64,000 nt of DNA from a bacterium SCSIO 12741. GTDB taxonomy: Bacteria > Bacteroidota > Bacteroidia > Flavobacteriales_G > Salibacteraceae. The stretch is from the NCBI GenBank assembly GCA_024398055.1, contig CP073749.1, positions 3,782,594 to 3,846,593 of the forward strand, given 5' to 3'. Of this stretch, positions 1-64,000 are shown in pieces. Made by a program: the position numbers and the translations under genes. Position 1 is the first letter of the stretch; each line of letters starts with the position of its first letter. The notes beneath the pieces were generated by a model, which was given only the letters and a program-made list of their open reading frames with translations, was not told where the DNA came from and ran no database searches.

Positions 1-55
1 TACAAAGCTGAAACAAGAATGACTTGTTAGGCTATAATTGTGGTGTACAATCCCA

Positions 56-106
56 AAAAGCCGTGTAGCAAAACCAATAAACTGGTAAGTGCTCACGGCT
101 TTTTTT
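56..106 (+). terminator. Rho-independent terminator, possibly bidirectional
   Basis: Arms AGCCGTG and CACGGCT enclose a loop of about 28 nt and are followed by seven T on the plus strand. A run of five A precedes the left arm, so the hairpin could also stop minus-strand transcription. It probably ends a gene lying left of the window. Confidence 0.7.
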
Positions 107-372
107 CGATTTAGAATTTGATTTCATCGAATTTAAATGGACGAATCGATAAGGAGTAACAGCATGCCCAATGGGAGGCAATTAAATATGAATCTGGTGA
201 AGACAGGTGGTGATATTAAGCAACTTTATGATTAGATCATTTACTCGTGTTTTATCATTCATGTGCATAACGATTTAGGGGATTAAAAGCTCAAAAAACG
301 CTTTTTTTTCTATCCACCAATTCCTTGTGAGTTACCTTTACACACCAGTTGATTACTTAGGATAAGCATCAC
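107..372. other. Non-coding stretch upstream of the first gene
   Basis: No convincing gene is seen. A 23-codon ATG frame starts at 164 but has no coding character. A weak hairpin (AAAAGC near 285, GCTTTT near 300) followed by T residues may be a second terminator. The promoter of the 373 gene must lie here, but I cannot place it. Confidence 0.4.
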
Positions 373-918
373 ATGGCAACACTTCAAATCCGCAAAGTTC
401 AAGCTCCGGCGGAGTCTCTCTTGTTTTCTTCCAAAGACAAGTATCACTACATCGACAGTTTTCAGGGATACCTATCCGATGTTGAGAATAAAATTGGGGC
501 TAGGGATATGGCCAAAGCGTTTTTCTCTTCCGGCCCATCCTGGATTGGTCAGCTTTTCTCTCTTCGAAATAGAATCGTTAAGTCATTTGGATTGAAGACA
601 TCTGAAGATGGGATTCAAAACAACCTGGATAATCAGAAATGGGAAGCCGGGGAACAGATCGGATTGTTCCGCCTTTTTCAGGTCAACGATCGGGAGGTAA
701 TTATGGGGGAGGACGATAAGCACCTTGATTTCCGAATCTCTTTACTTGCCGAGCCAGTTGAGGGGAACCAGAAGCGATTGACCATCACAACAACCGTAGT
801 TTTTCGCAATTTCTTCGGTCGGCTGTATTTTCTTCCCGTCAAGCCCTTTCACTCTCTAATTGTTCCGGTGATGTTGAAGGGAATGTTGAGGGATTTGGAT
901 TATGGGAAACATTCCTAA
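373..918 (+). CDS. DUF2867-family protein
   Basis: A soluble protein of 181 residues with no signal peptide or membrane segment. The central part (residues about 45-75), with FFSSGPSWIGQLFSLRN followed by FGLK, resembles the DUF2867 family, whose members have a lipid-binding-like fold and no fixed function. The C-terminal half contains RLTITTTVVFRNFFGRLYF and a proline-flanked VKPFHSLIVP, also typical of that family. The next gene follows after 17 bp on the same strand, so the two may be co-transcribed. The family call rests on motif resemblance alone. The biochemical role is unknown. Confidence 0.7.
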   Translation: MATLQIRKVQAPAESLLFSSKDKYHYIDSFQGYLSDVENKIGARDMAKAFFSSGPSWIGQLFSLRNRIVKSFGLKTSEDGIQNNLDNQKWEAGEQIGLFRLFQVNDREVIMGEDDKHLDFRISLLAEPVEGNQKRLTITTTVVFRNFFGRLYFLPVKPFHSLIVPVMLKGMLRDLDYGKHS

Positions 919-935
919 TCCCAATCATTTAATGG

Positions 936-1397
936 ATGCAGAAAACGGTCGAATTTCTTGAAAGTAGGCTCAGATGGAAGGCAAAAGAATACCATCAGGC
1001 ATCCAGTTCCATTATTTTTTGGGAAGAATTGAATGTTACTCGGAGAGATCAATTTTTGCAGCTATTGGGGGCCATTGAGTGTGGGAATCCTGTCTTGCTG
1101 TTTACCTGTCCTGATTCTGCAAATTGGACTATGCTTGGTGCCCAAAGGTTGATGTTTGGTGATGATCAAATGGCAAACGTTCTTTTTTATTCCGAAATTC
1201 AAAAAATCCTACCTCATGGATTACAAAACATTGAAGAGACAAAACGGGCCATCAAATCGGGTTTAACGAAAAGTGAGTGGTCCGAGTTAACCTTGCTAAA
1301 ACAAGATCAGTCAAAGGTGACAATTCATGCCAGAAAAGGACCGGACGTATTTGCCTTGTGGAATATAATTCTGATGATGAGGAGAATTCATGCTTAA
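936..1397 (+). CDS. Hypothetical protein
   Basis: I do not recognise this 153-residue protein. It has no signal peptide and no obvious membrane segment. The N-terminal half is rich in aromatic residues and the C-terminus is basic (RKGPDVFALWN, then MMRRIHA). The frame is open, starts at an ATG 17 bp after the preceding gene and shows normal codon use for the region, so it is probably real and co-transcribed with the DUF2867 gene. The C-terminus could be shortened by an indel like those seen elsewhere in this window, but I find no clear continuation in another frame. Confidence 0.55.
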   Translation: MQKTVEFLESRLRWKAKEYHQASSSIIFWEELNVTRRDQFLQLLGAIECGNPVLLFTCPDSANWTMLGAQRLMFGDDQMANVLFYSEIQKILPHGLQNIEETKRAIKSGLTKSEWSELTLLKQDQSKVTIHARKGPDVFALWNIILMMRRIHA

Positions 1398-1557
1398 TGT
1401 GAATTGACAAAACAAGGAAATGCGTTTTTGCCAAATATTCTGGTAACACAATCCTGACTCAAAATCGCCTAAAGTCGAAGATTAAGAAATCGTTAGCCGG
1501 TAAAATTAGTGGCTAAATCTCCTACTTTTAGGCCCCAATCAGTAATCGGTTATCTAT

Positions 1558-2820
1558 ATGAAATACTGCCTTTTTCTATGTTTTGCACTTTGGATTAACG
1601 GGCTCTATGCTCAATATGAGGGGCCGATTCAACCTCCATCATCGGGTTATGGCTCGGATGGCAACTTCGCTGTTGAATCCACTCATCTTAGAAACGACCA
1701 TTACCTGACCAAGGACATTTCTGTGTTTTACCCAAAGGGAACTTCGCAACCAAAACCCACCATATTCTTTTCACACGGTTATGGCGCCAACGACACCACC
1801 ATTTATCGAGAAACGCTCTACAATTTGGCTTCCAACGGCTATGTAGTGGTTTTCGTACCCTACAAAACTATCGGCGCAACGATTCCTGAGAGATATCAAA
1901 CCCTATACGATGGATTTGCCAAGGCGGCAAGAAACTTGCCTCAACTAATCGATACCAACCAGGTAGGATTCTACGGACATTCTTTCGGTGGTGGTGCCAC
2001 TCCGAGAATTTCTTACCGCCATTTTACCGAGAACAATTGGGGAACTACGGCCAGGTTCATTTACTGCTCGGCTCCCTGGTACTCTTTCGAACTTGGTACT
2101 TCCGATCTGGATAATTTCCCAAAAGATTGCCGAATGCTCATGGTGTTGTACGACGATGATGACGTGAATGATCACCGGATGGGAATGGATATATTTAATA
2201 ACATCGCCATTGACGATAGTTTGAAGGATTGTATACTGGTTTACTCAGATTCTGTATCCAACTATGTTTACAATGCCGATCACAACTTACCTGGCCAATA
2301 CACAACCAAAGCGGTGTTTAATGCCCACGATTATTTGGTGAGTTTTCGCTTCCTAAATGCTATGGCGGATTATACCTTCACCGGAAATCCAATAGCCAAG
2401 GACATTGCTTTGGGTGGTGGTTCAACCGCACAAACGGATATACATCCCCAGCTCACTCCGCTGTCTCAATCCGATCAACCATCGCCCGTGCACAGCCAAT
2501 CCAAGTATCGGAATCCTTGCGATACGATCATCAATGAACGAAGAAGTTTTTGCCAAACCATCCTTGAGGTAAAAGGGGAGGAGTCCTATGACAATGCAGT
2601 AAGGGTTCATCCTAATCCTACTCATGGTCTATTGAAAATCACGCCCAATCAAAACCATCAAAGTATGAAGGCCTCCATTGTATCCTTGACCGGTGAGGTT
2701 CTATTGGTTGTTCGTAATGAAAAGGTTATAGACTTGACCGAACTTCCAGCCGGTTTGTATGTTTTGGTGCTGGATATAGATCAGCGTCGGACCACCCAGA
2801 AAGTTCTTAAAGTGGAATAG
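1558..2820 (+). CDS. Secreted alpha/beta hydrolase (dienelactone hydrolase/cutinase-like) with T9SS sorting domain
   Basis: A 420-residue exported esterase-like enzyme. Residues 1-18 form a signal peptide ending ...GLYA. The oxyanion-hole segment is HGYG (about 73-76) and the nucleophile elbow is GHSFGG with Ser142, as in cutinase, PET-hydrolase and chlorophyllase-type alpha/beta hydrolases. An acidic run near 200 (YDDDDVNDH) and a late histidine (NADHNLP, near 240) are candidates for the remaining triad. After a linker, residues about 350-420 match the type A T9SS C-terminal domain (VHPNPTHG ... LPAGLYVLVL ... KVLKVE), so it should cross the outer membrane and be released or anchored. The substrate is not evident. 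It appears to be monocistronic. Confidence 0.85.
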   Translation: MKYCLFLCFALWINGLYAQYEGPIQPPSSGYGSDGNFAVESTHLRNDHYLTKDISVFYPKGTSQPKPTIFFSHGYGANDTTIYRETLYNLASNGYVVVFVPYKTIGATIPERYQTLYDGFAKAARNLPQLIDTNQVGFYGHSFGGGATPRISYRHFTENNWGTTARFIYCSAPWYSFELGTSDLDNFPKDCRMLMVLYDDDDVNDHRMGMDIFNNIAIDDSLKDCILVYSDSVSNYVYNADHNLPGQYTTKAVFNAHDYLVSFRFLNAMADYTFTGNPIAKDIALGGGSTAQTDIHPQLTPLSQSDQPSPVHSQSKYRNPCDTIINERRSFCQTILEVKGEESYDNAVRVHPNPTHGLLKITPNQNHQSMKASIVSLTGEVLLVVRNEKVIDLTELPAGLYVLVLDIDQRRTTQKVLKVE

Positions 2821-2930
2821 AGTTTGCGCATAAGGTGGACATTTGGCATTCTTCTTAATTTCCCTTTCTGCTGGGATTAGAAGGGGTATTCAGGAAAACC
2901 ACCACAAACCTTATTTTCGCACCTCGATTC

Positions 2931-3697
2931 ATGAAAAACACCTGTCAAAACTGTGGTTATACCTTTGAGGGGAACTACTGCAACCAATGCGGGCAGAAGG
3001 CTGATTCCGGTAGAGTTAACCTTCAGTTTCTACTCAACGAATTGTCTAACAGTGTTTTTCAACTGAATCACGGTCTCCTCTTCACCATCAAAGAACTGAC
3101 CCTGAGACCCGGCCACACCATTCAGGAATACTTGGCAGGTAAGAGAAAGGTTCATATTCGTCCTTTAGCTTTCTTGTTTGTAACCGCCGCATTGTACGTT
3201 CTTTTGGCTTCCGTTACAGGTAAACAAACCTATCTGGAGGGATTATCGCAGGAATTGCCGAAGGATTTACGGATCAGGGTAGGGAGAATGTTCATGTTTA
3301 CGAAGTACTGAATTGGCTGGCCAGGCATTTTGCCTATTCGTCTTTGCTGTTGCTTCCCGTGTTTTCATTGGCCTCCTATTGGGCCTTTCTAAAAGCCAGG
3401 TACAACTACTTCGAACATTTGACACTAAATCTTTACATCACGGGCCAACAGATTATCCTTTACCTGGTGGTTAGTGGAATTTCTGTCCTAATTGGTGGGG
3501 ATGATTTTTACCAAGACATCGTTCCGATGACCATCTCGATGGGCTACATCTTTTGGGTTTATTTTCAATTTTTCCGCTCTCTTCATCCCATTCTGCGGAT
3601 AGTTCTCACCTTTACTACCTATTTGATTAATCTCATTTTAACCATTTTGCTTTTGTTTCTTGCAGGAATAATTGAGGCGTTAACAGCGGCATTATGA
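2931..3697 (+). pseudogene. DUF3667 membrane protein interrupted by a -1 frameshift
   Basis: The frame from 2931 encodes a zinc-ribbon N-terminus (CQNCGYTFEGNYCNQCGQK) and the RPGHTIQEYLAGKRK segment diagnostic of DUF3667, but stops at 3311. The sequence then continues in another frame through 3697 with ARHFAYSSLLLLPVFSLASY and ARYNYFEHLTL, the conserved second half of the same family, with several membrane helices. One added G in the GGG run at 3239-3241 joins the two parts into a 255-residue protein of normal family length. As written the gene is broken. A base-calling deletion is the simplest explanation. The downstream gene overlaps its stop in an ATGA. Confidence 0.8.
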
Positions 3698-4212
3698 ATT
3701 GGTTCAAATGGAGCCTTTTAATGGTGTTGGGTGTAGTTCTGGCTATAGCCGTTTACCTAAATCGTCATTTATTGACCTGTGAATCCAACGTTCCATTCTG
3801 GAAGAGTCAAGTGTTTTCTGATTTTGAAAAATGGCAGAAGGTTGAAAAAGAGATTCAACTGAATCGAGCAACTTTGGATTCATTGGACTCCCGCAAGAGT
3901 GGTCTTTTCTTACGAACAGACGATCCCTCAAAGTTAAAATCCGAACATGATTTATCCTTACCGGCCCTGACCCAATGGTTTAACTCTAACGACTGGGGTT
4001 ATGTGGCCATGGAAGGGGATACGATAGAAGTGAGCTTTCGTTCTTGTGTTTCCGGATACAATACTTATGATGCCTATTTCTATCACAACCCTCAGGGTTT
4101 TCGTCCGGCATTTACCCATGATTTGAAAACAGGCGTGGAAATCCTTGACTCATTAGATTTAGGCAACAATTGGTATTTTCTGGTGGTTAAATGTGAAGGT
4201 TGTTTGAGTTGA
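3694..4212 (+). CDS. Membrane-anchored hypothetical protein
   Basis: A 172-residue protein with one N-terminal membrane segment (about residues 5-22, FKWSLLMVLGVVLAIAVYL) and an extracytoplasmic remainder. The latter has a charged, probably helical stretch (about 45-65) and a C-terminal domain with paired cysteines (FRSCVSGYNTYDAYFYHNP and VKCEGC). It overlaps the DUF3667 stop by ATGA, so translation is probably coupled. No family is recognised. The cysteine pattern suggests a disulfide or metal site outside the cytoplasm. Confidence 0.6.
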   Translation: MNWFKWSLLMVLGVVLAIAVYLNRHLLTCESNVPFWKSQVFSDFEKWQKVEKEIQLNRATLDSLDSRKSGLFLRTDDPSKLKSEHDLSLPALTQWFNSNDWGYVAMEGDTIEVSFRSCVSGYNTYDAYFYHNPQGFRPAFTHDLKTGVEILDSLDLGNNWYFLVVKCEGCLS

Positions 4213-4229
4213 AATTCAAATATTTAAAA

Positions 4230-4717
4230 ATGATAAGGATTCTATTATTCACCATTGCTATCAGTATACTTAGCTGCCAAAGTTCTCAACCTCAAATGGA
4301 TGATGCGGAGTTTTTTAAACTTATCCAGGAAACAACGGACAGAAACTTAAAGAATGAAGTTTTATCCGATGGGTGGTATGAAGTTCAGACCACTTCAAAC
4401 AACTTTGAACGAGCCTTTGCAGATCAGACTTTTTTTGTAACCCCTCGACCGATTGTGGTGCCTGCCAATTTTATTCGAGGCGGAGAATTTGAAAACTATC
4501 AAGATCCAAAGGGTTTTCCATTTATCTGGATAAAACTGGGACGGATGCATGGTCCCAGGCCACTAAGAAAAATAGTGGAAAAAATGTGGTATTTGTTTTA
4601 GATAATAAAATTATTTCAGCACAGATGGTTCACAGTCAAATCGATGCTGGTGTAACCGCATTTTGGGAAAATGGGTTATCTGAGTCCAATTGGAATAAGA
4701 TTAAAGCTATGGCTTAA
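4230..4717 (+). pseudogene. Lipoprotein with SecD P1-head-like domain, interrupted by a -1 frameshift
   Basis: The protein starts at the ATG at 4230 with a lipoprotein signal (MIRILLFTIAISILSC). The frame stops at 4601, but from about 4536 another frame continues as TGTDAWSQATKKNSGKNV and then VVFVLDNKIISAQMVHSQID, ending at 4717. That block resembles the P1 head subdomain of SecD (aT.kn.Gk..afVld.k..saP...I..G). One extra A in the AAAA run at 4532-4535 restores a 162-residue protein. No SecD membrane helices are present, so this is a free-standing head-like lipoprotein, not a translocase subunit. The break is probably a sequence error. Confidence 0.65.
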
Positions 4718-4829
4718 CAGAATAAGTAGCCGAAACAAAGATTGATTACCCTTCGGCATTACTGGTTCGGATTTGTAATCCACCATTACCAAAAGTTAGT
4801 TTGATTTAATTTTAACTCATTAAACTGAC

Positions 4830-4994
4830 ATGATGTGGAATCCCTTCAAGAAAAAAACTAACCTCGTTCCTACATTCGATTGGATCGAAAGTCACCCAAA
4901 AAGAAATCACTACTTCGTGAGAACCCACGCGTGGGATTGGATGAACAAAGAGCAAGTTGTTGTCCCTATTAAGAACCCTCAGGCCAAGTGGTAA
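4830..4994 (+). CDS. Small protein, 54 residues, unknown
   Basis: A short frame beginning ATG ATG TGG encodes a basic, aromatic-rich peptide (MMWNPFKKKTNLVPTFDWIE then HAWDWMNKEQVVVP). Its stop overlaps the start of the next frame in TAATG, typical of translational coupling in this region. It is not similar to anything I recognise. Coding status is supported by the coupling and by plausible composition only. Confidence 0.5.
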   Translation: MMWNPFKKKTNLVPTFDWIESHPKRNHYFVRTHAWDWMNKEQVVVPIKNPQAKW

Positions 4995-5239
4995 TGACCA
5001 CTTTAGAATTTTGGTCTCAGGAAATGTTCCTGGATGCAACAGGAAAAACGAAGATTATTGATTATTTATCAATTCTGATCAAACAATTCCAGGATAGTGG
5101 AATGGATGTACCGCCAGATTTGGATAAGTTCCTAATCGAAACCCTGGAAAGTATGGAAAAGGACCTGGGTATCGTCAAATTTGTTGTGAAAGAAACAAAT
5201 TTGGAAAGTAGATATGATAAACCGATTTCTGAACAGTAG
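4994..5239 (+). CDS. Small hypothetical protein, 81 residues
   Basis: The frame starts at the ATG at 4994, which shares bases with the stop of the 54-residue gene. A GTG six bases upstream is possible but less likely. The product is acidic and predicted helical (TTLEFWSQEMFLDATGKTK, then ISILIKQF-like and DLDKFLIETLESMEKDLG), with no signal or membrane segment. No family is recognised. With its upstream partner it forms a compact two-gene unit, but nothing in the sequence shows toxin-antitoxin or immunity features. Confidence 0.5.
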   Translation: MTTLEFWSQEMFLDATGKTKIIDYLSILIKQFQDSGMDVPPDLDKFLIETLESMEKDLGIVKFVVKETNLESRYDKPISEQ

Positions 5240-5452
5240 AATTTACCTATAAGCAATTGAGTCTTTAACTCTTATTCTAAGTTAGATAGGGTCATGGATA
5301 AGCTTAATTCCATAGAATTCCGGGATAAAAAGAGTGGGTTAAAGAATTAAATATTTGGCCTGATTCGGTCCTTGTTTATGCGATTTACCGGTAGACCTAA
5401 TTGATAATTCTGGATTGAGATTTCTTATTTTCGTTTCAGCCAAGTTCAAAAC

Positions 5453-6067
5453 ATGAAAACCAATTTTCTATTTCTTCTCCTCATGAGTATGCTGTTTTAC
5501 TCGTGTAACAACAATGCGGAGGCAACAAAACTTCAAGAAAAGGCCATTGAGGTTTATTTCGATAGAAACCTCGATAGTTCCACAAGGATAGATAGCTCTT
5601 TGACTCTCACAGACCAGGCACTTGCCCTTAATCCACAAAACCTTCAAGCCCTTATCCACCGAGATAGATTGATGTTTGTAATGAAGGATGCTGAAGGAAT
5701 GATGAAATCAGCAGACAGACTAATTGAACTATATCCGGATCGCCCCTTTTTTCGGGTGCAAAAGGCCTTTTATCTGGAACTGACTGATCGTCCGACCGAA
5801 GCGAAGAACCTCTATCAGGAAGCCTTATCGATGTTTGAGGAGGATTTAAGGGAAGATTCGACGCAATTTGATTTGTACATTGGGTATTTAGGTAGTCTGG
5901 AATATGCTGGTGATTCAGCCAAGGCCATGCAGGTTTACAAACAACTCAATGCAAGGAGTTGGACCGATTTTCAGGAAGAAATTCTGAAACTTTATCATAA
6001 GGAAAGGCTACCTAAGAAGCGCTTAGTCGATTATTGGGAAGGCCGCATTACCTATGATGAAATTTGA
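5453..6067 (+). CDS. TPR-like lipoprotein
   Basis: A 204-residue lipoprotein. The N-terminus is a lipoprotein signal with lipobox LFYSC (Cys18). The mature part is helical with TPR-like repeats: ALALNPQNLQALIHRDRL (about 62-80), then SADRLIELYPDRPFFRVQKA and AKNLYQEAL. These repeats usually mediate protein-protein contacts in the periplasm. It stands alone between a 210-bp gap and the next gene 37 bp downstream. The partner is unknown. Confidence 0.7.
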   Translation: MKTNFLFLLLMSMLFYSCNNNAEATKLQEKAIEVYFDRNLDSSTRIDSSLTLTDQALALNPQNLQALIHRDRLMFVMKDAEGMMKSADRLIELYPDRPFFRVQKAFYLELTDRPTEAKNLYQEALSMFEEDLREDSTQFDLYIGYLGSLEYAGDSAKAMQVYKQLNARSWTDFQEEILKLYHKERLPKKRLVDYWEGRITYDEI

Positions 6068-6104
6068 ATCGAACCGTGCTACAAAATTTTAATCACCGGA
6101 AAAC

Positions 6105-6680
6105 ATGATCGTAAAACCAGCAAACGGCAGAGCCGAAATCATAGAAAATACTAACTCGTTGCAAATCACTATCCCATCTCGAAAGAATTGGTTCCTCATT
6201 CCATTCTTAGGGTTCTGGTCCATGGGCTGGTTGATGGGTGAGATTACGGTTATTGGAGCCTTGTTTTCCTCTACAACACCCTTCGTGGCCAAAGCTTTTA
6301 TGTTGGTTTGGTTGGGAGCCTGGACGGTTGGAGGAATGTTTGCCTTATATGGTCTTTCCTGGATGTTAACAGGTAGGGAGGTCATCCGCTTAGAAAATGG
6401 AATTTTGACCATTGAAAAACGCGTTACGGGTTATAGTCGTTCTCGGGGATACGAACTCGGTTCGGTTGCCAATATGGCTATCAATCCAAGTGCCGATTTA
6501 GGTGTATTCAATTATTACAACAAGTGGAATAGTTTCGGATTGAAGGGAGGGAAAATCAAGTTCTCTTATGGCATGCAAACGGTCAAATTTGCCAACGATA
6601 TAGATGAAGCTGAAGCTCGAATGATATTGGACAAACTGAAGGCAAATTCTCTCTTGTCTCCATCTCATTTTGAAGAATAA
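6105..6680 (+). CDS. Two-helix membrane protein with PH-like C-terminal domain
   Basis: A 191-residue protein with two membrane helices (about residues 32-50 and 62-88) followed by a beta-rich cytosolic domain (REVIRLENGILTIEKRVTGY ... KIKFSYGMQTVKFANDIDEA). This arrangement is common in bacterial PH-like membrane proteins, but the match is by architecture only. The stop overlaps the ATG of the next gene as TAATG, so the two are translationally coupled. The role is unknown. Confidence 0.6.
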   Translation: MIVKPANGRAEIIENTNSLQITIPSRKNWFLIPFLGFWSMGWLMGEITVIGALFSSTTPFVAKAFMLVWLGAWTVGGMFALYGLSWMLTGREVIRLENGILTIEKRVTGYSRSRGYELGSVANMAINPSADLGVFNYYNKWNSFGLKGGKIKFSYGMQTVKFANDIDEAEARMILDKLKANSLLSPSHFEE

Positions 6681-7420
6681 TGGCCAGGTCTGAAGTTCGG
6701 AAAAAGGCACTGAGATACTTGGTGTATGCCTTGATTGGTGGACTCATCATTATCCCATTTAGTGATGATGCCGGAATGCTACGATTTGTGGCCTTGGGCG
6801 GGTTTCTGGTGGTAATGGCCAACCTCATTCGTTTGGTCAAAATATCCTTGATATTATCGGTCGATCTTTTTCCACCCAAGGGAGAGGGGGAGACCAAAAG
6901 AGTTGATCAAGTAGTCTACTATGGATTGTTCTTTGGTTTTATGGTAAGCTTGATTTTACTCACCTTGGAAATCAGAACCCTCGAAAATACCATTCATGGT
7001 GGCGATTTGTTTCTAACTTATGGTGTTATCGGTCTGGTTGTAGGCGCTCTGCTAATCGTAATCCTTCGATTCATCTATTCCCGACTTTTCCATAATGGCT
7101 CAAGAAGGTACTCGGTCTTTTTTAGCCTCCTGTTTGGTTGTGCATTGGCTCTACCAATGATCGTAAGTAGAATGAATCGTGGAGAATTGGATCTCGGTGA
7201 AGTAACTTGTGAGAACTACAAGATCAACTGGAAAGGGGAGGACTCTGACGGAGATTCGCACTATTTGTTTCTCCAAATGGGAGAGAAAGAAGAGCGCTTC
7301 ACGGCCGATGAAGAAACCTGGAATTTGCTCTACGAAGGCGGAAGGGTTCAACTGTGTTTTGTGGAAGGGAGATTGGGGTATAAAGTGGTTAAAGAAATCA
7401 AGGTCCCCAACGATGAATAA
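6680..7420 (+). CDS. Multi-pass membrane protein, unknown
   Basis: A 246-residue protein with about five hydrophobic segments in its first 165 residues (for example LVYALIGGLIIIPF and VVYYGLFFGFMVSLILLTL) and a soluble C-terminal part of about 80 residues. That part has the pattern YKINWKGEDSDGDSHYLFLQ and ends near VKEIKVPNDE. Its start is coupled to the preceding gene (TAATG), and its end overlaps the next gene by 8 bp. The three genes 6105-7688 form a tight operon. No family is recognised. Confidence 0.6.
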   Translation: MARSEVRKKALRYLVYALIGGLIIIPFSDDAGMLRFVALGGFLVVMANLIRLVKISLILSVDLFPPKGEGETKRVDQVVYYGLFFGFMVSLILLTLEIRTLENTIHGGDLFLTYGVIGLVVGALLIVILRFIYSRLFHNGSRRYSVFFSLLFGCALALPMIVSRMNRGELDLGEVTCENYKINWKGEDSDGDSHYLFLQMGEKEERFTADEETWNLLYEGGRVQLCFVEGRLGYKVVKEIKVPNDE

Positions 7421-7688
7421 AGCAGGTTCACTGGATACTGAAGATAACTGGTACCGTACGGCAGGCAGGGTTATTGGGAATTTTGAGCATGGAGTAACTC
7501 AAGTTCTAATCCATTTTTGGCATCCCGGATATGCCCAAATGGACCGAATTCCCTCTTATTTAATGTCCGTGGAGTGTAGATTTCCCAATAAGCTGCTTTG
7601 GGTTTATTACCCGAAACGAGAAGGGGCTACCCTGAAAGTAGAGGCGATGTCACCTGAGGAAATTCAATCTTTCCAATCTAAAGACTAA
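7413..7688 (+). CDS. Small hypothetical protein, 91 residues
   Basis: The ATG at 7413 lies 8 bp before the end of the upstream membrane protein and opens a 91-residue frame. The longer frame extending to 7209 is only an overlap with that gene. The product is soluble, with aromatic-rich strands (TQVLIHFWHPGYAQMDRIPS, KLLWVYYPKREG). It is the last gene of the three-gene operon and ends immediately before a convergent gene. The function is unknown. Confidence 0.5.
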   Translation: MNKAGSLDTEDNWYRTAGRVIGNFEHGVTQVLIHFWHPGYAQMDRIPSYLMSVECRFPNKLLWVYYPKREGATLKVEAMSPEEIQSFQSKD

Positions 7689-8708
7689 TTACTTTCCCTC
7701 CAATATCCGCTCCACAGAAACGGCCGTATCCAAGGCCATCTTCTTAAGCGTAATAGGCTTCCAATCAAAGGTTTTCATGGTGTTGCTAATGTCGCCTTCG
7801 TAGATTTTGCCCACGTAAGGAAGCATACCCTTCATGTCGCTGCTAAAGTTGGCCATTAGGCGAATGAAGAAATTGGGAGCCAGGCCGGTTTTCACTTTTT
7901 CGTAACCACCTGTCTTTAGGGTTTGTGCCAAATCCTGAAAGGTGTGTGCTTTTTCGCTGGCCACGATAAAACGGTGGCCGGCTGCCTGAGCATTTTCCAA
8001 AGCTTGAACGTGAATTCGAGCCACATCCCTCACATCCGACATGTTGATTCCAGCTTGTGGAACCATGGGAATCTTACCCAAAAGCATTTCAGAAAAAGTG
8101 GTCATGGACTCGCCAGAAAGGTTGTTGGAAAGGGGAGGACCGTATACCGGGCCTGGGTGAATAGTAACCAACTCCATGGGATCAGAACCGCCTTGATCTT
8201 TTATAAAGTCCCAGGCACTCTTTTCGGCGAGTACTTTACTCTTTAGGTAAGCGGTGGCATTTTTCGCTTTTGGGTTGGTCCAGCTGTTTTCATTGATGTT
8301 TTTATCACCCACCACATCTCCTAACATGGCTACCATAGAAGAGGTTAGAACTACCCGTTTGATTCCGGCTTTTTTCGCCGCTTTCATAGCGCGTTGTGTT
8401 CCTTCTACAGCTGGTTTGATCAATTCGTTTTCGTCCTTGGGTACTTTGGATACGAAAGGGGAGGCCACGTGCATGAGGAAGTCAACCCCGTCCATCGCTT
8501 CGTCCCAGCCTTCATCTTTCAACAAATTCAGTTCACAGAACTCTAAGTTACCTTTAGGATCAACTTCCTTTTTAATGGTGTTAGTGATCGCTTCTGACTT
8601 GGATAGACTTCTTAATGATCCTCTAACAGCGTAGCCTTGTTTAAGTAATTCTGCCGCACAATGTTGACCTATAAATCCCGAAATACCTGTTAAAAGAACC
8701 TTTTTCAT
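7689..8708 (-). CDS. NAD(P)-dependent extended SDR, dihydroflavonol-reductase/epimerase-like
   Basis: A 339-residue Rossmann-fold reductase. The N-terminus carries TGISGFIGQH (about 7-16), the glycine-rich nucleotide-binding loop. LTSSMVAM supplies the catalytic Ser/Thr region and AYLKSK supplies the YxxxK pair, and PGPVYGPPL matches the extended SDR/DFR group. Such enzymes reduce ketones or aldehydes in the cytosol. The gene is divergent from an HxlR-type regulator 83 bp away, which suggests induction by a reactive compound sensed by that regulator. The exact substrate cannot be told. Confidence 0.85.
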   Translation of the reverse strand: MKKVLLTGISGFIGQHCAAELLKQGYAVRGSLRSLSKSEAITNTIKKEVDPKGNLEFCELNLLKDEGWDEAMDGVDFLMHVASPFVSKVPKDENELIKPAVEGTQRAMKAAKKAGIKRVVLTSSMVAMLGDVVGDKNINENSWTNPKAKNATAYLKSKVLAEKSAWDFIKDQGGSDPMELVTIHPGPVYGPPLSNNLSGESMTTFSEMLLGKIPMVPQAGINMSDVRDVARIHVQALENAQAAGHRFIVASEKAHTFQDLAQTLKTGGYEKVKTGLAPNFFIRLMANFSSDMKGMLPYVGKIYEGDISNTMKTFDWKPITLKKMALDTAVSVERILEGK

Positions 8709-8750
8709 AACCTTAAATGATAACTTTGCTTTTAATTTGCAAGCAAAAGT

Positions 8751-8762
8751 AAGTAATTACTT
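8751..8762. promoter_or_regulatory. Candidate HxlR operator (perfect palindrome)
   Basis: AAGTAATTACTT is a perfect 12-bp palindrome in the 83-bp space between the divergent SDR and HxlR genes. A related half, AAAAGTAAT, lies just downstream near 8767-8775. The position fits a dimeric winged-helix repressor that controls both genes. The assignment to the HxlR protein is inferred from position. Confidence 0.5.
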
Positions 8763-8791
8763 GTATTTTAAAAGTAATCAGGGGAATTATT

Positions 8792-9229
8792 ATGAATCAT
8801 TCTTTTCGATGTCAATGTCCGATCACCTCCGCCGTAGATATTATAGGTGATAAATGGACCATCGTAATTGTTAAACAAATGCTGATCGAGGGGAAAACCA
8901 CTTTTAAGGATTTTACGGACAGTACAGAAGCCATTGCCACCAACATACTTTCAACCCGCTTAAAAAACCTGGAGAGCTTTGGACTGATTACCAAGGAGAA
9001 GTTGCCACACAACAAAAAGACCAACATCTATCTTTTAACGGAAAGGGGACTGGCCCTGGCTCCGGTGATTCTTGAACTCACCCTATGGAGCGATGAGCAC
9101 TTACGTGAGTTTCACCCGGACCTACAAAAAGATGAACGCCTGGAATGGGTAAAAGAGAACAAGGAAGAGGCCTTTCAACTAACGGTAAAGAACTACAAGG
9201 CTAAGGTGGAAATGATAGCGGCCGGGTAA
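8792..9229 (+). CDS. HxlR-family winged-helix transcriptional regulator
   Basis: A 145-residue regulator of the HxlR type (MarR-related winged helix). The N-terminus has FRCQCPITSAVDIIGDKWTI, the conserved start of the family with its sensor-position cysteines. The recognition region follows (TNILSTRLKNLESFGLITKE) and then the wing. Members often sense quinones, aldehydes or other electrophiles through the N-terminal cysteine. Its neighbour is a divergently transcribed SDR reductase, so autoregulation and control of that enzyme are likely. Confidence 0.9.
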   Translation: MNHSFRCQCPITSAVDIIGDKWTIVIVKQMLIEGKTTFKDFTDSTEAIATNILSTRLKNLESFGLITKEKLPHNKKTNIYLLTERGLALAPVILELTLWSDEHLREFHPDLQKDERLEWVKENKEEAFQLTVKNYKAKVEMIAAG

Positions 9230-9257
9230 TTTTCGATTTATTACCTTGGCTCAGACC

Positions 9258-9632
9258 ATGTGCCAACATTGTTTTGACACCGAAAATTTTGGATTTAAAT
9301 CAGAGGCTCAGTTTCTTGAATTCGAGCAACTTCTCCAAGATAAACTCAAGGCATCCCATTATTTAGAAAGACTGAAGTGGGAGAACGACGATTTCGAAAA
9401 AGTCGAGGAGGTTTATCGATGTAATCATTGCCATACCATTTGGTGCCTTTCCATACCTGATATGGCTTGGAGAGGTTTTTTTCTCACTCAGAAAGAATGC
9501 GAAATACACCTGAATAATATCGCTGAATCGGATAAAGCCAAAGGGCGATGGGGTTGTTCACTGGCTTCCATTCTGCTAATAGTCCTACTTTTTTCATTTC
9601 TCTACATTCTGAATCGCTGGTTTATGAGTTAA
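9258..9632 (+). CDS. Zinc-ribbon-like protein with C-terminal membrane helix
   Basis: From the ATG at 9258 the protein has 124 residues. A TTG 12 bp upstream is the alternative start. Two cysteine pairs (MCQHC at the N-terminus and YRCNHCHTIWC near 54-64) suggest a zinc-binding fold. A single membrane segment lies near the C-terminus (ASILLIVLLFSFLYILN). It would therefore be tail-anchored, with the metal site in the cytosol. It is 28 bp downstream of the HxlR gene, but no functional link is evident. Confidence 0.5.
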   Translation: MCQHCFDTENFGFKSEAQFLEFEQLLQDKLKASHYLERLKWENDDFEKVEEVYRCNHCHTIWCLSIPDMAWRGFFLTQKECEIHLNNIAESDKAKGRWGCSLASILLIVLLFSFLYILNRWFMS

Positions 9633-9705
9633 AAATCGAAAGTCGGCATTTTCTGACGGCCGTCATGCTCATTTCATCATCCATTTCTAATTACCTTCGC
9701 CCCCC

Positions 9706-10254
9706 ATGCTTGAGGCGCTAAAATACCTGTTAATAACCCCTTTTAAACCAACTGCATCCTTTCGGAGTTTCAAAGAGGAGAGGCACATTTTTACCACTTC
9801 GCAATGGATGATCTTGGGTATTGTTCTGGTATTTGCTATTGATATGGGAGCACATTACGATCCCAAGTTTCACATGACTACCGGAGATTGGGTGGCCTTT
9901 TATGCAGGGCGATTGGTTGGATTGGTACTTACTTTTTTGTTGCCCACCTACATTGTAGCAGTGGTTCTCAAACGCAATGGATTTGAGGAGGTGACTTTTA
10001 AGAAGGCATTTCCCTATATGCTCATGATTGGGCTGCCTATCTATGCTTCAACTTGGGATGTTAACTGGTATTTCAGACCTGATGGATATGTGGGTTATAT
10101 CAAATGGGGAGCAAAATTTTGGGCTTGGTTACTACTCACCAAAGTCATCCGCCATTTGGCACCCGTTTCTGAGAGTAAATCCTGGGCAATCGCCTTTGGG
10201 GTTATCGTTATCGAATTCCTTTGGCACAGTGGATTTTGGGGAATAAGCCTGTAA
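9706..10254 (+). CDS. Multi-pass membrane protein, unknown
   Basis: A 182-residue protein with about four to five membrane segments (for example WMILGIVLVFAIDMG, LVGLVLTFLLPTYIVAVVL, WAIAFGVIVIEFLWHSG). The N-terminal ITPFKPTASFRSFKEE is cytosolic. I do not recognise a family, though Yip1/YIF1-like small membrane proteins look similar in layout. It lies 73 bp after the preceding gene and 166 bp before the sigma factor gene, so it is probably transcribed separately. Confidence 0.55.
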   Translation: MLEALKYLLITPFKPTASFRSFKEERHIFTTSQWMILGIVLVFAIDMGAHYDPKFHMTTGDWVAFYAGRLVGLVLTFLLPTYIVAVVLKRNGFEEVTFKKAFPYMLMIGLPIYASTWDVNWYFRPDGYVGYIKWGAKFWAWLLLTKVIRHLAPVSESKSWAIAFGVIVIEFLWHSGFWGISL

Positions 10255-10372
10255 ACCCAAAATCAGAATACCACCTTTTTAAAATCGACTTTTGGTTTTC
10301 GATAAGCTTTCTGAAAAAGGCCAAATGCAATCGAAGGCTGACCCATTTGAATAAAAAATCGAAAAAAAGGAA

Positions 10373-10397
10373 TGTAACACTTTTGTATCCTGGCGTT
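10373..10397 (+). promoter_or_regulatory. Possible ECF-type promoter upstream of the sigma factor gene
   Basis: TGTAACA at 10373-10379 and CGTT at 10394-10397 are spaced like the -35 and -10 elements of many ECF promoters, 24 bp before the sigma start codon. This would fit autoregulation. Only one copy is seen, so the call is tentative. Confidence 0.25.
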
Positions 10398-10420
10398 ATC
10401 CTATCAAAGCGTCGAACAAA

Positions 10421-11005
10421 ATGAGTTCCAATTCCACTTCATCAAAGCAAACCGTTCTCGAGCAGGAAGCCCTCGAAATCAAGCGGGCTCAAAAGGATTC
10501 TGCTCAGTTTGAGGTGTTGTATAAACGCTATTTTTTACCCGTTTTTCGTTTTGTACGTCAACGCGTGGGCAGCCATCACGATGCGGGAGACATTACCTCC
10601 CTTGTTTTTGCCAAGGCCTTGCATCAGCTACATCGATTTGAGCCTCGTGGAATAGCCTTTGGATCCTGGTTGTTTCGTTTGGCTTCCAATGAGGTGAATA
10701 ACCATTACCGCCAGTTAAAAAAGGAACGAACCCTTTTTGTATCAGATCGTGATTCGGAAACCATGGCCGATTGGGGGGGAGAAGAACTCCACGACCAGAA
10801 TCCAGAGGAGCGCAGAAGTCTGCTTATTCAATTGCTTCGAGAACTACCCCAAGCCGATGTGGAATTGATTGAATTGCGGTTTTTCGAACAGCGCTCCTTC
10901 CGCGAAATTGCGGAGATTCTTCAATTAACCGAAACCAATGCCCGGGTGAAGGTGCACCGGGTGGTAGACAAAATGCGCCGAATGATCAAAAGCAAGAAAT
11001 CATGA
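10421..11005 (+). CDS. RNA polymerase sigma-70 family (ECF) factor
   Basis: A 194-residue ECF sigma factor. Region 2 spans about residues 28-95 (FEVLYKRYFLPVFRFV ... GDITSLVFAKAL, then SWLFRLASNEVNNHYR). Region 4 spans about 130-185 (LIELRFFEQRSFREIAEIL, then ARVKVHRVVDKMRR). ECF factors direct RNA polymerase to a small envelope or stress regulon. The next gene starts within its stop (4-bp overlap) and encodes a single-pass membrane protein, the usual place for a membrane-bound partner or anti-sigma factor. Confidence 0.9.
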   Translation: MSSNSTSSKQTVLEQEALEIKRAQKDSAQFEVLYKRYFLPVFRFVRQRVGSHHDAGDITSLVFAKALHQLHRFEPRGIAFGSWLFRLASNEVNNHYRQLKKERTLFVSDRDSETMADWGGEELHDQNPEERRSLLIQLLRELPQADVELIELRFFEQRSFREIAEILQLTETNARVKVHRVVDKMRRMIKSKKS

Positions 11006-12617
11006 CAACGATAAAATCAGGAAACGAACATCAGCAGTTTAGCGATGAGGAGGCGTTGAAATACCAGAATTTTGACGAAGTGCTCAAGCTTCACGAAGAA
11101 ATGAGTTCAGGTAGTTCCTCTGGATTTAAGTCCTGGAAAACCTGGGGATTGAGCGCCATGCTGGCGCTCCTTTTGGCCGGCGGAATCTGGTATTTTAAAG
11201 ACGATTCCCTTCCAGCCGAAATATCCAATACCGAGTTTCAACCGCCAGAGTACTTTTCTTCTCCACTGGCCGGAGGTCTGCCCAGCTATGAGCAGTTGGA
11301 GGTAAAGAATCTTGATGCAGACAAGTATCTAAAAACTTCAACCGGAGCACAAATCTTTATTCCCGAGGAGGAATAGTCGACGAGAACGGGATGATTCCCG
11401 TAGGTCCCATCCAGCTGTTTTACCGCGAATACATGGATCAGAAGTCCATATTTCTGTCTGGAATTCCGATGACTTACGACACCCTCAAGGGCTCCTTTCC
11501 CTTTGAATCTGCAGGAATGTTTGAGTTAAGAGCTTTTCAAAACGGCGAGCCACTTTATGTTCATCCGGAGAAAGAATTGGAAGTGACACTTCTATCTTCT
11601 GATCAGCGGGATCACTTCAACCAATATATTCTTGAAGAAGAAACGGGCACCTGGAAATTCGTTCGGAAGGATACCGCCGGAACGATTTCCACGAAGAAAT
11701 TGAAACGACTCAAAGCTAAGTTGGAACAGGAAGAAGCGCTATATCAGGGCATGTTGCAAAGTCCTCCGGCCAAGCCATTATTGGAAAGCGCAGACCAAGA
11801 GAAATTCTCCATTAAGGCCAATCATCGGGAGTTTCCGGAGTTGCAGAGCTTTCAGGGATATCGCTTTCAGGTAAGCGATCGGGATACCGTGTACCAAGCC
11901 AAGTACGGAGGTTTTACCTGGAACAACGTGGATATAAGCAGAGGAAAGGGTGCTTCCGAATTTTTGGTCTGTTTTAGTCAGCGAAACCCTGAGCCGGGAA
12001 TCCCCAATCCCCTTTGTTTTCTATCCGATTTGGTGGTTCCCGAAGAAAGCTGGGCACAGGCCAATGATCGATACGAGGCTTTGTTTGCTACTTACGAAAA
12101 GGAATTGCTTGCTGTAGAAAAACGTCGGGATGATCTTAAAGTCAAATACGAGAAGAAAGCGGAAAAGCTTCGGGCCCAGCAAGAGCAGATGAAGGCACGT
12201 CGCTTTACCCTTGGAAAACGGGCCCAACAAGAGTTAAACCTTCAGCGAACCTTTGCGATCAATCAATTTGGGATTTGGAATTCCGATTACTTCTACCACA
12301 ACCCCAATTCACAGCGACTTTTAGCCTCTTACCAAACCCTCGAAGGGGAAGAGCTAAAACTCAACTCTGCGACCTTGGTACTTTGGGAAACTACCGCTAT
12401 TGTAAAAGGAAGTGCTAAAGATCTAAACTACTACCCCGGGATGGATCAAATGATTTGGTCCGTAATGGATAGTGGTTCAACCATAGCAGTGAGCATCGAC
12501 GAGTCTTTCAATAAAATTGAACCCGGCAGCAATTCCCATACCTTTACCATGGAGTTGATGACCGCCCAGGAGTTCGAAAAATTGGCCGGCAACAAAATCT
12601 CCGAGGGATGGCAATGA
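11002..12617 (+). pseudogene. Single-pass membrane envelope protein, sigma-factor partner, interrupted by a -1 frameshift
   Basis: The first frame (11002-11376) encodes a short cytosolic tail (about 47 residues), one membrane helix (WGLSAMLALLLAGGIWYF) and the periplasmic start ending TGAQIFIPEEE. The sequence resumes in another frame with GIVDENGMIPVGPIQLFYRE, then FLSGIPM, and ends at 12617. The joined motif TGAQIFIPE..VDENG...G.i...YRE....LSGIPM is conserved in Bacteroidota envelope proteins, so this was one protein of 538 residues. One added G at 11370-11371 repairs it. A helical coiled stretch (EKRRDDLKVKYEKKAEKLRA) lies in the second half. It overlaps the sigma gene by 4 bp. Confidence 0.8.
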
Positions 12618-13324
12618 AAATACCAGCAAATCAAATAAGAAAAAGCACATTACTCGTATTCATTCTCGTACTCACACTCGGTATAAACACACGCTCACAA
12701 ACCCACACCGAGTTCAAGGTAGAACGGCCCAAAACACCCATTGTCTTTGATCCTGAATACCGATACTTGTTTCAAAATGTAGAACATCCGATGTTTTTTA
12801 CTGTGGAAGACAGTACCAAGAATTTTACCCTTGAGGTACTTGGAGGAACTCTTCGAAAATCGGGAGATACCACTTGGATACGTCCATTGCAAAACGATAC
12901 CGTTTGGCTTCAGATTTTTGATTCTACAGCAGAGGGAATAGAACTAACCGCCATCCGTCGATTTAAGGTTTATCCTGAGCTCAAGCCTTATATTCAGCAG
13001 GTGCCATCTGATTCTTTTTTGTTTGACCTTCAGTTGGTTCCTAATCGCATTTATGCCGCTGCTCCTAATTACAAACAAAGGCTAAGGGTAACATCATTTA
13101 CCGTCAACTACATTGGTCCTGAAGGATCTCGTTCGGTAGATGTAGAGGGGGATATGCTTCCGCCCGAAATACGCAAGGAATTGGGCAGCCTCAATCGGGA
13201 TGTTTTTGTTCGTTATACCAATATTAGAGTGTCTTTTGGTAGAGGATTAACGGCCAGAATCGCCAACTACAACATCACTTTGATTACCACCAAGGGAAAG
13301 AAGATGCGGGAAATAAAGATGTGA
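12614..13324 (+). CDS. Exported protein with GldM C-terminal-like domain
   Basis: The start at 12614 gives a 4-bp ATGA overlap with the upstream gene and a clean signal peptide (residues about 11-29, STLLVFILVLTLGINTRSQ). An ATG 6 bp upstream is possible. The C-terminal part (LRVTSFTVNYIGPEGSR ... LGSLNRDVFVRYTNIRVSF) resembles the C-terminal beta domain of the gliding/T9SS protein GldM, but the protein is only 236 residues and lacks the GldM transmembrane N-terminus. As third gene of the sigma factor operon it is probably a periplasmic partner of the 11002 protein. The GldM resemblance is by pattern only. Confidence 0.6.
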   Translation: MKIPANQIRKSTLLVFILVLTLGINTRSQTHTEFKVERPKTPIVFDPEYRYLFQNVEHPMFFTVEDSTKNFTLEVLGGTLRKSGDTTWIRPLQNDTVWLQIFDSTAEGIELTAIRRFKVYPELKPYIQQVPSDSFLFDLQLVPNRIYAAAPNYKQRLRVTSFTVNYIGPEGSRSVDVEGDMLPPEIRKELGSLNRDVFVRYTNIRVSFGRGLTARIANYNITLITTKGKKMREIKM

Positions 13325-13325
13325 T

Positions 13326-14168
13326 TTATTGAGGTTTTACTTCCACGGCCCTGGCATCTGGAAAATGGGCTGTAAAAAAGCCATATCCACCTTCCACATT
13401 GGTGGGAAGAGACACCGGCTCACTCAAAAAGGGAACTGAAGTACTGGCGCGATCCCGTGCCTGTAAATAGTCGTAGTATTCAGACGTGATTTCGGATAAG
13501 GAGACGAGGATGGTGTCATTGTCCCAATCACTCAAAACTATACTTCCATTGTAGGGCTCGCCAAAGGCAGAATGCTCAATCAGGGTTGATTCAGAACGTC
13601 CATAAGTCAACGCAAAGTTTTCGTAGGTAGCTCCTTCGTCAGAATTGGCATAGCAGTTTACCAGGTAGTGGCTTCCTCCAGAGGTATTGGTAAAGGTAAA
13701 GTCAACCACAATTTCAAATCGCTCATAGCGGTATCGCTTTTGGGCCGTAACATTGTTGAGTGAAACCTGGGGAGGAACCAGTGTTTTGGAGGATACCTGC
13801 TGATCCTTCTTCGGATCGTAAACCGTAAGCTCGTATTCTTTATCGACTACTCTGGTAACTTCGGTTCCGGCATACATGCCATTGCCCAAATCCAGCAGCC
13901 GTTGAGATTCGTTGCCGTTGCTTAGAAAAACCTGACACCCGCTTACAAAAAGTTGGTTGAGTAGGGCTGTATCTCCACCTTCCCCTACGGGAGATTGTTC
14001 CAATGCCGTAAAGGATCGGGATACGTTGATGACCAATATCCGATCCGGAACAGAAATACTCGATACCACCAATTTCGATTCAGCCTGAGGCACATCAATA
14101 TCAATGGGCTTGGGCCGGCAGGAGCTGACCAAGGCAAGCAATGCTATGGGATAGATCCAATTTTTCAA
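13326..14168 (-). CDS. DUF4249-family lipoprotein
   Basis: A 280-residue lipoprotein. The signal ends in lipobox LVSSC (Cys17), followed by a beta-rich domain typical of DUF4249 (ESKLVVSSISVP at the start and a C-terminal VEGGYGFFTAH). Genes of this family nearly always follow a TonB-dependent receptor, and here the start overlaps the receptor stop by 4 bp. It is therefore expected to sit on the outer membrane as the substrate-binding or lid-like partner of that receptor. The ligand is unknown. Confidence 0.85.
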   Translation of the reverse strand: MKNWIYPIALLALVSSCRPKPIDIDVPQAESKLVVSSISVPDRILVINVSRSFTALEQSPVGEGGDTALLNQLFVSGCQVFLSNGNESQRLLDLGNGMYAGTEVTRVVDKEYELTVYDPKKDQQVSSKTLVPPQVSLNNVTAQKRYRYERFEIVVDFTFTNTSGGSHYLVNCYANSDEGATYENFALTYGRSESTLIEHSAFGEPYNGSIVLSDWDNDTILVSLSEITSEYYDYLQARDRASTSVPFLSEPVSLPTNVEGGYGFFTAHFPDARAVEVKPQ

Positions 14169-16474
14169 AATCTGTAGTTATAAGCAATGGAAGGAAGGAA
14201 ACCAAACAGTCCCGGTTGGGAGTATTTGTAACCCAGTCCATCGTCGCGTGGAACAATTTCGATTTGGTAAGGCGTGGCCCGGTTGTATACGTTGTATGCC
14301 CCAATATGCCATTCACCGTACCATTTGCGGTTGGCTTTTTCTTTGGGTTTTATAATCAGGTTGACATCCAGGCGGTGTGAATCGGACATCTTAACGGCAT
14401 TTCGATCCGAATAAATCGGGACGACTTCCACACCACTTAGTGAAGGGTTCGGTGCCAGGTACTGCCCAGTTTGAGCCGTAAAACGAGATCCGGTGGCATA
14501 TACCCAGATGGTGGAGAAGTGCAGTCGCTTGGTGATTTTAAAATTGAGGGCTACCGAAACGTCATGTCGCCGATCGTAACGGGCAAAGTATTGCTTACCG
14601 CCATTAAGTTCATCAAAGTCTCGAGTTGACCAGGATAGGGTATAGGCTACCCAGCCATAAATTCGGCCTTCATTTCTTTTGAGGAGGAATTCAAATCCAT
14701 AGGCATCACCACTTCCCTGAATCAGTTCATCTTCAAATTCGTTGTTGAGGATCAGGTTGGCACCTTCGCGGTATTCGATCAGGTTGTTCATCCATTTGTA
14801 ATAACTCTCGAAGGAAAAGCGCAGACCCGGCTTCTTGAAAAGGTGTTCGTATCCCACGGCAATTTGATCTGCATTCAGAGGTTTCACCTTTTCGGTAATG
14901 GGGTACCACATATCCGTAGGCAAGGCTACAGCTGAACTGGACACCCGATGCATGTATTGATTCATTCTCGAATAGCTGGCCTTCACCACATCGTTTTCGG
15001 TCAGGCTATATTTCGCGTTAATTCTGGGTTCAATTCCAGCATACCATTTTTTGCCCGTATTACTGGCTGAAAAGCGTAGACCCGCATTTACCGCTAGCAG
15101 ACTTCCAAAGAACCGATGTTCTGATTGTCCATACGCCGCATATTCTTGAAAGGTGAGGTTGGGTTGAGATTGACTTTCCAGGTATTCCGAAATCTCTCCT
15201 TGGGTATTAATAAGGTTGGGCTTAAAGATGTGATGCGTAAAGAGGGCTCCAAACTTTACGGTGTGATCACTTTTTCGATACCACTGATAATCGGTTTTTA
15301 GTCCATAATCGGTGATGTCAGATTTTACCCGAATTTGATTATCCTCATACCGACCGTTGATTTGATAGTCGAAAAAGGAATTGAAGAAGGAGACTTTTGA
15401 AAAGAGTTTCTTGTTGTAGATATGGTTCCAGCTTAAGGTATTGGTGAGGTTTCGTTTGTCAAATCCAAATCCGTTGCGGTTGTTAGCGCCCTCTCGATCC
15501 ACAATGGCCAGTACATCCTTACCGTAGTAGATGCTGTAGCGTAGAAAGTCTTTTTTAGAAAGGTTAATTCGGAATTTTCCGTTGAGGTCGTAGAAATAGT
15601 AAGGAATGTTTTCTCCTGCCAATTTCACCACTTGATCAATGTAGGTACGCCGCCCGGAAACCACAAACGACGCCTTTTTGTTCAGCATGGGGCCCTCCAC
15701 CGTCAACCGGGAGGAGAGTAAACCAACTCCACCAGAACCTGATAGTTTCTTGGCGTTGCCTTCTTTCATGGTGACATCAAAAATAGAGGAGAGACGTCCG
15801 CCATATTCTGCCGGGAAACCTCCTTTGATCACGGTAATGTCTTTAACCGCATCGGTATTGAAAATGGAGAAAAATCCAAACAAATGGGAGTACTCATACA
15901 CCGTTGCCTCATCCATCAGGACCAGGTTTTGATCGGCATCACCGCCGCGAACAAACATACCTGTAGTTCCCTCGATTCCACCGGAAATGCCAGGTAACAG
16001 TTGCATCACCTTTATAATATCCACCTCACCACCAATAGCAGGCATGTGGCGAATCTGTTTCATGGGAATTCGAATGGTACTCATTTGGGTAGAATGTACT
16101 TCTTCCTCTTGTTGCGATCGATCGCCCACCACTTCTACCGCCTTGAGAGATTCTTTTTTGGCATTCAATTCCACATTTAAAGGAGCAGACTGCGTGTGCG
16201 ATACGGGGATGTAAAAGGTCTCGTAGCCCAAAAAAGAAATTCCCAATTGAAGGGAATCTTTAGGAAGTTTACTGATGTCGGCTGTCAGGGAGAAATATCC
16301 ATAAGTATTGGTGGAAGTCCCGAGGGTAGAGCCTTTGATAAAAACGGTGGCAAATCCCAGCGGCTCTCCAGTAGCACCATCTTTCACTTGTCCCGACCAG
16401 GTAACCGTTTGTGCCAGTCCGGTAAAAGACAGCAGCACAGCCAATAAAGCAATAAAGGTTCCCAATCGATTCAT
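14165..16474 (-). CDS. TonB-dependent receptor with carboxypeptidase-like N-terminal domain
   Basis: An outer-membrane transporter of 769 residues from the ATG at 16474, where the signal peptide (MNRLGTFIALLAVLLSFTG) begins. An upstream in-frame start at 16519 is unlikely. A CarboxypepD_reg-like domain follows (WSGQVKDGATGEPLGFATVF), then the plug (MPAIGGEVDIIKVMQLLPGI ... GMFVRGGDADQNLVLMDEA ... VIKGGFPAEYGGRLSSI) and a long beta-barrel ending in an aromatic residue (SIAYNYRF). It imports a ligand with energy from TonB-ExbBD. The downstream DUF4249 lipoprotein is its partner. The substrate cannot be predicted. Confidence 0.92.
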   Translation of the reverse strand: MNRLGTFIALLAVLLSFTGLAQTVTWSGQVKDGATGEPLGFATVFIKGSTLGTSTNTYGYFSLTADISKLPKDSLQLGISFLGYETFYIPVSHTQSAPLNVELNAKKESLKAVEVVGDRSQQEEEVHSTQMSTIRIPMKQIRHMPAIGGEVDIIKVMQLLPGISGGIEGTTGMFVRGGDADQNLVLMDEATVYEYSHLFGFFSIFNTDAVKDITVIKGGFPAEYGGRLSSIFDVTMKEGNAKKLSGSGGVGLLSSRLTVEGPMLNKKASFVVSGRRTYIDQVVKLAGENIPYYFYDLNGKFRINLSKKDFLRYSIYYGKDVLAIVDREGANNRNGFGFDKRNLTNTLSWNHIYNKKLFSKVSFFNSFFDYQINGRYEDNQIRVKSDITDYGLKTDYQWYRKSDHTVKFGALFTHHIFKPNLINTQGEISEYLESQSQPNLTFQEYAAYGQSEHRFFGSLLAVNAGLRFSASNTGKKWYAGIEPRINAKYSLTENDVVKASYSRMNQYMHRVSSSAVALPTDMWYPITEKVKPLNADQIAVGYEHLFKKPGLRFSFESYYKWMNNLIEYREGANLILNNEFEDELIQGSGDAYGFEFLLKRNEGRIYGWVAYTLSWSTRDFDELNGGKQYFARYDRRHDVSVALNFKITKRLHFSTIWVYATGSRFTAQTGQYLAPNPSLSGVEVVPIYSDRNAVKMSDSHRLDVNLIIKPKEKANRKWYGEWHIGAYNVYNRATPYQIEIVPRDDGLGYKYSQPGLFGFLPSIAYNYRF

Positions 16475-16675
16475 GCCCTTAGAAGAAACAAAATTTGAAT
16501 TATAAATTCCCAGACGCAACGCAGAAAGTTGTTCCCGTAGTATACAAAACCATTAGCGTTGAGTTAAAGTTCGGAATTTGCCGACAAACGTGCAATATCA
16601 ATTTTCAATATTCAGGCTCAACGCTCAATTTCCATTCCAGAAAATTGAAAATTTCACCTGATCATTTAAAATTGT

Positions 16676-17752
16676 TCAGGGTTTCCAGTTGAGATCAGAG
16701 AACTTCTTCTTTCCTTTTCCAAAGAATTCCCAGACCAGGCTTTTAGGGTAGGTGCCCGATAGATTAGGTTGGTCCCATAGCTTTTTGGCTTCGCGGCGTT
16801 TTTTATACCATTTCGGAAAATAGTAGAGAAACTGACGATGGGCTTTGGATACCGCAAACATGGCCCTCACATTTCCTTCCGTTCCCATGCGTACTAAGGC
16901 CAGGAAGTCTAATGCAAATCGAATGGGGATGATGTAGAGCGCTTCGTAGGGCGGTAGGTTTTTGATCAGCATGATCAAACTGTTGCGAAAATTGAGATAG
17001 GCCTTCTTGGGATTGTCATAAGACAGACTTCCGCCACCTACATGATAGGCCACCGAACTTGGAATACACTTAATGCTGTAGCCCATGTTTTTGATACGCC
17101 AGCACAAGTCAATCTCTTCCATGTGGGCAAAGAAATCGTTGTCCAGTCCGCCGGCTTTCCAGTACAGGTCGGCTCGAACAAACATACAGGCTCCTGTGGC
17201 CCAGAAAATTTCTACCGGATCATCGTACTGTCCTTGATCTTCCTCAGTGAGAAAAAACAAACGTCCCCGGCAAAACGGATATCCCCATTTGTCCAGAAAA
17301 CCACCCGAGGCACCGGCATGTTCAAATCTTTCCCGCTCACGTTCGGCAATTACCTTGGGTTGAGCTGCGGCCAACCAAGGATCTTGTTTCATCATGTCCA
17401 CCACGGGCGCTACCCAGTTTTCAGCCACCGTAGCATCCTGGTTAAGCAGTACATATATGTCTGCTTCTACCTGCTTAAGTGCGTCGTTATAGCCTTGTGC
17501 AAATCCGTTGTTTTCAGCGTTGAAAACGTATCCCACTTCCGGAAACTTCTCTTGAACAAATTCCCGTGTGCCATCCGTAGAACAGTTATCAGCAACTACG
17601 ATTTCGGTATTGGGGTAGTGGGTGTTTTGTAAGACCTGAGGAAGAAATTCTTCCAGGTACTTTTTTCCGTTCCAGCACAGGATGACAACCGCAACCTTGG
17701 GATTTTCTCCGAGGCCGGCAGGAAGGGTATTATTCGATACTGAGGTGGTCAC
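16676..17752 (-). CDS. Glycosyltransferase family 2
   Basis: A 358-residue GT-A fold transferase of the rhamnosyltransferase-like GT2 group. Visible motifs are VAVVILCWNG (nucleotide-sugar binding strand), VADNCSTDGT, LLNQDATV in the position of the metal-binding DxD-like site, and FFAHMEEIDLCWRIKNMGY, the conserved ED..W.R helix with the catalytic base. It likely adds a sugar to lipopolysaccharide, exopolysaccharide or a glycoprotein at the inner face of the membrane. The C-terminus (about 270-320) is hydrophobic and basic and may attach to the membrane. It lies upstream of the TonB receptor with 200 bp between them. Confidence 0.9.
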   Translation of the reverse strand: MTTSVSNNTLPAGLGENPKVAVVILCWNGKKYLEEFLPQVLQNTHYPNTEIVVADNCSTDGTREFVQEKFPEVGYVFNAENNGFAQGYNDALKQVEADIYVLLNQDATVAENWVAPVVDMMKQDPWLAAAQPKVIAERERERFEHAGASGGFLDKWGYPFCRGRLFFLTEEDQGQYDDPVEIFWATGACMFVRADLYWKAGGLDNDFFAHMEEIDLCWRIKNMGYSIKCIPSSVAYHVGGGSLSYDNPKKAYLNFRNSLIMLIKNLPPYEALYIIPIRFALDFLALVRMGTEGNVRAMFAVSKAHRQFLYYFPKWYKKRREAKKLWDQPNLSGTYPKSLVWEFFGKGKKKFSDLNWKP

Positions 17753-17818
17753 CCGATGAGCTCTTGTGCTTTTGTTAAAAAGGCGTCAAAGATAGCGTTT
17801 TGAACGTACAACCGAAGT

Positions 17819-19296
17819 TTATCTCGGGTTGTTGAAATAGTAGCGGGCACGAGAGCCGTAAGTGTTTCCAGGATCAGTCTGATCCAGGTCGTTCATTGGA
17901 GTATTTCGGCTCTGCAGAATCATTTCCCAACGCTCATTCTGAATTTCTCCAAATACGGTGGAGTGGAGTAGCGTAAAGTCATTGGTAATCAGATCGTCGT
18001 TATAGAATACGAAACGTCCATCGGTTTGATTAGCGATTTTGAAATAATGCCAGATTTCGTACGGGTAGGAGTTAGGCTCACTTGGAACTTCGATACGGTT
18101 GTTAGGAGGACCATACTTCAGGTAAACCCGTCCGCGATCCGTATCGTATCCTTGGCGAATAGAGGTGCCGAAGGAGGCGTTCACCTTTTCTACTTCTTTT
18201 TGGTACTTGGCCCATTCCACACCAGCAGACAAAGGATATCGCTTAGCCCAGAAGTGGTAAAGGAACTTTTTCAATACATCTACTTCAGGCTCGGCCTTAC
18301 GCTTGGTTTGCTGATCGATGAAGGATTCTTCACCGCGATCGGCCAAAGGTCGAATGGATCTAACGTAGTCCTGTAACGTATCTATATTGTTGTATTTCTC
18401 CACAAAAGTCATTTGGGTGATGACCTCATCCAAATCGATTTGAGCTGTATCAGCAGCTACATTGCTTCGCTGGAAGAAAGAGGAAGTGAAGGACAGCAAA
18501 TTGTTGCTACGATCACGAGCCTCAACAACCAGTAGGTAATTGCCACTGGCTAATTTTTCAATATTGAATTCCCGCAACACGATTCCAACCGGAGCCGGGT
18601 TTTGGCGAATAAAACCGATGTATTGAGGTAAGGGCTGATTCGTTTCGTATTGAGCAATGTAGTACTTGATCAGAAACTTTTCACTTTTCAATACCGAATC
18701 GGAGTGGTATACCTCGGTGTAAAACTTGAGCGATCCAACATGATCAGGGTAGTAGTCCGTCACATTGGGAATAATGTCGATGCCACTTTTGGTAAAGTTG
18801 CTTTCCTGAGTAGCAGGTTTGTAAGATTCCACCAATTCGATTGTCGACCACTGGATTTTTCCAGAATCGAAATAAACATCAATCTTTTGGGAACCAGAAA
18901 ATCCATTGCCCTTGTTGTTGACGTCCCGGATGTTTATCTCCATCTGGTAGCTACCCTGGGGCAGGGCAATTCGCTGCTGATCGAGGAAGTTTACTTTGTC
19001 TCCTTTCTCATCTGCCAGTTCAGGGCTAAGTAACTTGTATTTATCAAATTGCTTGATCTCCTCATTTTGTTTGAAGAGGTAGGTTACTTCAATTTCGGCC
19101 TGGTATTTTCCCTGGGCATTGGGGCATACTTCACCGTTTCTCCATTTACCGATAGGTAAGTTTCGATATACGGATCACCTCCAGGAACATGGAAGATACT
19201 GTACGAAAAATAGGCTTGTATCTTTTTCTGGGCATGCGTTGTCAAAGACATACTTAACCCGAGAAAAACAGATAAGATCAGAAACAATCGACTCAT
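17819..19296 (-). pseudogene. GWxTD-domain protein interrupted by a -1 frameshift
   Basis: The start at 19296 gives a signal peptide (MSRLFLILSVFLGLSMSLTT). The frame reads YSIFHVPGGDPYIETYLSVN and then goes off at about 19124. In the next frame it continues as AQGKYQAEIEVTYLFKQNEE and runs to 17819. One added base in the GGGG run at 19121-19124 gives a single 492-residue protein. The C-terminal domain is GWxTD-like, with FWAKRYPL and TDRGRVYLKYGPPN, though the name motif reads GYDTD here. Such proteins are exported and found widely in Bacteroidota. The function is unknown. It is transcribed divergently from trxA. Confidence 0.8.
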
Positions 19297-19623
19297 ACTT
19301 TGCAAAACTAAAGAATTTAGAGGCCTGTTGCCCATCAATGTGTAAGCGGCCGAAAACAAAGGCTTAGTTTTAGTATTCGGCATCCACCACCCAAGTTTAA
19401 GGACAATTATCGTTCCACCAAGCATTTCACCGTCCTGGTTTCTCATTAAATGAAATGAATGGAGTCTCCATGGATGTCCATAGGGAGTAGCCTCGATACT
19501 GATTAAGAGTTATTAACGCTCGGGGTGGACAATTGTCCGTCAAAGAACAATCTATTACCCCTTGATTTAAATACATTTGTTTTCGACTTTGAAGTATTAT
19601 TCATTTCTTATTAAATAAAGATC
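19297..19623. other. Divergent promoter region between GWxTD gene and trxA
   Basis: No gene is seen in these 327 bp. The in-frame extension of the minus-strand frame lacks coding character. Two perfect palindromes are present: ATGGAGTCTCCAT at 19459-19471 and GGACAATTGTCC at 19527-19538, either of which could bind a dimeric regulator. A TAnnTTTG -7 element for trxA lies at 19572. Confidence 0.5.
19572..19579 (+). promoter_or_regulatory. Candidate -7 element of the trxA promoter
   Basis: TACATTTG matches the Bacteroidota -7 consensus TAnnTTTG, 44 bp before the trxA start. A matching -33 TTTG at the usual spacing is not obvious. Confidence 0.35.
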
Positions 19624-19941
19624 ATGGCATTAGAATTTACCGATTCCAATTTTGAAGAGTTGGCCTTGAAAAGCGACAAGCCCGTAATCGTAGATTTTTG
19701 GGCAGAATGGTGTGGCCCTTGTAAAATGGTTGGTCCTATCGTGGAGCAATTGGCAGGGGAGTACGAAGGAAAGGCTGTTATTGGAAAACTAAATGTGGAC
19801 AACAACCCAGGTACCGCTGCTAAATATGGTATCCGTTCCATTCCTACTATTCTGTTTTTGAAAAACGGAGAAATTGTTGACCGTCAGGTTGGCGCCGTAC
19901 CTAAAAGCGCACTTGAATCCAAACTTACTGCACAGCTGTAA
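19624..19941 (+). CDS. trxA: Thioredoxin
   Basis: A 105-residue cytosolic thioredoxin of standard length. The active site is WCGPC (Cys30 and Cys33), preceded by VIVDFWAE and followed by the cis-proline loop (IRSIPTILFLKNG). It reduces disulfides in target proteins and is itself reduced by thioredoxin reductase. It is a single-gene unit ended by a clear terminator. Confidence 0.96.
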   Translation: MALEFTDSNFEELALKSDKPVIVDFWAEWCGPCKMVGPIVEQLAGEYEGKAVIGKLNVDNNPGTAAKYGIRSIPTILFLKNGEIVDRQVGAVPKSALESKLTAQL

Positions 19942-19970
19942 GCAGGGATCATCACATAATTCTTAAAGGA

Positions 19971-20004
19971 AACTCCCGGTCATTTTTGGCTTGGGAGTTT
20001 TTTT
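19971..20004 (+). terminator. Rho-independent terminator of trxA
   Basis: Arms AACTCCC and GGGAGTT with a loop of about 15 nt, followed by a run of T, 30 bp after the trxA stop. Confidence 0.8.
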
Positions 20005-20053
20005 ATGGGTTTTGGATTGGATAGTTTTTGGATTTAGTCCTAGGTATGTCGTA

Positions 20054-20600
20054 TAGTTTCGTCGTAGATTGAATCTACGACGAGGTATTGATTGATGTTT
20101 AGATTCCGTCGAGCGCAATTATTATGTTCGAATCTGTTTTGGATCGCAGAATTCTTCCTTTGATAGAATAGTTTCGTCGTAGATTGAATCTACGACGAGG
20201 TATTGATTGATGTTTAGATTTCGTCGAGCGCAATTATAATGTTCGAATCTGTTTTGGATCACAGAATTCTTCCTTTGATAGAATAGTTTCGTCGTAGATT
20301 GAATCTACGACGAGGTATTGATTAAAGTTTAGATTCCGTCGAGCGCAATTATAATGTTCGAATCTGTTTCGGATCACAGAATTCTTCCTTTGATAGAATA
20401 GTTTCGGCGTAGATTGAATCTACGACGAGGTATTGATTGATGTTTAGATTCCGTCGAGCGCAATTATAATTTTCGAATCTGTTTTGGATCGCAGAATTCT
20501 TCCTTTTGATAGAATAGTTTCGGCGTAGATTGAATCTACGACGTGATATTTATAAGTGTTTAGATTCCGTTCAGCGTAATTTTAAGGTTCAAATCCCGCT
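20054..20600. repeat. Five-copy tandem repeat, 115-bp unit with a perfect palindrome
   Basis: Units begin at 20054, 20169, 20284, 20399 and 20515. The period is 115 bp three times and then 116 bp. The first four copies are nearly identical and the fifth decays after about 60 bp. Each begins with a 23-nt inverted repeat (arms CGTCGTAGATT and AATCTACGACG around one G; in copies 4 and 5 the left arm starts CGGCG). Each full unit also has a second, looser pair (AGATTC ... GAATCT about 35 nt apart). It fills the gap between convergent trxA and the hydrolase gene. The period is not a multiple of three, and no frame runs through it. The function is unknown. Confidence 0.9.
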
Positions 20601-20628
20601 GACTCCATCGTGCTGATCAGTTTTTAAT

Positions 20629-20757
20629 TCAAATCACTTCTTTTTCATAAATCATCGGAAGAGAAAAATCATCTTGAATAATAATTCGAGCCTCCATCTC
20701 GAAAACGAGTTCTTTTATGGGTAATTGTTCAGTTGCCGGAGATGAATTCGTTGCCAT
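20629..20757 (-). CDS. Possible small protein, 42 residues
   Basis: A short minus-strand frame begins with ATG 22 bp after the hydrolase stop and encodes an acidic, hydrophilic peptide (MATNSSPATEQLPIKELVFE ... IYEKEVI). Its position suggests an operon tail. Composition is plausible, but no family is recognised and chance cannot be excluded. Confidence 0.3.
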   Translation of the reverse strand: MATNSSPATEQLPIKELVFEMEARIIIQDDFSLPMIYEKEVI

Positions 20758-20779
20758 GGGCAAGATGGAGAACTTATTT

Positions 20780-21643
20780 CTAACCAATCCATTGTTTTAT
20801 TTTTTGCTCCATTTCGAAGAGATGCGTTCCATTCGGCATATGCTTGCAATCCTTCAGCAGGTGAACGTCTTTTAGGTTCTGGAACACAACTTTTGCTTGT
20901 TTTAGGACCTTGTCATCCGGGAAGAATACGTCGTCGTCAGCCAAGATCAGGTATACCGGATTGGTGAAATGTTCCACATCCTTCTTTTGCAAAATTTGAG
21001 GTCTTCTCAAATCCATGTGTAGGCCGGTTAATATGGCTTTTTGAAATTCAAACATGTAGGTATCCTCTTCCGGAACAAAGTGCTTAACAAAGGCTCGAAG
21101 ATCTTTGTCCTTTTTCGAGAATTGATACTTCATAAGCGGAATGGAAAGTTTGGTCATGGATGGCCAGAAATTACCATTGGCCAAGCCGCTCGGCACGATA
21201 AATACGCACTTTTCCACTTTAGATGGGCGATGGGTGATAAGCTTCTGCAGAATATAAGCACCGTAGGAAATGCCTATAAAATGAGCACTTGTAACATCCA
21301 ATTGGTCCAATACCTCATCCGCCCAGAGGGCAAAAGACTCGTCTTTAATATTGATGGTGGTATCTGCACTTTTGGTGGCTTGACCTATCGTATCAATCGC
21401 GTAGAATTGATAGTCTTTTTGAAGGCCTTTAATACACTCCAGCGTTAGGGGGGAACCGGCATGAACTCCGTGAAACAGAACCACTTTCTGTCCTTTAGGG
21501 TTTCCTGAGACTATCACCCGAGTTTGCCCGTAAGTGGTGTTGAGGTCCTTTTCCTCCAAGGGAAAATCAAGACTTGCTAATTTTTGATCGTAGAGTTGGA
21601 AAATCTTTTCTCTTGCTTGAGGAGATTTATAAATACTTTTCAT
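20780..21643 (-). CDS. Alpha/beta hydrolase
   Basis: A 287-residue cytosolic hydrolase. The oxyanion segment is VVLFHGVHAG (about 64-73). The nucleophile elbow is FIGISYGAYI with Ser near 147. The acid is probably in LILADDDVFF, and the catalytic His is in LKDCKHMPNGTHLFEME. There is no signal peptide. It is divergent from a TetR-family regulator 52 bp away, so it is probably induced when that repressor is released. The ester or other substrate is not evident. Confidence 0.85.
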   Translation of the reverse strand: MKSIYKSPQAREKIFQLYDQKLASLDFPLEEKDLNTTYGQTRVIVSGNPKGQKVVLFHGVHAGSPLTLECIKGLQKDYQFYAIDTIGQATKSADTTINIKDESFALWADEVLDQLDVTSAHFIGISYGAYILQKLITHRPSKVEKCVFIVPSGLANGNFWPSMTKLSIPLMKYQFSKKDKDLRAFVKHFVPEEDTYMFEFQKAILTGLHMDLRRPQILQKKDVEHFTNPVYLILADDDVFFPDDKVLKQAKVVFQNLKDVHLLKDCKHMPNGTHLFEMEQKIKQWIG

Positions 21644-21651
21644 GCCAGATT

Positions 21652-21687
21652 ATTAGTAAATGGCAAATTTAGGCCAAATGGACTAAT
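21652..21687. promoter_or_regulatory. Possible TetR operator
   Basis: ATTAGT at 21652-21657 and ACTAAT at 21682-21687 form a spaced inverted repeat within the 52-bp gap between the divergent hydrolase and TetR genes. Inside it, TGGCAAATTTAGGCCAAATGG has partial symmetry. The regulatory role is inferred from position. Confidence 0.35.
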
Positions 21688-21695
21688 TTAGCAAA

Positions 21696-22298
21696 ATGAA
21701 GACGAAAGCCCTCATAAAAGATCAAAGCAGATTACTGTTCAACCGGCACGGCGTGATGAACATAACCTTACGGGATGTAGCGAAAGAGAATAAGAAGAGT
21801 TACGGAAATGTTACCTATCACTATCCAACCAAAGAGGATGTGATTATGGAATTACACCAGGACATGAATGCCGAGTTAACCGCTCTTCAAAAGCCTACTT
21901 CCCAGGAGGATCTGTTGGTTTATTTCCTGACTCTGCCATCCATAAGTTATGCGATAACCTTGAAGTATTTATTTTTCAGTATCGACTTTATTGAGATCAA
22001 AAGAAATTTCCAGAAGGTATATGCAGAGGCTATGAAAGCCGCTGAAACCAGGAAAGAAAGCTGGCTGCAATTACTGAATAAGCTAAATGAACAAGGTCAT
22101 TTTAAAGAAGAAATGAGCGATGAAGATCTCCATTACATCATGTACCTAAGCGGAAGTGCCCGTACAGCTTATTTCCAAATGTACCCTTCGGATGTTTACA
22201 ATGAAAAGGCTTATTGTCAGATGGTTAATAGGCTATTGAAGCCTTATTTGAGTGATGGTGGCATGAAGGTCTATGATGGGGTTATGGCGACGTTTTAG
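21696..22298 (+). CDS. TetR-family transcriptional regulator
   Basis: A 200-residue repressor. The N-terminal helix-turn-helix (about residues 8-50) reads SRLLFNRHGVMNITLRDVAK followed by NVTYHYPTKEDVI, the usual TetR pattern ending in the tyrosine/histidine-rich recognition helix. The rest is helical and should bind a ligand. It lies divergently next to an alpha/beta hydrolase, its most likely target. The effector is unknown. Confidence 0.88.
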   Translation: MKTKALIKDQSRLLFNRHGVMNITLRDVAKENKKSYGNVTYHYPTKEDVIMELHQDMNAELTALQKPTSQEDLLVYFLTLPSISYAITLKYLFFSIDFIEIKRNFQKVYAEAMKAAETRKESWLQLLNKLNEQGHFKEEMSDEDLHYIMYLSGSARTAYFQMYPSDVYNEKAYCQMVNRLLKPYLSDGGMKVYDGVMATF

Positions 22299-22389
22299 TT
22301 CCTTTAATTGAACCATTTTCAACAACCGATTATTAGAAATGATGGGTTTGTCGTAAATGCAAACTATGGCGATTAGGGATTACGCCAGG

Positions 22390-23139
22390 TTAGAAGTTGG
22401 CGTTTTCTAATTTTTCCATTAGTTCATGGTACTTATTATCCTCTGATTCTCCCTCTTTATTGACATCAAACTGATTCATTAATCCCCAAACAATGTGACC
22501 AACGACTAATTTTTTCTGCTCCTCATCTGTGATTTTATTGATTCTTTCAATTACTAAGTCCGGATTGCAATTAAAGCATTCTCCAATTGAGAATGAAGGC
22601 ATTTCATTTGCAGAACCTTTGTCTGCCCACATTGTCTCAAAGAGCCTGTCAATTATGATAATGTCTTTGGTGGAACAAAAAAAATCAGGAATTACGTGGA
22701 GAATTGGATCGTATTTTGTTTCGCTATAATATTCTAATTCTCTCCTGGTCCTTCGGTAAGCGATGCTATCCTTTGCTTTCCAGGCATCTGTGAAGTTATC
22801 AGCTAAAGTTCTTTGTTTGTCGAGTACCTGAAATACAATTTCCTTAAGTGTGTCATTGTCCAGGTTTTTAACTTCTTGAATTTTACTCTTGTTGATAAAG
22901 CCTTCGATTTGTTTTCCTTTCCAAGCGGTTACTTCTACCCAGTTGGAATTCCTGTCAGGTTTGAAGTAGAAGAACTCCTTATTAAATATTGTATCAAGAA
23001 TGTCAAAGTCAATTCCCGGTCCACTACGGACATATGTAAATCCGTCCGAGTCACTAATAATAGCGGGACTATTTTGCGCAAACATTTCTATGGAAAAGAG
23101 ATTCAAAAAGATCAATAGGTATGGTTTGAATTTTGCCAT
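22390..23139 (-). CDS. Exported SH3-like domain protein
   Basis: A 249-residue protein with a signal peptide (KPYLLIFLNLFSIEMFAQ). Residues about 28-85 resemble a bacterial SH3 domain (ISDSDGFTYVRSGPGIDFDI ... GFINKSKI), which often binds cell-wall peptides or glycans. The remainder is helical and acidic, with a CFNCN motif near 190, and matches nothing I know. It is transcribed in the same direction as the following minus-strand lipoprotein, with 37 bp between them. Confidence 0.6.
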   Translation of the reverse strand: MAKFKPYLLIFLNLFSIEMFAQNSPAIISDSDGFTYVRSGPGIDFDILDTIFNKEFFYFKPDRNSNWVEVTAWKGKQIEGFINKSKIQEVKNLDNDTLKEIVFQVLDKQRTLADNFTDAWKAKDSIAYRRTRRELEYYSETKYDPILHVIPDFFCSTKDIIIIDRLFETMWADKGSANEMPSFSIGECFNCNPDLVIERINKITDEEQKKLVVGHIVWGLMNQFDVNKEGESEDNKYHELMEKLENANF

Positions 23140-23176
23140 TTTTGATTATCAATTCTTTTGTACAAAGGTATTTTAA

Positions 23177-23842
23177 TCACTTCCCAACCGAACAATAAGA
23201 CAGAAACCTAAACTTCCCATTCTCCAAAGCTTCAACGCTGCAGAAAAACGTGTCTTTTGAATGAAGATTGAGGATCAAGAACTCATCAACGTAATTGTCA
23301 TGAACATTTACGCCCCTACTTAACCGGTATTTAGTAGAATCCATCTTATCCATGAATTGGTCAAGACCATCTTTGGTCAGGGTCAGATAGAAGTATCGAT
23401 TTATAGGTGACCCTTTTCTAAACCCTTCTTTATAGTTCGGATCGTTGTTCCACCAAATTCGATTGTACATGCTGTCAGGCATATCAAGAGGGGCCATTTC
23501 TTCTTTTACTTCAGTTACTTGGGTATCCGGAATTTGAATTATTTCTTCTTCTTCGAGTTCGAGGAAGGTCATATCTCCGTCTTGGTATAAAGTATTCTCA
23601 GTAGGAAATTCTGTTTGATAATAATCCAAGGTATCTTTTGTCTTCTTACCCAACAAAACAACATCCACGCCGGGCATCCAACGATAGCCATCACTCACCA
23701 AATCATATCCGGTAATGGAGTGATCAATTTCAAATGGATGCCGCTCGATCTTCTTTAAACCGGTAGAACAACCCATCAAAGTGAATAGAAGGATTAGTAG
23801 GGTAGGGTACTGGATCAATTTTAGGAGTTCTATCTTTCTCAT
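23177..23842 (-). CDS. Hypothetical lipoprotein
   Basis: A 221-residue lipoprotein with signal LILLFTLMGC (Cys25). The mature part contains an acidic linker (FLELEEEEIIQIPDTQVTEV) and a C-terminal domain of about 100 residues (RIWWNNDPNYKEGFRKGSPI ... FLSYCSVGK). No family is recognised. It lies just upstream of the SH3-like gene on the same strand and may be co-transcribed. Confidence 0.6.
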   Translation of the reverse strand: MRKIELLKLIQYPTLLILLFTLMGCSTGLKKIERHPFEIDHSITGYDLVSDGYRWMPGVDVVLLGKKTKDTLDYYQTEFPTENTLYQDGDMTFLELEEEEIIQIPDTQVTEVKEEMAPLDMPDSMYNRIWWNNDPNYKEGFRKGSPINRYFYLTLTKDGLDQFMDKMDSTKYRLSRGVNVHDNYVDEFLILNLHSKDTFFCSVEALENGKFRFLSYCSVGK

Positions 23843-23897
23843 TATTGCCTTTGACCGGTGGTTTCAAATGTGCTGAATTTGCCAATCCTAATCCCAA

Positions 23898-25121
23898 TCA
23901 ATGCCTAATCACCACCTTCTGAGTTATAGTCTCCGTACCCTGTTGAATTCTTAGAATATAAAGCCCATTCTCCAGGGAAGAAACATCCAATGAGGGATGG
24001 TCTGAATTTAGCTGAGATTCCATGGTTTTCTTTCCGGTTAAATTGAACAAGGTTGCCTGCCATGGCTCATGGTTCAACCCGCTCAGGTAAAGGCGATCGC
24101 TGGCTGGTTTTGGATATGATTTTATGGAAGGACGGGTGGTTTCAACTAGAGAAGTGGTCGTGGAAGGAGCGGTAAGTATGATAAATTTTTTCGCGGGAAC
24201 ACCATGAACGGAACTCGACCGGGTTTCCACCTGACCAGTGTGTACGTCTATAAGGCAGAGGTCTTTAGAATTACTGACGATAAGCTTTTTGGCTTGGCTG
24301 TCGTACACATCAGAATAAGCATCGAAAATTTGACTTCCGAAAGCCGTTTGATTAAGGCTATGTTTTTCGGTAAATGAATTGGAGACATAATCGTATTTGG
24401 CGAAGGAGTTTTGTCCGTTTGAATCCAGAAAAACAGCATAAAAGATGTCATCATATTCATCGTAATGGAACGAAATATGAGCGTTGATCTGCTGTGCTTC
24501 CATAGGTAGCGGTTTGGCAGTGGCTATTCCACTGTTCGCATCGATGTTTAAAATGCCTGCATCTCCGTAAACCAGGAAGCTGTTGTTTCGAGTGTCAAAC
24601 GTCGCTGTATAGGCACTATAAATGAACGGAGGGAAAACAAATACCCCATTGACTTCGGAAATACGGGTGGCGTTTATCAAAGTACTTGTCTTTATATCGT
24701 ATTCAGCCACCCATCCTTCAGATTTATCATTCTGATACAGGGTATAAATACGATCTTCAGCCTCATCATACTTCATACAAAGAGTGTTGAGGCTTCCCAA
24801 GGGTGGATAAGGCCAGTTCCTGGAACTTACCTTTCCTGTTTTTACGTCAATATGAACGAGCCCAGTATCGGTTTTGGTTACCAGAATACCCGATTTCCAA
24901 TTCAATACCAAAAAATCGGCAGTAATGACAGCTGGTCGGGGAGTCAAAATTCGATCTTGACGTATGGAATTTTCTACATAATGCCATTCAGCAATAGAAT
25001 AAGAATAGTCTGCTCCGAAGTCTGTTGTGTCATAAAGGATGTAGCTCCGTTGAGCTTGAGCGTGTGAGTAAGTGAATAGTAAAATGAATAGGAGGCAGTA
25101 AACGGTTCGCATAGTGGTCAT
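23898..25121 (-). CDS. T9SS-secreted beta-propeller-like protein
   Basis: The start at 25121 (MTTMRTVYCLLFILLFTYSH) gives a signal peptide. The longer frame adds 15 unlikely residues. The body has repeats of about 45 residues alternating DI(K/D)T and Y-D-(D/E) patterns (LVHIDVKTGKVSSRNWPYPP, VAEYDIKTSTLINATRISEV, FAKYDYVSNSFTEKHSLNQT), which suggests a beta-propeller. The last 80 residues match a type A T9SS sorting domain (IKSYPKPASDRLYLSGLNHE ... LENGLYILRIQQGTETITQK). It should be secreted or surface-anchored. The ligand is unknown. Confidence 0.8.
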   Translation of the reverse strand: MTTMRTVYCLLFILLFTYSHAQAQRSYILYDTTDFGADYSYSIAEWHYVENSIRQDRILTPRPAVITADFLVLNWKSGILVTKTDTGLVHIDVKTGKVSSRNWPYPPLGSLNTLCMKYDEAEDRIYTLYQNDKSEGWVAEYDIKTSTLINATRISEVNGVFVFPPFIYSAYTATFDTRNNSFLVYGDAGILNIDANSGIATAKPLPMEAQQINAHISFHYDEYDDIFYAVFLDSNGQNSFAKYDYVSNSFTEKHSLNQTAFGSQIFDAYSDVYDSQAKKLIVSNSKDLCLIDVHTGQVETRSSSVHGVPAKKFIILTAPSTTTSLVETTRPSIKSYPKPASDRLYLSGLNHEPWQATLFNLTGKKTMESQLNSDHPSLDVSSLENGLYILRIQQGTETITQKVVIRH

Positions 25122-25407
25122 TGATTTGTTGGGTAAATGATTGTTTTTCAGACTTGTTTCGTGCAATATATATGCCAGAAGCTGAGGGCTTAATTGAGGA
25201 CCATCAAATCAGGTGTTGGGCCTCTTAGTTTTGAATGGTTTCCGAATGAAGGATATTGCATGGAGCGTATTTGTACCGAGCTTTTTGCGTGCGAGGTCTT
25301 TTTTGTGGCTGTAATGGATTCAGGTTAGTTGGAATGGTTGATTTCGTAAGAAAAAGATTTACCCAAAGGGAGGTGGCAGACTCCTAAGTTGTTCTTGGCA
25401 ATTTGAA

Positions 25408-25707
25408 TTACCAATTTTCTTTTACACCCCTTACTCGGTCTACAAAAGTCGAAGCGTCAATTTCATGGGTTCCAAATCTTTCTCGGAATCGTTCGGCTAT
25501 CCTATTTACCCAGCTTGAATGCTCGTCTAATCCTTCAGCCTTAGCTACGTCTATAGCAAAGTTATTGTCGTTGTAATAGTCCATTTTCGAAATTTGCTCG
25601 AAACTATCCGGAGGAATACAGAATCCCCATTTGACACAAAGGTCAACCAGGAGATAAATCAATTCTCGCTCCATGGCGGGTGTATCTTTGGGTACTTTGA
25701 ATCCCAT
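25408..25707 (-). CDS. Small hypothetical protein, 99 residues
   Basis: A soluble 99-residue frame with normal composition (MERELIYLLVDLCVKWGFCI ... WVNRIAERFRERFGTHEIDA). It has two cysteines and a conserved-looking RERFG segment, and no signal or membrane segment. It lies 54 bp after the larger minus-strand gene. I do not recognise the family. Confidence 0.5.
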   Translation of the reverse strand: MGFKVPKDTPAMERELIYLLVDLCVKWGFCIPPDSFEQISKMDYYNDNNFAIDVAKAEGLDEHSSWVNRIAERFRERFGTHEIDASTFVDRVRGVKENW

Positions 25708-25761
25708 TCTGTCTAATGGTGCCTAATGTTTCGTACAAAGAAAGCAGGAATCGTAGGAGCT

Positions 25762-27576
25762 TTATTGCTTGTATACCTTGTTCGCAGTGGTTTTGGTTAA
25801 GAGGTAGTACATTCCCGATTGTAACTCAGAAATGTCAATATCTGCTATGCCTTGGTCCTTGCCTCTGGTGATAGTAATCCCTTTTGTGATCTTTTCTCCC
25901 AGGCTATTAAAAAGGATGATTTGCTCCAATTCCAAATGATCAGCTTTCACGGTGAATTTCTCTTGGGTCGGATTGGGGTAGATATCAACTGATGAATTCT
26001 GAAGCTTTTCCAGGTTAACGCTTCTGACCATGGAGTATTTATACTGTCCATCAAAATCAGTTTGCTTGAGTCGATAATAGGAAAGACCGTCATATGGGTT
26101 ATTATCAACGGACGCATAATTCAATAATGTGGAAGAATTTCCAGCTCCATCAGCCTTGGAAACTTCAAACCATTTTACTGCGTCTTTTGACCGTTCTACG
26201 GTGAAATAATGGTTGTTGATTTCGGTAGCAGTTTGCCAGCTAAGTTCAACGACAGAGTTAGGTCCACCTTTAGCATGAAATACGATTAGTTCTACGGGTA
26301 GGGGAGTCTGAGCTGAATTGATCGAGCCAATGGTAAAATGATCGTTATTGTCAATATCTACTCCGGTCCATTCGTAAACGTTACTGCCCAATGAAGTAGG
26401 CGGGCCAAGAATGGTCGCTCCGGAACTATAGGTTCCATCAGCATCGATAAGAAGTCTTAGATCGCTGGTGGTAATGGAGCCGGGAACCCCAGATAAATCA
26501 AACCTAACGGTGGTTGTTCCGACCTCTCCGGTTTCACTCGCCGACCAATCACGAGCAAGTCTGGCCTGAATGGTAGCGGGTAGGTCTGTTACTCCTGTTG
26601 CACTCAAAGCTTCATTGTTATGCCCCCAAATTAAAAACTCGCTGTTGTCTAAATCGTTCGCTGCCAACATTCTAACAATACCAGAACCTTGAGCCTCAGT
26701 ATGATTCGATCCATCTGAGGCTTGTCCAATCCCAGCCACTTCGTAATCGTAGTCACCATTATCATCCTCATCGTAAACATCATTGGATGTCAAGGCTATG
26801 TTGTATTTGGCAGAAAGGTAATTGTGCACAATGATGGATTGAGCATCGTTGAGCGAAAAGTTATATTGGATTAATTCGGCATAGTCTCCGCCAAATTCTC
26901 TTCCATCCCCAGAATTGAGCACAGCAAGGGTAAGGTTTGCCGATGAGTTAAGAACGGTAGTAGATGATTCAGTGGATGTTTTAACCAATGTGCCCGCACT
27001 TGATATGGTTGACCTGGAAGCGGCGGCCAAAGAACCATCATAATTGAAATTTAGTAGATAATTGGTTGAGTTAGAAAATGTAGTTGGACTCGTATTGAAT
27101 CTATTATTACCCGTGTTAATATCAAGGGTCAAGGTATTGCTTCCGAAAAAGAACCAGGTATAGGCATAGTCTGAACTACCATAACTAATGCGCTTGCCTA
27201 ATATGGGACGGGGTGTTCCGTCCAAATTTGAGGGCCTCACTACGGCAAAATAGGTGAGCCCGGAAGAATTATCCAATAGGGCATCATCCAGAATGGTCAT
27301 CGTATCCACAACCCCGTCAAATCGAACTGCGGGCATACTATTCATAGAGCTACTTGCCACATAAAGTGGTCGCCCAGTTCCTCCGGAATTACCATCGTTA
27401 GAGTTACCTGAAGAATCATCCCAGGTATCGATAGGATCGGTATCGGATAGATTTAGACTATTTGCCTTTAACCACAAACCATTGGAGGTGGAGTTGCCAA
27501 CTCCCCCTGGTCCAGTTTGAGACATCGCAGTCCCAACACCAGCCATGGCCAGAATAATTAAGAGTAGAATTCTCAT
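25762..27576 (-). CDS. T9SS-secreted LamG-like adhesin/enzyme-associated protein
   Basis: The start at 27576 (MRILLLIILAMAGVGTAMSQ) gives a signal peptide. Upstream ATG and TTG codons at 27591 and 27594 are possible. The N-terminal half is a LamG/concanavalin-like domain (GLWLKANSLNLSDTDPIDTW ... FDGVVDTMTILDD), followed by a DUF8202-like region (DVYDEDDNGDYDYEVAGIGQ). Next comes LPVELIVFHAKGG with an FnIII-like fold, and then a type A T9SS sorting domain (VDIYPNPTQEKFTVK ... GMYYLLTK). It probably binds surface glycans. It is one of several T9SS cargo genes in this cluster. Confidence 0.8.
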   Translation of the reverse strand: MRILLLIILAMAGVGTAMSQTGPGGVGNSTSNGLWLKANSLNLSDTDPIDTWDDSSGNSNDGNSGGTGRPLYVASSSMNSMPAVRFDGVVDTMTILDDALLDNSSGLTYFAVVRPSNLDGTPRPILGKRISYGSSDYAYTWFFFGSNTLTLDINTGNNRFNTSPTTFSNSTNYLLNFNYDGSLAAASRSTISSAGTLVKTSTESSTTVLNSSANLTLAVLNSGDGREFGGDYAELIQYNFSLNDAQSIIVHNYLSAKYNIALTSNDVYDEDDNGDYDYEVAGIGQASDGSNHTEAQGSGIVRMLAANDLDNSEFLIWGHNNEALSATGVTDLPATIQARLARDWSASETGEVGTTTVRFDLSGVPGSITTSDLRLLIDADGTYSSGATILGPPTSLGSNVYEWTGVDIDNNDHFTIGSINSAQTPLPVELIVFHAKGGPNSVVELSWQTATEINNHYFTVERSKDAVKWFEVSKADGAGNSSTLLNYASVDNNPYDGLSYYRLKQTDFDGQYKYSMVRSVNLEKLQNSSVDIYPNPTQEKFTVKADHLELEQIILFNSLGEKITKGITITRGKDQGIADIDISELQSGMYYLLTKTTANKVYKQ

Positions 27577-27673
27577 TTTGTCAATCCCCATCAACGATTT
27601 TGCAAACAGCTGTGAGGAATTGAAGTTTATAGTTTGCGATCAGGTACATAAGTGGCTTTTGAAAGCGTAATTA

Positions 27674-27815
27674 TTCCCTACGCGTAATAGGGAAACTTGT
27701 TTCAATTCTGAGCATTGATTAAGCCATCAGCTTGTGTAGTCGTATTCTTGATGGCTATTGCACTTAATCTAAGCAGAGTCTCTCAGGTTACAATCAATTA
27801 CCTTTAGCGGTAATT
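27674..27815. promoter_or_regulatory. Two inverted repeats in a divergent intergenic region
   Basis: TTCCCTA at 27674-27680 pairs with TAGGGAA at 27688-27694. AATTACC at 27796-27802 pairs with GGTAATT at 27809-27815. Both sites contain a GCG(G)TAAT(T)AGGG core, so they may bind one regulator controlling the LamG-type secreted protein and the DUF1304 gene. Confidence 0.35.
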
Positions 27816-27861
27816 AGGGGAGAGTGTATGCTCCCATTTGATCATTCATTTACACGCAATT

Positions 27862-28230
27862 ATGGAAATCCTAAGTAGAATTCTGGTCGGGCTCATTGCA
27901 CTGATCCATTGCTACATCCTATTCTTTGAAATGTTTGCCTGGGAGACAAGGGGGCGAAAGGTGTTTAGGAAATTTCCGGAAACCCTCTTTGGTCAGACTA
28001 AGGAACTGGCGGCCAATATGGGATTGTACAATGGTTTTTTAGCGGCCGGACTCATTTGGACCTTTTTCATTGAAAATGCGGAGTGGCAAATCAACGTCTC
28101 TTTGTTTTTTCTGAGCTGTGTGTTCGTGGCTGGTGTGTATGGAGCAATTACCGCAGAGAAAAAGATATTTTATGTACAAGCCCTTCCAGCACTCATCGCA
28201 CTATCTCTTATCTCCATGACCTTTATTTAA
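27862..28230 (+). CDS. DUF1304 membrane protein
   Basis: A small membrane protein of 122 residues from the ATG at 27862. An upstream TTG at 27838 is less likely. It has four hydrophobic helices and the DUF1304 pattern MEILSRILVGLIALIHCYIL, then MFAWETRGRKVF and a later LAANMGLYNGFLAAG. The family is widespread and of unknown function. It is divergent from the LamG protein and ends before a bidirectional-looking terminator. Confidence 0.85.
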   Translation: MEILSRILVGLIALIHCYILFFEMFAWETRGRKVFRKFPETLFGQTKELAANMGLYNGFLAAGLIWTFFIENAEWQINVSLFFLSCVFVAGVYGAITAEKKIFYVQALPALIALSLISMTFI

Positions 28231-28280
28231 GGGTTGCTAAACGACCTTCAAAACACATTAATTACCCATTACTGGCAAAT

Positions 28281-28315
28281 AAAAAAAGGCCAACATCAAA
28301 TGATGCCGGCCTTTT
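28281..28315. terminator. Bidirectional terminator between convergent genes
   Basis: AAAGGCC and GGCCTTT with an inner CATC/GATG pairing form a strong hairpin, preceded by A and followed by T residues. It can end both the DUF1304 gene and the minus-strand T9SS gene. Confidence 0.75.
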
Positions 28316-28378
28316 AGTATAAAACCCGATCCTGCGCAACAATAGGATGGGGAGGCAGTTATGGACCGTCCTTTTAAT

Positions 28379-30145
28379 CTAATCTATACGTACCACCTTA
28401 AGGGTTTGCAACAAATGACCGGACTCTGAAATTCGAACGAGATTTACTCCTTTAGCAAGCGCTCCCACTGGAAGTTCCAGTGCCTCTGATGGTTCCCAGG
28501 TTGTTTTGTAGACCAGGCGTGAGCTGCTGTCAAATATGCGTACCTCTGAAGACTGCTCGGATACTTTACCGGTTGTTATTTTCCAAGATGATTGTCCTGC
28601 CTGTATAAGAGAAGGGGTAGCGGTATATAGGTTCTCGTCATTCCGCGTTTCTGCTTCCACCACGGCTACTGCGCCGCGTGAACCATCACCATGAGCATCT
28701 AAACAAGGGTACTCATTCATCCATACCGGCCACATGTAATCCTCTTGCAATGAATCTCTTAAATCCAATACCGGATCTAATCTCTCGGTAAACCAAGTTG
28801 GAGTAAAATCAATAAACTGGGTGTGATCAATAGTCATGTCGCAGGTGCGACCGGCAGGATCGGTTTTGATTACATGAACATTTTCAAAGGCTCCGTTGGG
28901 GTAGTAGTTCCAGATGCTTCCAACTTGGTAGTTCCATCCCCAGCGATCGGTTATGTGGAAACCGCTGTGCCCTTGATTCTGATTGATGGAAAACTTGTGA
29001 AACCAGGATTCATCCAGAGTATTTCGCTCGATTTTCATCAGCATTTGACTGGGGTAGGGAGGTCCGGTGTAAATACATTCTCCGGTCCAGCCATTGAGAA
29101 TGTAGTCCCCATCAGGGGCCAGGGTAATATTATTGGGGTAGTTTTCGCAGGAGTGCCAATAGTACCGGGCACGCATTCCAGAAAACAACTCATCGAACTT
29201 GAGGATAGCAAGGCCAGATACTTGATCCGGATCGGGGTTGAGTACGGTGTTTTTTTCCTGATAAGCCAACACCAGGCTGTCTCCGTCCCATAGAATACTT
29301 CCGTGGTCGGGATTAGGATTGGCTACTGTAATCCATTGCATGTCAGACAGTAGATTTCCATTTTCATCAATCAGAAAGGTCCACATGTAGTATTCATGAT
29401 AGGGAAACTGAATGTCTTTGTTTCCTGCTACAGCAATCACCCGCTGGTGGTGGGTAGGAGACTCGAAAGAAGTGAGCGACCAGGCATTGTCCTGAATTTG
29501 AGCGTTGGAACCGTAGGCAGCCCGGTTGGCGTCTGTGTAATAGTTCTTCCACAGCAGGGTGCCGTTTTCATCCATTTTGAGCACACAAATGTTTTTGTCG
29601 TAGCGATAGGTCGTATCGGGAGAGCCCGAGCTAAAACTGATGTAATAGTTTTCCTGTTGGCCATGAGGGGCGTAAGGATCATACACCCGGATGGCGTCCA
29701 AATTGTCGAAACTCCAACCACCCATAAACATGGCACTGGGGTGCAAAAAGCGGGTGGCCCATTGCTGAGATAGGTTGTTATCGTATTTGGTGATTTCCAA
29801 ATGATCGTAGTATTGAGAGATGTGCAGGAAGCCATTGTCGTGGGTTTCCAGAAGTTTTTCCACCGAATTGGTAGTGTCCTTTTGGATGGATTGCAAAACC
29901 ACTCCGTTACTATCCGTCTTCACAATCAAGACGTTGGTGATGTAATTGGCCTGCCTGCGAATAGTATCAGGACCCATGGCAATAAATACGAGTTCTTTTT
30001 CCGTGGAGTCGGTCAATTGAATGATGTTGCCACCCTGCATGGAATATCCGGGGCGTTCATAAACCGTGTTGAAGGGCGTTGTTTGAGCGATGGCGAGGGT
30101 GCTTACCCATACTCCAAGCCAAAGTATTAGTAGGTGTTTTTTCAT
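28379..30145 (-). CDS. T9SS-secreted protein, WD/PQQ-propeller-like
   Basis: The start at 30145 gives a signal peptide (MKKHLLILWLGVWVSTLAIA). The long frame upstream is not coding. The body of about 500 residues has short repeats of the kind VLKMDENGTLLWKNYY, LAILKFDELFSG and VIKTDPAGRTCDM, typical of secreted propeller-like T9SS proteins. The last 75 residues form a T9SS sorting domain (EVRIFDSSSRLVYKTTWEPS ... GVNLVRISESGHLLQTLKVV). No catalytic motif is visible. Confidence 0.8.
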   Translation of the reverse strand: MKKHLLILWLGVWVSTLAIAQTTPFNTVYERPGYSMQGGNIIQLTDSTEKELVFIAMGPDTIRRQANYITNVLIVKTDSNGVVLQSIQKDTTNSVEKLLETHDNGFLHISQYYDHLEITKYDNNLSQQWATRFLHPSAMFMGGWSFDNLDAIRVYDPYAPHGQQENYYISFSSGSPDTTYRYDKNICVLKMDENGTLLWKNYYTDANRAAYGSNAQIQDNAWSLTSFESPTHHQRVIAVAGNKDIQFPYHEYYMWTFLIDENGNLLSDMQWITVANPNPDHGSILWDGDSLVLAYQEKNTVLNPDPDQVSGLAILKFDELFSGMRARYYWHSCENYPNNITLAPDGDYILNGWTGECIYTGPPYPSQMLMKIERNTLDESWFHKFSINQNQGHSGFHITDRWGWNYQVGSIWNYYPNGAFENVHVIKTDPAGRTCDMTIDHTQFIDFTPTWFTERLDPVLDLRDSLQEDYMWPVWMNEYPCLDAHGDGSRGAVAVVEAETRNDENLYTATPSLIQAGQSSWKITTGKVSEQSSEVRIFDSSSRLVYKTTWEPSEALELPVGALAKGVNLVRISESGHLLQTLKVVRID

Positions 30146-30436
30146 CTCAATTCGTTTTAAATTTTTAATAATCAGTGTGTTGAATTTGACGCATCTCAAC
30201 GAATTTAGAGTGGTGAAACGCTTCCTTTTTAGGCCAATGAGTAACTGTGGAATTTTGCCTGTAAGTGTGGAAAATGTGGGGTAAGTGCAATCTTTAGAAA
30301 CAACAATCTTTAGCATTCCCAGTTCTAAACAATCAAGAACCTTTCGCTACCTTAGCCACCGGCATTAAGACGTGGGAGTTCCGATGACAATCGAATGAAA
30401 ATTGACCCTTTAGCCTGATCATTGAAAATTGAACAA

Positions 30437-31366
30437 ATGGTTTTAAACCAAGAAAGCATAAGACAGTTTACCAACCTCGAGCTTTTTGCCCGGGAAGTGG
30501 TAGAGGGATTTTTAACGGGTCTGCACAAATCGCCATACCACGGGTTTTCGGTCGAGTTTGCAGAACACCGCCAATACAACAGCGGTGAGTCCATTCGCCA
30601 CGTAGATTGGAAGCTGTACGGAAGGACGGAAAAGCTATTTGTCAAAAAATACGAGGAAGAAACCAATTTGCGCTGCCAGTTGGTGATCGATACGTCGTCT
30701 TCGATGTATTTTCCTTTTCACAACGATCAGGCGGAGCCAGGTAAACGGAATAAGCTGGATTTTGCCATTCATGCCGCGGCCGCTCTTTCTTACCTGTTCA
30801 ATCGTCAGCGCGATGCTGTAGGGTTAACCACTTTCAATAACCAGATTGATGTACACATGCCAGCTCGGGGTTCCATGAGTCACCGCAAAAGAATGTACGG
30901 TGAGTTGGAATCTGCCTTGGATTATTCCTCGCACGATCAGCATTCCTTTTTGGTTGATTGCCTGCACGAAGTGGCGGATAGTATTCCCCGTAGATCTTTA
31001 GTCGTACTCTTTAGCGATATGTTCGATAATTCGGGTGAGAGCCTGGATGAATTGTTTTCAGCCATTCAGCACTTACGCCACAACAAACACGAGGTAATCG
31101 TATTCAACGTATTGGACCGAAGCAAGGAGCGCGAACTCAATTTTGAAGATCGTCCTTATCGATTTGTAGATCCTGAAACTGGTGAAGAGGTGAAGTTGAA
31201 TCCCTTATCCATCCGAAAGAACTACCAAAAACACATGGAAGAATACCAGCACCAGCTGGAACTGAAATGTGGTCAGTACAGTGTAGATTACCAGGAAGTG
31301 GATATCAACGAAGGATTCGAGCCTGTTTTGCTCGCCTACCTGGTGAAAAGAAGTAAACTGCCTTAA
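30437..31366 (+). CDS. DUF58-family protein (von Willebrand A-like)
   Basis: A 309-residue protein from the ATG at 30437. A TTG 15 bp upstream is less likely. The N-terminal segment GFSVEFAEHRQYNSGESIRH followed by VDWKLYGRTEKLFVKKYEEE is the hallmark of DUF58. The C-terminal part (LVIDTSSSMYF ... LVVLFSDMFDNSGESLDE) has the MIDAS-type DxSxS of vWA domains. These proteins usually pair with MoxR AAA ATPases and Bat proteins, but none is nearby. The role is presumably in assembly of a complex or in stress tolerance. Confidence 0.9.
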   Translation: MVLNQESIRQFTNLELFAREVVEGFLTGLHKSPYHGFSVEFAEHRQYNSGESIRHVDWKLYGRTEKLFVKKYEEETNLRCQLVIDTSSSMYFPFHNDQAEPGKRNKLDFAIHAAAALSYLFNRQRDAVGLTTFNNQIDVHMPARGSMSHRKRMYGELESALDYSSHDQHSFLVDCLHEVADSIPRRSLVVLFSDMFDNSGESLDELFSAIQHLRHNKHEVIVFNVLDRSKERELNFEDRPYRFVDPETGEEVKLNPLSIRKNYQKHMEEYQHQLELKCGQYSVDYQEVDINEGFEPVLLAYLVKRSKLP

Positions 31367-31373
31367 ATTCGGA

Positions 31374-31490
31374 TTATCCGAAAATAAGCAACAGGGCAAC
31401 GCCTACAATTGCAATAGCTGTATAAACGATTGAAAAACTAACCGCTCCGCCGTCTTCGTAGGGTGCTTCTGGTAAATTGTCGTGTGCCAT
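31374..31490 (-). CDS. Single-pass membrane microprotein, 38 residues
   Basis: A short frame on the minus strand starts with ATG after an A-rich leader (GCAAAAAAATG). It encodes a hydrophilic N-terminus (MAHDNLPEAPYEDGGAVSFS) and one membrane helix (IVYTAIAIVGVALLLIFG). Its stop lies 7 bp from the stop of the convergent DUF58 gene. Small proteins of this layout are often subunits or regulators of membrane complexes. Support is composition and position only. Confidence 0.5.
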   Translation of the reverse strand: MAHDNLPEAPYEDGGAVSFSIVYTAIAIVGVALLLIFG

Positions 31491-31572
31491 TTTTTTGCTG
31501 TTGTTTACTGGCCGCTAAATTAATCCAAGTATTTGATTCGGTTGTCGACCTATTCGGAGTTTTTCAACAACG

Positions 31573-32730
31573 CTATTTCAATTTGCTGATCCACAGGATA
31601 AGTAGGAAGGCAACGAAAGAAAAAAGTAGGATGGTTAAGCCAAATAAAATGAAGTTTTGCCAGTCCATTTCGGCGTTTTCTTCATAGGCATTCATTTGAT
31701 TTTCGTTGGGCCCGGATTCCATTACCCGTTGTATTTGGGCAATTTCCTGAGCACGCTCCTGCTCGTAGATGCTGTCTTTGTAGCGGGAATGTTCTTTTAA
31801 GTAATGGTAGGCTTGTTCCTGGTCTCCTCTCGAAACGGCTATTTTGCTCAACAGATCATAATTCTCGGAAATGTACTTAATGGTGCCAGCTTGTTTAGCC
31901 AGATCTAAACTGGCAAAGGCCATTTCTTCGGCTTTTTTCAAATCTCCCAAATTGTACAGGGAGGTAGCAATGTTTCCGGAGGCAATGCACTGACCATATA
32001 TATCGTTTAGCTGCTGGTCGATTTCGAGGGTCTTGTTGTAGTAATGCAGAGACTGGCGGTAGTCGTGCAACTTGGAGTAGAGGTAGCCAATGTTGTTGTA
32101 ATCAGCGCTGATGGATCTCAAATCCTGATTCAGTGAATCAAGCTCCAGTGCTTTTTGGTAGTAACGCATCGACATTTCATACTTCCGCATGTCCATGTAA
32201 ATGTTGCCGATATTGGTGTAGCTCGCCGTTAGGGTAGTGGAGTCGCCCAATTCTCGCTTTAGATTGAGGGATCGTAGGTTGTACTCCAGGGCCAATTCAG
32301 TGTTGTTCAGTTTTTCAAACACCACAGCAATGTTGCCCAGTACAATGGCCTGTTTGTCCTTTTGCTCTGCCTTGCTATACAATTCATAAGAATGGTGCAG
32401 GTTCTTTAGGGCATTGGTATATTGATTCGTTTCAATCTGGTAATTGGCCAAATGCAGAAATGCTCGTCCATGCAAATCTGGAGGAAGCTGATTGTTAAGC
32501 TGATTTATGGCTTTTACAGATTGGTTGATGGCTTCATTCAGTTCCCCGGCATAGTAGTATTCCATCCCCAGGGCCAGATAGGTCTCAATGAGTTCGGACT
32601 TTTGATCTACTTCAAGCAACTGACCAATTCGATTTTCCAGGCTGTCGAGGGTAGTCGAAAAGCTCGAAAGCGTGAAACTGAGCAGTGCCAGAATAAAGAG
32701 TCCTTTGCGTATATGGGCGTTGGGATTCAC
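31573..32730 (-). CDS. TPR-repeat sensor-like protein without output domain
   Basis: A 385-residue protein with a signal peptide or anchor (about 10-25) and six or seven TPR motifs (AIVLGNIAVVFEKLNNTELA, ASYTNIGNIYMDMRKYEMSM, ADYNNIGYLYSKLHDYRQSL). A C-terminal membrane helix follows (FILFGLTILLFSFVAFLLIL) with only four residues after it. It resembles the periplasmic half of Bacteroidota TPR histidine kinases or adenylate cyclases, but no kinase, HTH or cyclase domain follows. It could anchor a complex or be a decayed sensor. Confidence 0.75.
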   Translation of the reverse strand: MNPNAHIRKGLFILALLSFTLSSFSTTLDSLENRIGQLLEVDQKSELIETYLALGMEYYYAGELNEAINQSVKAINQLNNQLPPDLHGRAFLHLANYQIETNQYTNALKNLHHSYELYSKAEQKDKQAIVLGNIAVVFEKLNNTELALEYNLRSLNLKRELGDSTTLTASYTNIGNIYMDMRKYEMSMRYYQKALELDSLNQDLRSISADYNNIGYLYSKLHDYRQSLHYYNKTLEIDQQLNDIYGQCIASGNIATSLYNLGDLKKAEEMAFASLDLAKQAGTIKYISENYDLLSKIAVSRGDQEQAYHYLKEHSRYKDSIYEQERAQEIAQIQRVMESGPNENQMNAYEENAEMDWQNFILFGLTILLFSFVAFLLILWISKLK

Positions 32731-32850
32731 AGGGAGGGCAAAGTAAACTATTAAAAAGGTGATAACTCTATTTAATTCAACGGCCGGTTGATTAAATTGT
32801 TCTTCCGTTCAGCGGTATTTTGTACACTTTAACGCTATCTTGCACGCCGA

Positions 32851-35387
32851 ATGAAAAAATCGGCGCTGCTTCTCATTTTCATGGTCTGTCTTTCGGCCTG
32901 GGCACAACAGCCTTCTGATCCTTTCGATTACGAAAATCCAAACCTCAACTATTTGGAGTTTCTAACCTGGAATGAGATCAATGAACTGCGCCAACAAAAG
33001 GGGCGTGATAACCTCGCTCCCGATTCGCTCTTGCTTCTGGCTGCCCGGGATCATGCTGGTTACATGGATAGGACGGGTAAGCAAAGTCACTTTCAAAAAG
33101 GGGAGAAGGCCAAGTCGGATCCACAGCGCCGCATTGAATTTTTTGGGTGTGCCCATGTATTGGCCGGTGAGAACATTTTATACCTACCTGCAGAGCCCAA
33201 TATTCAAGTTCGATTCAAATCGGGAAACAAGGAGCTAAAAAGCTATCAGGATTATGCCCAAGCCATGGCCGATGTGTGGAAGAATTCGAAGCCGCATTAT
33301 GCCAACATTCTCAGCCGGGATTATAGCATTGCAGCTTTGGCTCTGGCTTACAATGCCGAGACCAAAAGTTTGTACGGCGTTCAAGTGTTTGGGCAAATAA
33401 CCGGGATTCATCCTCAAACCCAAACGAACAACGACTTCCCGTATTTCGATCCACCTGTCGTTCAAAAAAAAAACTAAAGTCCTTTGATATTCCGGTTCAG
33501 CGCCGTTACATCAAAGGTCTAAAATCACCTACTGAAGCCAAGGATTGCTCTCGACAAGCACGTAAGAAGTTGGAAGGTATGGACCTTTCGCTCACGGTGA
33601 CCCGTGAAGAGGTGTTACTCTGTGTGTACGATCTGTTTGCCTTTCGCAGCTTGTTTCGCTCTTCAAAAGATGGATTAACGGCTGAATTGGTTTCCTTCGA
33701 TAATCAATACTCCTGTGACGAGGCCTATGAACCCAAACCCAATACACGTAACGGTAAGAGCATTGTAGACGGAATGTTGCTTCCACCAATATACCGCAAC
33801 AACATTGAGAAACAGGTAATGGAGCTTTATGAAAAAGCCCGTAAACGTCCGAAAACCAAAGGGGAGAAGACCTGCCACTACCTGAGATTGGGCGCCACCC
33901 CAGAAGGAATGAGCGATTTTCCTTTGGAGGCGAAACTTCACTTTATCAACAACAAGGTACTTTGTAGCGAACTCAATTTCTACAGCTATTGCGGGTCTTT
34001 ACCCAATGTGGAGGCTCCCAAACTCGAATTAGTACTCGATTTGCGTAGTGATGGGGTAAGACCGAATCGCAAAACCACAACCGTACACGCGGAAGTCGAA
34101 TTTCCAAAAGGAAAGGTAGACTTTGATACGGATCAACTTTCGGCCATTGTAGGTTTCATGAAAAACCAGGAGGTTAAAGTTCAAAGTGTTTATCTACAGG
34201 CTTTTGCATCCGTTGAAGGAAGTGCCAGTGAAAATGAACAGTTGTTTACAGGAAGGGCAAAGTCTTTGGTGAAGTACCTACAAGGTTTCCAATCGGATAG
34301 CATTTCATACGAGGTAAAATCTCAGGAGAATTGGGACCTTTTTTACAAACAGTTGGAAGGCAGCGATTTTCTCCATTTGAAACGCAAAAGCAAAGAGGAA
34401 ATCAAAAAATGGCTGAGGGTTGAAGAAAATCGGTTGGCCGTGGAGCATCTTTTGGCTGAGCAGCGTAAAGCCTTGGTCACCATTCGGGTAAAACCCGTGG
34501 AGTCTGATCTGTGGGACTGGATGCTGCTACGGGATGAATGGCTTGATAAGGTACAGCGCAAAGAACTGAAGCAAGTAGATCGATTGAGACAAGTGCAGCG
34601 TTACCTCATTCGAAATCGAAATCATGTTCCGGCTGAATTGCGTTTGGCATTTGATACCTTACTTCCTCCACAAGGAGAAGGGTGGGAGTACTTTTGGTAT
34701 ACCCAATCCATCTATCGCCAGCAGTATGGAATAGGCGGGCCCAGTGCTACGTTGGCCAATAAGCTCAAAGACATGAATCCCATTTTGGTTTCCAAAGAAG
34801 CCGATTACAACCTGAAAGTCCTTTTGAGTAGAGATCTGGAAATACTTGAAGCTCCGGATCGTATTGCTTTAGCACAAAGCCTTATCAATGAAGGCAAAGG
34901 TTGGTTGCCGGATTCGGTGCAGCAAAAGCTCGATGTTTGGTTCCACCTCGAAATGGCTCGTCTGGTGTTTTTATCACAGGATGAAGAGGATTTGACAAAG
35001 GCCGATCCTTCACTGGATTATTTGGAAATGAACTACCTGCAAATCGATAGTAGCGATAGTCGTCGCTTGGATTTGGCTTCTATGATGCTCGCCTTTGGCC
35101 GGGTCAATCAGGCTGACTCTTTAATTCAGCCTTTAGTAGAGGCAGATGAGCCGAATCTCCAAGCCTTGAGGTTGTATCTAACGGCAATTGCACCAGTGCT
35201 TTATGAGCATAGAGAACCCGCACTTGCCAGCTTACTACTGGAGTCCTATGAAAAATTGGGTCCGAAGAATTGGTGTCGTTTGTTTATCGGTAAGTGTAAA
35301 ATTCCACTGCACGTTCTGGATCAACCCGGACTCCGCAGTTTGTACTGTGAGTCGTGTTCTGGAATGATTAATTCCCAGCCTGATTAA
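32851..35387 (+). pseudogene. CAP-domain/OmpA-like exported protein interrupted at an A10 run
   Basis: The first frame (32851-33477) has a signal peptide (MKKSALLLIFMVCLSAWAQQ) and a CAP/SCP-like domain (NEINELRQQKGRDNLAPDSL ... AARDHAGYMDRTG, then QAMADVWKNSKPHYANILS). It ends just after a run of ten A at 33464-33473. One extra A continues the frame as KLKSFDIPVQRRYIKGLKSP and on to 35387, a total of 845 residues. The second part includes an OmpA-like stretch (KGKVDFDTDQLSAIVGFM ... FASVEGSASENEQL and GRAKSLVKYL) and a long helical C-terminus. It may bind peptidoglycan. The break may be a base-calling error or slippage. Confidence 0.75.
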
Positions 35388-36687
35388 TCGTTAGCTCATA
35401 GAGCTTCTTACCCGTACTGGAATAGTAGGTAATCAACAGTTGACGCTGCCCCCATTTTCCACTGAGCTCGAGCGTGGCAAAGTTGCGTTCCAAAATCAAA
35501 CTCGATTCCAGGCGTAAGGGGTTTTCTTCCTTTAGTGTGGAATGGGCCCTGGAAGTGAGCGGTGATACGGTAACATCATAAATGCTTTGTCCGTTTTTCA
35601 AATCCAACTTACAAACTTCGCTATGGTGACGATCTCCAGTCAAAAACACTACATTCTTGATGTTTTCCTCTTCGATTCTGCGGATAAGGTACTCTCTTTC
35701 CTGAGGGTAATTGGCGTGGTTTTCATACACCTGGGTAGGGTTGAGAAACTGACCACCGGTAACGACGAATTTAAAACTCGATTTACTGAACTTTAGGGCA
35801 TCAATCAACCATTCCACCTGTTGTTTACCCCAAATAAAACTGCTGTCTTTTTTGTATTGAGGAGTGCGGTAGTAACGGTTGTCCATCAAAAAGAATTCGC
35901 AATCGTTGTAGGAAAAGTTCCCGGTTACACCCGGTAAGTCTTGCAGGCCGTAAGAAGGGTTGGCCCAGAAATCTTTAAACACTTCAAGTGCTCGTTCCTT
36001 GTAAATAAAACTTCGATCTGCATCATTGGGGCCGTAGTCGTGATCGTCCCAAATGGCGTAATGGTGGGTTTGGGCCAGAAAGGGTTGTAGCTCTTCTAAT
36101 GATCGGGTATGGGTGTTGCGGTAATGCATTCCGGTTAAGGTGGTGTAATCTGCTTCGCGGTAGTAGGTATTGTCGCCCAACCAAAGCATCATTTCCGGGT
36201 GCATCCGGTTCATCGTTTTAAAAATGTGGTAGTCTCCACCATACGGTTTACCGGGACGATCGTATTCTTCTTCTGAAATAAACGCACAGCTTCCGGTAGC
36301 AAACATAAACTCAGGTGGATCAGTACGCCATTGCCACAGACTCTGAGCTTTGAAGGTACAGGGATAGGTAGGCGAGAAGGTGGTTCCATTGACCAGCACC
36401 CGGTATTCGTATTGCATTCCTGGAGTTACCTGATCGGCTATCAAGTGAGCGGTAAAGGCATGTTCTTGGGTAGTTTTTACCGGTTGGCTATGCAGCCAAT
36501 TCGAAGCCGGGTCCACCGATCGATATTGCAACACTACTTCAGCTGGAGCAACGGTTTGTATCCAAACCATTACTTCCCTCATTTCCGAGTAACCCACCAT
36601 GGGGCCAGACTTTACGAGGTTTGACTGGGCCTGAACCTGTGTTAAGAAAACCAGGCTGAAAAGAATTGAAAATAGGGTGTATTTCAT
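35368..36687 (-). CDS. PhoD-like alkaline phosphatase D family protein
   Basis: The start at 36687 gives a signal peptide (MKYTLFSILFSLVFLTQVQA) and a 439-residue exported metallophosphatase. An N-terminal FnIII-like domain (GPMVGYSEMREVMVWIQTV) precedes the catalytic part with MFATGSCAF, LWLGDNTYY and YAIWDDHDYGPNDADRS. FLTGDRHHSEV near 340 carries the last metal-binding His. It should hydrolyse phosphomonoesters or phosphodiesters in the periplasm. Its end overlaps the convergent CAP gene by 20 bp. Confidence 0.85.
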   Translation of the reverse strand: MKYTLFSILFSLVFLTQVQAQSNLVKSGPMVGYSEMREVMVWIQTVAPAEVVLQYRSVDPASNWLHSQPVKTTQEHAFTAHLIADQVTPGMQYEYRVLVNGTTFSPTYPCTFKAQSLWQWRTDPPEFMFATGSCAFISEEEYDRPGKPYGGDYHIFKTMNRMHPEMMLWLGDNTYYREADYTTLTGMHYRNTHTRSLEELQPFLAQTHHYAIWDDHDYGPNDADRSFIYKERALEVFKDFWANPSYGLQDLPGVTGNFSYNDCEFFLMDNRYYRTPQYKKDSSFIWGKQQVEWLIDALKFSKSSFKFVVTGGQFLNPTQVYENHANYPQEREYLIRRIEEENIKNVVFLTGDRHHSEVCKLDLKNGQSIYDVTVSPLTSRAHSTLKEENPLRLESSLILERNFATLELSGKWGQRQLLITYYSSTGKKLYELTINQAGN

Positions 36688-36744
36688 GGGGTCAAACTTA
36701 AAACAGCTTGGGCAATCGTTTGTAATCAAATTGCCATTCCTGCG

Positions 36745-37458
36745 TTAATCCTTCTTATCTTCTTTATGCTTGGCCCCAATGGGAATTCCCAGATGAAAGC
36801 TAAACAGTGTATTTCGATGATCGGCAAAGCTGGAATCCTTATAAATGTTGGATGCACCGTAGTAGAAGTGCCCACCAAAGGTCATTCCATCTTTACGCGG
36901 AACTTTATAACCCAAACCAATACAAATTCCACCATCAAATCGATTCATGCTATCGATTATATCACGATCAAATTGCAGTTTTCCAATCTCACCACTTTGC
37001 TCAAAGTGATCTGTGGCCGAAGTCAACAACATGAACTGAGGCCCCAGTTCGGCATAAAATCCCTTGTAGTAGTAAGCTCGAAACAACAGCGGGACGCTGA
37101 GGTAGCGTAAATCTCTTCGCACGGTAGCTTCATTGAGTGATTGATCCAAAATAGTATCCCCAGTAGGATAGGGCGATAGTCGGGCTCCTCCTGCTGGATA
37201 CAGCATCATAATCGAGGGGCTAAACCAGATTTTTTCCTTGATTTTTAGATTGAAATACAAACCAAAATTGGCCCCAAACCGATAGTGGTCTTGAAAATAG
37301 TCCAATGAACTTCCGTTGAGTCCAACATTCAGACCGAATTCTACTTTTTCAGAATTCAGTTTATCGCCAAACAAGAGGGCGATCAGAATTTGACCAGATG
37401 CCAACTTGACCATAAAGACCAGGACAAGAACTACCAGGATTCGACGCAAAAGAGCCAT
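36745..37458 (-). CDS. Outer-membrane beta-barrel protein
   Basis: A 237-residue protein with a signal peptide (RRILVVLVLVFMVKLASG) and alternating hydrophobic/polar strands of a small barrel (VGLNGSSLDYFQDHYRFGAN, RYLSVPLLFRAYYYKGFYAE, GGICIGLGYKVPRKDG). The pattern resembles PorT-like outer-membrane proteins of Bacteroidota, though PorT itself is not certain. It lies 57 bp upstream of the PhoD-like gene on the same strand and may share its transcript. Confidence 0.7.
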   Translation of the reverse strand: MALLRRILVVLVLVFMVKLASGQILIALLFGDKLNSEKVEFGLNVGLNGSSLDYFQDHYRFGANFGLYFNLKIKEKIWFSPSIMMLYPAGGARLSPYPTGDTILDQSLNEATVRRDLRYLSVPLLFRAYYYKGFYAELGPQFMLLTSATDHFEQSGEIGKLQFDRDIIDSMNRFDGGICIGLGYKVPRKDGMTFGGHFYYGASNIYKDSSFADHRNTLFSFHLGIPIGAKHKEDKKD

Positions 37459-37621
37459 GATGCAAAAGGGGATTTAGATTTACGCAAACGAAGGTAGGTG
37501 ATTTCTATGCCGAATGGAAGGCCCGAGAAGGCCTGAATTAAAAAGGTATAAATCCCTTGCTTTTGTACTCCATCTGAGGGCATATTTCCTTTATTTTGTC
37601 TCACTTTCAAACACACAGTGA

Positions 37622-39229
37622 ATGGCCCTTTTTTCTTCTGTTAGAGGCAATCGAGTTCAGGTTCGAATGATTCGAGACCTGGTTGTTTTTTTATCCGTAC
37701 TCATTGGAGTAGCGGGTTGGCTCATTTATGCAGAAGGAGGCGAGGTGAGAGAAGAGGTGATGGAAACCAACACCACCCGAGTCACCCAGAAGGCCCATTC
37801 GGAGTTTTTGGGCTTGATTGAATCCTACCGCAGAACCATACACCTGATGAGATCATGGGGAGAAGTAGGTGAACTTTCTCCTGCAGACACGGCTGGTTTG
37901 GTTAGAAAAATGGGGCCCTTGCTTCAGGAAATTCCAGGACTGCGCTCCTTCCGTTTTGCCGAACCGGATGGTTATGGAGTTTGGCTGATCAAGCAGGAGG
38001 CTGGCATTGACATTGGAGTTTTTACCTCCTTCGGAAAAGATCCCTGGCATTGGTATCAGGTTGATTCCAAAAACGAAGTGAAGCCTATAGATCGTGACTT
38101 TAGCCCAGATTGGACCTATGCGTCCTGGTTAACAGGAGCCTTAAATTTGGATACCTCGAGTCGGGTTTACTGGTCTCCGCCAGAAATCAATTTGCTGTAT
38201 GATGAGGCTCAAATTTCTGTTTCCGGAATTTGGCATCCTCCGGGAAGTCGCGCCCGATCGGTGGTGGCGGTTGATATTTGGTTGAGCGATGTTCACCACA
38301 TGCTCAATGAGTTGGAAGTATCTCCCAATGCCCAGGTTTTTCTCTTTGACAGCACGGGCAATGTATTGATTCCCGGTCGTAAAATCGATCGGAGTCAGGA
38401 AGGGTGGAGAAAACAGGTTTTCATCTCTCCGGAGTTTACGGATGACGTGGTGCTCGAAAAGTTATTGACTCAATTCCCATCGCGCAATCCAGATAATCCC
38501 TTTCTGGTGACCCGCCAACAGCAGAAAAATTGGTGGTTTGGGTTTCAAAAGCTGAATGCTTCACGTCAGGGATTGTATTTAGGCGTTGTGCTCCCTGAAT
38601 CGGATTTCATTATGGAGATCAATTCGGGAGAACGGAAGATTTGGTTTATGTCTCTGGCCTTATTGGTGTTAGGCTCACTGGTGGTGGTTTGGATTGTTCG
38701 TCGCTATTCCCGTCAAATCAAGGATTTACCTCAAGTTCATCTGGAAAGTAAAACAGAAGCAGGAGGATTGCTGGAGCTGATAGGTAAGGGGGAAAGCAAG
38801 CACCTGGAATTCAAATCCACGGTTCGCTACAACCTACACACCCAAAAGAACGACAAGAACATGGAGAAGGCCTGGTTGAAGGGAATTGTAGGCTTTCTTA
38901 ATACCGAGGGCGGAATCATGCTTCTCGGTGTTGCCGATGATGGCGAAATTCTGGGCATTGAACAAGATGGCTTTGAGAATGAAGACAAATGCCGCCTGCA
39001 TATCAAGAATCTGATATCCAAACAAATTGGGGTTCACGTGCTGCGCTACCTATCCATTCGGGTCATAGAATATTTGGGTAAGGAAATCGCTTTGATTGAG
39101 TGTGAAGAAGGGAAAGAACCGGTGTATTTAAAAGAGGGGAGTGAAGAGGCCTTTTACATTCGAACAGGAGCAGCAAGTACGAAGCTGTCGGTGGCACAGG
39201 TAGTGGATTATGTGAAGGACCACTTCTAA
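37622..39229 (+). CDS. Membrane sensor fused to a Schlafen AlbA_2 domain
   Basis: A 535-residue fusion. Residues about 16-36 form a first membrane helix and 340-362 (IWFMSLALLVLGSLVVVWIV) a second. Between them lies an extracytoplasmic domain with a Cache-like end (AQVFLFDSTGNVLIPG). The cytosolic C-terminus from about 386 is an AlbA_2/Schlafen-type domain, with ESKHLEFKSTVR, then GFLNTEGGIMLLGVADDGEI and FYIRTGAAST. AlbA_2 domains bind nucleic acids and occur in regulators and defence-related proteins. The layout suggests an extracellular signal controlling a DNA- or RNA-acting domain. The gene stands alone, flanked by minus-strand outer-membrane genes. Confidence 0.8.
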   Translation: MALFSSVRGNRVQVRMIRDLVVFLSVLIGVAGWLIYAEGGEVREEVMETNTTRVTQKAHSEFLGLIESYRRTIHLMRSWGEVGELSPADTAGLVRKMGPLLQEIPGLRSFRFAEPDGYGVWLIKQEAGIDIGVFTSFGKDPWHWYQVDSKNEVKPIDRDFSPDWTYASWLTGALNLDTSSRVYWSPPEINLLYDEAQISVSGIWHPPGSRARSVVAVDIWLSDVHHMLNELEVSPNAQVFLFDSTGNVLIPGRKIDRSQEGWRKQVFISPEFTDDVVLEKLLTQFPSRNPDNPFLVTRQQQKNWWFGFQKLNASRQGLYLGVVLPESDFIMEINSGERKIWFMSLALLVLGSLVVVWIVRRYSRQIKDLPQVHLESKTEAGGLLELIGKGESKHLEFKSTVRYNLHTQKNDKNMEKAWLKGIVGFLNTEGGIMLLGVADDGEILGIEQDGFENEDKCRLHIKNLISKQIGVHVLRYLSIRVIEYLGKEIALIECEEGKEPVYLKEGSEEAFYIRTGAASTKLSVAQVVDYVKDHF

Positions 39230-39241
39230 TCCTTCAAAGCT

Positions 39242-40696
39242 CTATTCCTCTTCTGGAGCCTGACCTCTACGATGGAAATTCAAGGCCAATCCGAGCACAA
39301 GAGAAAGTCTTTGGTAAACGCTGCTGGTATTGGTTTGCAGTTCGCCCGTGAGGCCATTGTCTGCTAATGGATCTGTGAGACTGATAAGTTGCAAGTCACC
39401 CTTGCTTCGGCCAAAGGCATAGTTAACGCCCAACACGATATCGTTGCCATTTTTGGTGATCAATTCTATACCGCCAGAAATGTGGTAGGTATTCCAATAG
39501 TTGATCGAGGCCACCCATTTTTCGTTAGGATCCAATTTGTCAAAGTCCATGTAGTTAAAGTCGGTTCTAAATCCGGAAAGAACGGAAACTTGATCATTGA
39601 GTTTACGCTCAAGTCCTACTGCAAAGTTTACCAAGGGGCGGTTGGCCGTCCAAACCTGCTGAAATTCACGATTGGCAAATCGCAGGGTCGTATCGGTCAC
39701 ATCCACCGGATCCACGGTTTCATTGAGAGCATAGGGTTCGATGCCTGAGAAAAAAGCAACCCGGAAGGAGTAGATGGTCTTTTCTTCTGCCCATTGCATA
39801 CCCAAGTCCACAATCCATGGAGACTTGAAGTTGGCATTTACCTTTTCATTGAAATAGGAACTTTGTACCGTGGGTTGACCATCAATATCTTCTTCATAGT
39901 GACGCTCCACTGTGGCACTGGATATGACAGGAATTCGCCAACGAGGAGTAGTGATGCTGGCTCCAAGGCTTATTTTATCTCGTTCGGTAGCCACTCCTAC
40001 CTTCCAAACATTACCAGCATGAAAATGCCTGATTTCCCGGTAAGAACCGGTGCTTCCCACAATTTGAACTCCTGGTACCAAGGTTTGATCCGACAGCAAA
40101 TTGGTTCGGAGGGAAGTAATGTTGTGCAATTGCCTTAAGGTAAGAAAGGTACTCACCCCAATAGCGAAGTAATTTTTAAAATGAAGTCCAAATCCAACAC
40201 CAATCCAATCTTCCTTGTTATTGCTCCGGTAGTCAAAATTGCCCTGGTAGTATTCCTTGCCGTCATAAATGCTCAGTACATCATATTGGCCATTGTGCAC
40301 GGATTTGAGGTCGAAATTGTTCTCGTGAACGCTAAAGGCGGCATAGTTCAAGGTGGCAAAGGGAGCACCTTTAATTTTTAAACCACCAGAAATAAAATTC
40401 GGGGTAACCCCAAGCCAGGTTTTACTCAGGTTAATTCCCTGGCCGGCTCCATTTTCAATAAATAGGTTGTCGAGGGTATAAATATCGGTGCTTAAACTAA
40501 AGCTTGATTTTTTCATGTAGGCCAGGGCCCCAGGATTGTAATAGACAGCACTGTTGTCTCTTACAGAGGCGGTTACCGCTCCACCAATAAGGGCTGATTT
40601 TGATCCGATTTGATTGGACCAATAGTTGGTTTCTTGTCCCAACAATTGCAACCCAGATAACAGAAAGGTGAGGAGTAGAATCGGGAGGCGGATCAT
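39242..40696 (-). CDS. OMPP1/FadL-like outer-membrane transport protein
   Basis: A 484-residue barrel with a signal peptide (LPILLLTFLLSGLQLLGQ). The N-terminal motif SKSALIGGAVTASVRDNSAV followed by YYNPGALAYM is typical of FadL/OMPP1-type channels, which carry hydrophobic compounds across the outer membrane. The rest alternates barrel strands, and the C-terminus ends in a long strand (LSLVLGLALNFHRRG) plus an acidic tail. The substrate is unknown. Confidence 0.85.
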   Translation of the reverse strand: MIRLPILLLTFLLSGLQLLGQETNYWSNQIGSKSALIGGAVTASVRDNSAVYYNPGALAYMKKSSFSLSTDIYTLDNLFIENGAGQGINLSKTWLGVTPNFISGGLKIKGAPFATLNYAAFSVHENNFDLKSVHNGQYDVLSIYDGKEYYQGNFDYRSNNKEDWIGVGFGLHFKNYFAIGVSTFLTLRQLHNITSLRTNLLSDQTLVPGVQIVGSTGSYREIRHFHAGNVWKVGVATERDKISLGASITTPRWRIPVISSATVERHYEEDIDGQPTVQSSYFNEKVNANFKSPWIVDLGMQWAEEKTIYSFRVAFFSGIEPYALNETVDPVDVTDTTLRFANREFQQVWTANRPLVNFAVGLERKLNDQVSVLSGFRTDFNYMDFDKLDPNEKWVASINYWNTYHISGGIELITKNGNDIVLGVNYAFGRSKGDLQLISLTDPLADNGLTGELQTNTSSVYQRLSLVLGLALNFHRRGQAPEEE

Positions 40697-40743
40697 GGCC
40701 GCAAAAGTAGATCAATTCCACCATTTTACATAGTTTAGTCCGC

Positions 40744-41349
40744 ATGACAGAATCTCTTCTTAACGAGTTTACCACGCTTTTTGCGGTAATCGATCCCGTC
40801 GGAACCTTTCCTGTTTTTTTGGCTGCTACCGCTTTGCACTCGAAAGCAGAATCCCGCAAAATTGCTTTCCGGGCTGCGCTCATTGCTGGATTGGTTCTCC
40901 TGTTTTTCGCATTGGCTGGTCAGGGACTGCTGGAATACCTCGAAATTCCACTGTTGGTTTTTCAGATTTCAGGCGGGGTGATTCTTTTCATGTTTGCCCT
41001 CACCATGATATTTGGAGAGAGTAAACCCGAGGATGAAATCAATCACATTGAGAAGAAGAAAGACATTGCGGTTTATCCCATTGCCATTCCGTCCATTGCT
41101 TCACCGGGGGCGATTATGGCTATTGTTTTGTTAACGGATACCAATCGTCATTCCTGGGATGAACAATTCGTTACCATAGGTTTGATGTTGGTTGTTTTGG
41201 GAATCACCCTGGCCTTGATGTTACTGGCTGGCTGGTTGAAAAAGATAATCGGAGATAGTGGAGCTACGATTATTAGCCGGATCATGGGATTGCTGCTGGC
41301 AGCCATGGCGGCAAACTTTATTCTTAGTGGGTTAAAAGAGTATTTCTAA
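40744..41349 (+). CDS. MarC-family integral membrane protein
   Basis: A 201-residue inner-membrane protein with six hydrophobic helices. The family signature is visible in LLNEFTTLFAVIDPVGTFPV and AIPSIASPGAIMAIVLLTDT. MarC proteins are of unresolved function. The name derives from a multiple antibiotic resistance locus to which they contribute little. Its stop is adjacent to that of the convergent AsmA-like gene. Confidence 0.92.
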   Translation: MTESLLNEFTTLFAVIDPVGTFPVFLAATALHSKAESRKIAFRAALIAGLVLLFFALAGQGLLEYLEIPLLVFQISGGVILFMFALTMIFGESKPEDEINHIEKKKDIAVYPIAIPSIASPGAIMAIVLLTDTNRHSWDEQFVTIGLMLVVLGITLALMLLAGWLKKIIGDSGATIISRIMGLLLAAMAANFILSGLKEYF

Positions 41350-43128
41350 TTACTTCTTTTTCTTCAACTTCTTAAACAACTTGTTGATTCCCTTTTCTTC
41401 GGAGGAGTCTTTCGTATCAGACTGACCTGAGCGCTTTTTGCTCATTTCCTTTTCTTCCTTAGACTTAATTCCGATCAGTGTGTTTTTGATTCCGGAGAAA
41501 ATTCCTTCCCACAAAAACTTAAAGAAGGGGATATCAGGGCTTCGGGTATAGTGCACATAACCCTCTTTGTAGCTTTCGGTTCCAGGTACATTGTTGGTTC
41601 GGACCACCGCGTTGGCAATGAAGCTGAAGAATTTGGACGACTTACCTTCAGCATCCGGTTTCAGTTTTAGGATATCGATCTGGATGTCGTTGTAGTGCAG
41701 ATTAACGGTTCCATTGATGTCGTTGAAGTTACCTGAAATGTCGATTTGAGCGCTGTGCAGAATACCGGATGAAACTTCAATTCCAATCAAAGGTTCCAAT
41801 TCATCATTAAGCTTTTGTAGAGGCATTTTATCCAATTGACCTTTCACATAAAAGCGATCGGCTCTTCCTGAGAGATCAAATTGAAGATTTACATTCAACT
41901 TTCCTGAGTGCATCATTTTGGATGCAAAATCCACTGTGAGTCGGTCTGATTCTTCGAGTAATTCAGGGTCATTGGTAATGTTATACAGAGACGCAAAACA
42001 CTCTGAAAAATACAGTTTGCCAGGTTTCTCGTGCTCAGGCATAACGAGTTCAAAAAGAATATCGCTGTTTGCAACGTGTACCTGTTTTACATTGATCAGG
42101 AAAGGAATCTTTTTGATAAGCTGAGAAAGAATAGGGTGCTTCTTACGCGTATTCCAAGGTGGAGTTTTGTCCTTAAAACCTTTGAAGTTTACCTGATCAA
42201 TCGCCAGGGAACGAACATGTATGTACTGATCGATTATGATCCGTTCCATGTCGATTCCTTTCCCTTCAATCAGCGCCGTTTCCAGATCCAGTTGAGTTCT
42301 TTCGTACTTCGAGCGTTTGGTAAATTCTTTGCGGTTAAACTTCGATTTAATGGCGAGGTCGTTCAGTTTAAAGGACGAGTCGGTGTAGTTCAACTGGATG
42401 TCACCTGTAGAAAGAACGTATTCTTCGCCTAAGCTGGTTTGGGCGGAACCCATTGAAAAAAGGAGCTTTTCAAACTTTACCGGCAAGCGATCTGAATGCG
42501 TAGTATCATAATCGGCACCAATCATTTCCAAGCCCAGGTTGTTGATTTCAAGAACCCGCTCACTATCGGGAGAGTAGAGTTCAAATACACCTTTGCGAAT
42601 CAATACCTCCTGAACATGAATGGAATCAAGTAATTGCACCGTTGATGAAATCTGTTCGGCCAGGGAGAGTGTATCGGTTACTTTTTTAGGTTGTTTTTTA
42701 CCCGTTAGGTAAATGTCCATATCGGGTTTGATGATCACGAGTTGGTTTAGATGCACCTTTTTCTCGGTAATCAGTTTTTCCCAATCCAAGCCTTTTAAAC
42801 TCACCGTTTCCACCTGTGCATGAGTCGTAAACGACTTGTAAACCCCTTCTTCTTCGCGTTGTTTGATAAGTTCGTTCTTGGGATTCACCCGAATTCCCTT
42901 AAGCTTGATGCTGTTTTCCAACAAACGAATTCGAAGCGATTCAAAATCGATGCGGTAGGCCATTTCCTTCTCATTGGCCAGGGCTGTCCTTATGTTGCTT
43001 TCAATAATGTTTTCCAGCTGATGGACGAGAACGGCAACAACAGCCAGTAAAAGCACGAGCAATCCGGTAGGGATATAAAACCAAGGGCTCTTAAACCACT
43101 TTCTCTTTTGTTCAGGGGGTGTAGTCAT
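41350..43128 (-). CDS. AsmA/DUF748-like membrane-anchored protein
   Basis: A 592-residue protein with one N-terminal membrane helix (FYIPTGLLVLLLAVVAVLVH) and a long beta-rich extracytoplasmic part. Its repeating strands (LLENSIKLKGIRVNPKNEL, VQEVLIRKGVFELYSPDSER, VNLQFDLSGRADRFYVKGQL) resemble the AsmA-like family that shuttles lipids across the periplasm. The C-terminus is strongly basic (KKLKKKK). The family call is tentative. Confidence 0.6.
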   Translation of the reverse strand: MTTPPEQKRKWFKSPWFYIPTGLLVLLLAVVAVLVHQLENIIESNIRTALANEKEMAYRIDFESLRIRLLENSIKLKGIRVNPKNELIKQREEEGVYKSFTTHAQVETVSLKGLDWEKLITEKKVHLNQLVIIKPDMDIYLTGKKQPKKVTDTLSLAEQISSTVQLLDSIHVQEVLIRKGVFELYSPDSERVLEINNLGLEMIGADYDTTHSDRLPVKFEKLLFSMGSAQTSLGEEYVLSTGDIQLNYTDSSFKLNDLAIKSKFNRKEFTKRSKYERTQLDLETALIEGKGIDMERIIIDQYIHVRSLAIDQVNFKGFKDKTPPWNTRKKHPILSQLIKKIPFLINVKQVHVANSDILFELVMPEHEKPGKLYFSECFASLYNITNDPELLEESDRLTVDFASKMMHSGKLNVNLQFDLSGRADRFYVKGQLDKMPLQKLNDELEPLIGIEVSSGILHSAQIDISGNFNDINGTVNLHYNDIQIDILKLKPDAEGKSSKFFSFIANAVVRTNNVPGTESYKEGYVHYTRSPDIPFFKFLWEGIFSGIKNTLIGIKSKEEKEMSKKRSGQSDTKDSSEEKGINKLFKKLKKKK

Positions 43129-43176
43129 GGATTGCTTTCAAATGTAAGGATTTCGTATTTCCAGAAAAGGGGAGCC

Positions 43177-43671
43177 TTATCCCAATCGTTCAACCAATTC
43201 GCGATGAGCCGGGTAGCGCTCGTGCAAGAACTCTTTGGTTGGAATACTAAAATCTGAAAAGTCGAATCCCGGATGTACCGAGCAGCCAACCAGAATGTAC
43301 CCGCTACGATCTTTTACTTCAACCGCAAAACATGTACCTCTGGGAATAACAACCTGAAACTGTTCACCCCGCTCTGGATTGGGACCAATATGACGGTCTT
43401 CGTATTTACCCTCTGGCGTTAGAAAGTGAATAATGGCTGATGATCCGCTGTGGTAATACCAAATTTCATCCGATTTTAAAACATGAAACCTGGAGCGATC
43501 AAAACCTTCCAATAGGTAATAGATAGCCGTACCAAAGTTTCGGTTGCCGGCATAGCGCTGCGGCAAATTCTCCTGTTTTATTTCTTCGTTCGAGCGAAAG
43601 GTTTCCCGATAATGTCCACCTTCTGGGTGAGGGAGTAGGGCGAGTTTCTCGATCCAGTATTGAGCATCCAT
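43177..43671 (-). CDS. Cupin DUF985 protein
   Basis: A 164-residue protein from the start at 43671. An upstream ATG at 43695 adds 8 residues. It shows the DUF985 pattern LLPHPEGGHYRETFRS, then AIYYLLEGFDRSRFHVLKSD and WYYHSGSSAIIHF, and later GTCFAVEVKD and CSVHPGFDFSDF, consistent with a cupin barrel. The family is of unknown function, possibly sugar- or metal-binding. It stands alone between the AsmA-like gene and a terminator. Confidence 0.85.
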   Translation of the reverse strand: MDAQYWIEKLALLPHPEGGHYRETFRSNEEIKQENLPQRYAGNRNFGTAIYYLLEGFDRSRFHVLKSDEIWYYHSGSSAIIHFLTPEGKYEDRHIGPNPERGEQFQVVIPRGTCFAVEVKDRSGYILVGCSVHPGFDFSDFSIPTKEFLHERYPAHRELVERLG

Positions 43672-43740
43672 AGTTTTGGGGTGAGGTAGTGGCATAAAAA
43701 TAGTTTAATCCCGCCGATAGAAGCAGCGTGGCTTCAAAAA

Positions 43741-43780
43741 TAAAAAACCCCGTCATCTGACCTAAGCCAAATGCGGGGTT
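43741..43780 (-). terminator. Rho-independent terminator on the minus strand
   Basis: On the minus strand AACCCCG (complement of 43774-43780) pairs with CGGGGTT, followed by a T run, 24 bp after the stop of the lipoprotein gene at 43804. Confidence 0.75.
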
Positions 43781-43803
43781 CCAGTTTCGATGAAAAACGG
43801 AGT

Positions 43804-44379
43804 TTAGTTGTTTTCCATTTTTTCCATTTCTTTTTCAAAGGTTTCCTTGAACTTTTCGTAGTTGTAGTCTACCTTGAGGTATTCGTCTTTGCTCAAACGC
43901 TCGTTGTACTTAGAGGCAATGTCCTCACCAGACAATTCGATAGCGATGTAGCACTTGAAGCGTCCTTCAGGAGTTTTGGTAAACTCTTCACAAATGGTTT
44001 TGATACCGGTCAAAGACTGGTTAACCACAGTACGAGAGTTTTCTTCAAAACGCTCCAATACTTCTTCTTTGTTGTTGAACTCAGAAGATTTTACGTAGTT
44101 GTCACCAACCACTTTCATAGTAGTGTTGATATCACCGGCCAATTTAGCTTTGGCTTCAGACAATGCTTTTTTACGAGCTGTCATTTGGTCCATACTCTCT
44201 CCAACCGCGTTTGAACGGAAGTGTTTTTTATCGGAGAAATAATCTGGTCCGGAACAATATTGTTTAATTAGAACTTCGCCTTGTTTTTTAGGGGTTGTCT
44301 TCTTGGACTTACAGGCATTGAAACTAAAAGCCACCATCAGTGCCAATAAGAAGGTGGAGAATTTAAATACTTTTTTCAT
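43804..44379 (-). CDS. LPP20-like lipoprotein
   Basis: A 191-residue lipoprotein (signal to FSFNAC, Cys23). The segment SNAVGESMDQMTARKKALSE followed by AKAKLAGDINT is like the LPP20/FlgO-type lipoprotein domain. The C-terminus is helical and highly charged. Such proteins attach to the outer membrane. Its partner is unknown. The end is followed by a strong terminator. Confidence 0.65.
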   Translation of the reverse strand: MKKVFKFSTFLLALMVAFSFNACKSKKTTPKKQGEVLIKQYCSGPDYFSDKKHFRSNAVGESMDQMTARKKALSEAKAKLAGDINTTMKVVGDNYVKSSEFNNKEEVLERFEENSRTVVNQSLTGIKTICEEFTKTPEGRFKCYIAIELSGEDIASKYNERLSKDEYLKVDYNYEKFKETFEKEMEKMENN

Positions 44380-44447
44380 CGTACTTGATTTTAATTGCGA
44401 ATTTACATTTTGACCAACAAATACAATTGCTATGCCAAATTAACTTT

Positions 44448-46739
44448 TTATTCCGTTTCCTTTGCTATTTCTTTCTTTTCAGACTTTTTATAAAACATCA
44501 AAACCAACACCGGAAGGAAGAATAAATCACTAATTACTGCAAACAGTAGGGTAGTGGAGACCAACATTCCGATGTAAAAGGTACTGGAAATAGAAGAAAG
44601 AATAAGAATCATAAAACCGGAACACAGAATAAGCGAGGTTACAATAATTGCTTTTCCTGTGGATAGGTAGGTTCGCTTCAGGGCATAGATGATGGATTTA
44701 CCCTTGTTGAGCTCAATTTTAAGCTTACTCATAAAGTGGATCGTATCGTCCACCGCAATTCCAAATGCAATGGCGAAAATGATGGAAGTAGAAATTTTGA
44801 TGTTGATTCCTACAATTCCCATAATGCCAGCAATTACCAAAAGAGGAAGTAAGTTGGGCAATACGGCAATCACAATCATTCTCAGCGATTGGAATAGAAT
44901 ACCCATAATAATGGCAATGATCAAAAAGGCAATGGACAAGCTCAGCACAATGTTATTGGCCAAAAATTCATTGGTCTTATCAATCAAGTAGGGCATACCC
45001 GTGATTCGAACTTCAATCAATTCGGTATTGGTGTTCTCTTTGAGGTATTGGGCAAACTCCTTGTTGAGCTCCCGCATTTTTTTACCTCCAAGGTCTCTCA
45101 CCTTTCCATTAATACGAGCCTCTGTTTTGTTATCGGTTAAGTAGCTCCGTAGGTTCACCTTAGGCAGACGACGAATGTTGCGCTTAATTTTCTTCAGTTC
45201 CTTTTCATCCTTGGGTAGCAGGTAGAATTCGTTCTTTCCACCATTCATGGCTCGTTTGGTTCCTTTTACAAAGGTGTTAGGCGATACAATGAATCCCATG
45301 CCGTACACTTCTTGTAGGCCTTTTTCGATCTTATCTACCTCAAGCAGTACTTCGTGCTCCAGGAAATTACGGTTGGTATCCTTCAGCCAAACGGCCAGTT
45401 CAAAGGGGCGGAAACCCGAGAAATTGTGCTCAAAAAATTCATAGTCCGCTCGCATGCCCTCGTCACTGGCATAGTCGTCCAGAAAGCTATTGTCGAACAC
45501 CAATTGCGAAATTCCGATAAAGGAAATCAGCATGAGTAGGAGCGTGGCGCCAAAAATCAATTGACGATTGGGCAGAATCCACAGGAACAAACGGTGCAAT
45601 TTTTTAGACCAGAAAGAGTCATCTGCATGCTGCCCTTTAACCTTAGGTGTCTTGTGTAAATAGAGTAATGCGGGCAGTAATGTAAAGGACAAGAAGAAGG
45701 CTGCATATACTCCCAATGCCGTAATCCAACCGAATTCCTTAATCGGAATAATCATACTGGTATACAGCGAAAGGAAACCAACGGCTGTGGTAAAAGCAGT
45801 GAAGAATGTGGCCAGACCAATCTCTTTAAAAGCGGTCGTTAAGGCGGGCAACTTACCGTAACCTTTGCGTAACTCATCCAGGTATTTCTCCACGATATGT
45901 ACCACATTCGATACACACACCACAAATAGAATAGTGGGCAGCAGGGTGGTCATAAAGTTGATCGGACGATCGATCATGATCATAAACGCGATCATCCATA
46001 TCAGGGTAATTCCGATCACCGAAAGGGGAATCCAAATGCCCCAGAAGGAGCGGAAACTGATGAACAGGAAGAGGATGAGCAGGAAGAACGAAATGGACAT
46101 AAAGAGCAATAGCTCAAACTCCATTTTTCGAATAAAATAATAGGCCCCCTTGATCTTTCCGGCTACATGAGTTTGCGCAAAACCAAACGATTTGGCAGTA
46201 GCTTCCACATCTTGAACCACCTTGTCGTTTTGTTTTCTATCGTCAGAACCTTCAATGCTCAGGAGCAACGTCACCTTTTGGGCATCTTCAGAAAAGAAGG
46301 CTCCTTTGAGTCCGGGGGTAGAGTAGATTCTAATCGAATCCTTTTTGTACAACTCCGGTTTGTCCACATGAACAAATTTGGTCTTCACCACACCCATTGG
46401 ACCGATAACCGGACTATTGATGTTGGTAGGAGAGGCCACCTTGGTTACATGAGGAACTTTCTTGAGTGAGTCAGTAACCTGCTCCAAACGTTTTAGAAAA
46501 TCTTCTTCAAACAGACTTCCGTCGTTTCCAATTCCAACCAGCAAAAAGTCGTTGTCCGATTCAAACTTGCCAATATGGCTGTAGTAGAACTGAAGATCAT
46601 CGTCGTCAGGCGGAAAAAACTTTTCGAATTTGTAATCGAATTGGACCTTTGGAATAAAGGTTAAAGCAGCCAGCGTCAGTAGTGCAATGCAGAAAAGCAC
46701 AATGATCGCTAAGGTCTTTCTGAATTTGTCGTTTATCAT
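44448..46739 (-). CDS. MMPL/RND-family transporter
   Basis: A 763-residue inner-membrane protein with twelve predicted helices in two halves, each with a large periplasmic loop (about residues 30-210 and 420-590). The second half has the sterol-sensing-like stretch GINIKISTSIIFAIAFGIAV, then DDTIHFMSKLKIELNKGKSI, typical of MMPL transporters that use the proton gradient to export lipids or hydrophobic compounds. No membrane-fusion protein or TolC partner lies nearby, so it may export lipids as in HpnN- or MmpL-type systems. Confidence 0.85.
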   Translation of the reverse strand: MINDKFRKTLAIIVLFCIALLTLAALTFIPKVQFDYKFEKFFPPDDDDLQFYYSHIGKFESDNDFLLVGIGNDGSLFEEDFLKRLEQVTDSLKKVPHVTKVASPTNINSPVIGPMGVVKTKFVHVDKPELYKKDSIRIYSTPGLKGAFFSEDAQKVTLLLSIEGSDDRKQNDKVVQDVEATAKSFGFAQTHVAGKIKGAYYFIRKMEFELLLFMSISFFLLILFLFISFRSFWGIWIPLSVIGITLIWMIAFMIMIDRPINFMTTLLPTILFVVCVSNVVHIVEKYLDELRKGYGKLPALTTAFKEIGLATFFTAFTTAVGFLSLYTSMIIPIKEFGWITALGVYAAFFLSFTLLPALLYLHKTPKVKGQHADDSFWSKKLHRLFLWILPNRQLIFGATLLLMLISFIGISQLVFDNSFLDDYASDEGMRADYEFFEHNFSGFRPFELAVWLKDTNRNFLEHEVLLEVDKIEKGLQEVYGMGFIVSPNTFVKGTKRAMNGGKNEFYLLPKDEKELKKIKRNIRRLPKVNLRSYLTDNKTEARINGKVRDLGGKKMRELNKEFAQYLKENTNTELIEVRITGMPYLIDKTNEFLANNIVLSLSIAFLIIAIIMGILFQSLRMIVIAVLPNLLPLLVIAGIMGIVGINIKISTSIIFAIAFGIAVDDTIHFMSKLKIELNKGKSIIYALKRTYLSTGKAIIVTSLILCSGFMILILSSISSTFYIGMLVSTTLLFAVISDLFFLPVLVLMFYKKSEKKEIAKETE

Positions 46740-46861
46740 AATGTGGAAGGGTGCAAAACTAAATTAATTCGGATAGTGGCAGGTCACTTATTTAACCTTC
46801 CTGTTTTTGATTGTAGTCGAAATGGATATATTTGATTCAGGACTACAAAAAAGCACAAACG

Positions 46862-47185
46862 ATGAAAAGCATTTTACCCTTCTTGGTTTTCCTGATGATG
46901 TCGGCTACGACCTTTGCCCAGGATTATATTGTAGTAAAGCTCTATGAGCCAATTAACAAACCAGGTGAAATCGTTATCGCCTATGGCAACGGAAAATCCG
47001 AACGTATCCCGGTAGAAAAATTGAACTCTACTCATCACGAGCACAACTGCAACCAGTTGGTTGATGTGTTCAACCGGTTGGGTAAGCAAGGGTACGAACT
47101 GGAAACTTCTGCAGGTTCGAGCCATGGAAATAGTGCCTCTATCCTTCATGTAGATACCTTTGTCTTCGTAAAAGAAGACGAGTAG
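46862..47185 (+). CDS. Small exported protein
   Basis: A 107-residue protein from the ATG at 46862, with signal peptide MKSILPFLVFLMMSATTFAQ. The mature part is a small alpha/beta domain (DYIVVKLYEPINKPGEIVIA ... LVDVFNRLGKQGYELETSAG). The ending KQGYELE followed by a short strand recalls DUF4177-like proteins, a weak match. It lies 3 bp upstream of an SDR gene, so the two are co-transcribed. Confidence 0.55.
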   Translation: MKSILPFLVFLMMSATTFAQDYIVVKLYEPINKPGEIVIAYGNGKSERIPVEKLNSTHHEHNCNQLVDVFNRLGKQGYELETSAGSSHGNSASILHVDTFVFVKEDE

Positions 47186-47188
47186 TAC

Positions 47189-47986
47189 ATGTCCTGGTAC
47201 CATAAGAATTGCTGGATTACCGGAGCCACCTCAGGCATCGGTGAATCGCTGTGTTATGCTTTGGCGTCGGAAGGAGCCAATCTCATCCTTTCCGCCAGAC
47301 GGTTGGATAAATTAGAAGCAGTGGCCGAAAAGTGCCGCTCTTTGGGTTCGGATCAAGTTTGGATCGTTCCCCTGGATTTAGGCAGCCCCGATTCCATTCA
47401 AAAAGCGGTAGATCAAGTTTCAACAGATTCCATTCAGGTAGATTACCTGTTCAACAATGGTGGTATTAGCCAACGGGCTGAAGCGATGGATGCAGGAATA
47501 GAAGTAGATCGAAAGATTATGGAGGTCAATTACTTTGGAGCTGTGGCTTTGACCAAGGCGGTTCTCCCCATGATGGAAAAATCGGGATTTGGTCACGTGG
47601 TAGCTACCAGCAGTATTACGGGAGTTTTTGGATTTCCCCTGCGCTCGGCTTATTCGGCTTCAAAACATGCCTTGCATGGGTTTTACGAATCCCTGGGATT
47701 TGAAGTGGCTCGCAAAAACATTTTTGTCACCATTGTTTGTCCGGGACGAATTGCTACGGACATTTCTCTTCATGCAATTGGAGCAGATGGAAAAGCCCAT
47801 GGTGAAATGGACGAGGGGCAGTCAGGCGGAATGCCGGCAGACCAGTGTGCTCGAATCATTCTAAGAGGAGTAGAGCAAAAAAAGAAAGAAATATTGGTGG
47901 GCAACAAGGAATTGATCATGGTGTATCTAAAGCGTTATATTCCGGGATTATTTTATAAACTTGCCGCCCGAATTAAACCCACATAA
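47189..47986 (+). CDS. Short-chain dehydrogenase/reductase
   Basis: A 265-residue classical SDR. The nucleotide-binding loop is TGATSGIGESL, the NNGG segment is LFNNGGISQRA, the catalytic Ser is in VATSSITG, and YSASKHAL carries the YxxxK pair. VCPGRIATDIS completes the active site region. It resembles the DHRS7-like group. The C-terminal half is hydrophobic and basic. It shares an operon with a small exported protein upstream and a VOC enzyme 9 bp downstream, but the substrate is not obvious. Confidence 0.9.
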   Translation: MSWYHKNCWITGATSGIGESLCYALASEGANLILSARRLDKLEAVAEKCRSLGSDQVWIVPLDLGSPDSIQKAVDQVSTDSIQVDYLFNNGGISQRAEAMDAGIEVDRKIMEVNYFGAVALTKAVLPMMEKSGFGHVVATSSITGVFGFPLRSAYSASKHALHGFYESLGFEVARKNIFVTIVCPGRIATDISLHAIGADGKAHGEMDEGQSGGMPADQCARIILRGVEQKKKEILVGNKELIMVYLKRYIPGLFYKLAARIKPT

Positions 47987-47995
47987 AATAGCGTT

Positions 47996-49057
47996 ATGGC
48001 AGTAGTGATCAGTGGAATTCAGCAATTGGGAATTGGCATTCCTAACGTACACGAAGCATTTGATTTTTACCGCAAAAACTTTGGTATGGACATCAAGGTT
48101 TTTGAAGAGGCGGCAGATGCTGCCTTGATGTTGCCTTACACCCAAAACGAGGTGCGAAGCCGTCACGCCATCTTGGCTATGAACATTCAGAGTGGGGGAG
48201 GATTTGAAATTTGGCAGTACACTTCCCGTACTCCTCAGTTGCCCGAATTTGAAGTTAAGTTGGGTGATTACGGTCTGTACATTGGAAAAATCCGTTCTTA
48301 CGATGTGGCCAAAACCTACGAGCAATTCAAAAAAGATGGCGTTCAATTGGACAGTGAGCTCCTGGAAATGCCCAACGGTCAGAAGCACTTTTTTATGAGC
48401 GATCCTTACGGAAACCGCTTCCAAATAGTACCTGATGGTTACGTATTCAAAAACACGGGAGGATTAACCGCCGGTCCAATGGGCGGAATTATTGGTGTAT
48501 CCGATGTCGAGAAGTCCAAAACCCTCTACTCAGACGTATTGGGGTACGACAAGGTGATTTATGACGAAACCGGAACATTCGAAGATCTAAAGGGATTGCC
48601 TGAAGGTGGTGGTAAATTTCGCCGGGTTTTGCTTACCCACAGCAAACCGCGTAATGGAGCTTTTAGTAAATTGATTGGACCTACTCAGATCGAGTTGATT
48701 CAATCCCTAGATCGTACGGATTGCCGCAAAATCTTTGAAAACCGCGATTGGGGTGATCGAGGATTTATTCACCTCTGCTTCGATATCAATGGTATGGATG
48801 AATTGATGCAGCTCTGCGAATCCAAAGGGTTTCCTTTTACTGTGGATAGTGCCAATAGCTTTGATATGGGAGAGGCTGCTGGACGTTTCTCATACATCGA
48901 AGATCCGGATGGATACTTGATCGAGTTTGTGGAGACCCATAAAGTGCCGGTAATGAAAAAATTGGGCTGGTACATTAACTTGAAGAAAAGAGATCCTCAA
49001 AAACCTCTTCCTGATTGGATGCTCAAGGCCATGCACCTTACACGGGTGAAAGGTTAG
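47996..49057 (+). CDS. VOC-family protein with two glyoxalase-like domains
   Basis: A 353-residue protein of two vicinal-oxygen-chelate domains: residues about 5-150 (GIQQLGIGIPNVHEAFDFYR ... FMSDPYGNRFQIVPDG) and about 160-310 (GGIIGVSDVEKSKTLYSDVL ... FSYIEDPDGYLIEFVETHKV). VOC enzymes bind a divalent metal and include dioxygenases, glyoxalases and fosfomycin resistance proteins. Metal ligands cannot all be placed with certainty. It lies in an operon with an SDR reductase, so the pair may act on one small molecule. The C-terminus is basic. Confidence 0.85.
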   Translation: MAVVISGIQQLGIGIPNVHEAFDFYRKNFGMDIKVFEEAADAALMLPYTQNEVRSRHAILAMNIQSGGGFEIWQYTSRTPQLPEFEVKLGDYGLYIGKIRSYDVAKTYEQFKKDGVQLDSELLEMPNGQKHFFMSDPYGNRFQIVPDGYVFKNTGGLTAGPMGGIIGVSDVEKSKTLYSDVLGYDKVIYDETGTFEDLKGLPEGGGKFRRVLLTHSKPRNGAFSKLIGPTQIELIQSLDRTDCRKIFENRDWGDRGFIHLCFDINGMDELMQLCESKGFPFTVDSANSFDMGEAAGRFSYIEDPDGYLIEFVETHKVPVMKKLGWYINLKKRDPQKPLPDWMLKAMHLTRVKG

Positions 49058-49231
49058 GAATTTTCATTTTTCCGATGTTTATCGGATCAATTTTCAATGA
49101 TCAACGTGAGGACGGAAATCTTTGTCCTTATTAACGTATCCTGAAAGTTTTTGATAATCAGGCTGTAGCCTTTTTGGTGAATAGATAATTGAGGTTTTAA
49201 CGTCAAAATATTTATCGCTAAACCTATTTAG

Positions 49232-49253
49232 TTAGGATTCCTTACTATATTTG
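49232..49253 (+). promoter_or_regulatory. Operator/promoter of the thioredoxin-like gene
   Basis: TTAGGATTCCT at 49232-49242 is followed after 3 bp by TATATTTG at 49246-49253, a good TAnnTTTG -7 element, 44 bp before the start codon. The TTAGGATTCCT block is the same as in the site upstream of the MarR gene, so a shared regulator is likely. Confidence 0.55.
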
Positions 49254-49296
49254 TATCGGCAATATCGCCGTTGAACTTTAACACCTAAAATTGATT

Positions 49297-49530
49297 ATGA
49301 GCAAATCTGTTTTTTACCACGCTGGTTGCCCGGTTTGTGTAAGTGCTGAGCACGACATTGTAGAATTGATTGGAAAAGAGAATCTCGAGATCGTCCACTT
49401 GGGTGAGGATTCTTCACGTATTCCTCAAGCGGAAAGGGAAGGAGTAAAGTCTGTTCCTGCCTTACTCACTCCAAATGGCAACGTGCTGCACTTGAATTTT
49501 GGAGCGTCTATGGAAGACGTGAAGGGCTAA
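49297..49530 (+). CDS. Thioredoxin-like protein with CPVC motif
   Basis: A 77-residue protein from the ATG at 49297. The N-terminus is a single strand followed by a CPVC redox motif (Cys11 and Cys14 in YHAGCPVCVSAEH), and VKSVPALLT gives the cis-proline loop, so it is a compact thioredoxin/glutaredoxin-like domain. It could be a disulfide reductase or a redox sensor. The MarR-type regulator downstream has a C-terminal cysteine cluster and carries the same operator upstream, so the two genes are likely co-regulated. Confidence 0.75.
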   Translation: MSKSVFYHAGCPVCVSAEHDIVELIGKENLEIVHLGEDSSRIPQAEREGVKSVPALLTPNGNVLHLNFGASMEDVKG

Positions 49531-49548
49531 TTTTTTTATCCCAATTTG

Positions 49549-49576
49549 TTAGGATTCCTAAGTAATTCTATCTTTG
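49549..49576 (+). promoter_or_regulatory. Operator/promoter of the MarR gene
   Basis: TTAGGATTCCTAA at 49549-49561 is a 13-bp perfect palindrome and shares TTAGGATTCCT with the upstream gene's site. TATCTTTG at 49569-49576 matches the -7 consensus. Repressor binding near the promoter would fit autoregulation by the encoded MarR protein. Confidence 0.55.
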
Positions 49577-49604
49577 ACCCGTGGCTATTGTCACGGGTTT
49601 TTTT
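49577..49604 (+). terminator. Terminator-like hairpin directly before the MarR start codon
   Basis: ACCCGTG at 49577-49583 pairs with CACGGGT at 49592-49598, followed by seven T (49598-49604) that run straight into the ATG at 49605. It may end the thioredoxin-like transcript or act as an attenuator in the MarR leader. Confidence 0.6.
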
Positions 49605-50177
49605 ATGGATGAAAATTTAAACAGCAGAATTACCCACGGTTTGGAGCGGATTGCTGAAGCCATTCAGGCTTTACTATGGGAAAAAGCCAAAGTTCATGGC
49701 TTGAGCCCCATTCAAATCAAGATTCTATTTTTTGTGTCGAAACATGGAGCTGAATTGTGCAATGTCAGTCAGTTGGCTAAGGAGTTTAACGTGACCAAGC
49801 CTACCATTAGTGATGCTGTGCGGGTTTTGGACAAAAAAGGATGGGTTGAAAAGGACTATTCTTCCAGTGATAGTCGAAGTTTTTCTCTCTTTCTAAGCAC
49901 TCAAGGAAAAGACTTGCTCAAGGAATTAGGGCAGTATACTTACCCCTTGGAACAAGCCATCCATCCCTTGGAAACACATCAAAAGGAAGCGATTCATGCT
50001 ACCCTTATTCAGCTCATTCACCAGCTAAACAAGGCCGGTGTTCTGCAAGTTCAACGTACCTGTCTCGGATGTCGTTTTCATGAAATGCAGGGGGAGAATC
50101 ATTATTGTCATTTTCTACAAAGTCCTCTTACCGTAGCAAACCTTCAGGTAGATTGTCCAGACTTTCAGGCAGCGTAG
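49605..50177 (+). CDS. MarR-family regulator with C-terminal cysteine cluster
   Basis: A 190-residue regulator from the ATG at 49605. A GTG 24 bp upstream would fall in the terminator stem. A winged-helix domain covers about residues 30-110 (LSPIQIKILFFVSKHGAELC, then SQLAKEFNVTKPTISDAVRV). The C-terminus has CLGCRFH, then HYCHF and VDCPDF (Cys153, 156, 168 and 184), a four-cysteine motif seen in a subgroup of MarR proteins and probably a metal or redox site. It sits downstream of a thioredoxin-like gene with the same operator, so it likely controls both. Confidence 0.85.
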   Translation: MDENLNSRITHGLERIAEAIQALLWEKAKVHGLSPIQIKILFFVSKHGAELCNVSQLAKEFNVTKPTISDAVRVLDKKGWVEKDYSSSDSRSFSLFLSTQGKDLLKELGQYTYPLEQAIHPLETHQKEAIHATLIQLIHQLNKAGVLQVQRTCLGCRFHEMQGENHYCHFLQSPLTVANLQVDCPDFQAA

Positions 50178-50178
50178 C

Positions 50179-52140
50179 CTATTGATTGCAGTATTTTTTC
50201 AGGATAGAGTAGGCGTCATGCATGCCTAATTCACCTGCTCGACTTAAGTCGTTACACGCTTTTTTGTTGCTCTTCAGGTAGAGGTAGGTTAAGGCTCGGT
50301 TGTAGTAGGCTTCTTTGAACTCCGGGTTAACTTTGATAGCCTTGCTATAGGCTTCCACCGCTCCGTTGAAGTTCCCTTGCTCGGCTCTCACAATTCCTAT
50401 ATTAAACCAGGCGTAGTAGAAGTCGGGTTGCAATTCTAGGGTCTTCTGATACATTTCTTCGATCTGAGCCAACTGTAGTTTTACGGTTTGCACGTCCTTC
50501 AATTGCACGGGAGTAATTTCATCCCCCACATCGATAAATGCCCCTTCTCCTGCATCCAATTTGAGCAACAACTCCAATAAGTCGAGCATGGTATTACCTC
50601 GGTTGAAGTAGGCCAGGTAAAAATCTGGATGAGCTGCAATGAGGCTATCGTAGCTTGCCAAAGATTGGTTGAAGTCGAAGGTTGAATGGTACCAAATGGC
50701 TTTCCAAAGTAGGGTTCGTTGAGCTTTTAACTCATCGGTTTCTGGTTGAGTTAAATTTTCCAGGGCTTCCTTTCGTAATTCGGGTTGCCCTTCTGGAACA
50801 TCCTGCATGTGGTGAGTTACATAAAAATAAGGCAGGTTATGAGTGGCTTCGTTAAATTGGTTAAGCACTTCGATGTTGTATTCCAATTGAGACCGGGTTA
50901 CCTGGGAATAGTCCGTTTCTTCAATTCGGAAGAAGGGAACAGCGTAAACAATAAACTGGTTCTCTTCTTCATTAAAGTCAGGGTTGTAGAAATCGGCATC
51001 CATTTCGGTAAACCGCTTTAGCATTTCCTCATCTTCCAGGTTGTACTCACGTTCCCGGTTTTTTCCACGGAGAGAGTTTCCCTTCATATAATCGGCTTGG
51101 GCTCCTTTTTCATCCCCTAATTCCTTTCTCACGAAGGCTCGGTTAAACCAGGCATCTTCCATATCCGGAAAAAGAGCGATAACCTTGCTGTATTCGGCCT
51201 CAGCCTTTTCATACTTCTCCAATTTATGGTAGGAAAGAGCCAGGTTAAAGTGTCCCAGAATATTCTCCGGATTAATCTCTGTAACCCGTTTGTAGTCGTA
51301 GGCTGCCCCTTTTACATTGCCCAGATTTCCCCGAATGTTTCCCCGGTTGTAGTAAGCCAGAGCATTGTTCGGGTTAAGCCGGATAACCTGATCATATTCT
51401 GCCAAGGCTTCTTCATACATCAAGCGATCCGCAAAAATGTTTCCCCGAACAAAATAGCCCAGAGATGAACTGCTATCTATACTAATGGCAGAATCGCAAT
51501 CGGTTAAAGCCAAAGTGTACTCCAGTTTCTCGTTGTATACCATGGCCCGACGCAGGTAGGCCTCGTCATTTTTCGGATTGATTTTTAGGGTCTGGGTAAA
51601 ATCCTCAATCGCTTTGTTGTATTTCTGTGATTGAGCGTAGGCCACGCCGCGAAGCATGAAAGCTGATTCCAGGTAGGGATTGAGCGAAGCCGCCCGATCG
51701 CAGGTTACGATTACGGCTTCCAGTTCATTTATCTGCAATTGACTGAAGGCCTTGTTGATGTAGGTGAAATAGTCGCCAGGATCCAACTTAATGGCGCGGT
51801 TAAAATCTTCAATGGCGCCATAATGATCATTGAGCTGAGCCCGGGCCAAACCTCGGTTTTGGAAGGGAGCCGGAACAAGGGGATTTAACCGAATACATTG
51901 GGTATAGTCTTCACGGGCACCGAGAAAATCTTCCAATTGGTATTTGGCCATTCCTCGTAGAAAATAGGCCTCCGTCAGATAGGGGCGGGCACGAAGGGCG
52001 AAATTCAACCGTTGAATCGCGGAGGTATAATTCTGATTTTGCAGATCTGACCGTGCCAGGGAAACATACTTTTCTGCACTTAATTGAGCTTTTGCATTCA
52101 CGCTCAATACCATCACTAAACCTACCAGCCAAATCTTCAC
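50179..52140 (-). CDS. TPR-repeat periplasmic protein
   Basis: From the GTG start at 52140 the protein has 653 residues and a signal peptide (KIWLVGLVMVLSVNAKAQ). A TTG 36 bp upstream is the alternative. It contains about nine to ten TPR motifs in its first two thirds (AYFLRGMAKYQLEDFLGARE, AYYNRGNIRGNLGNVKGAAY, ILGHFNLALSYHKLEKYEKA) and two or three at the C-terminus. Such proteins act as scaffolds for envelope complexes. It is a single gene, its stop adjacent to the convergent MarR gene. Confidence 0.8.
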   Translation of the reverse strand: MKIWLVGLVMVLSVNAKAQLSAEKYVSLARSDLQNQNYTSAIQRLNFALRARPYLTEAYFLRGMAKYQLEDFLGAREDYTQCIRLNPLVPAPFQNRGLARAQLNDHYGAIEDFNRAIKLDPGDYFTYINKAFSQLQINELEAVIVTCDRAASLNPYLESAFMLRGVAYAQSQKYNKAIEDFTQTLKINPKNDEAYLRRAMVYNEKLEYTLALTDCDSAISIDSSSSLGYFVRGNIFADRLMYEEALAEYDQVIRLNPNNALAYYNRGNIRGNLGNVKGAAYDYKRVTEINPENILGHFNLALSYHKLEKYEKAEAEYSKVIALFPDMEDAWFNRAFVRKELGDEKGAQADYMKGNSLRGKNREREYNLEDEEMLKRFTEMDADFYNPDFNEEENQFIVYAVPFFRIEETDYSQVTRSQLEYNIEVLNQFNEATHNLPYFYVTHHMQDVPEGQPELRKEALENLTQPETDELKAQRTLLWKAIWYHSTFDFNQSLASYDSLIAAHPDFYLAYFNRGNTMLDLLELLLKLDAGEGAFIDVGDEITPVQLKDVQTVKLQLAQIEEMYQKTLELQPDFYYAWFNIGIVRAEQGNFNGAVEAYSKAIKVNPEFKEAYYNRALTYLYLKSNKKACNDLSRAGELGMHDAYSILKKYCNQ

Positions 52141-52206
52141 AAATGCAAAAGTATAAGAATGCCAACGTGGGGACAATGTGGTATATTGTCAGCTTAAAAT
52201 TTTCCT

Positions 52207-52779
52207 ATGAAAAGTACTTGTTTAGGAATACTTCTTGGTTGGAGTATTCTTCTTTTTTCAGGTTCATTGGCTTGGGCTCAAGAATCATCGGAATTGCAGG
52301 CTGCACCTCATCGATTGCGACACACCATTGCCTTTTTTCAGGGCGTCACATTTATCCCGTTGACTCGAGAAAACCCCTTGGATAGAGAGCAAAGTATGTC
52401 AACAGTGAACACCTATGGTTTGAACTATGTGTACACCTTCAATCACCGGTGGGCTCTTGGAGGAATGTTCGATTTTCAGCAGGCCAAGTACTACATCGAA
52501 GACGATGGGGAAATTTTGGAGCGATACAAAGTTGCTGTGGCCGTGCTTCAAGCCTATTATGAACCCGTTAGAGGACTTAATTTCTTCGCCGGTCCAGGAC
52601 TCGAATTTGAGTCGAATGAGAATTTCTATGTGCTCAAGGTAGGAGCAGAGTATGAGCTATACCTGGCCAACAACTGGTGGATTATTCCTGAAGTTTCTTA
52701 CGAGTTTAAACAGGTATACAACAACTACAACGTTGGATTTAAAATTGCCCGAAGCTTTGGGCGTTCTCCGCATCATTAA
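52207..52779 (+). CDS. Outer-membrane beta-barrel protein
   Basis: A 190-residue protein with a signal peptide (GILLGWSILLFSGSLAWAQ) and strands typical of a small barrel (YGLNYVYTFNHRWALGGMFD, LNFFAGPGLEFESNENFYVL, NNWWIIPEVSYEFKQVYNNY). The C-terminal IARSFGRSPHH is basic and does not end in the usual aromatic residue. It lies 15 bp before a Rossmann-fold gene on the same strand, so both may be co-transcribed. Confidence 0.65.
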   Translation: MKSTCLGILLGWSILLFSGSLAWAQESSELQAAPHRLRHTIAFFQGVTFIPLTRENPLDREQSMSTVNTYGLNYVYTFNHRWALGGMFDFQQAKYYIEDDGEILERYKVAVAVLQAYYEPVRGLNFFAGPGLEFESNENFYVLKVGAEYELYLANNWWIIPEVSYEFKQVYNNYNVGFKIARSFGRSPHH

Positions 52780-52794
52780 TATAACTTTGATCAC

Positions 52795-53472
52795 ATGGGA
52801 CTAAAAGTGGTAATTACCGGAGCAAGCGGAATGGTGGGCAAAGGAGTGTTACTCGAATGCCTGGATAGCCCGCTCATCGACCAAGCCATCACGATCAATC
52901 GTCGGTCTATCGAGGTGGATCATCCGAAGCACAAAGAGCTGATATTAAAAGACTTTTCACAGGTTTCGAGTATAGCTGGAGAATTGAGCAATTGCGATGC
53001 GGCCTATTTCTGCTTGGGAATTTCTGCTGTGGGCCTCTCCGAAGAAAAATATACAGAGATTACTCATTCCCTCACCCTCAATTTTGCCCAGGAATTTTTG
53101 ATTCAAAACCCGGATTCAGTCTTTTGTTATGTTTCAGGAGCGGGAACCGATTCTTCCGAAAAGGGGAGAAGCATGTGGGCACGGGTTAAGGGTAAAACCG
53201 AAAATGACCTATTGGCCATGAATTTTTCCAAAGCTTATATGTTCCGCCCTGGATTCATCCAACCTTTGCGTGGTATTCAATCCAGAACGGCTGCTTACCG
53301 GGTTATTTACAAAATCTTCTGGCCTCTGTATTTGGTTCTTAAACAGTTTCCGGCAGCTGCAACCAATACTACCAATCTTGGAAAAGCCATGATTGAAGTG
53401 GCCAGTAAAAAGCCAGATCTCAAAATATTGGGCAACAAGGAGATTAATCGGGAAGCGTCAAAACTCGCTTAA
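52795..53472 (+). CDS. NAD(P)-binding Rossmann-fold protein (atypical SDR)
   Basis: A 225-residue protein with the nucleotide-binding loop ITGASGMVGKGVLLE (about 7-21), a short strand-helix pattern and FCYVSGAGTDSSEKGRSMWA in the catalytic region, like NmrA- or HTATIP2-type atypical SDRs. Tyr/Lys catalytic residues are not clearly conserved, so it may be a sensor or a reductase of unusual type. The stop overlaps the convergent WG-repeat gene by 4 bp. Confidence 0.8.
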   Translation: MGLKVVITGASGMVGKGVLLECLDSPLIDQAITINRRSIEVDHPKHKELILKDFSQVSSIAGELSNCDAAYFCLGISAVGLSEEKYTEITHSLTLNFAQEFLIQNPDSVFCYVSGAGTDSSEKGRSMWARVKGKTENDLLAMNFSKAYMFRPGFIQPLRGIQSRTAAYRVIYKIFWPLYLVLKQFPAAATNTTNLGKAMIEVASKKPDLKILGNKEINREASKLA

Positions 53473-55178
53473 TTGGGTACATCGATTACCCAGGTCTGAA
53501 CCTCATCGGCGATTTTATTAATCCATTGACGAGCCTCTTTTTCCGTCATCACTTCGTGAACCAGAATGAGTCGATCCACGGTGGCACAGGATTTTCGCCA
53601 GGGATTTTTATTTCCATCAGGATCATAATTAGCAAACCGCCAGGGATTCTCCTTTAAGTAGCGTTTCATTTTTCCAGCCTGGTAATGATTGATATAATCC
53701 CTGAGGTACTCAATGCCCTCTAAATAGGTGCGTTGGTGTTGAGGATGCATGGATTGAAAGGAGTGTCGAAAAGTAGGTTTCAACCAATTCCAGGTGGTTT
53801 CCCGCAATTCTTCAGAGGCAACAATGGCGAACAGGGTTTCCTTTTTAAATCTTTCCCAGCCTGGTCCATATTTGGACACCGTGAAATTTCCAGAATTCCA
53901 AATTCCGTAATTGGCACAGATGGCCTTAAAATTGGAATAACCCGGGTAGATCTTAGGCTCTTCTCTCAAGGCCTCGGCACGCAGGAATAGGATCTTTTCC
54001 AAACTCCAGCTCGATGTACTGTCTTGCTTTAGGATTTCTGTGATTTCCGTTCTTAGGTAATTGATGGAATAGTCCAATGAATCGGTATGATTGGGTAATG
54101 ATTTCGGAGCTGGCGTAATGGTCTCCCAAAGTTCCTGATGATTGCTCCAAAGCGGCCAGAGGCTTTCCTTTTTAGGGAATTGGATGTAGCCATAGAAGGA
54201 ATCGGTTTCGGCATAAGCCAGGGAATCGCCAAGTAAAGCCACGTGATTAAATTTAGGTGATACAAGAGTATCGCCTTCAAGATTCATCACCCCTTCTTTT
54301 CCATTCAACCTGATTCGAATGATCTGGTCATTCAACATGGTGATTCCCGAAGTATAGTGGACCGGAAAATCGAATTGGAAAGGGAGTAGGGCTTTTCCCA
54401 GAGTGTCGATTATACCCCATTTCTGGTCCTTGCTCGCCCAGGTTATTTTACCTCCAAATGCCTGGCAATAGCCAAACTCAAAGGGAATAACCACTTCATT
54501 CTTCGAATTAATAAAGCCCCAACCTTCGTTTTTTCTGACTCCAATCAAATCGTATTCAACATTATAAGGAGTCATACCTCTGTATTCTATTGGAATAGCC
54601 ACTTCTCCCGAGGTGTTAAGCATACCCCAAATTCGACCCTTTCTAACTTGAAACAAGCCACCTTTTGGTGGCGATATCTGATCGTACTCAAAAGGAATCA
54701 CTTCCCGATCGTGAGAATCCAAAACACCCCATTTGTCCGCTCTTCTGGAAATACAGTAGCCTTCCATAAAACCATAGACCATATCGTTCTTAGGCGAGAG
54801 AATAACCTGACCGTTTAGATCGATGATTCCCCAGAAGCCATCTTTCCGTACGTGAACACTTGTTCTTCCTAAATAAACGCTATTGATTCGATCATAAATG
54901 GCAGGGGTAATGACTGTTCCATCCGAACGGACGAGAGCACATTTTCCATCTCGGCAGAAAACTCCATAATCGTGGTAAAAAGAGGAAGCAATGGAATCAA
55001 ATTGAGGTGGAGTTAGGACCTCTCCTTTGGAGTTTTCAAAACCGATCAAACCATTTTCGGTAAAGGGAATGACGACCGAGTTTTGTGAAGATCTAAAAAT
55101 AGAACAGCCCATAATCCAGATAATGGATAAGGTCAAGAGCAGGGTAGTGCTGATGAGATGGAGGTGTTGCCGGTTCAT
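53469..55178 (-). CDS. WG-repeat lipoprotein
   Basis: A 569-residue protein with a lipoprotein-like signal (LLLTLSIIWIMGC, Cys25). Residues about 40-320 contain six to seven WG repeats of about 35 residues (ALVRSDGTVITPAIYDRI, FWGIIDLNGQVILSPKND, GMLNTSGEVAIPIEYRGM, GFINSKNEVVIPFEFG, GIIDTLGKALLPFQFD), often ligand- or protein-binding beta structures. The C-terminal 240 residues are helical and unrecognised (KAICANYGIWNSGNFTVSKY). It would sit in the outer membrane or periplasm. Confidence 0.85.
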   Translation of the reverse strand: MNRQHLHLISTTLLLTLSIIWIMGCSIFRSSQNSVVIPFTENGLIGFENSKGEVLTPPQFDSIASSFYHDYGVFCRDGKCALVRSDGTVITPAIYDRINSVYLGRTSVHVRKDGFWGIIDLNGQVILSPKNDMVYGFMEGYCISRRADKWGVLDSHDREVIPFEYDQISPPKGGLFQVRKGRIWGMLNTSGEVAIPIEYRGMTPYNVEYDLIGVRKNEGWGFINSKNEVVIPFEFGYCQAFGGKITWASKDQKWGIIDTLGKALLPFQFDFPVHYTSGITMLNDQIIRIRLNGKEGVMNLEGDTLVSPKFNHVALLGDSLAYAETDSFYGYIQFPKKESLWPLWSNHQELWETITPAPKSLPNHTDSLDYSINYLRTEITEILKQDSTSSWSLEKILFLRAEALREEPKIYPGYSNFKAICANYGIWNSGNFTVSKYGPGWERFKKETLFAIVASEELRETTWNWLKPTFRHSFQSMHPQHQRTYLEGIEYLRDYINHYQAGKMKRYLKENPWRFANYDPDGNKNPWRKSCATVDRLILVHEVMTEKEARQWINKIADEVQTWVIDVPN

Positions 55179-55246
55179 AGGAGCGTTTAATTCAATAACG
55201 CAATGAGCTAAAAGTATTACAAATCAACAATCCAAGGCTCTAAATA

Positions 55247-55287
55247 AAAACAACCCACCCCAGGCGAAAGGCCTTTTGGGATGGGTT
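55247..55287 (-). terminator. Rho-independent terminator on the minus strand, probably of ssb
   Basis: On the minus strand AACCCATCCC (complement of 55278-55287) pairs with GGGTGGGTT (complement of 55252-55260), followed by a T-rich stretch. It lies about 180 bp past the ssb stop, which implies a long 3' untranslated region. Confidence 0.6.
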
Positions 55288-55383
55288 AACCACTACTCAA
55301 CCATATGAACAGGATTTTGGATTGGTTGATGTTTGAAACCTGGGTTGAGTGTGAACTGCAAATGCTTGTTGGAGTATTTCCGG

Positions 55384-55438
55384 GAACAGCCGGGACCGGC
55401 GGGTTTGAACTTTTGAGACCGGCCCCAGTTGGCTGTTC
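55384..55438 (-). other. Strong hairpin in the 3' region of ssb
   Basis: GAACAGCC at 55384-55391 pairs with GGCTGTTC at 55431-55438. Inside, GGG pairs with CCC and CCGG with CCGG, giving a long GC-rich stem with small bulges. It lies between the ssb stop and its terminator. It may stabilise the transcript or be a processed RNA. No known RNA family is recognised. Confidence 0.4.
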
Positions 55439-55466
55439 GGCTGGAAATTGGGTTGGTTGGGAACTC

Positions 55467-55817
55467 CTATTGTGCGACAGCCGGAGTACGGAGCATAAGC
55501 AGGTTGCTGATCACTACTTCTGGAACAAGTTGGATTTTTCCTTCTCCATCTTCGTAGCGCCGGTACTGCAAGCGGCCTTCCACGGCTACCTCTGATCCTT
55601 TCTTGAGGTAGCGCTCAATGACTCCGGCAAGTTTCCCCCACGCAACAATGTTGTTATGCCAGATCGTGTTATCCCTTAACTTTCCCTTCGCATCCTTGTA
55701 TTTCTCGGTGGTTGCAATACTAAATTTCGCAAGCTTGTTCTTCTCATTAAATTGTTTGACTTCCGGATCTTGGCCCAAGCGGCCGATCAACTGTACCTTA
55801 TTTTTCATATTCTTCAT
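55467..55817 (-). CDS. ssb: Single-stranded DNA-binding protein
   Basis: A 116-residue SSB from the ATG at 55817. A second ATG at 55808 is possible. The OB-fold reads NKVQLIGRLGQDPEVKQFNE, LAKFSIATTEKYKDAKGKLR and VAWGKLAGVIERYLKKGSEV, then VEGRLQYRRYED. It coats single-stranded DNA in replication and repair. It lacks the acidic C-terminal tip that recruits partners in E. coli SSB (the end is LLMLRTPAVAQ), so it may be a second, specialised SSB. An AT-rich upstream region with TAAAC repeats should hold its promoter. Confidence 0.9.
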   Translation of the reverse strand: MKNMKNKVQLIGRLGQDPEVKQFNEKNKLAKFSIATTEKYKDAKGKLRDNTIWHNNIVAWGKLAGVIERYLKKGSEVAVEGRLQYRRYEDGEGKIQLVPEVVISNLLMLRTPAVAQ

Positions 55818-56062
55818 GACAACACGTATTAAAACAGTAAAACTTAGAAACTTCGATTCGCGAATTCGAAATGATGACACAAAGGTGTTGCAGCTCTCCC
55901 GGCTTACTCGGTGGTTAAGTGTTTATAGTCGTTTATAATTGTTTTTAAACGTTTACAAATGGTTTTAAAGGGAGCTGAAGATGGGTTATTTATTTGATTA
56001 ATAGGGTGTTTGTGTTTATTTGGGCGAGCTGAGGCTATTCTATTGCCACAGCTTGTCAAAAA
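55818..56062. other. Promoter region of ssb, no gene
   Basis: No gene is seen. The minus-strand sequence contains several TAAAC/TATAAAC words in close succession (near 55920-55960), which may be promoter or regulator sites for ssb. With the terminator region of the GH16 gene it makes up the stretch of 315 bp between the two genes. Confidence 0.4.
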
Positions 56063-56107
56063 CAAAAAAAGTCCTTTGTTTCCAGCCAAAACCAGAACCA
56101 AAGGACT
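56063..56107 (-). terminator. Rho-independent terminator of the GH16 gene
   Basis: On the minus strand AGTCCTTTG pairs with CAAAGGACT around a loop of about 20 nt, followed by seven T, 26 bp after the GH16 stop. Confidence 0.85.
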
Positions 56108-56132
56108 CGTCTTTCACCTATTAAATGGCTAC

Positions 56133-57320
56133 TTACCTTATCTCATGTGCTTCATTGCAATCGGTAATGTCGGCATAGAACTCAGCACCCAGCTCAACTT
56201 CAAATCCTTCTTTCAATTCTACGAAGTCGGCCGCTCGGAATGAGATGTTGAAGTTTCCCGGAATCCTTGCATCGCAATTGTATCCACCCACAGAAATGCT
56301 CTTTTTCACATTGTTGTTGTAGGTGACCGGATTAAACTCACACACGGCAAAATCAGTGGTGCAATCCATTTCCAATTGATAAACCTTCACATAATCGATG
56401 TCATAGGTATAGTCAATGAGCGTGTTAGGATTTAAATTACTACCAGACACGGCCACATTATGATCAAGAATAATGGACATAGGCATCAATTTGTTGAGGT
56501 AGGGAAACTCATTGTGGTAAACGACTTCGCCATCCAGGTAGATTGCCATTCGATCGGGCAACCACAAGCAACCCATTGTTTTATAAGTCCCATCAAAATC
56601 TACATGTATGTAGGGCATGGTGCCTTCGGTGCTGTCAATCACAGTGTCCGTTGTATTGGGGATTATGGTGGTATAATGCACACCCGAAGAGAAGTTGTGG
56701 TTTTGTCCTGGCCCTGGTGGTACTTGCCAGTTATGCAGGAATTCAAAAATATCCAGTTCACTCCACACGATATCCTGATTCGGGTTAAGGCTAATGTTGT
56801 TTATGTCGCCAAAGAGCCAGAAGTTGGCACCAATTCCCTCATTGGTTTTTCCTGGAGGCAAGGCGGGTAGCTTAAAACGAATTTCAAAGTATCCATACTT
56901 AAAAGCTTGCTGAGAAACGACCCACATCGGAGCGGTGTAATTCGTCGTTCTGGTCTCATACCGGGGCGGATCAACGCAGGCATTTAAGGTGTTGGGATGG
57001 GTCAGCGTTTTTTGTTTTACGATCAACTCCATTTTCCCGCCACCGGGCGAACCTGTTACGGCTTGTGGATCGAACACATAGTTCCCGTGTGGATCGGTTG
57101 GCCAGGACCGATAGGCTTGAAAGTAGTGAGATCCTTCTTTTTCGTAGCATTTGTATCCTTGACGCCAATCGTAATTCGTATGCCACAATTGGGAGTTGAG
57201 ACTATTCTGATTATTAAAGTCATCCTGCCAGGTTACTTTCCAGGAAGCATCCAGTTGCGCATTCGATACCAGGAACGTAAGTCCGAGTATCACCGTTAAT
57301 TGAAATTTAATCATCTTCAT
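56133..57320 (-). CDS. Glycoside hydrolase family 16 with 3-coathanger stack domain
   Basis: A 395-residue secreted endoglucanase-type enzyme. After a signal peptide (FQLTVILGLTFLVSNAQ), the GH16 domain spans about 25-320. The catalytic motif is ELDIFE (Glu188, Asp190, Glu193), followed by the conserved HNW, and WDDF-like WQDDFN near 31-36. GH16 enzymes cleave beta-1,3/1,4-glucans, laminarin, agar or carrageenan. The C-terminal SFRAADFVELKEGFEVELGA is a 3-coathanger stack domain, but no T9SS sorting domain follows. It lies 6 bp from an S74-chaperone gene. Confidence 0.9.
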   Translation of the reverse strand: MKMIKFQLTVILGLTFLVSNAQLDASWKVTWQDDFNNQNSLNSQLWHTNYDWRQGYKCYEKEGSHYFQAYRSWPTDPHGNYVFDPQAVTGSPGGGKMELIVKQKTLTHPNTLNACVDPPRYETRTTNYTAPMWVVSQQAFKYGYFEIRFKLPALPPGKTNEGIGANFWLFGDINNISLNPNQDIVWSELDIFEFLHNWQVPPGPGQNHNFSSGVHYTTIIPNTTDTVIDSTEGTMPYIHVDFDGTYKTMGCLWLPDRMAIYLDGEVVYHNEFPYLNKLMPMSIILDHNVAVSGSNLNPNTLIDYTYDIDYVKVYQLEMDCTTDFAVCEFNPVTYNNNVKKSISVGGYNCDARIPGNFNISFRAADFVELKEGFEVELGAEFYADITDCNEAHEIR

Positions 57321-57326
57321 AACGGA

Positions 57327-58253
57327 TTACTTCTCGGTGAGGATCATACGCTTATGATCAATTTCTTTACCGTCGGCGATCAGGGAGTAGATGTACAAAC
57401 CCGCTTCAAAATCACCTGCATCAATTTGGATGCTTCCTTCTCCCATTTCTTCAATAGGGAAGGTGGTAATTAATGTTCCCTGTGGGTCAAAAATCAAGAT
57501 CTTGGCTTCATTGACCGATTCTTCCAGGTAATAGCCGATTCGGGTAGATTCGTTAAAGGGATTCGGTATATTCTGTTCCAAATGGCCATGCTCCTCCATA
57601 TTCTCAAGATGGCCAGTAGAAGAGGTTACCTGGGATTTTAATTCTTCAATTTCTGTGGTTTGAAGATCGATTTGAACTTGCTGTTCTTTGATCGCTTCAA
57701 CCAGCAAGCCAACCATATGCAGGTAGTTTACGGATTTTAATCCATCTGGTCGTTCGCGTACCATTTCTGGAAGCACTTCTTCTAATTCTTGAGCAACAAA
57801 GCCGATCTCCGTTTGATCGGATCGTCCATTATTCTCTTGTGCATCGGTATAGGAATAGCTCACTCCTCGAAGACTCTTGACCTTCTTAAGAGCGTTTTCA
57901 AGGGGAACAATGTTTTGTTTTAATCGTCGATCCGAGGTGACCCAGATTCCCTTGGCAAAGATTCCGCCATCCGAGGCAACCATAAAGTTATCAGAGCCAT
58001 TGTAGTGCACTACATAAGACAGCGTGTTGGGATTTTGTACTCGTGTGGTCATCGATTGGTTATACGGGGCCTGGAAGTTACTTTCCAGCCAGATTCCTCG
58101 TTTATCCGCCGATCGAATGGTGAGAAAATTGAAGGATTGAGGAGCAGGAACCCATCCGAATGTAAAATTCCCGCTGTTGTGAATTTTGAGCTGAGCTTGA
58201 GAGGTTAGAAACAGGCAGATTAGTACTGCGAAGCTTAAAAATTGCTTTTTCAT
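57327..58253 (-). CDS. Exported S74 intramolecular-chaperone-like protein with T9SS sorting domain
   Basis: A 308-residue protein from the ATG at 58253 with signal peptide (MKKQFLSFAVLICLFLTSQA). Residues about 30-100 are beta-rich. From 105 on, VTSDRRLKQNIVPLENALKK then GVSYSYTDAQ and EIGFVAQELEEVLPEMVRER form a peptidase S74-type chaperone domain, with Ser107 and Lys112 in the positions of the known Ser-Lys dyad. A coiled coil follows (VEAIKEQQVQIDLQTTEIEE), then a T9SS sorting domain (NPFNESTRIGYYLEE ... GLYIYSLIADGKEIDHKRMI). It is the upstream gene of a two-gene unit with the GH16 enzyme. Confidence 0.85.
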   Translation of the reverse strand: MKKQFLSFAVLICLFLTSQAQLKIHNSGNFTFGWVPAPQSFNFLTIRSADKRGIWLESNFQAPYNQSMTTRVQNPNTLSYVVHYNGSDNFMVASDGGIFAKGIWVTSDRRLKQNIVPLENALKKVKSLRGVSYSYTDAQENNGRSDQTEIGFVAQELEEVLPEMVRERPDGLKSVNYLHMVGLLVEAIKEQQVQIDLQTTEIEELKSQVTSSTGHLENMEEHGHLEQNIPNPFNESTRIGYYLEESVNEAKILIFDPQGTLITTFPIEEMGEGSIQIDAGDFEAGLYIYSLIADGKEIDHKRMILTEK

Positions 58254-58444
58254 GTTGATGATTTTAGTAATTAGTTTTATTGATTTATGCCGGCAAGCTA
58301 CCACCAATGAACTGGCTTCTATCGACGCATTTAGGCAATGCTTAGAGCCGTTTTGGCAAGTGCACAATTTTCAATGGGAATGTTTCTGACCTTAAATGGG
58401 TTTAACAAAATGGGCCTATTTTCGCAGAAATTTGAAAAACCAAT

Positions 58445-59023
58445 ATGATGACCAAAAGAATTTTACCCTTGCTTCTTTTCATAGTTATTACCCTTACCAC
58501 CTTCGCACAAAAGGCTGAATCTGAAATTCGAGAAACATTTGATACCTACTTCGACTTGATAGAAGCTCAGGATATCTCAGGTACCCTGGATTTTGTATAC
58601 CCTAAGTTGTTTGAACATTATCCCAAGGCGGATCTGCAGACGGCATTCGAAAAGTTATACTCCGATCCTGATGTGAAAATTGAAATGAAGAATGCCAAGG
58701 TCAAAAGCGTTTCTGAGACCATGGAATACCAAGGTGTTCAATACGCTACATTGGACTATTCCTTTGATATGCACATGAAATTTCTAAACAATGAAGGGGG
58801 AGAGGAAGGTTTGCAATTTGCTGCCCTTATGCTCAAAGAGGTGTACGGAGCCGACAACGTGTCCTTTGATTCCAAAACGGGAGTTATATCTATCCATACC
58901 GAAACGACCATGTATGCGGTGAACGATCCGGCATATCCAGGGTGGAAATTCTTGGAGAAAAAGGAGGATATGAAGGATGTAATGAAGAAGATCTTCCCAA
59001 AAAAGGTTCTGAAAAAGCTATAG
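58445..59023 (+). CDS. Exported hypothetical protein, NTF2-like
   Basis: A 192-residue protein with a signal peptide (RILPLLLFIVITLTTFAQ). The mature part begins with IRETFDTYFDLIEAQDISGT followed by DFVYPKLFEHYP, the pattern of NTF2/SnoaL-like small domains. No catalytic residues can be assigned. The C-terminus is basic (KKIFPKKVLKKL). It lies 39 bp before the next plus-strand gene. Confidence 0.6.
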   Translation: MMTKRILPLLLFIVITLTTFAQKAESEIRETFDTYFDLIEAQDISGTLDFVYPKLFEHYPKADLQTAFEKLYSDPDVKIEMKNAKVKSVSETMEYQGVQYATLDYSFDMHMKFLNNEGGEEGLQFAALMLKEVYGADNVSFDSKTGVISIHTETTMYAVNDPAYPGWKFLEKKEDMKDVMKKIFPKKVLKKL

Positions 59024-59062
59024 ATACGATTCTTTGAATCCTATCTTTTTTCCGGCATAATT

Positions 59063-59593
59063 ATGAAGTCCTTTTTAAAATGGACGGGCCTGTCGGTCCT
59101 CTTTTTAGGAGGAATTGTTCTCTTTACTAACCTCCTGGAGGAGGATGTGCCAACGGCTTGGTGGGAACAGCTTTCTATAATGGCCATTGGTTCGGTTTTG
59201 TTAGGGGGCTTTTTCTTTTTGATTGACACGAAGTTGATTCCTTGGAGACGGCGGCAATTGGGAAAGAAGATCATGGAACTTTTCTCAGCAACTTCCTTGA
59301 ACGATTCCTGCTTTCGATGTGAGTTAAATGGTTTTGAGTTGTTTGTCCAATTGAATTTTAACCTTAGGATTAGCCAGTATGGGGGATACCAGGAAATCAT
59401 TACTTTTTACGTGCCAAGGGGAGCCTTTGAAAAATCCAATAGGCCATCATCTCTTAACTTTCAGGATGCTGAGTTTATGGGAAAAAGAGTTTGGCAGATT
59501 CACCAAACCACGAATATGGGGCTCAAACGGGCCAAAAAGAAGTTGATCAAAGAATTGGTTGTTCCTTCAAAAACAGGAAATTACAAGAAGTAA
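59063..59593 (+). CDS. Membrane protein, unknown
   Basis: A 176-residue protein with two membrane helices near the N-terminus (about 5-23 and 42-60) and a basic soluble part (DTKLIPWRRRQLGKKIMELF ... LKRAKKKLIKELVVPSK). The soluble domain has a mixed alpha/beta pattern and paired cysteine residues (DSCFRCELNG). No family is recognised. Confidence 0.5.
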   Translation: MKSFLKWTGLSVLFLGGIVLFTNLLEEDVPTAWWEQLSIMAIGSVLLGGFFFLIDTKLIPWRRRQLGKKIMELFSATSLNDSCFRCELNGFELFVQLNFNLRISQYGGYQEIITFYVPRGAFEKSNRPSSLNFQDAEFMGKRVWQIHQTTNMGLKRAKKKLIKELVVPSKTGNYKK

Positions 59594-59646
59594 AGAACAA
59601 TTTAGTTCTCTCATTTTCGATAATAAGGGACCTGCATTTGTCTACC

Positions 59647-60420
59647 ATGAAACACCTTTTGATATTCACCTTCATCATAACCTCATTTCTTCAGGCGATT
59701 TCGTGTGAATCGGGTTCTCAAATTCGCTTGTTTCCAGTCGGTATTTCAGAAGGGGATGTTATTGGTTTGGAGGTCTTCCAGCGGCGAGATGCAGTTTACG
59801 AATTTCGCAAGATATATTGGAAGGTTAACCCTCGGTTAGTTCGTTTGGACCAGAACGGAAATCGTCAAATAATCCACAAATACGTACCGTTTCGGGTAAT
59901 GGATTCTACCTATGTGCCAACGATGGATTCTTTCCTGCTCAGTTGTCAAAAGGACTGGATAAAGCTGAGTCATTTTCAAGAGCTCCATTTGGATGTTATT
60001 GAGTTTGGAACATTCGAGCAAAAGTGCGGTCCGATGGAATGCTATGCCGATACCGTGAAAAAGCTAAACTATTGGGTATACCAAGGGGATTCTCAGGAAA
60101 TCGTATATCCCGAACCTTTTCTAAAACGCATGCACGGCCGCTTCAATCTCGATAGCAATACGGTTATGACCGATAGTCTCTTTAAAGCCATGGGCACCAA
60201 CGTTTATAGATGGTTTGGAATAGGATCCTATCGCCAATATCGATCAGGTGAATATCAAATAACGGTGCTTACATTAGGCTACGGAGATTCTCGATTTCGC
60301 ATTAAAAACCGGCAGGAATCAAAAGATGTTCCCAAAAAATCGGCGAGCCGTTTTATGTATAACGAACCCATCTTACACCATGGCCATACGGTTGACTTTC
60401 TCTTCGTTTCCAAGTTTTAA
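59647..60420 (+). CDS. Hypothetical lipoprotein
   Basis: From the ATG at 59647 the protein has 257 residues and a lipoprotein signal (LLIFTFIITSFLQAISC, Cys19). The longer frame from 59491 overlaps the upstream gene and is not coding. The mature part is beta-rich (IRLFPVGISEGDVIGLEVFQ, FRVMDSTYVPTMDSFLLSCQ) with a paired-cysteine segment (EQKCGPMECYADTVK). No family is recognised. The next lipoprotein gene starts 4 bp after its stop. Confidence 0.55.
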   Translation: MKHLLIFTFIITSFLQAISCESGSQIRLFPVGISEGDVIGLEVFQRRDAVYEFRKIYWKVNPRLVRLDQNGNRQIIHKYVPFRVMDSTYVPTMDSFLLSCQKDWIKLSHFQELHLDVIEFGTFEQKCGPMECYADTVKKLNYWVYQGDSQEIVYPEPFLKRMHGRFNLDSNTVMTDSLFKAMGTNVYRWFGIGSYRQYRSGEYQITVLTLGYGDSRFRIKNRQESKDVPKKSASRFMYNEPILHHGHTVDFLFVSKF

Positions 60421-60424
60421 TGGT

Positions 60425-61036
60425 ATGCTCTGGTGCTTAGCAAGTCTTTGGATTGGGACTGCTTGCGATACCCACACAGAGTCGTTGCCTGTACAAAATG
60501 AAACCATCCCGGCCCAGATCGATACAGTAGAATGGAACCCAACTTCGTTCTGTCAGTTGAGCTACGACAGCCTTACCCGAAAGGATTACCGCATGCACAA
60601 GCATATTCTGGCAAAATTTGATCACCCGGAGAAACGTGGCTACTATTTTTCATCGGAAGGGGATACCCTGAACTTCTTTGTCTACCACCAAGATATTGCT
60701 GCTTTTTTAGGCGGCCTCAATCCCAAGGAAACTGGCGTGGACAAGCGTTTGACCAATAAAGTCATTTACCGGCTGCTCGAATACGATCCGGCCATGCTCA
60801 ACTTTGGGCTGGGAATAAGGCGTTCAAAGGAAGAGAAATGGTCATACTTTTGGGATCAGGTGGCACATCCGCTATGTTACTCGCAGGCTCTGGATAGTAC
60901 TATTCGAGGTATTGAACTCAATTATATTTCGCGAAATGCCAGCCAGGATACGATCAAAGAAAAGTTAATCAGGCATTTGAATCAAGCTCTAACGGTCAGT
61001 CCAGAACAATTGAAAGATTTTTACCAAATAGAGTAG
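60425..61036 (+). CDS. Hypothetical lipoprotein
   Basis: The start at 60425, 4 bp after the previous stop, gives a lipoprotein signal (MLWCLASLWIGTAC, Cys14). An alternative start at 60380 lies inside the previous gene. The 203-residue protein has DYRMHKHILAKFDHPEKRGY and a C-terminal helix-rich region (LNQALTVSPEQLKDFYQIE). The family is unknown. It is tightly linked to the previous lipoprotein gene and is probably translated from the same message. Confidence 0.55.
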   Translation: MLWCLASLWIGTACDTHTESLPVQNETIPAQIDTVEWNPTSFCQLSYDSLTRKDYRMHKHILAKFDHPEKRGYYFSSEGDTLNFFVYHQDIAAFLGGLNPKETGVDKRLTNKVIYRLLEYDPAMLNFGLGIRRSKEEKWSYFWDQVAHPLCYSQALDSTIRGIELNYISRNASQDTIKEKLIRHLNQALTVSPEQLKDFYQIE

Positions 61037-61079
61037 ACGTGATAGCGGCAAATTTTAATTTAGCTGCAAATCCGAAAAC

Positions 61080-61535
61080 ATGAAATATTTAGCCCCATTT
61101 GTACTAGCCCTTTTTATGTGGAGTTGCTCTGGAAACAGTGGTTCTGGAGAATCTCAAGACCAATCTGCTGTGGTTAGTGATTTCTTAACTGACGTGAGTT
61201 CTTTTGAAGATTTTAAAAGTAAAACTCCCATTAAGGATTTTGCCGCTATGGCAGACGATGCTTCTTTCAAATCCAAAGACTTGGACAAGGACAATGTCAT
61301 GGAAATTTTGTCTGAAGCTCGTGCTTATACGCATGTAGTGATAATCGTAGAAGATCATACGCTGGTTCGCATTGTAGAATTGAAAGATTGTAAGCAATCG
61401 GGTTCCTGGGGAGCTTGTATGCCCAAAGCAGAAGGTTACATTAAGAAGGGTGACTTGGTTTACCAGAATGACTACATCAATAACATCATTGGCCGTCCGG
61501 ATGATCAAAAGCGGACCGTTTATATGTTTAAATAA
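61080..61535 (+). CDS. Hypothetical lipoprotein
   Basis: A 151-residue lipoprotein (signal to LFMWSC, Cys16) with a serine/glycine-rich linker (SGNSGSGESQDQS) and a C-terminal domain (AYTHVVIIVEDHTLVRIVEL ... SWGACMPKAEGYIKKGDLVY) with two cysteines. Its stop overlaps the start of the next gene in TAATG, so translation is coupled. The family is not recognised. Coupling to a phosphodiester glycosidase suggests a joint role in the periplasm. Confidence 0.6.
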   Translation: MKYLAPFVLALFMWSCSGNSGSGESQDQSAVVSDFLTDVSSFEDFKSKTPIKDFAAMADDASFKSKDLDKDNVMEILSEARAYTHVVIIVEDHTLVRIVELKDCKQSGSWGACMPKAEGYIKKGDLVYQNDYINNIIGRPDDQKRTVYMFK

Positions 61536-62278
61536 TGCGGTTGTTGCGTTATTTTCTTCTTTTCCTTCTTCCGATTGGAGTCCTTTTAGGCTCATTTCGT
61601 GAACCAAATCAGCAAGAGTATCGGGTTTCCGAAAACCTATTTATCTCCTATGAAGTAAATCCTCAAACAGAGGATATTCGTTTGTTTTGGAAGGATGACA
61701 ACCAGAAATTATACCGTAGCCTTGGTCGACTCAAAAAATCGTTGGAGGCAAACAATCAGGAATTGGTTTTTGCCATGAACGGTGGAATGTATCAACCTGA
61801 TGGTACACCTCAAGGCCTTTTCATCGATCGGGGAAAACAGGTGAAACAACTAAACCGGGTTCAGGAGGCTTATGGTAACTTTTACATGCAGCCCAATGGA
61901 GTGTTTGCGCTAACCAAGGATGGTAAGGGAATAGTTTGTCAATCCACCGATTACGACCAGCTGAACAACGTTTGGTACGCGACCCAATCGGGACCCATGT
62001 TGGTGATTGATGGACAGCTGCACCCCAAGTTTAACAAAGGCTCATCGAATGTACATATCCGAAATGGAGTAGGGGTATTACCAGACGGTCGATTGCTCTT
62101 TGCCATGTCGAAGCGAAAAGTCAACTTTTACGACATGGCCACCTACTTCAAGCAAAAGGGGTGTAAAAACGCCCTGTATTTGGATGGTTTTGTTTCCCGA
62201 ACCTACTTGCCTGCACAAAACTGGCTTCAAATGGATGGTCAGTTCGGTGTTATTATCGGAGTGGTCAAAGCGGAGTAG
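61535..62278 (+). CDS. NAGPA-type phosphodiester glycosidase family protein
   Basis: A 247-residue exported protein with an N-terminal signal or anchor (RYFLLFLLPIGVLLGSF). The domain reads LVFAMNGGMYQPDGTPQGLF, then PNGVFAL, then WYATQSGPMLVIDGQLHPKF and VGVLPDGRLLFAMSK, ending KNALYLDGFVSRTYLP. This is the pattern of the NAGPA/phosphodiester glycosidase family, which removes sugar-phosphate caps. It probably acts on cell-wall or capsule polymers. Start and upstream stop overlap (TAATG), linking it to the lipoprotein gene at 61080. Confidence 0.85.
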   Translation: MRLLRYFLLFLLPIGVLLGSFREPNQQEYRVSENLFISYEVNPQTEDIRLFWKDDNQKLYRSLGRLKKSLEANNQELVFAMNGGMYQPDGTPQGLFIDRGKQVKQLNRVQEAYGNFYMQPNGVFALTKDGKGIVCQSTDYDQLNNVWYATQSGPMLVIDGQLHPKFNKGSSNVHIRNGVGVLPDGRLLFAMSKRKVNFYDMATYFKQKGCKNALYLDGFVSRTYLPAQNWLQMDGQFGVIIGVVKAE

Positions 62279-62369
62279 AAGCGACGCAAAGCGGACAATT
62301 ACCCGTATTCCTTTAGAGATAACTTTTGCTTCAGAGTAGGGCTCTTTAGCTTTGAGAAAAAGCAAATTC

Positions 62370-63167
62370 ATGTCTACTCATTCCTATACCCAAGTTGATC
62401 AGTATTTCCATTACCTGGCACAACTCTTAGCCCGGATAAATCGGACACTCATTCCTTCAAAGGCTGACGATAGCCACACCAATTTGGCCTTCGATTCCAT
62501 AGGTGAGCGCCTCACTGGACGATGGGTGGAAAGTTCTGTTGCTGCCATTTTACCCACTCTGAAACTTCGATCCCTGGAGTTTCAATGGGTCAACGATCGA
62601 AATCAAGTCGTGCAAAGTCTGGCTTTGGAAGGAGAAACCGATTCTTCGGCATTGGAGAAAATGGCCAAGGGATTGGCTCAATTGGGATTGTCTACCGAAG
62701 GATTTATGGATCCAATGCACTATGAAATACCGGACTACTCTTTGAGCCATAAACCTTTTTCCCTACCTCAAGCATCGGAGCTTGATCTTTGGGTGGAATA
62801 CCGACAGTTAGCCAACGAAGCCAGTACAAGCGTGTTGAATCATTGGCAAAAAAACGGTGAAGTCCGTATTTGGCCCCATCATTTTGATACCGGAATTTAC
62901 TTAGAGCCAAATGGCACTTTGGGAATCGGTTTCGGCTGGGCGATGGAAGACGAGATGGTTGGTGAACCCTATTTTTATTTGGCTGGATATGGTTTAAAAG
63001 GGCCAATAGACTACGAAAACATCTCCAAACCGGGATTGGGAAGGTGGAATATTACCGAAAATTGGAAAGGGGCCGTTCTGCCGTTCTCCGAGCTAAGTGA
63101 CAATAGATCTGAAACTTTGCGCCAATTTATCGCAAACGCTTTGTCAGCCTTGGACGACCGGGTGTAA
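62370..63167 (+). CDS. DUF5996-like protein
   Basis: A 265-residue protein from the ATG at 62370. A TTG 18 bp upstream is less likely. It has no signal peptide. The central VRIWPHHFDTGIYLEPNG (near 170-187) is characteristic of DUF5996, a family of unknown function. Other parts are alpha/beta with short tryptophan-rich strands (FQWVNDRNQVV, GIGFGWAMED). It is followed by the pyrophosphatase gene after 91 bp. Confidence 0.65.
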   Translation: MSTHSYTQVDQYFHYLAQLLARINRTLIPSKADDSHTNLAFDSIGERLTGRWVESSVAAILPTLKLRSLEFQWVNDRNQVVQSLALEGETDSSALEKMAKGLAQLGLSTEGFMDPMHYEIPDYSLSHKPFSLPQASELDLWVEYRQLANEASTSVLNHWQKNGEVRIWPHHFDTGIYLEPNGTLGIGFGWAMEDEMVGEPYFYLAGYGLKGPIDYENISKPGLGRWNITENWKGAVLPFSELSDNRSETLRQFIANALSALDDRV

Positions 63168-63258
63168 AAAGTCGTTGAATGCACAAGGATTTAAAGCAAT
63201 ATTAACACCACTAAATGGCTTTTAATTCCCAACTTTGCACCCCAAAATTTTTATAAGT

Positions 63259-63807
63259 ATGAACATCCACCCCTGGCACGATATAAGTGTAGGAGACAAG
63301 GCTCCAGATGTAATTAAAGGTATTATCGAAATTCCTAAAAACTACCGAGCCAAATACGAATTAGACAAGGACTCCGGAATGCTCATTCTGGATCGCGTTT
63401 TATACTCATCCATTAATTACCCGGCCAATTACGGTTTCATTCCTCAAACCTACTGTGATGATGGTGACCCACTTGATATCCTGGTAATCTCTCAAGTACA
63501 GATTGTACCTATGTGTATCGTTGAGGCCAAAGTTCTTGGCGTTATGCGCATGTTGGACAATGGAGAAATGGATGATAAAATTATCGCTGTGGCAAACAAT
63601 GACATTAGCGTAAACCACTACAACGACATTAGTGAATTGCCTCCACATCACGTGAGAGAACTTCGTAGCTTTTTTGAAGATTACAAAAAGCTCGAGCATA
63701 AAACGGTAAAAGTGGAAGAGTTTCAAAACCGCGAAATCGCCCTAAAAGTAATTGAGCAGAGTATGCAAGATTACCGGGAGAAGTTTGCCATAAAAGAAGA
63801 AGCTTAA
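63259..63807 (+). CDS. ppa: Inorganic pyrophosphatase (family I)
   Basis: A 182-residue soluble family I pyrophosphatase from the ATG at 63259. The family signature is DGDPLD (Asp68, Asp70, Asp73), preceded by [15 protein letters not shown] and with further conserved [20 protein letters not shown]. Three metal-binding aspartates are intact. It hydrolyses pyrophosphate to pull biosynthetic reactions forward. The next gene starts 11 bp later. Confidence 0.95.
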
Positions 63808-63818
63808 TTCCTTTTCAA

Positions 63819-64000
63819 ATGAATTTGGATACCATACTCAATCGTTTACGTGATTTGTCTGACCCTGAAGCGGTTTTACGCAAGGAGAAGAAATTTGGTG
63901 TGGTAGCCAACAATGCATGGGGTGTTTATCAAAAGGATTTGAGAGAATTGGCTCGGCAGATTCCCAAGGATAATCAGTTGGCCATCGATCTTTTTGATAC
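63819..64000 (+). CDS. DNA alkylation repair protein (AlkD-like), partial
   Basis: The frame begins at the ATG at 63819 and runs off the window. The first 60 residues (LNRLRDLSDPEAVLRKEKKF, then GVVANNAWGVYQKDLRELAR) match the N-terminal HEAT-like helices of AlkD-type DNA glycosylases, which remove alkylated bases. The rest lies outside the window, so catalytic residues cannot be checked. Confidence 0.75.
   Translation, partial: MNLDTILNRLRDLSDPEAVLRKEKKFGVVANNAWGVYQKDLRELARQIPKDNQLAIDLFD

Follow-up and report, generated by a model that had tools for sequence, protein, structure and literature searches.

A BIME-like tandem array in a Bacteroidota genome that probably arose from an orphan REP-like palindrome

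REP palindromes and the REP-associated tyrosine transposases (RAYTs), which are domesticated transposases, have been studied mainly in Proteobacteria. Orphan repeats are known, and a cognate RAYT in the same genome is not a strict requirement. TnpA-REP subclass 2.6, which corresponds to Bertels group 5, includes genes of Bacteroidota, a phylum whose repeats have been described no further than as 'atypical secondary structures' (PMC6006769). CGTC-tagged REPs, for which Bacteroidetes are among the reported phyla, occur without a dedicated transposase (PMC3733652), and BIME-2 and related tandem REP clusters have been described in enterobacteria and pseudomonads (PMC3733652, PMC2817692, PMC8266576). 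Here we report the analysis of a tandem array within a 64-kb stretch of Bacteroidota DNA (hereafter referred to as the window). On sequence grounds, the array probably derives from an orphan REP-like palindrome, atypical in the manner of those linked to Bacteroidota RAYTs, that was amplified along with its flanking DNA to give a BIME-like array. It is a modest fresh example of a known bacterial repeat class, and not a new kind of system. Together with the sister copies dispersed in the genome and the occurrence of its core beside RAYTs, the array provides a concrete motif and loci at which RAYT recognition without a GTAG foot can be tested, and the same loci are suited to testing how such repeats turn into tandem arrays.

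Tandem Repeats Finder and a repeat search place the array at positions 20053–20595 of the window, on the plus strand, with a period of 115, 4.7 copies, 93% matches and a score of 923; the next-best tandem array of the window scores 59. The first-pass annotation had described five 115-bp units; the array is real, the fifth unit is truncated and the units start one base earlier than proposed. Units 1 to 3 (20053–20167, 20168–20282 and 20283–20397) are 115 bp each, unit 4 (20398–20513) is 116 bp with one extra T and one stem mismatch (T10G), and unit 5 (20514–20595) ends after 82 bp, is about 83% identical and has two stem mismatches. Units 1 to 4 are 94.8–97.4% identical in pairwise comparison, in agreement with their earlier description as near-identical, and the 82 nt of unit 5 are 82.9–84.1% identical to them. 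No open reading frame of at least 60 amino acids overlaps the array, which had already been described as free of open frames.

Each unit begins with a 36-nt REP-like hairpin (20053–20088, 20168–20203, 20283–20318, 20398–20433 and 20514–20549, all on the plus strand), and no other part of the unit has copies elsewhere in the genome. In unit 1 it is followed by a 79-nt spacer (20089–20167) that contains a weaker AGATTC...GAATCT pair and is specific to the array in a search of the host genome. The palindrome is perfect only in units 1, 2 and 3, where it spans 25 nt with 12-nt arms and a 1-nt centre. The perfect 23-nt inverted repeat formerly ascribed to every unit thus stands for these three; in units 4 and 5, a common T-to-G change replaces CGTCG with CGGCG and breaks one pair, unit 5 has a second stem mismatch, and a perfect 17-nt core is left. 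Units 1, 3 and 4 retain an intact AGATTC/GAATCT pair, which had been assigned to each full unit; in unit 2 the pair is shortened (AGATTT), and in unit 5 it is broken. In a palindrome scan of the window (arms of at least 8 nt, loops of at most 6), only the three perfect palindromes of the array have arms longer than 8 nt, and the array palindromes are therefore not due to chance.

The array is flanked by convergent genes, as the annotation had stated: the thioredoxin gene trxA (19624–19941, plus strand) and an alpha/beta hydrolase gene (20780–21643, minus strand). Judged by its sequence, trxA has its own terminator at about 19972–20006, an inverted repeat and a T-run located ahead of the array. 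The trxA loci of 15 Bacteroidota relatives have no comparable array downstream of the gene, which argues that the array is lineage-specific and not part of trxA regulation. The right edge of the array (20586–20607, GGTTCAAATCCCGCTGACTCCA) resembles a tRNA T-arm with a CCA end. A tRNA or att-site origin of the array was rejected, as ARAGORN called no tRNA within the window and the search for a donor in the genome, plasmids and fetched loci was negative; the tRNA-like edge is probably a chance resemblance or a very old remnant. A phage origin was also discarded, since neither phage records nor viral contigs gave a match.

Searches of the host genome, which is a single contig of 5.10 Mb, separated the unit into two parts. 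A plain sequence search with the full 115-bp unit as the query, as the annotation had proposed, matched the complete unit in the array only, and its first 36 nt also at genome positions ~2495131–2495133 and 2907529. A search with a model that takes the structure of these 36 nt into account added copies at 1329243, 2905986, 334747, 338329 and 3480294, as well as short hairpin relatives at 381661, 3479351 and 3480354. The dispersed 36-nt family comprises about nine copies in addition to the five in the array, and all located copies of the hairpin are intergenic. In neither of the copies recovered by plain search does the match to the unit extend past these 36 nt; the repeated element therefore measures about 36 nt (ATAG, a 12–14-bp stem and GGTAT), and the remaining 79 nt are local DNA that was duplicated along with it.

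Among ten distinct copies, 90.7% of the cells are paired and five stem pairs have changed on both sides, as compared with 1.9 in shuffles, although some dispersed copies were retrieved by the structure-based model and these counts are biased towards structure; the copies at ~2495131 and 2907529 are independent of that model. The covariation score of the ten copies was reached by none of 500 shuffles, and a doubly changed pair is directly visible in the copy at 1329243 (CGCCGTAG/CTACGGCG). These compensatory changes, together with covariation above that of all shuffles, indicate that the base pairing of the hairpin has been kept.

According to the open reading frame lists, 10 of the 11 family locations, the array included, lie 17–149 nt downstream of a stop codon. 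The array and the copies at 1329243 and 381661 are situated between convergent genes, and the copy at 2905986 lies between divergent open reading frames. The same placement has been reported for REPs (PMC3733652). Five singletons (L047, L007, L049, L054 and L058) are oriented alike with respect to the gene ending shortly before them, the mRNA of which would read ATACCTCGTCG...CGAAACTAT and then become U-rich; this uniform orientation may point to a 3′-end role.

The host genome encodes two RAYTs (NF047646, 102 and 96 bits), at 3965479 and 949174. The palindromes that flank them are GGTGCGCGTTTAAACGCGCACC, which has a second, slightly imperfect copy closer to the RAYT gene, and GCGGATTTTAAATCCGC, CTTTCGGATTGCAAATCCGAAAG and CATCTGGATTTGCAATCCAGATG. 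These share the build of the array hairpin (a long stem with a T/A centre) and differ from it in their stems; neither of the two resident RAYTs is flanked by the exact array hairpin. Both lack the WQ motif of subclass 2.6. Upstream of the minus-strand RAYT gene, one stretch (L037:2380–2780, genome ~949680–950080) holds a partial second 5′ end with its upstream palindromes, and its portion at ~2518–2745 repeats ~2250–2480, which has the appearance of a duplication that took place locally, within a REPtron-like locus.

The annotation had also proposed a search of relatives. The full 115-bp unit matched in none of 40 relatives, among which there was no further genome of the host genus, and the exact pattern TTTCGTCGTAG...CTACGACGAGG had no match in the GTDB genome collection. 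The hairpin core CGTAGTTTNNAACTACG, by contrast with a reversed control pattern that was found at a rate near zero, is present in 19 of 395 Bacteroidota genomes of the class. In three of these genomes (G123, G132 and G272), the core lies 73–758 nt from RAYT genes. Seven of the 42 listed core loci have a RAYT no more than 1 kb away, against an expectation of 0.15, and the count falls to six when the pair of G123 hairpins, which sit 557 nt apart, is merged; the corresponding P value of ~7e-11 is nominal, as the RAYT loci of G132 are related copies. Most core loci outside the three genomes are not near a RAYT. G132 C8 carries a tandem array of the core, with three 60-bp units, 89 nt from a RAYT, and a member of the host's family (G013) has two duplicated 183-bp units, each with two such palindromes. 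A locus from another genus of the family (L212) contains CGTCGTAGTTGCAAACTACGACG, with the outer stem CGTCGTAG...CTACGACG as in the array. The RAYTs linked to the core in G123 and G132 carry YIH[QE]NP motifs, and the putative subclass (2.6) of the linked RAYTs is read from this one type of sequence motif (YIH[QNE]NP).

Several further features emerged from these genomes. The 6.9-Mb genome of G013 contains 25 core matches and no detected RAYT, and appears to be a second orphan case, with many core palindromes and no detectable RAYT. At the core loci L068–L093, 9 of the 56 hairpin sides have a GGGG no more than 25 nt away, compared with a background of 3.6%; it is absent from the array, and a conserved tail or guide in other Bacteroidota is possible. 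RAYT genes in two different families (L229 of G007 and L113 of G096) lie near long AACTCTTCCAAAGTT...AACTTTGGAAGAGTT palindromes, which seem to represent another shared RAYT–palindrome type.

These observations suggest a course by which the array may have arisen. The 36-nt hairpin would be non-autonomous, a REP-like palindromic element such as RAYT (Y1 HuH) transposases mark in Bacteroidota, and a single copy of it would first have resided in the intergenic region between trxA and the hydrolase gene. The hairpin and ~79 bp of its flank would then have been duplicated head-to-tail, giving a BIME-like array. We infer that the element was at some point nicked, or moved, by a RAYT; the start of each unit at the 5′ edge of the hairpin would fit cleavage near the foot. 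Unequal crossing-over or replication slippage would subsequently have expanded and homogenised units 1 to 4, and would explain the expansion equally well as a cut near the foot. Since unit 5 is divergent and has the T-to-G change in common with unit 4, it is the probable old edge, and units 1 to 4 probably represent a later expansion. The recent local amplification suggested in the annotation is supported by the near-identity of units 1 to 4, the divergent copy at the old edge and the lack of the unit anywhere else in the genome. Any present effect is probably weak, given the loss of stem pairs in units 4 and 5. By analogy with REPs, the array could act as an mRNA 3′-end hairpin or attenuator for the converging transcripts or as a protein-binding site, and a weak 3′-end or attenuator role would be its likeliest function.

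A rival reading is that the array is a functional 3′ end, bidirectional terminator or mRNA-stabilising cluster kept for the converging genes, its likeness to RAYT palindromes being secondary. The predicted stem can form in RNA from both strands, and the convergent setting, the position of 10 of the 11 family locations just downstream of stop codons and the equal orientation of the five singletons to their upstream genes would all fit it. However, a consensus scan found no intrinsic-terminator-like site in the array, the inverted repeat and T-run of trxA precede it, stem pairs are lost in two units, and no such array is located downstream of trxA in the 15 relatives, so we regard this explanation as unlikely. 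It is more improbable still that the array encodes tandem small RNAs or binds proteins in series, with the 115-bp unit as the functional entity and one RNA or protein per unit. Sigma-70-like matches do recur from unit to unit, but they number 4 against 2.3 on average in shuffles, and the promoter consensus of Bacteroidota differs from that of sigma-70. The regular 115-bp spacing and the combination of a strong and a weaker inverted repeat in each unit would suit such an array, but just 36 of the 115 nt recur elsewhere, the weaker of the two inverted repeats is impaired in units 2 and 5, and no Rfam family was matched at the gathering score, the weaker matches below it looking like chance.

Finally, the array could be an accidental tandem duplication of a chance palindrome with no element behind it, or an artefact of assembly. 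Direct tandem duplication is common and the genome showed only a single array of this type, yet the 36 nt recur at unrelated sites with compensatory changes. Moreover, several substitutions and one indel distinguish the units, and the genome is a single contig; collapsed or miscopied units would not differ in this way, and we give this explanation very little credence. Amplification of a REP-like palindrome thus remains the reading that we prefer. A broader proposal goes well beyond it and is put forward tentatively, as we consider it rather doubtful: that Bacteroidota harbour a distinct superfamily of palindromes that are recognised by a conserved tip, GTAGTT-N2/3-AACTAC, in place of a GTAG foot, are mobilised by Bacteroidota RAYTs and form tandem arrays; orphan arrays would owe their movement to a non-cognate RAYT acting in trans, or would be relics of a RAYT since lost.

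A comparison with the described systems places the array more precisely. The array element resembles canonical GTAG REPs in its size and intergenic location (36 nt with a 12–14-bp stem, as compared with palindromes of 20–40 nt). However, it lacks their unpaired 5′ foot, GTAG or GTGG: GTAG lies inside the stem, which is preceded by ATAG in the array, L007, L054 and L058, and by AAAG, ACAG or TAAC in other copies. Canonical REPs are also present in tens to hundreds of copies, whereas the array hairpin has about nine dispersed copies and the five in the array. It shares the CGTC sequence with CGTC-tagged REPs, in which an unpaired CGTC at one end accompanies a stem of 8–9 bp and a loop of 4–5, whereas in the array hairpin CGTC is paired inside a 12–14-bp stem with a 3-nt loop. 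Like BIME-2 and tandem REP clusters, the array repeats a palindrome of REP size (20–40 nt) together with flanking DNA, and is located downstream of genes, between convergent ones. Unlike BIME-2, it has no unpaired GTAG foot and is the single such array seen in its genome, and whereas a BIME alternates REP and inverted-REP pairs with linkers, often in tandem, each unit of the array has a single, near-symmetric palindrome and all units point the same way. By formal tests, the array element is thus not a canonical GTAG REP, a CGTC REP or part of an alternating BIME. The regular tandem spacing and partly palindromic repeat recall CRISPR, but CRISPR spacers are variable, whereas those of the array are near-identical copies of one sequence in units 1 to 4, and the earlier judgement that the array is not a CRISPR therefore holds.

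The closest resemblance is to the palindromes of Bacteroidota RAYT subclass 2.6, which are likewise perfect, have a short T/A-rich centre and are intergenic, with copies elsewhere in the genome. Those palindromes flank RAYTs, as does the core motif of the array in G123, G132 and G272, whereas no RAYT of the host genome was found with the array hairpin beside it, which limits the assignment; we would group the hairpin with RAYT-linked palindromes of Bacteroidota by its core motif only. The first-pass annotation had considered the array unlike REP or BIME layouts, a view that does not survive the finding that its hairpin belongs to a family of dispersed intergenic palindromes, the core of which flanks RAYTs and in one case forms a similar tandem array. 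The layout of the array is instead of the REP/BIME kind, in a poorly described Bacteroidota form.
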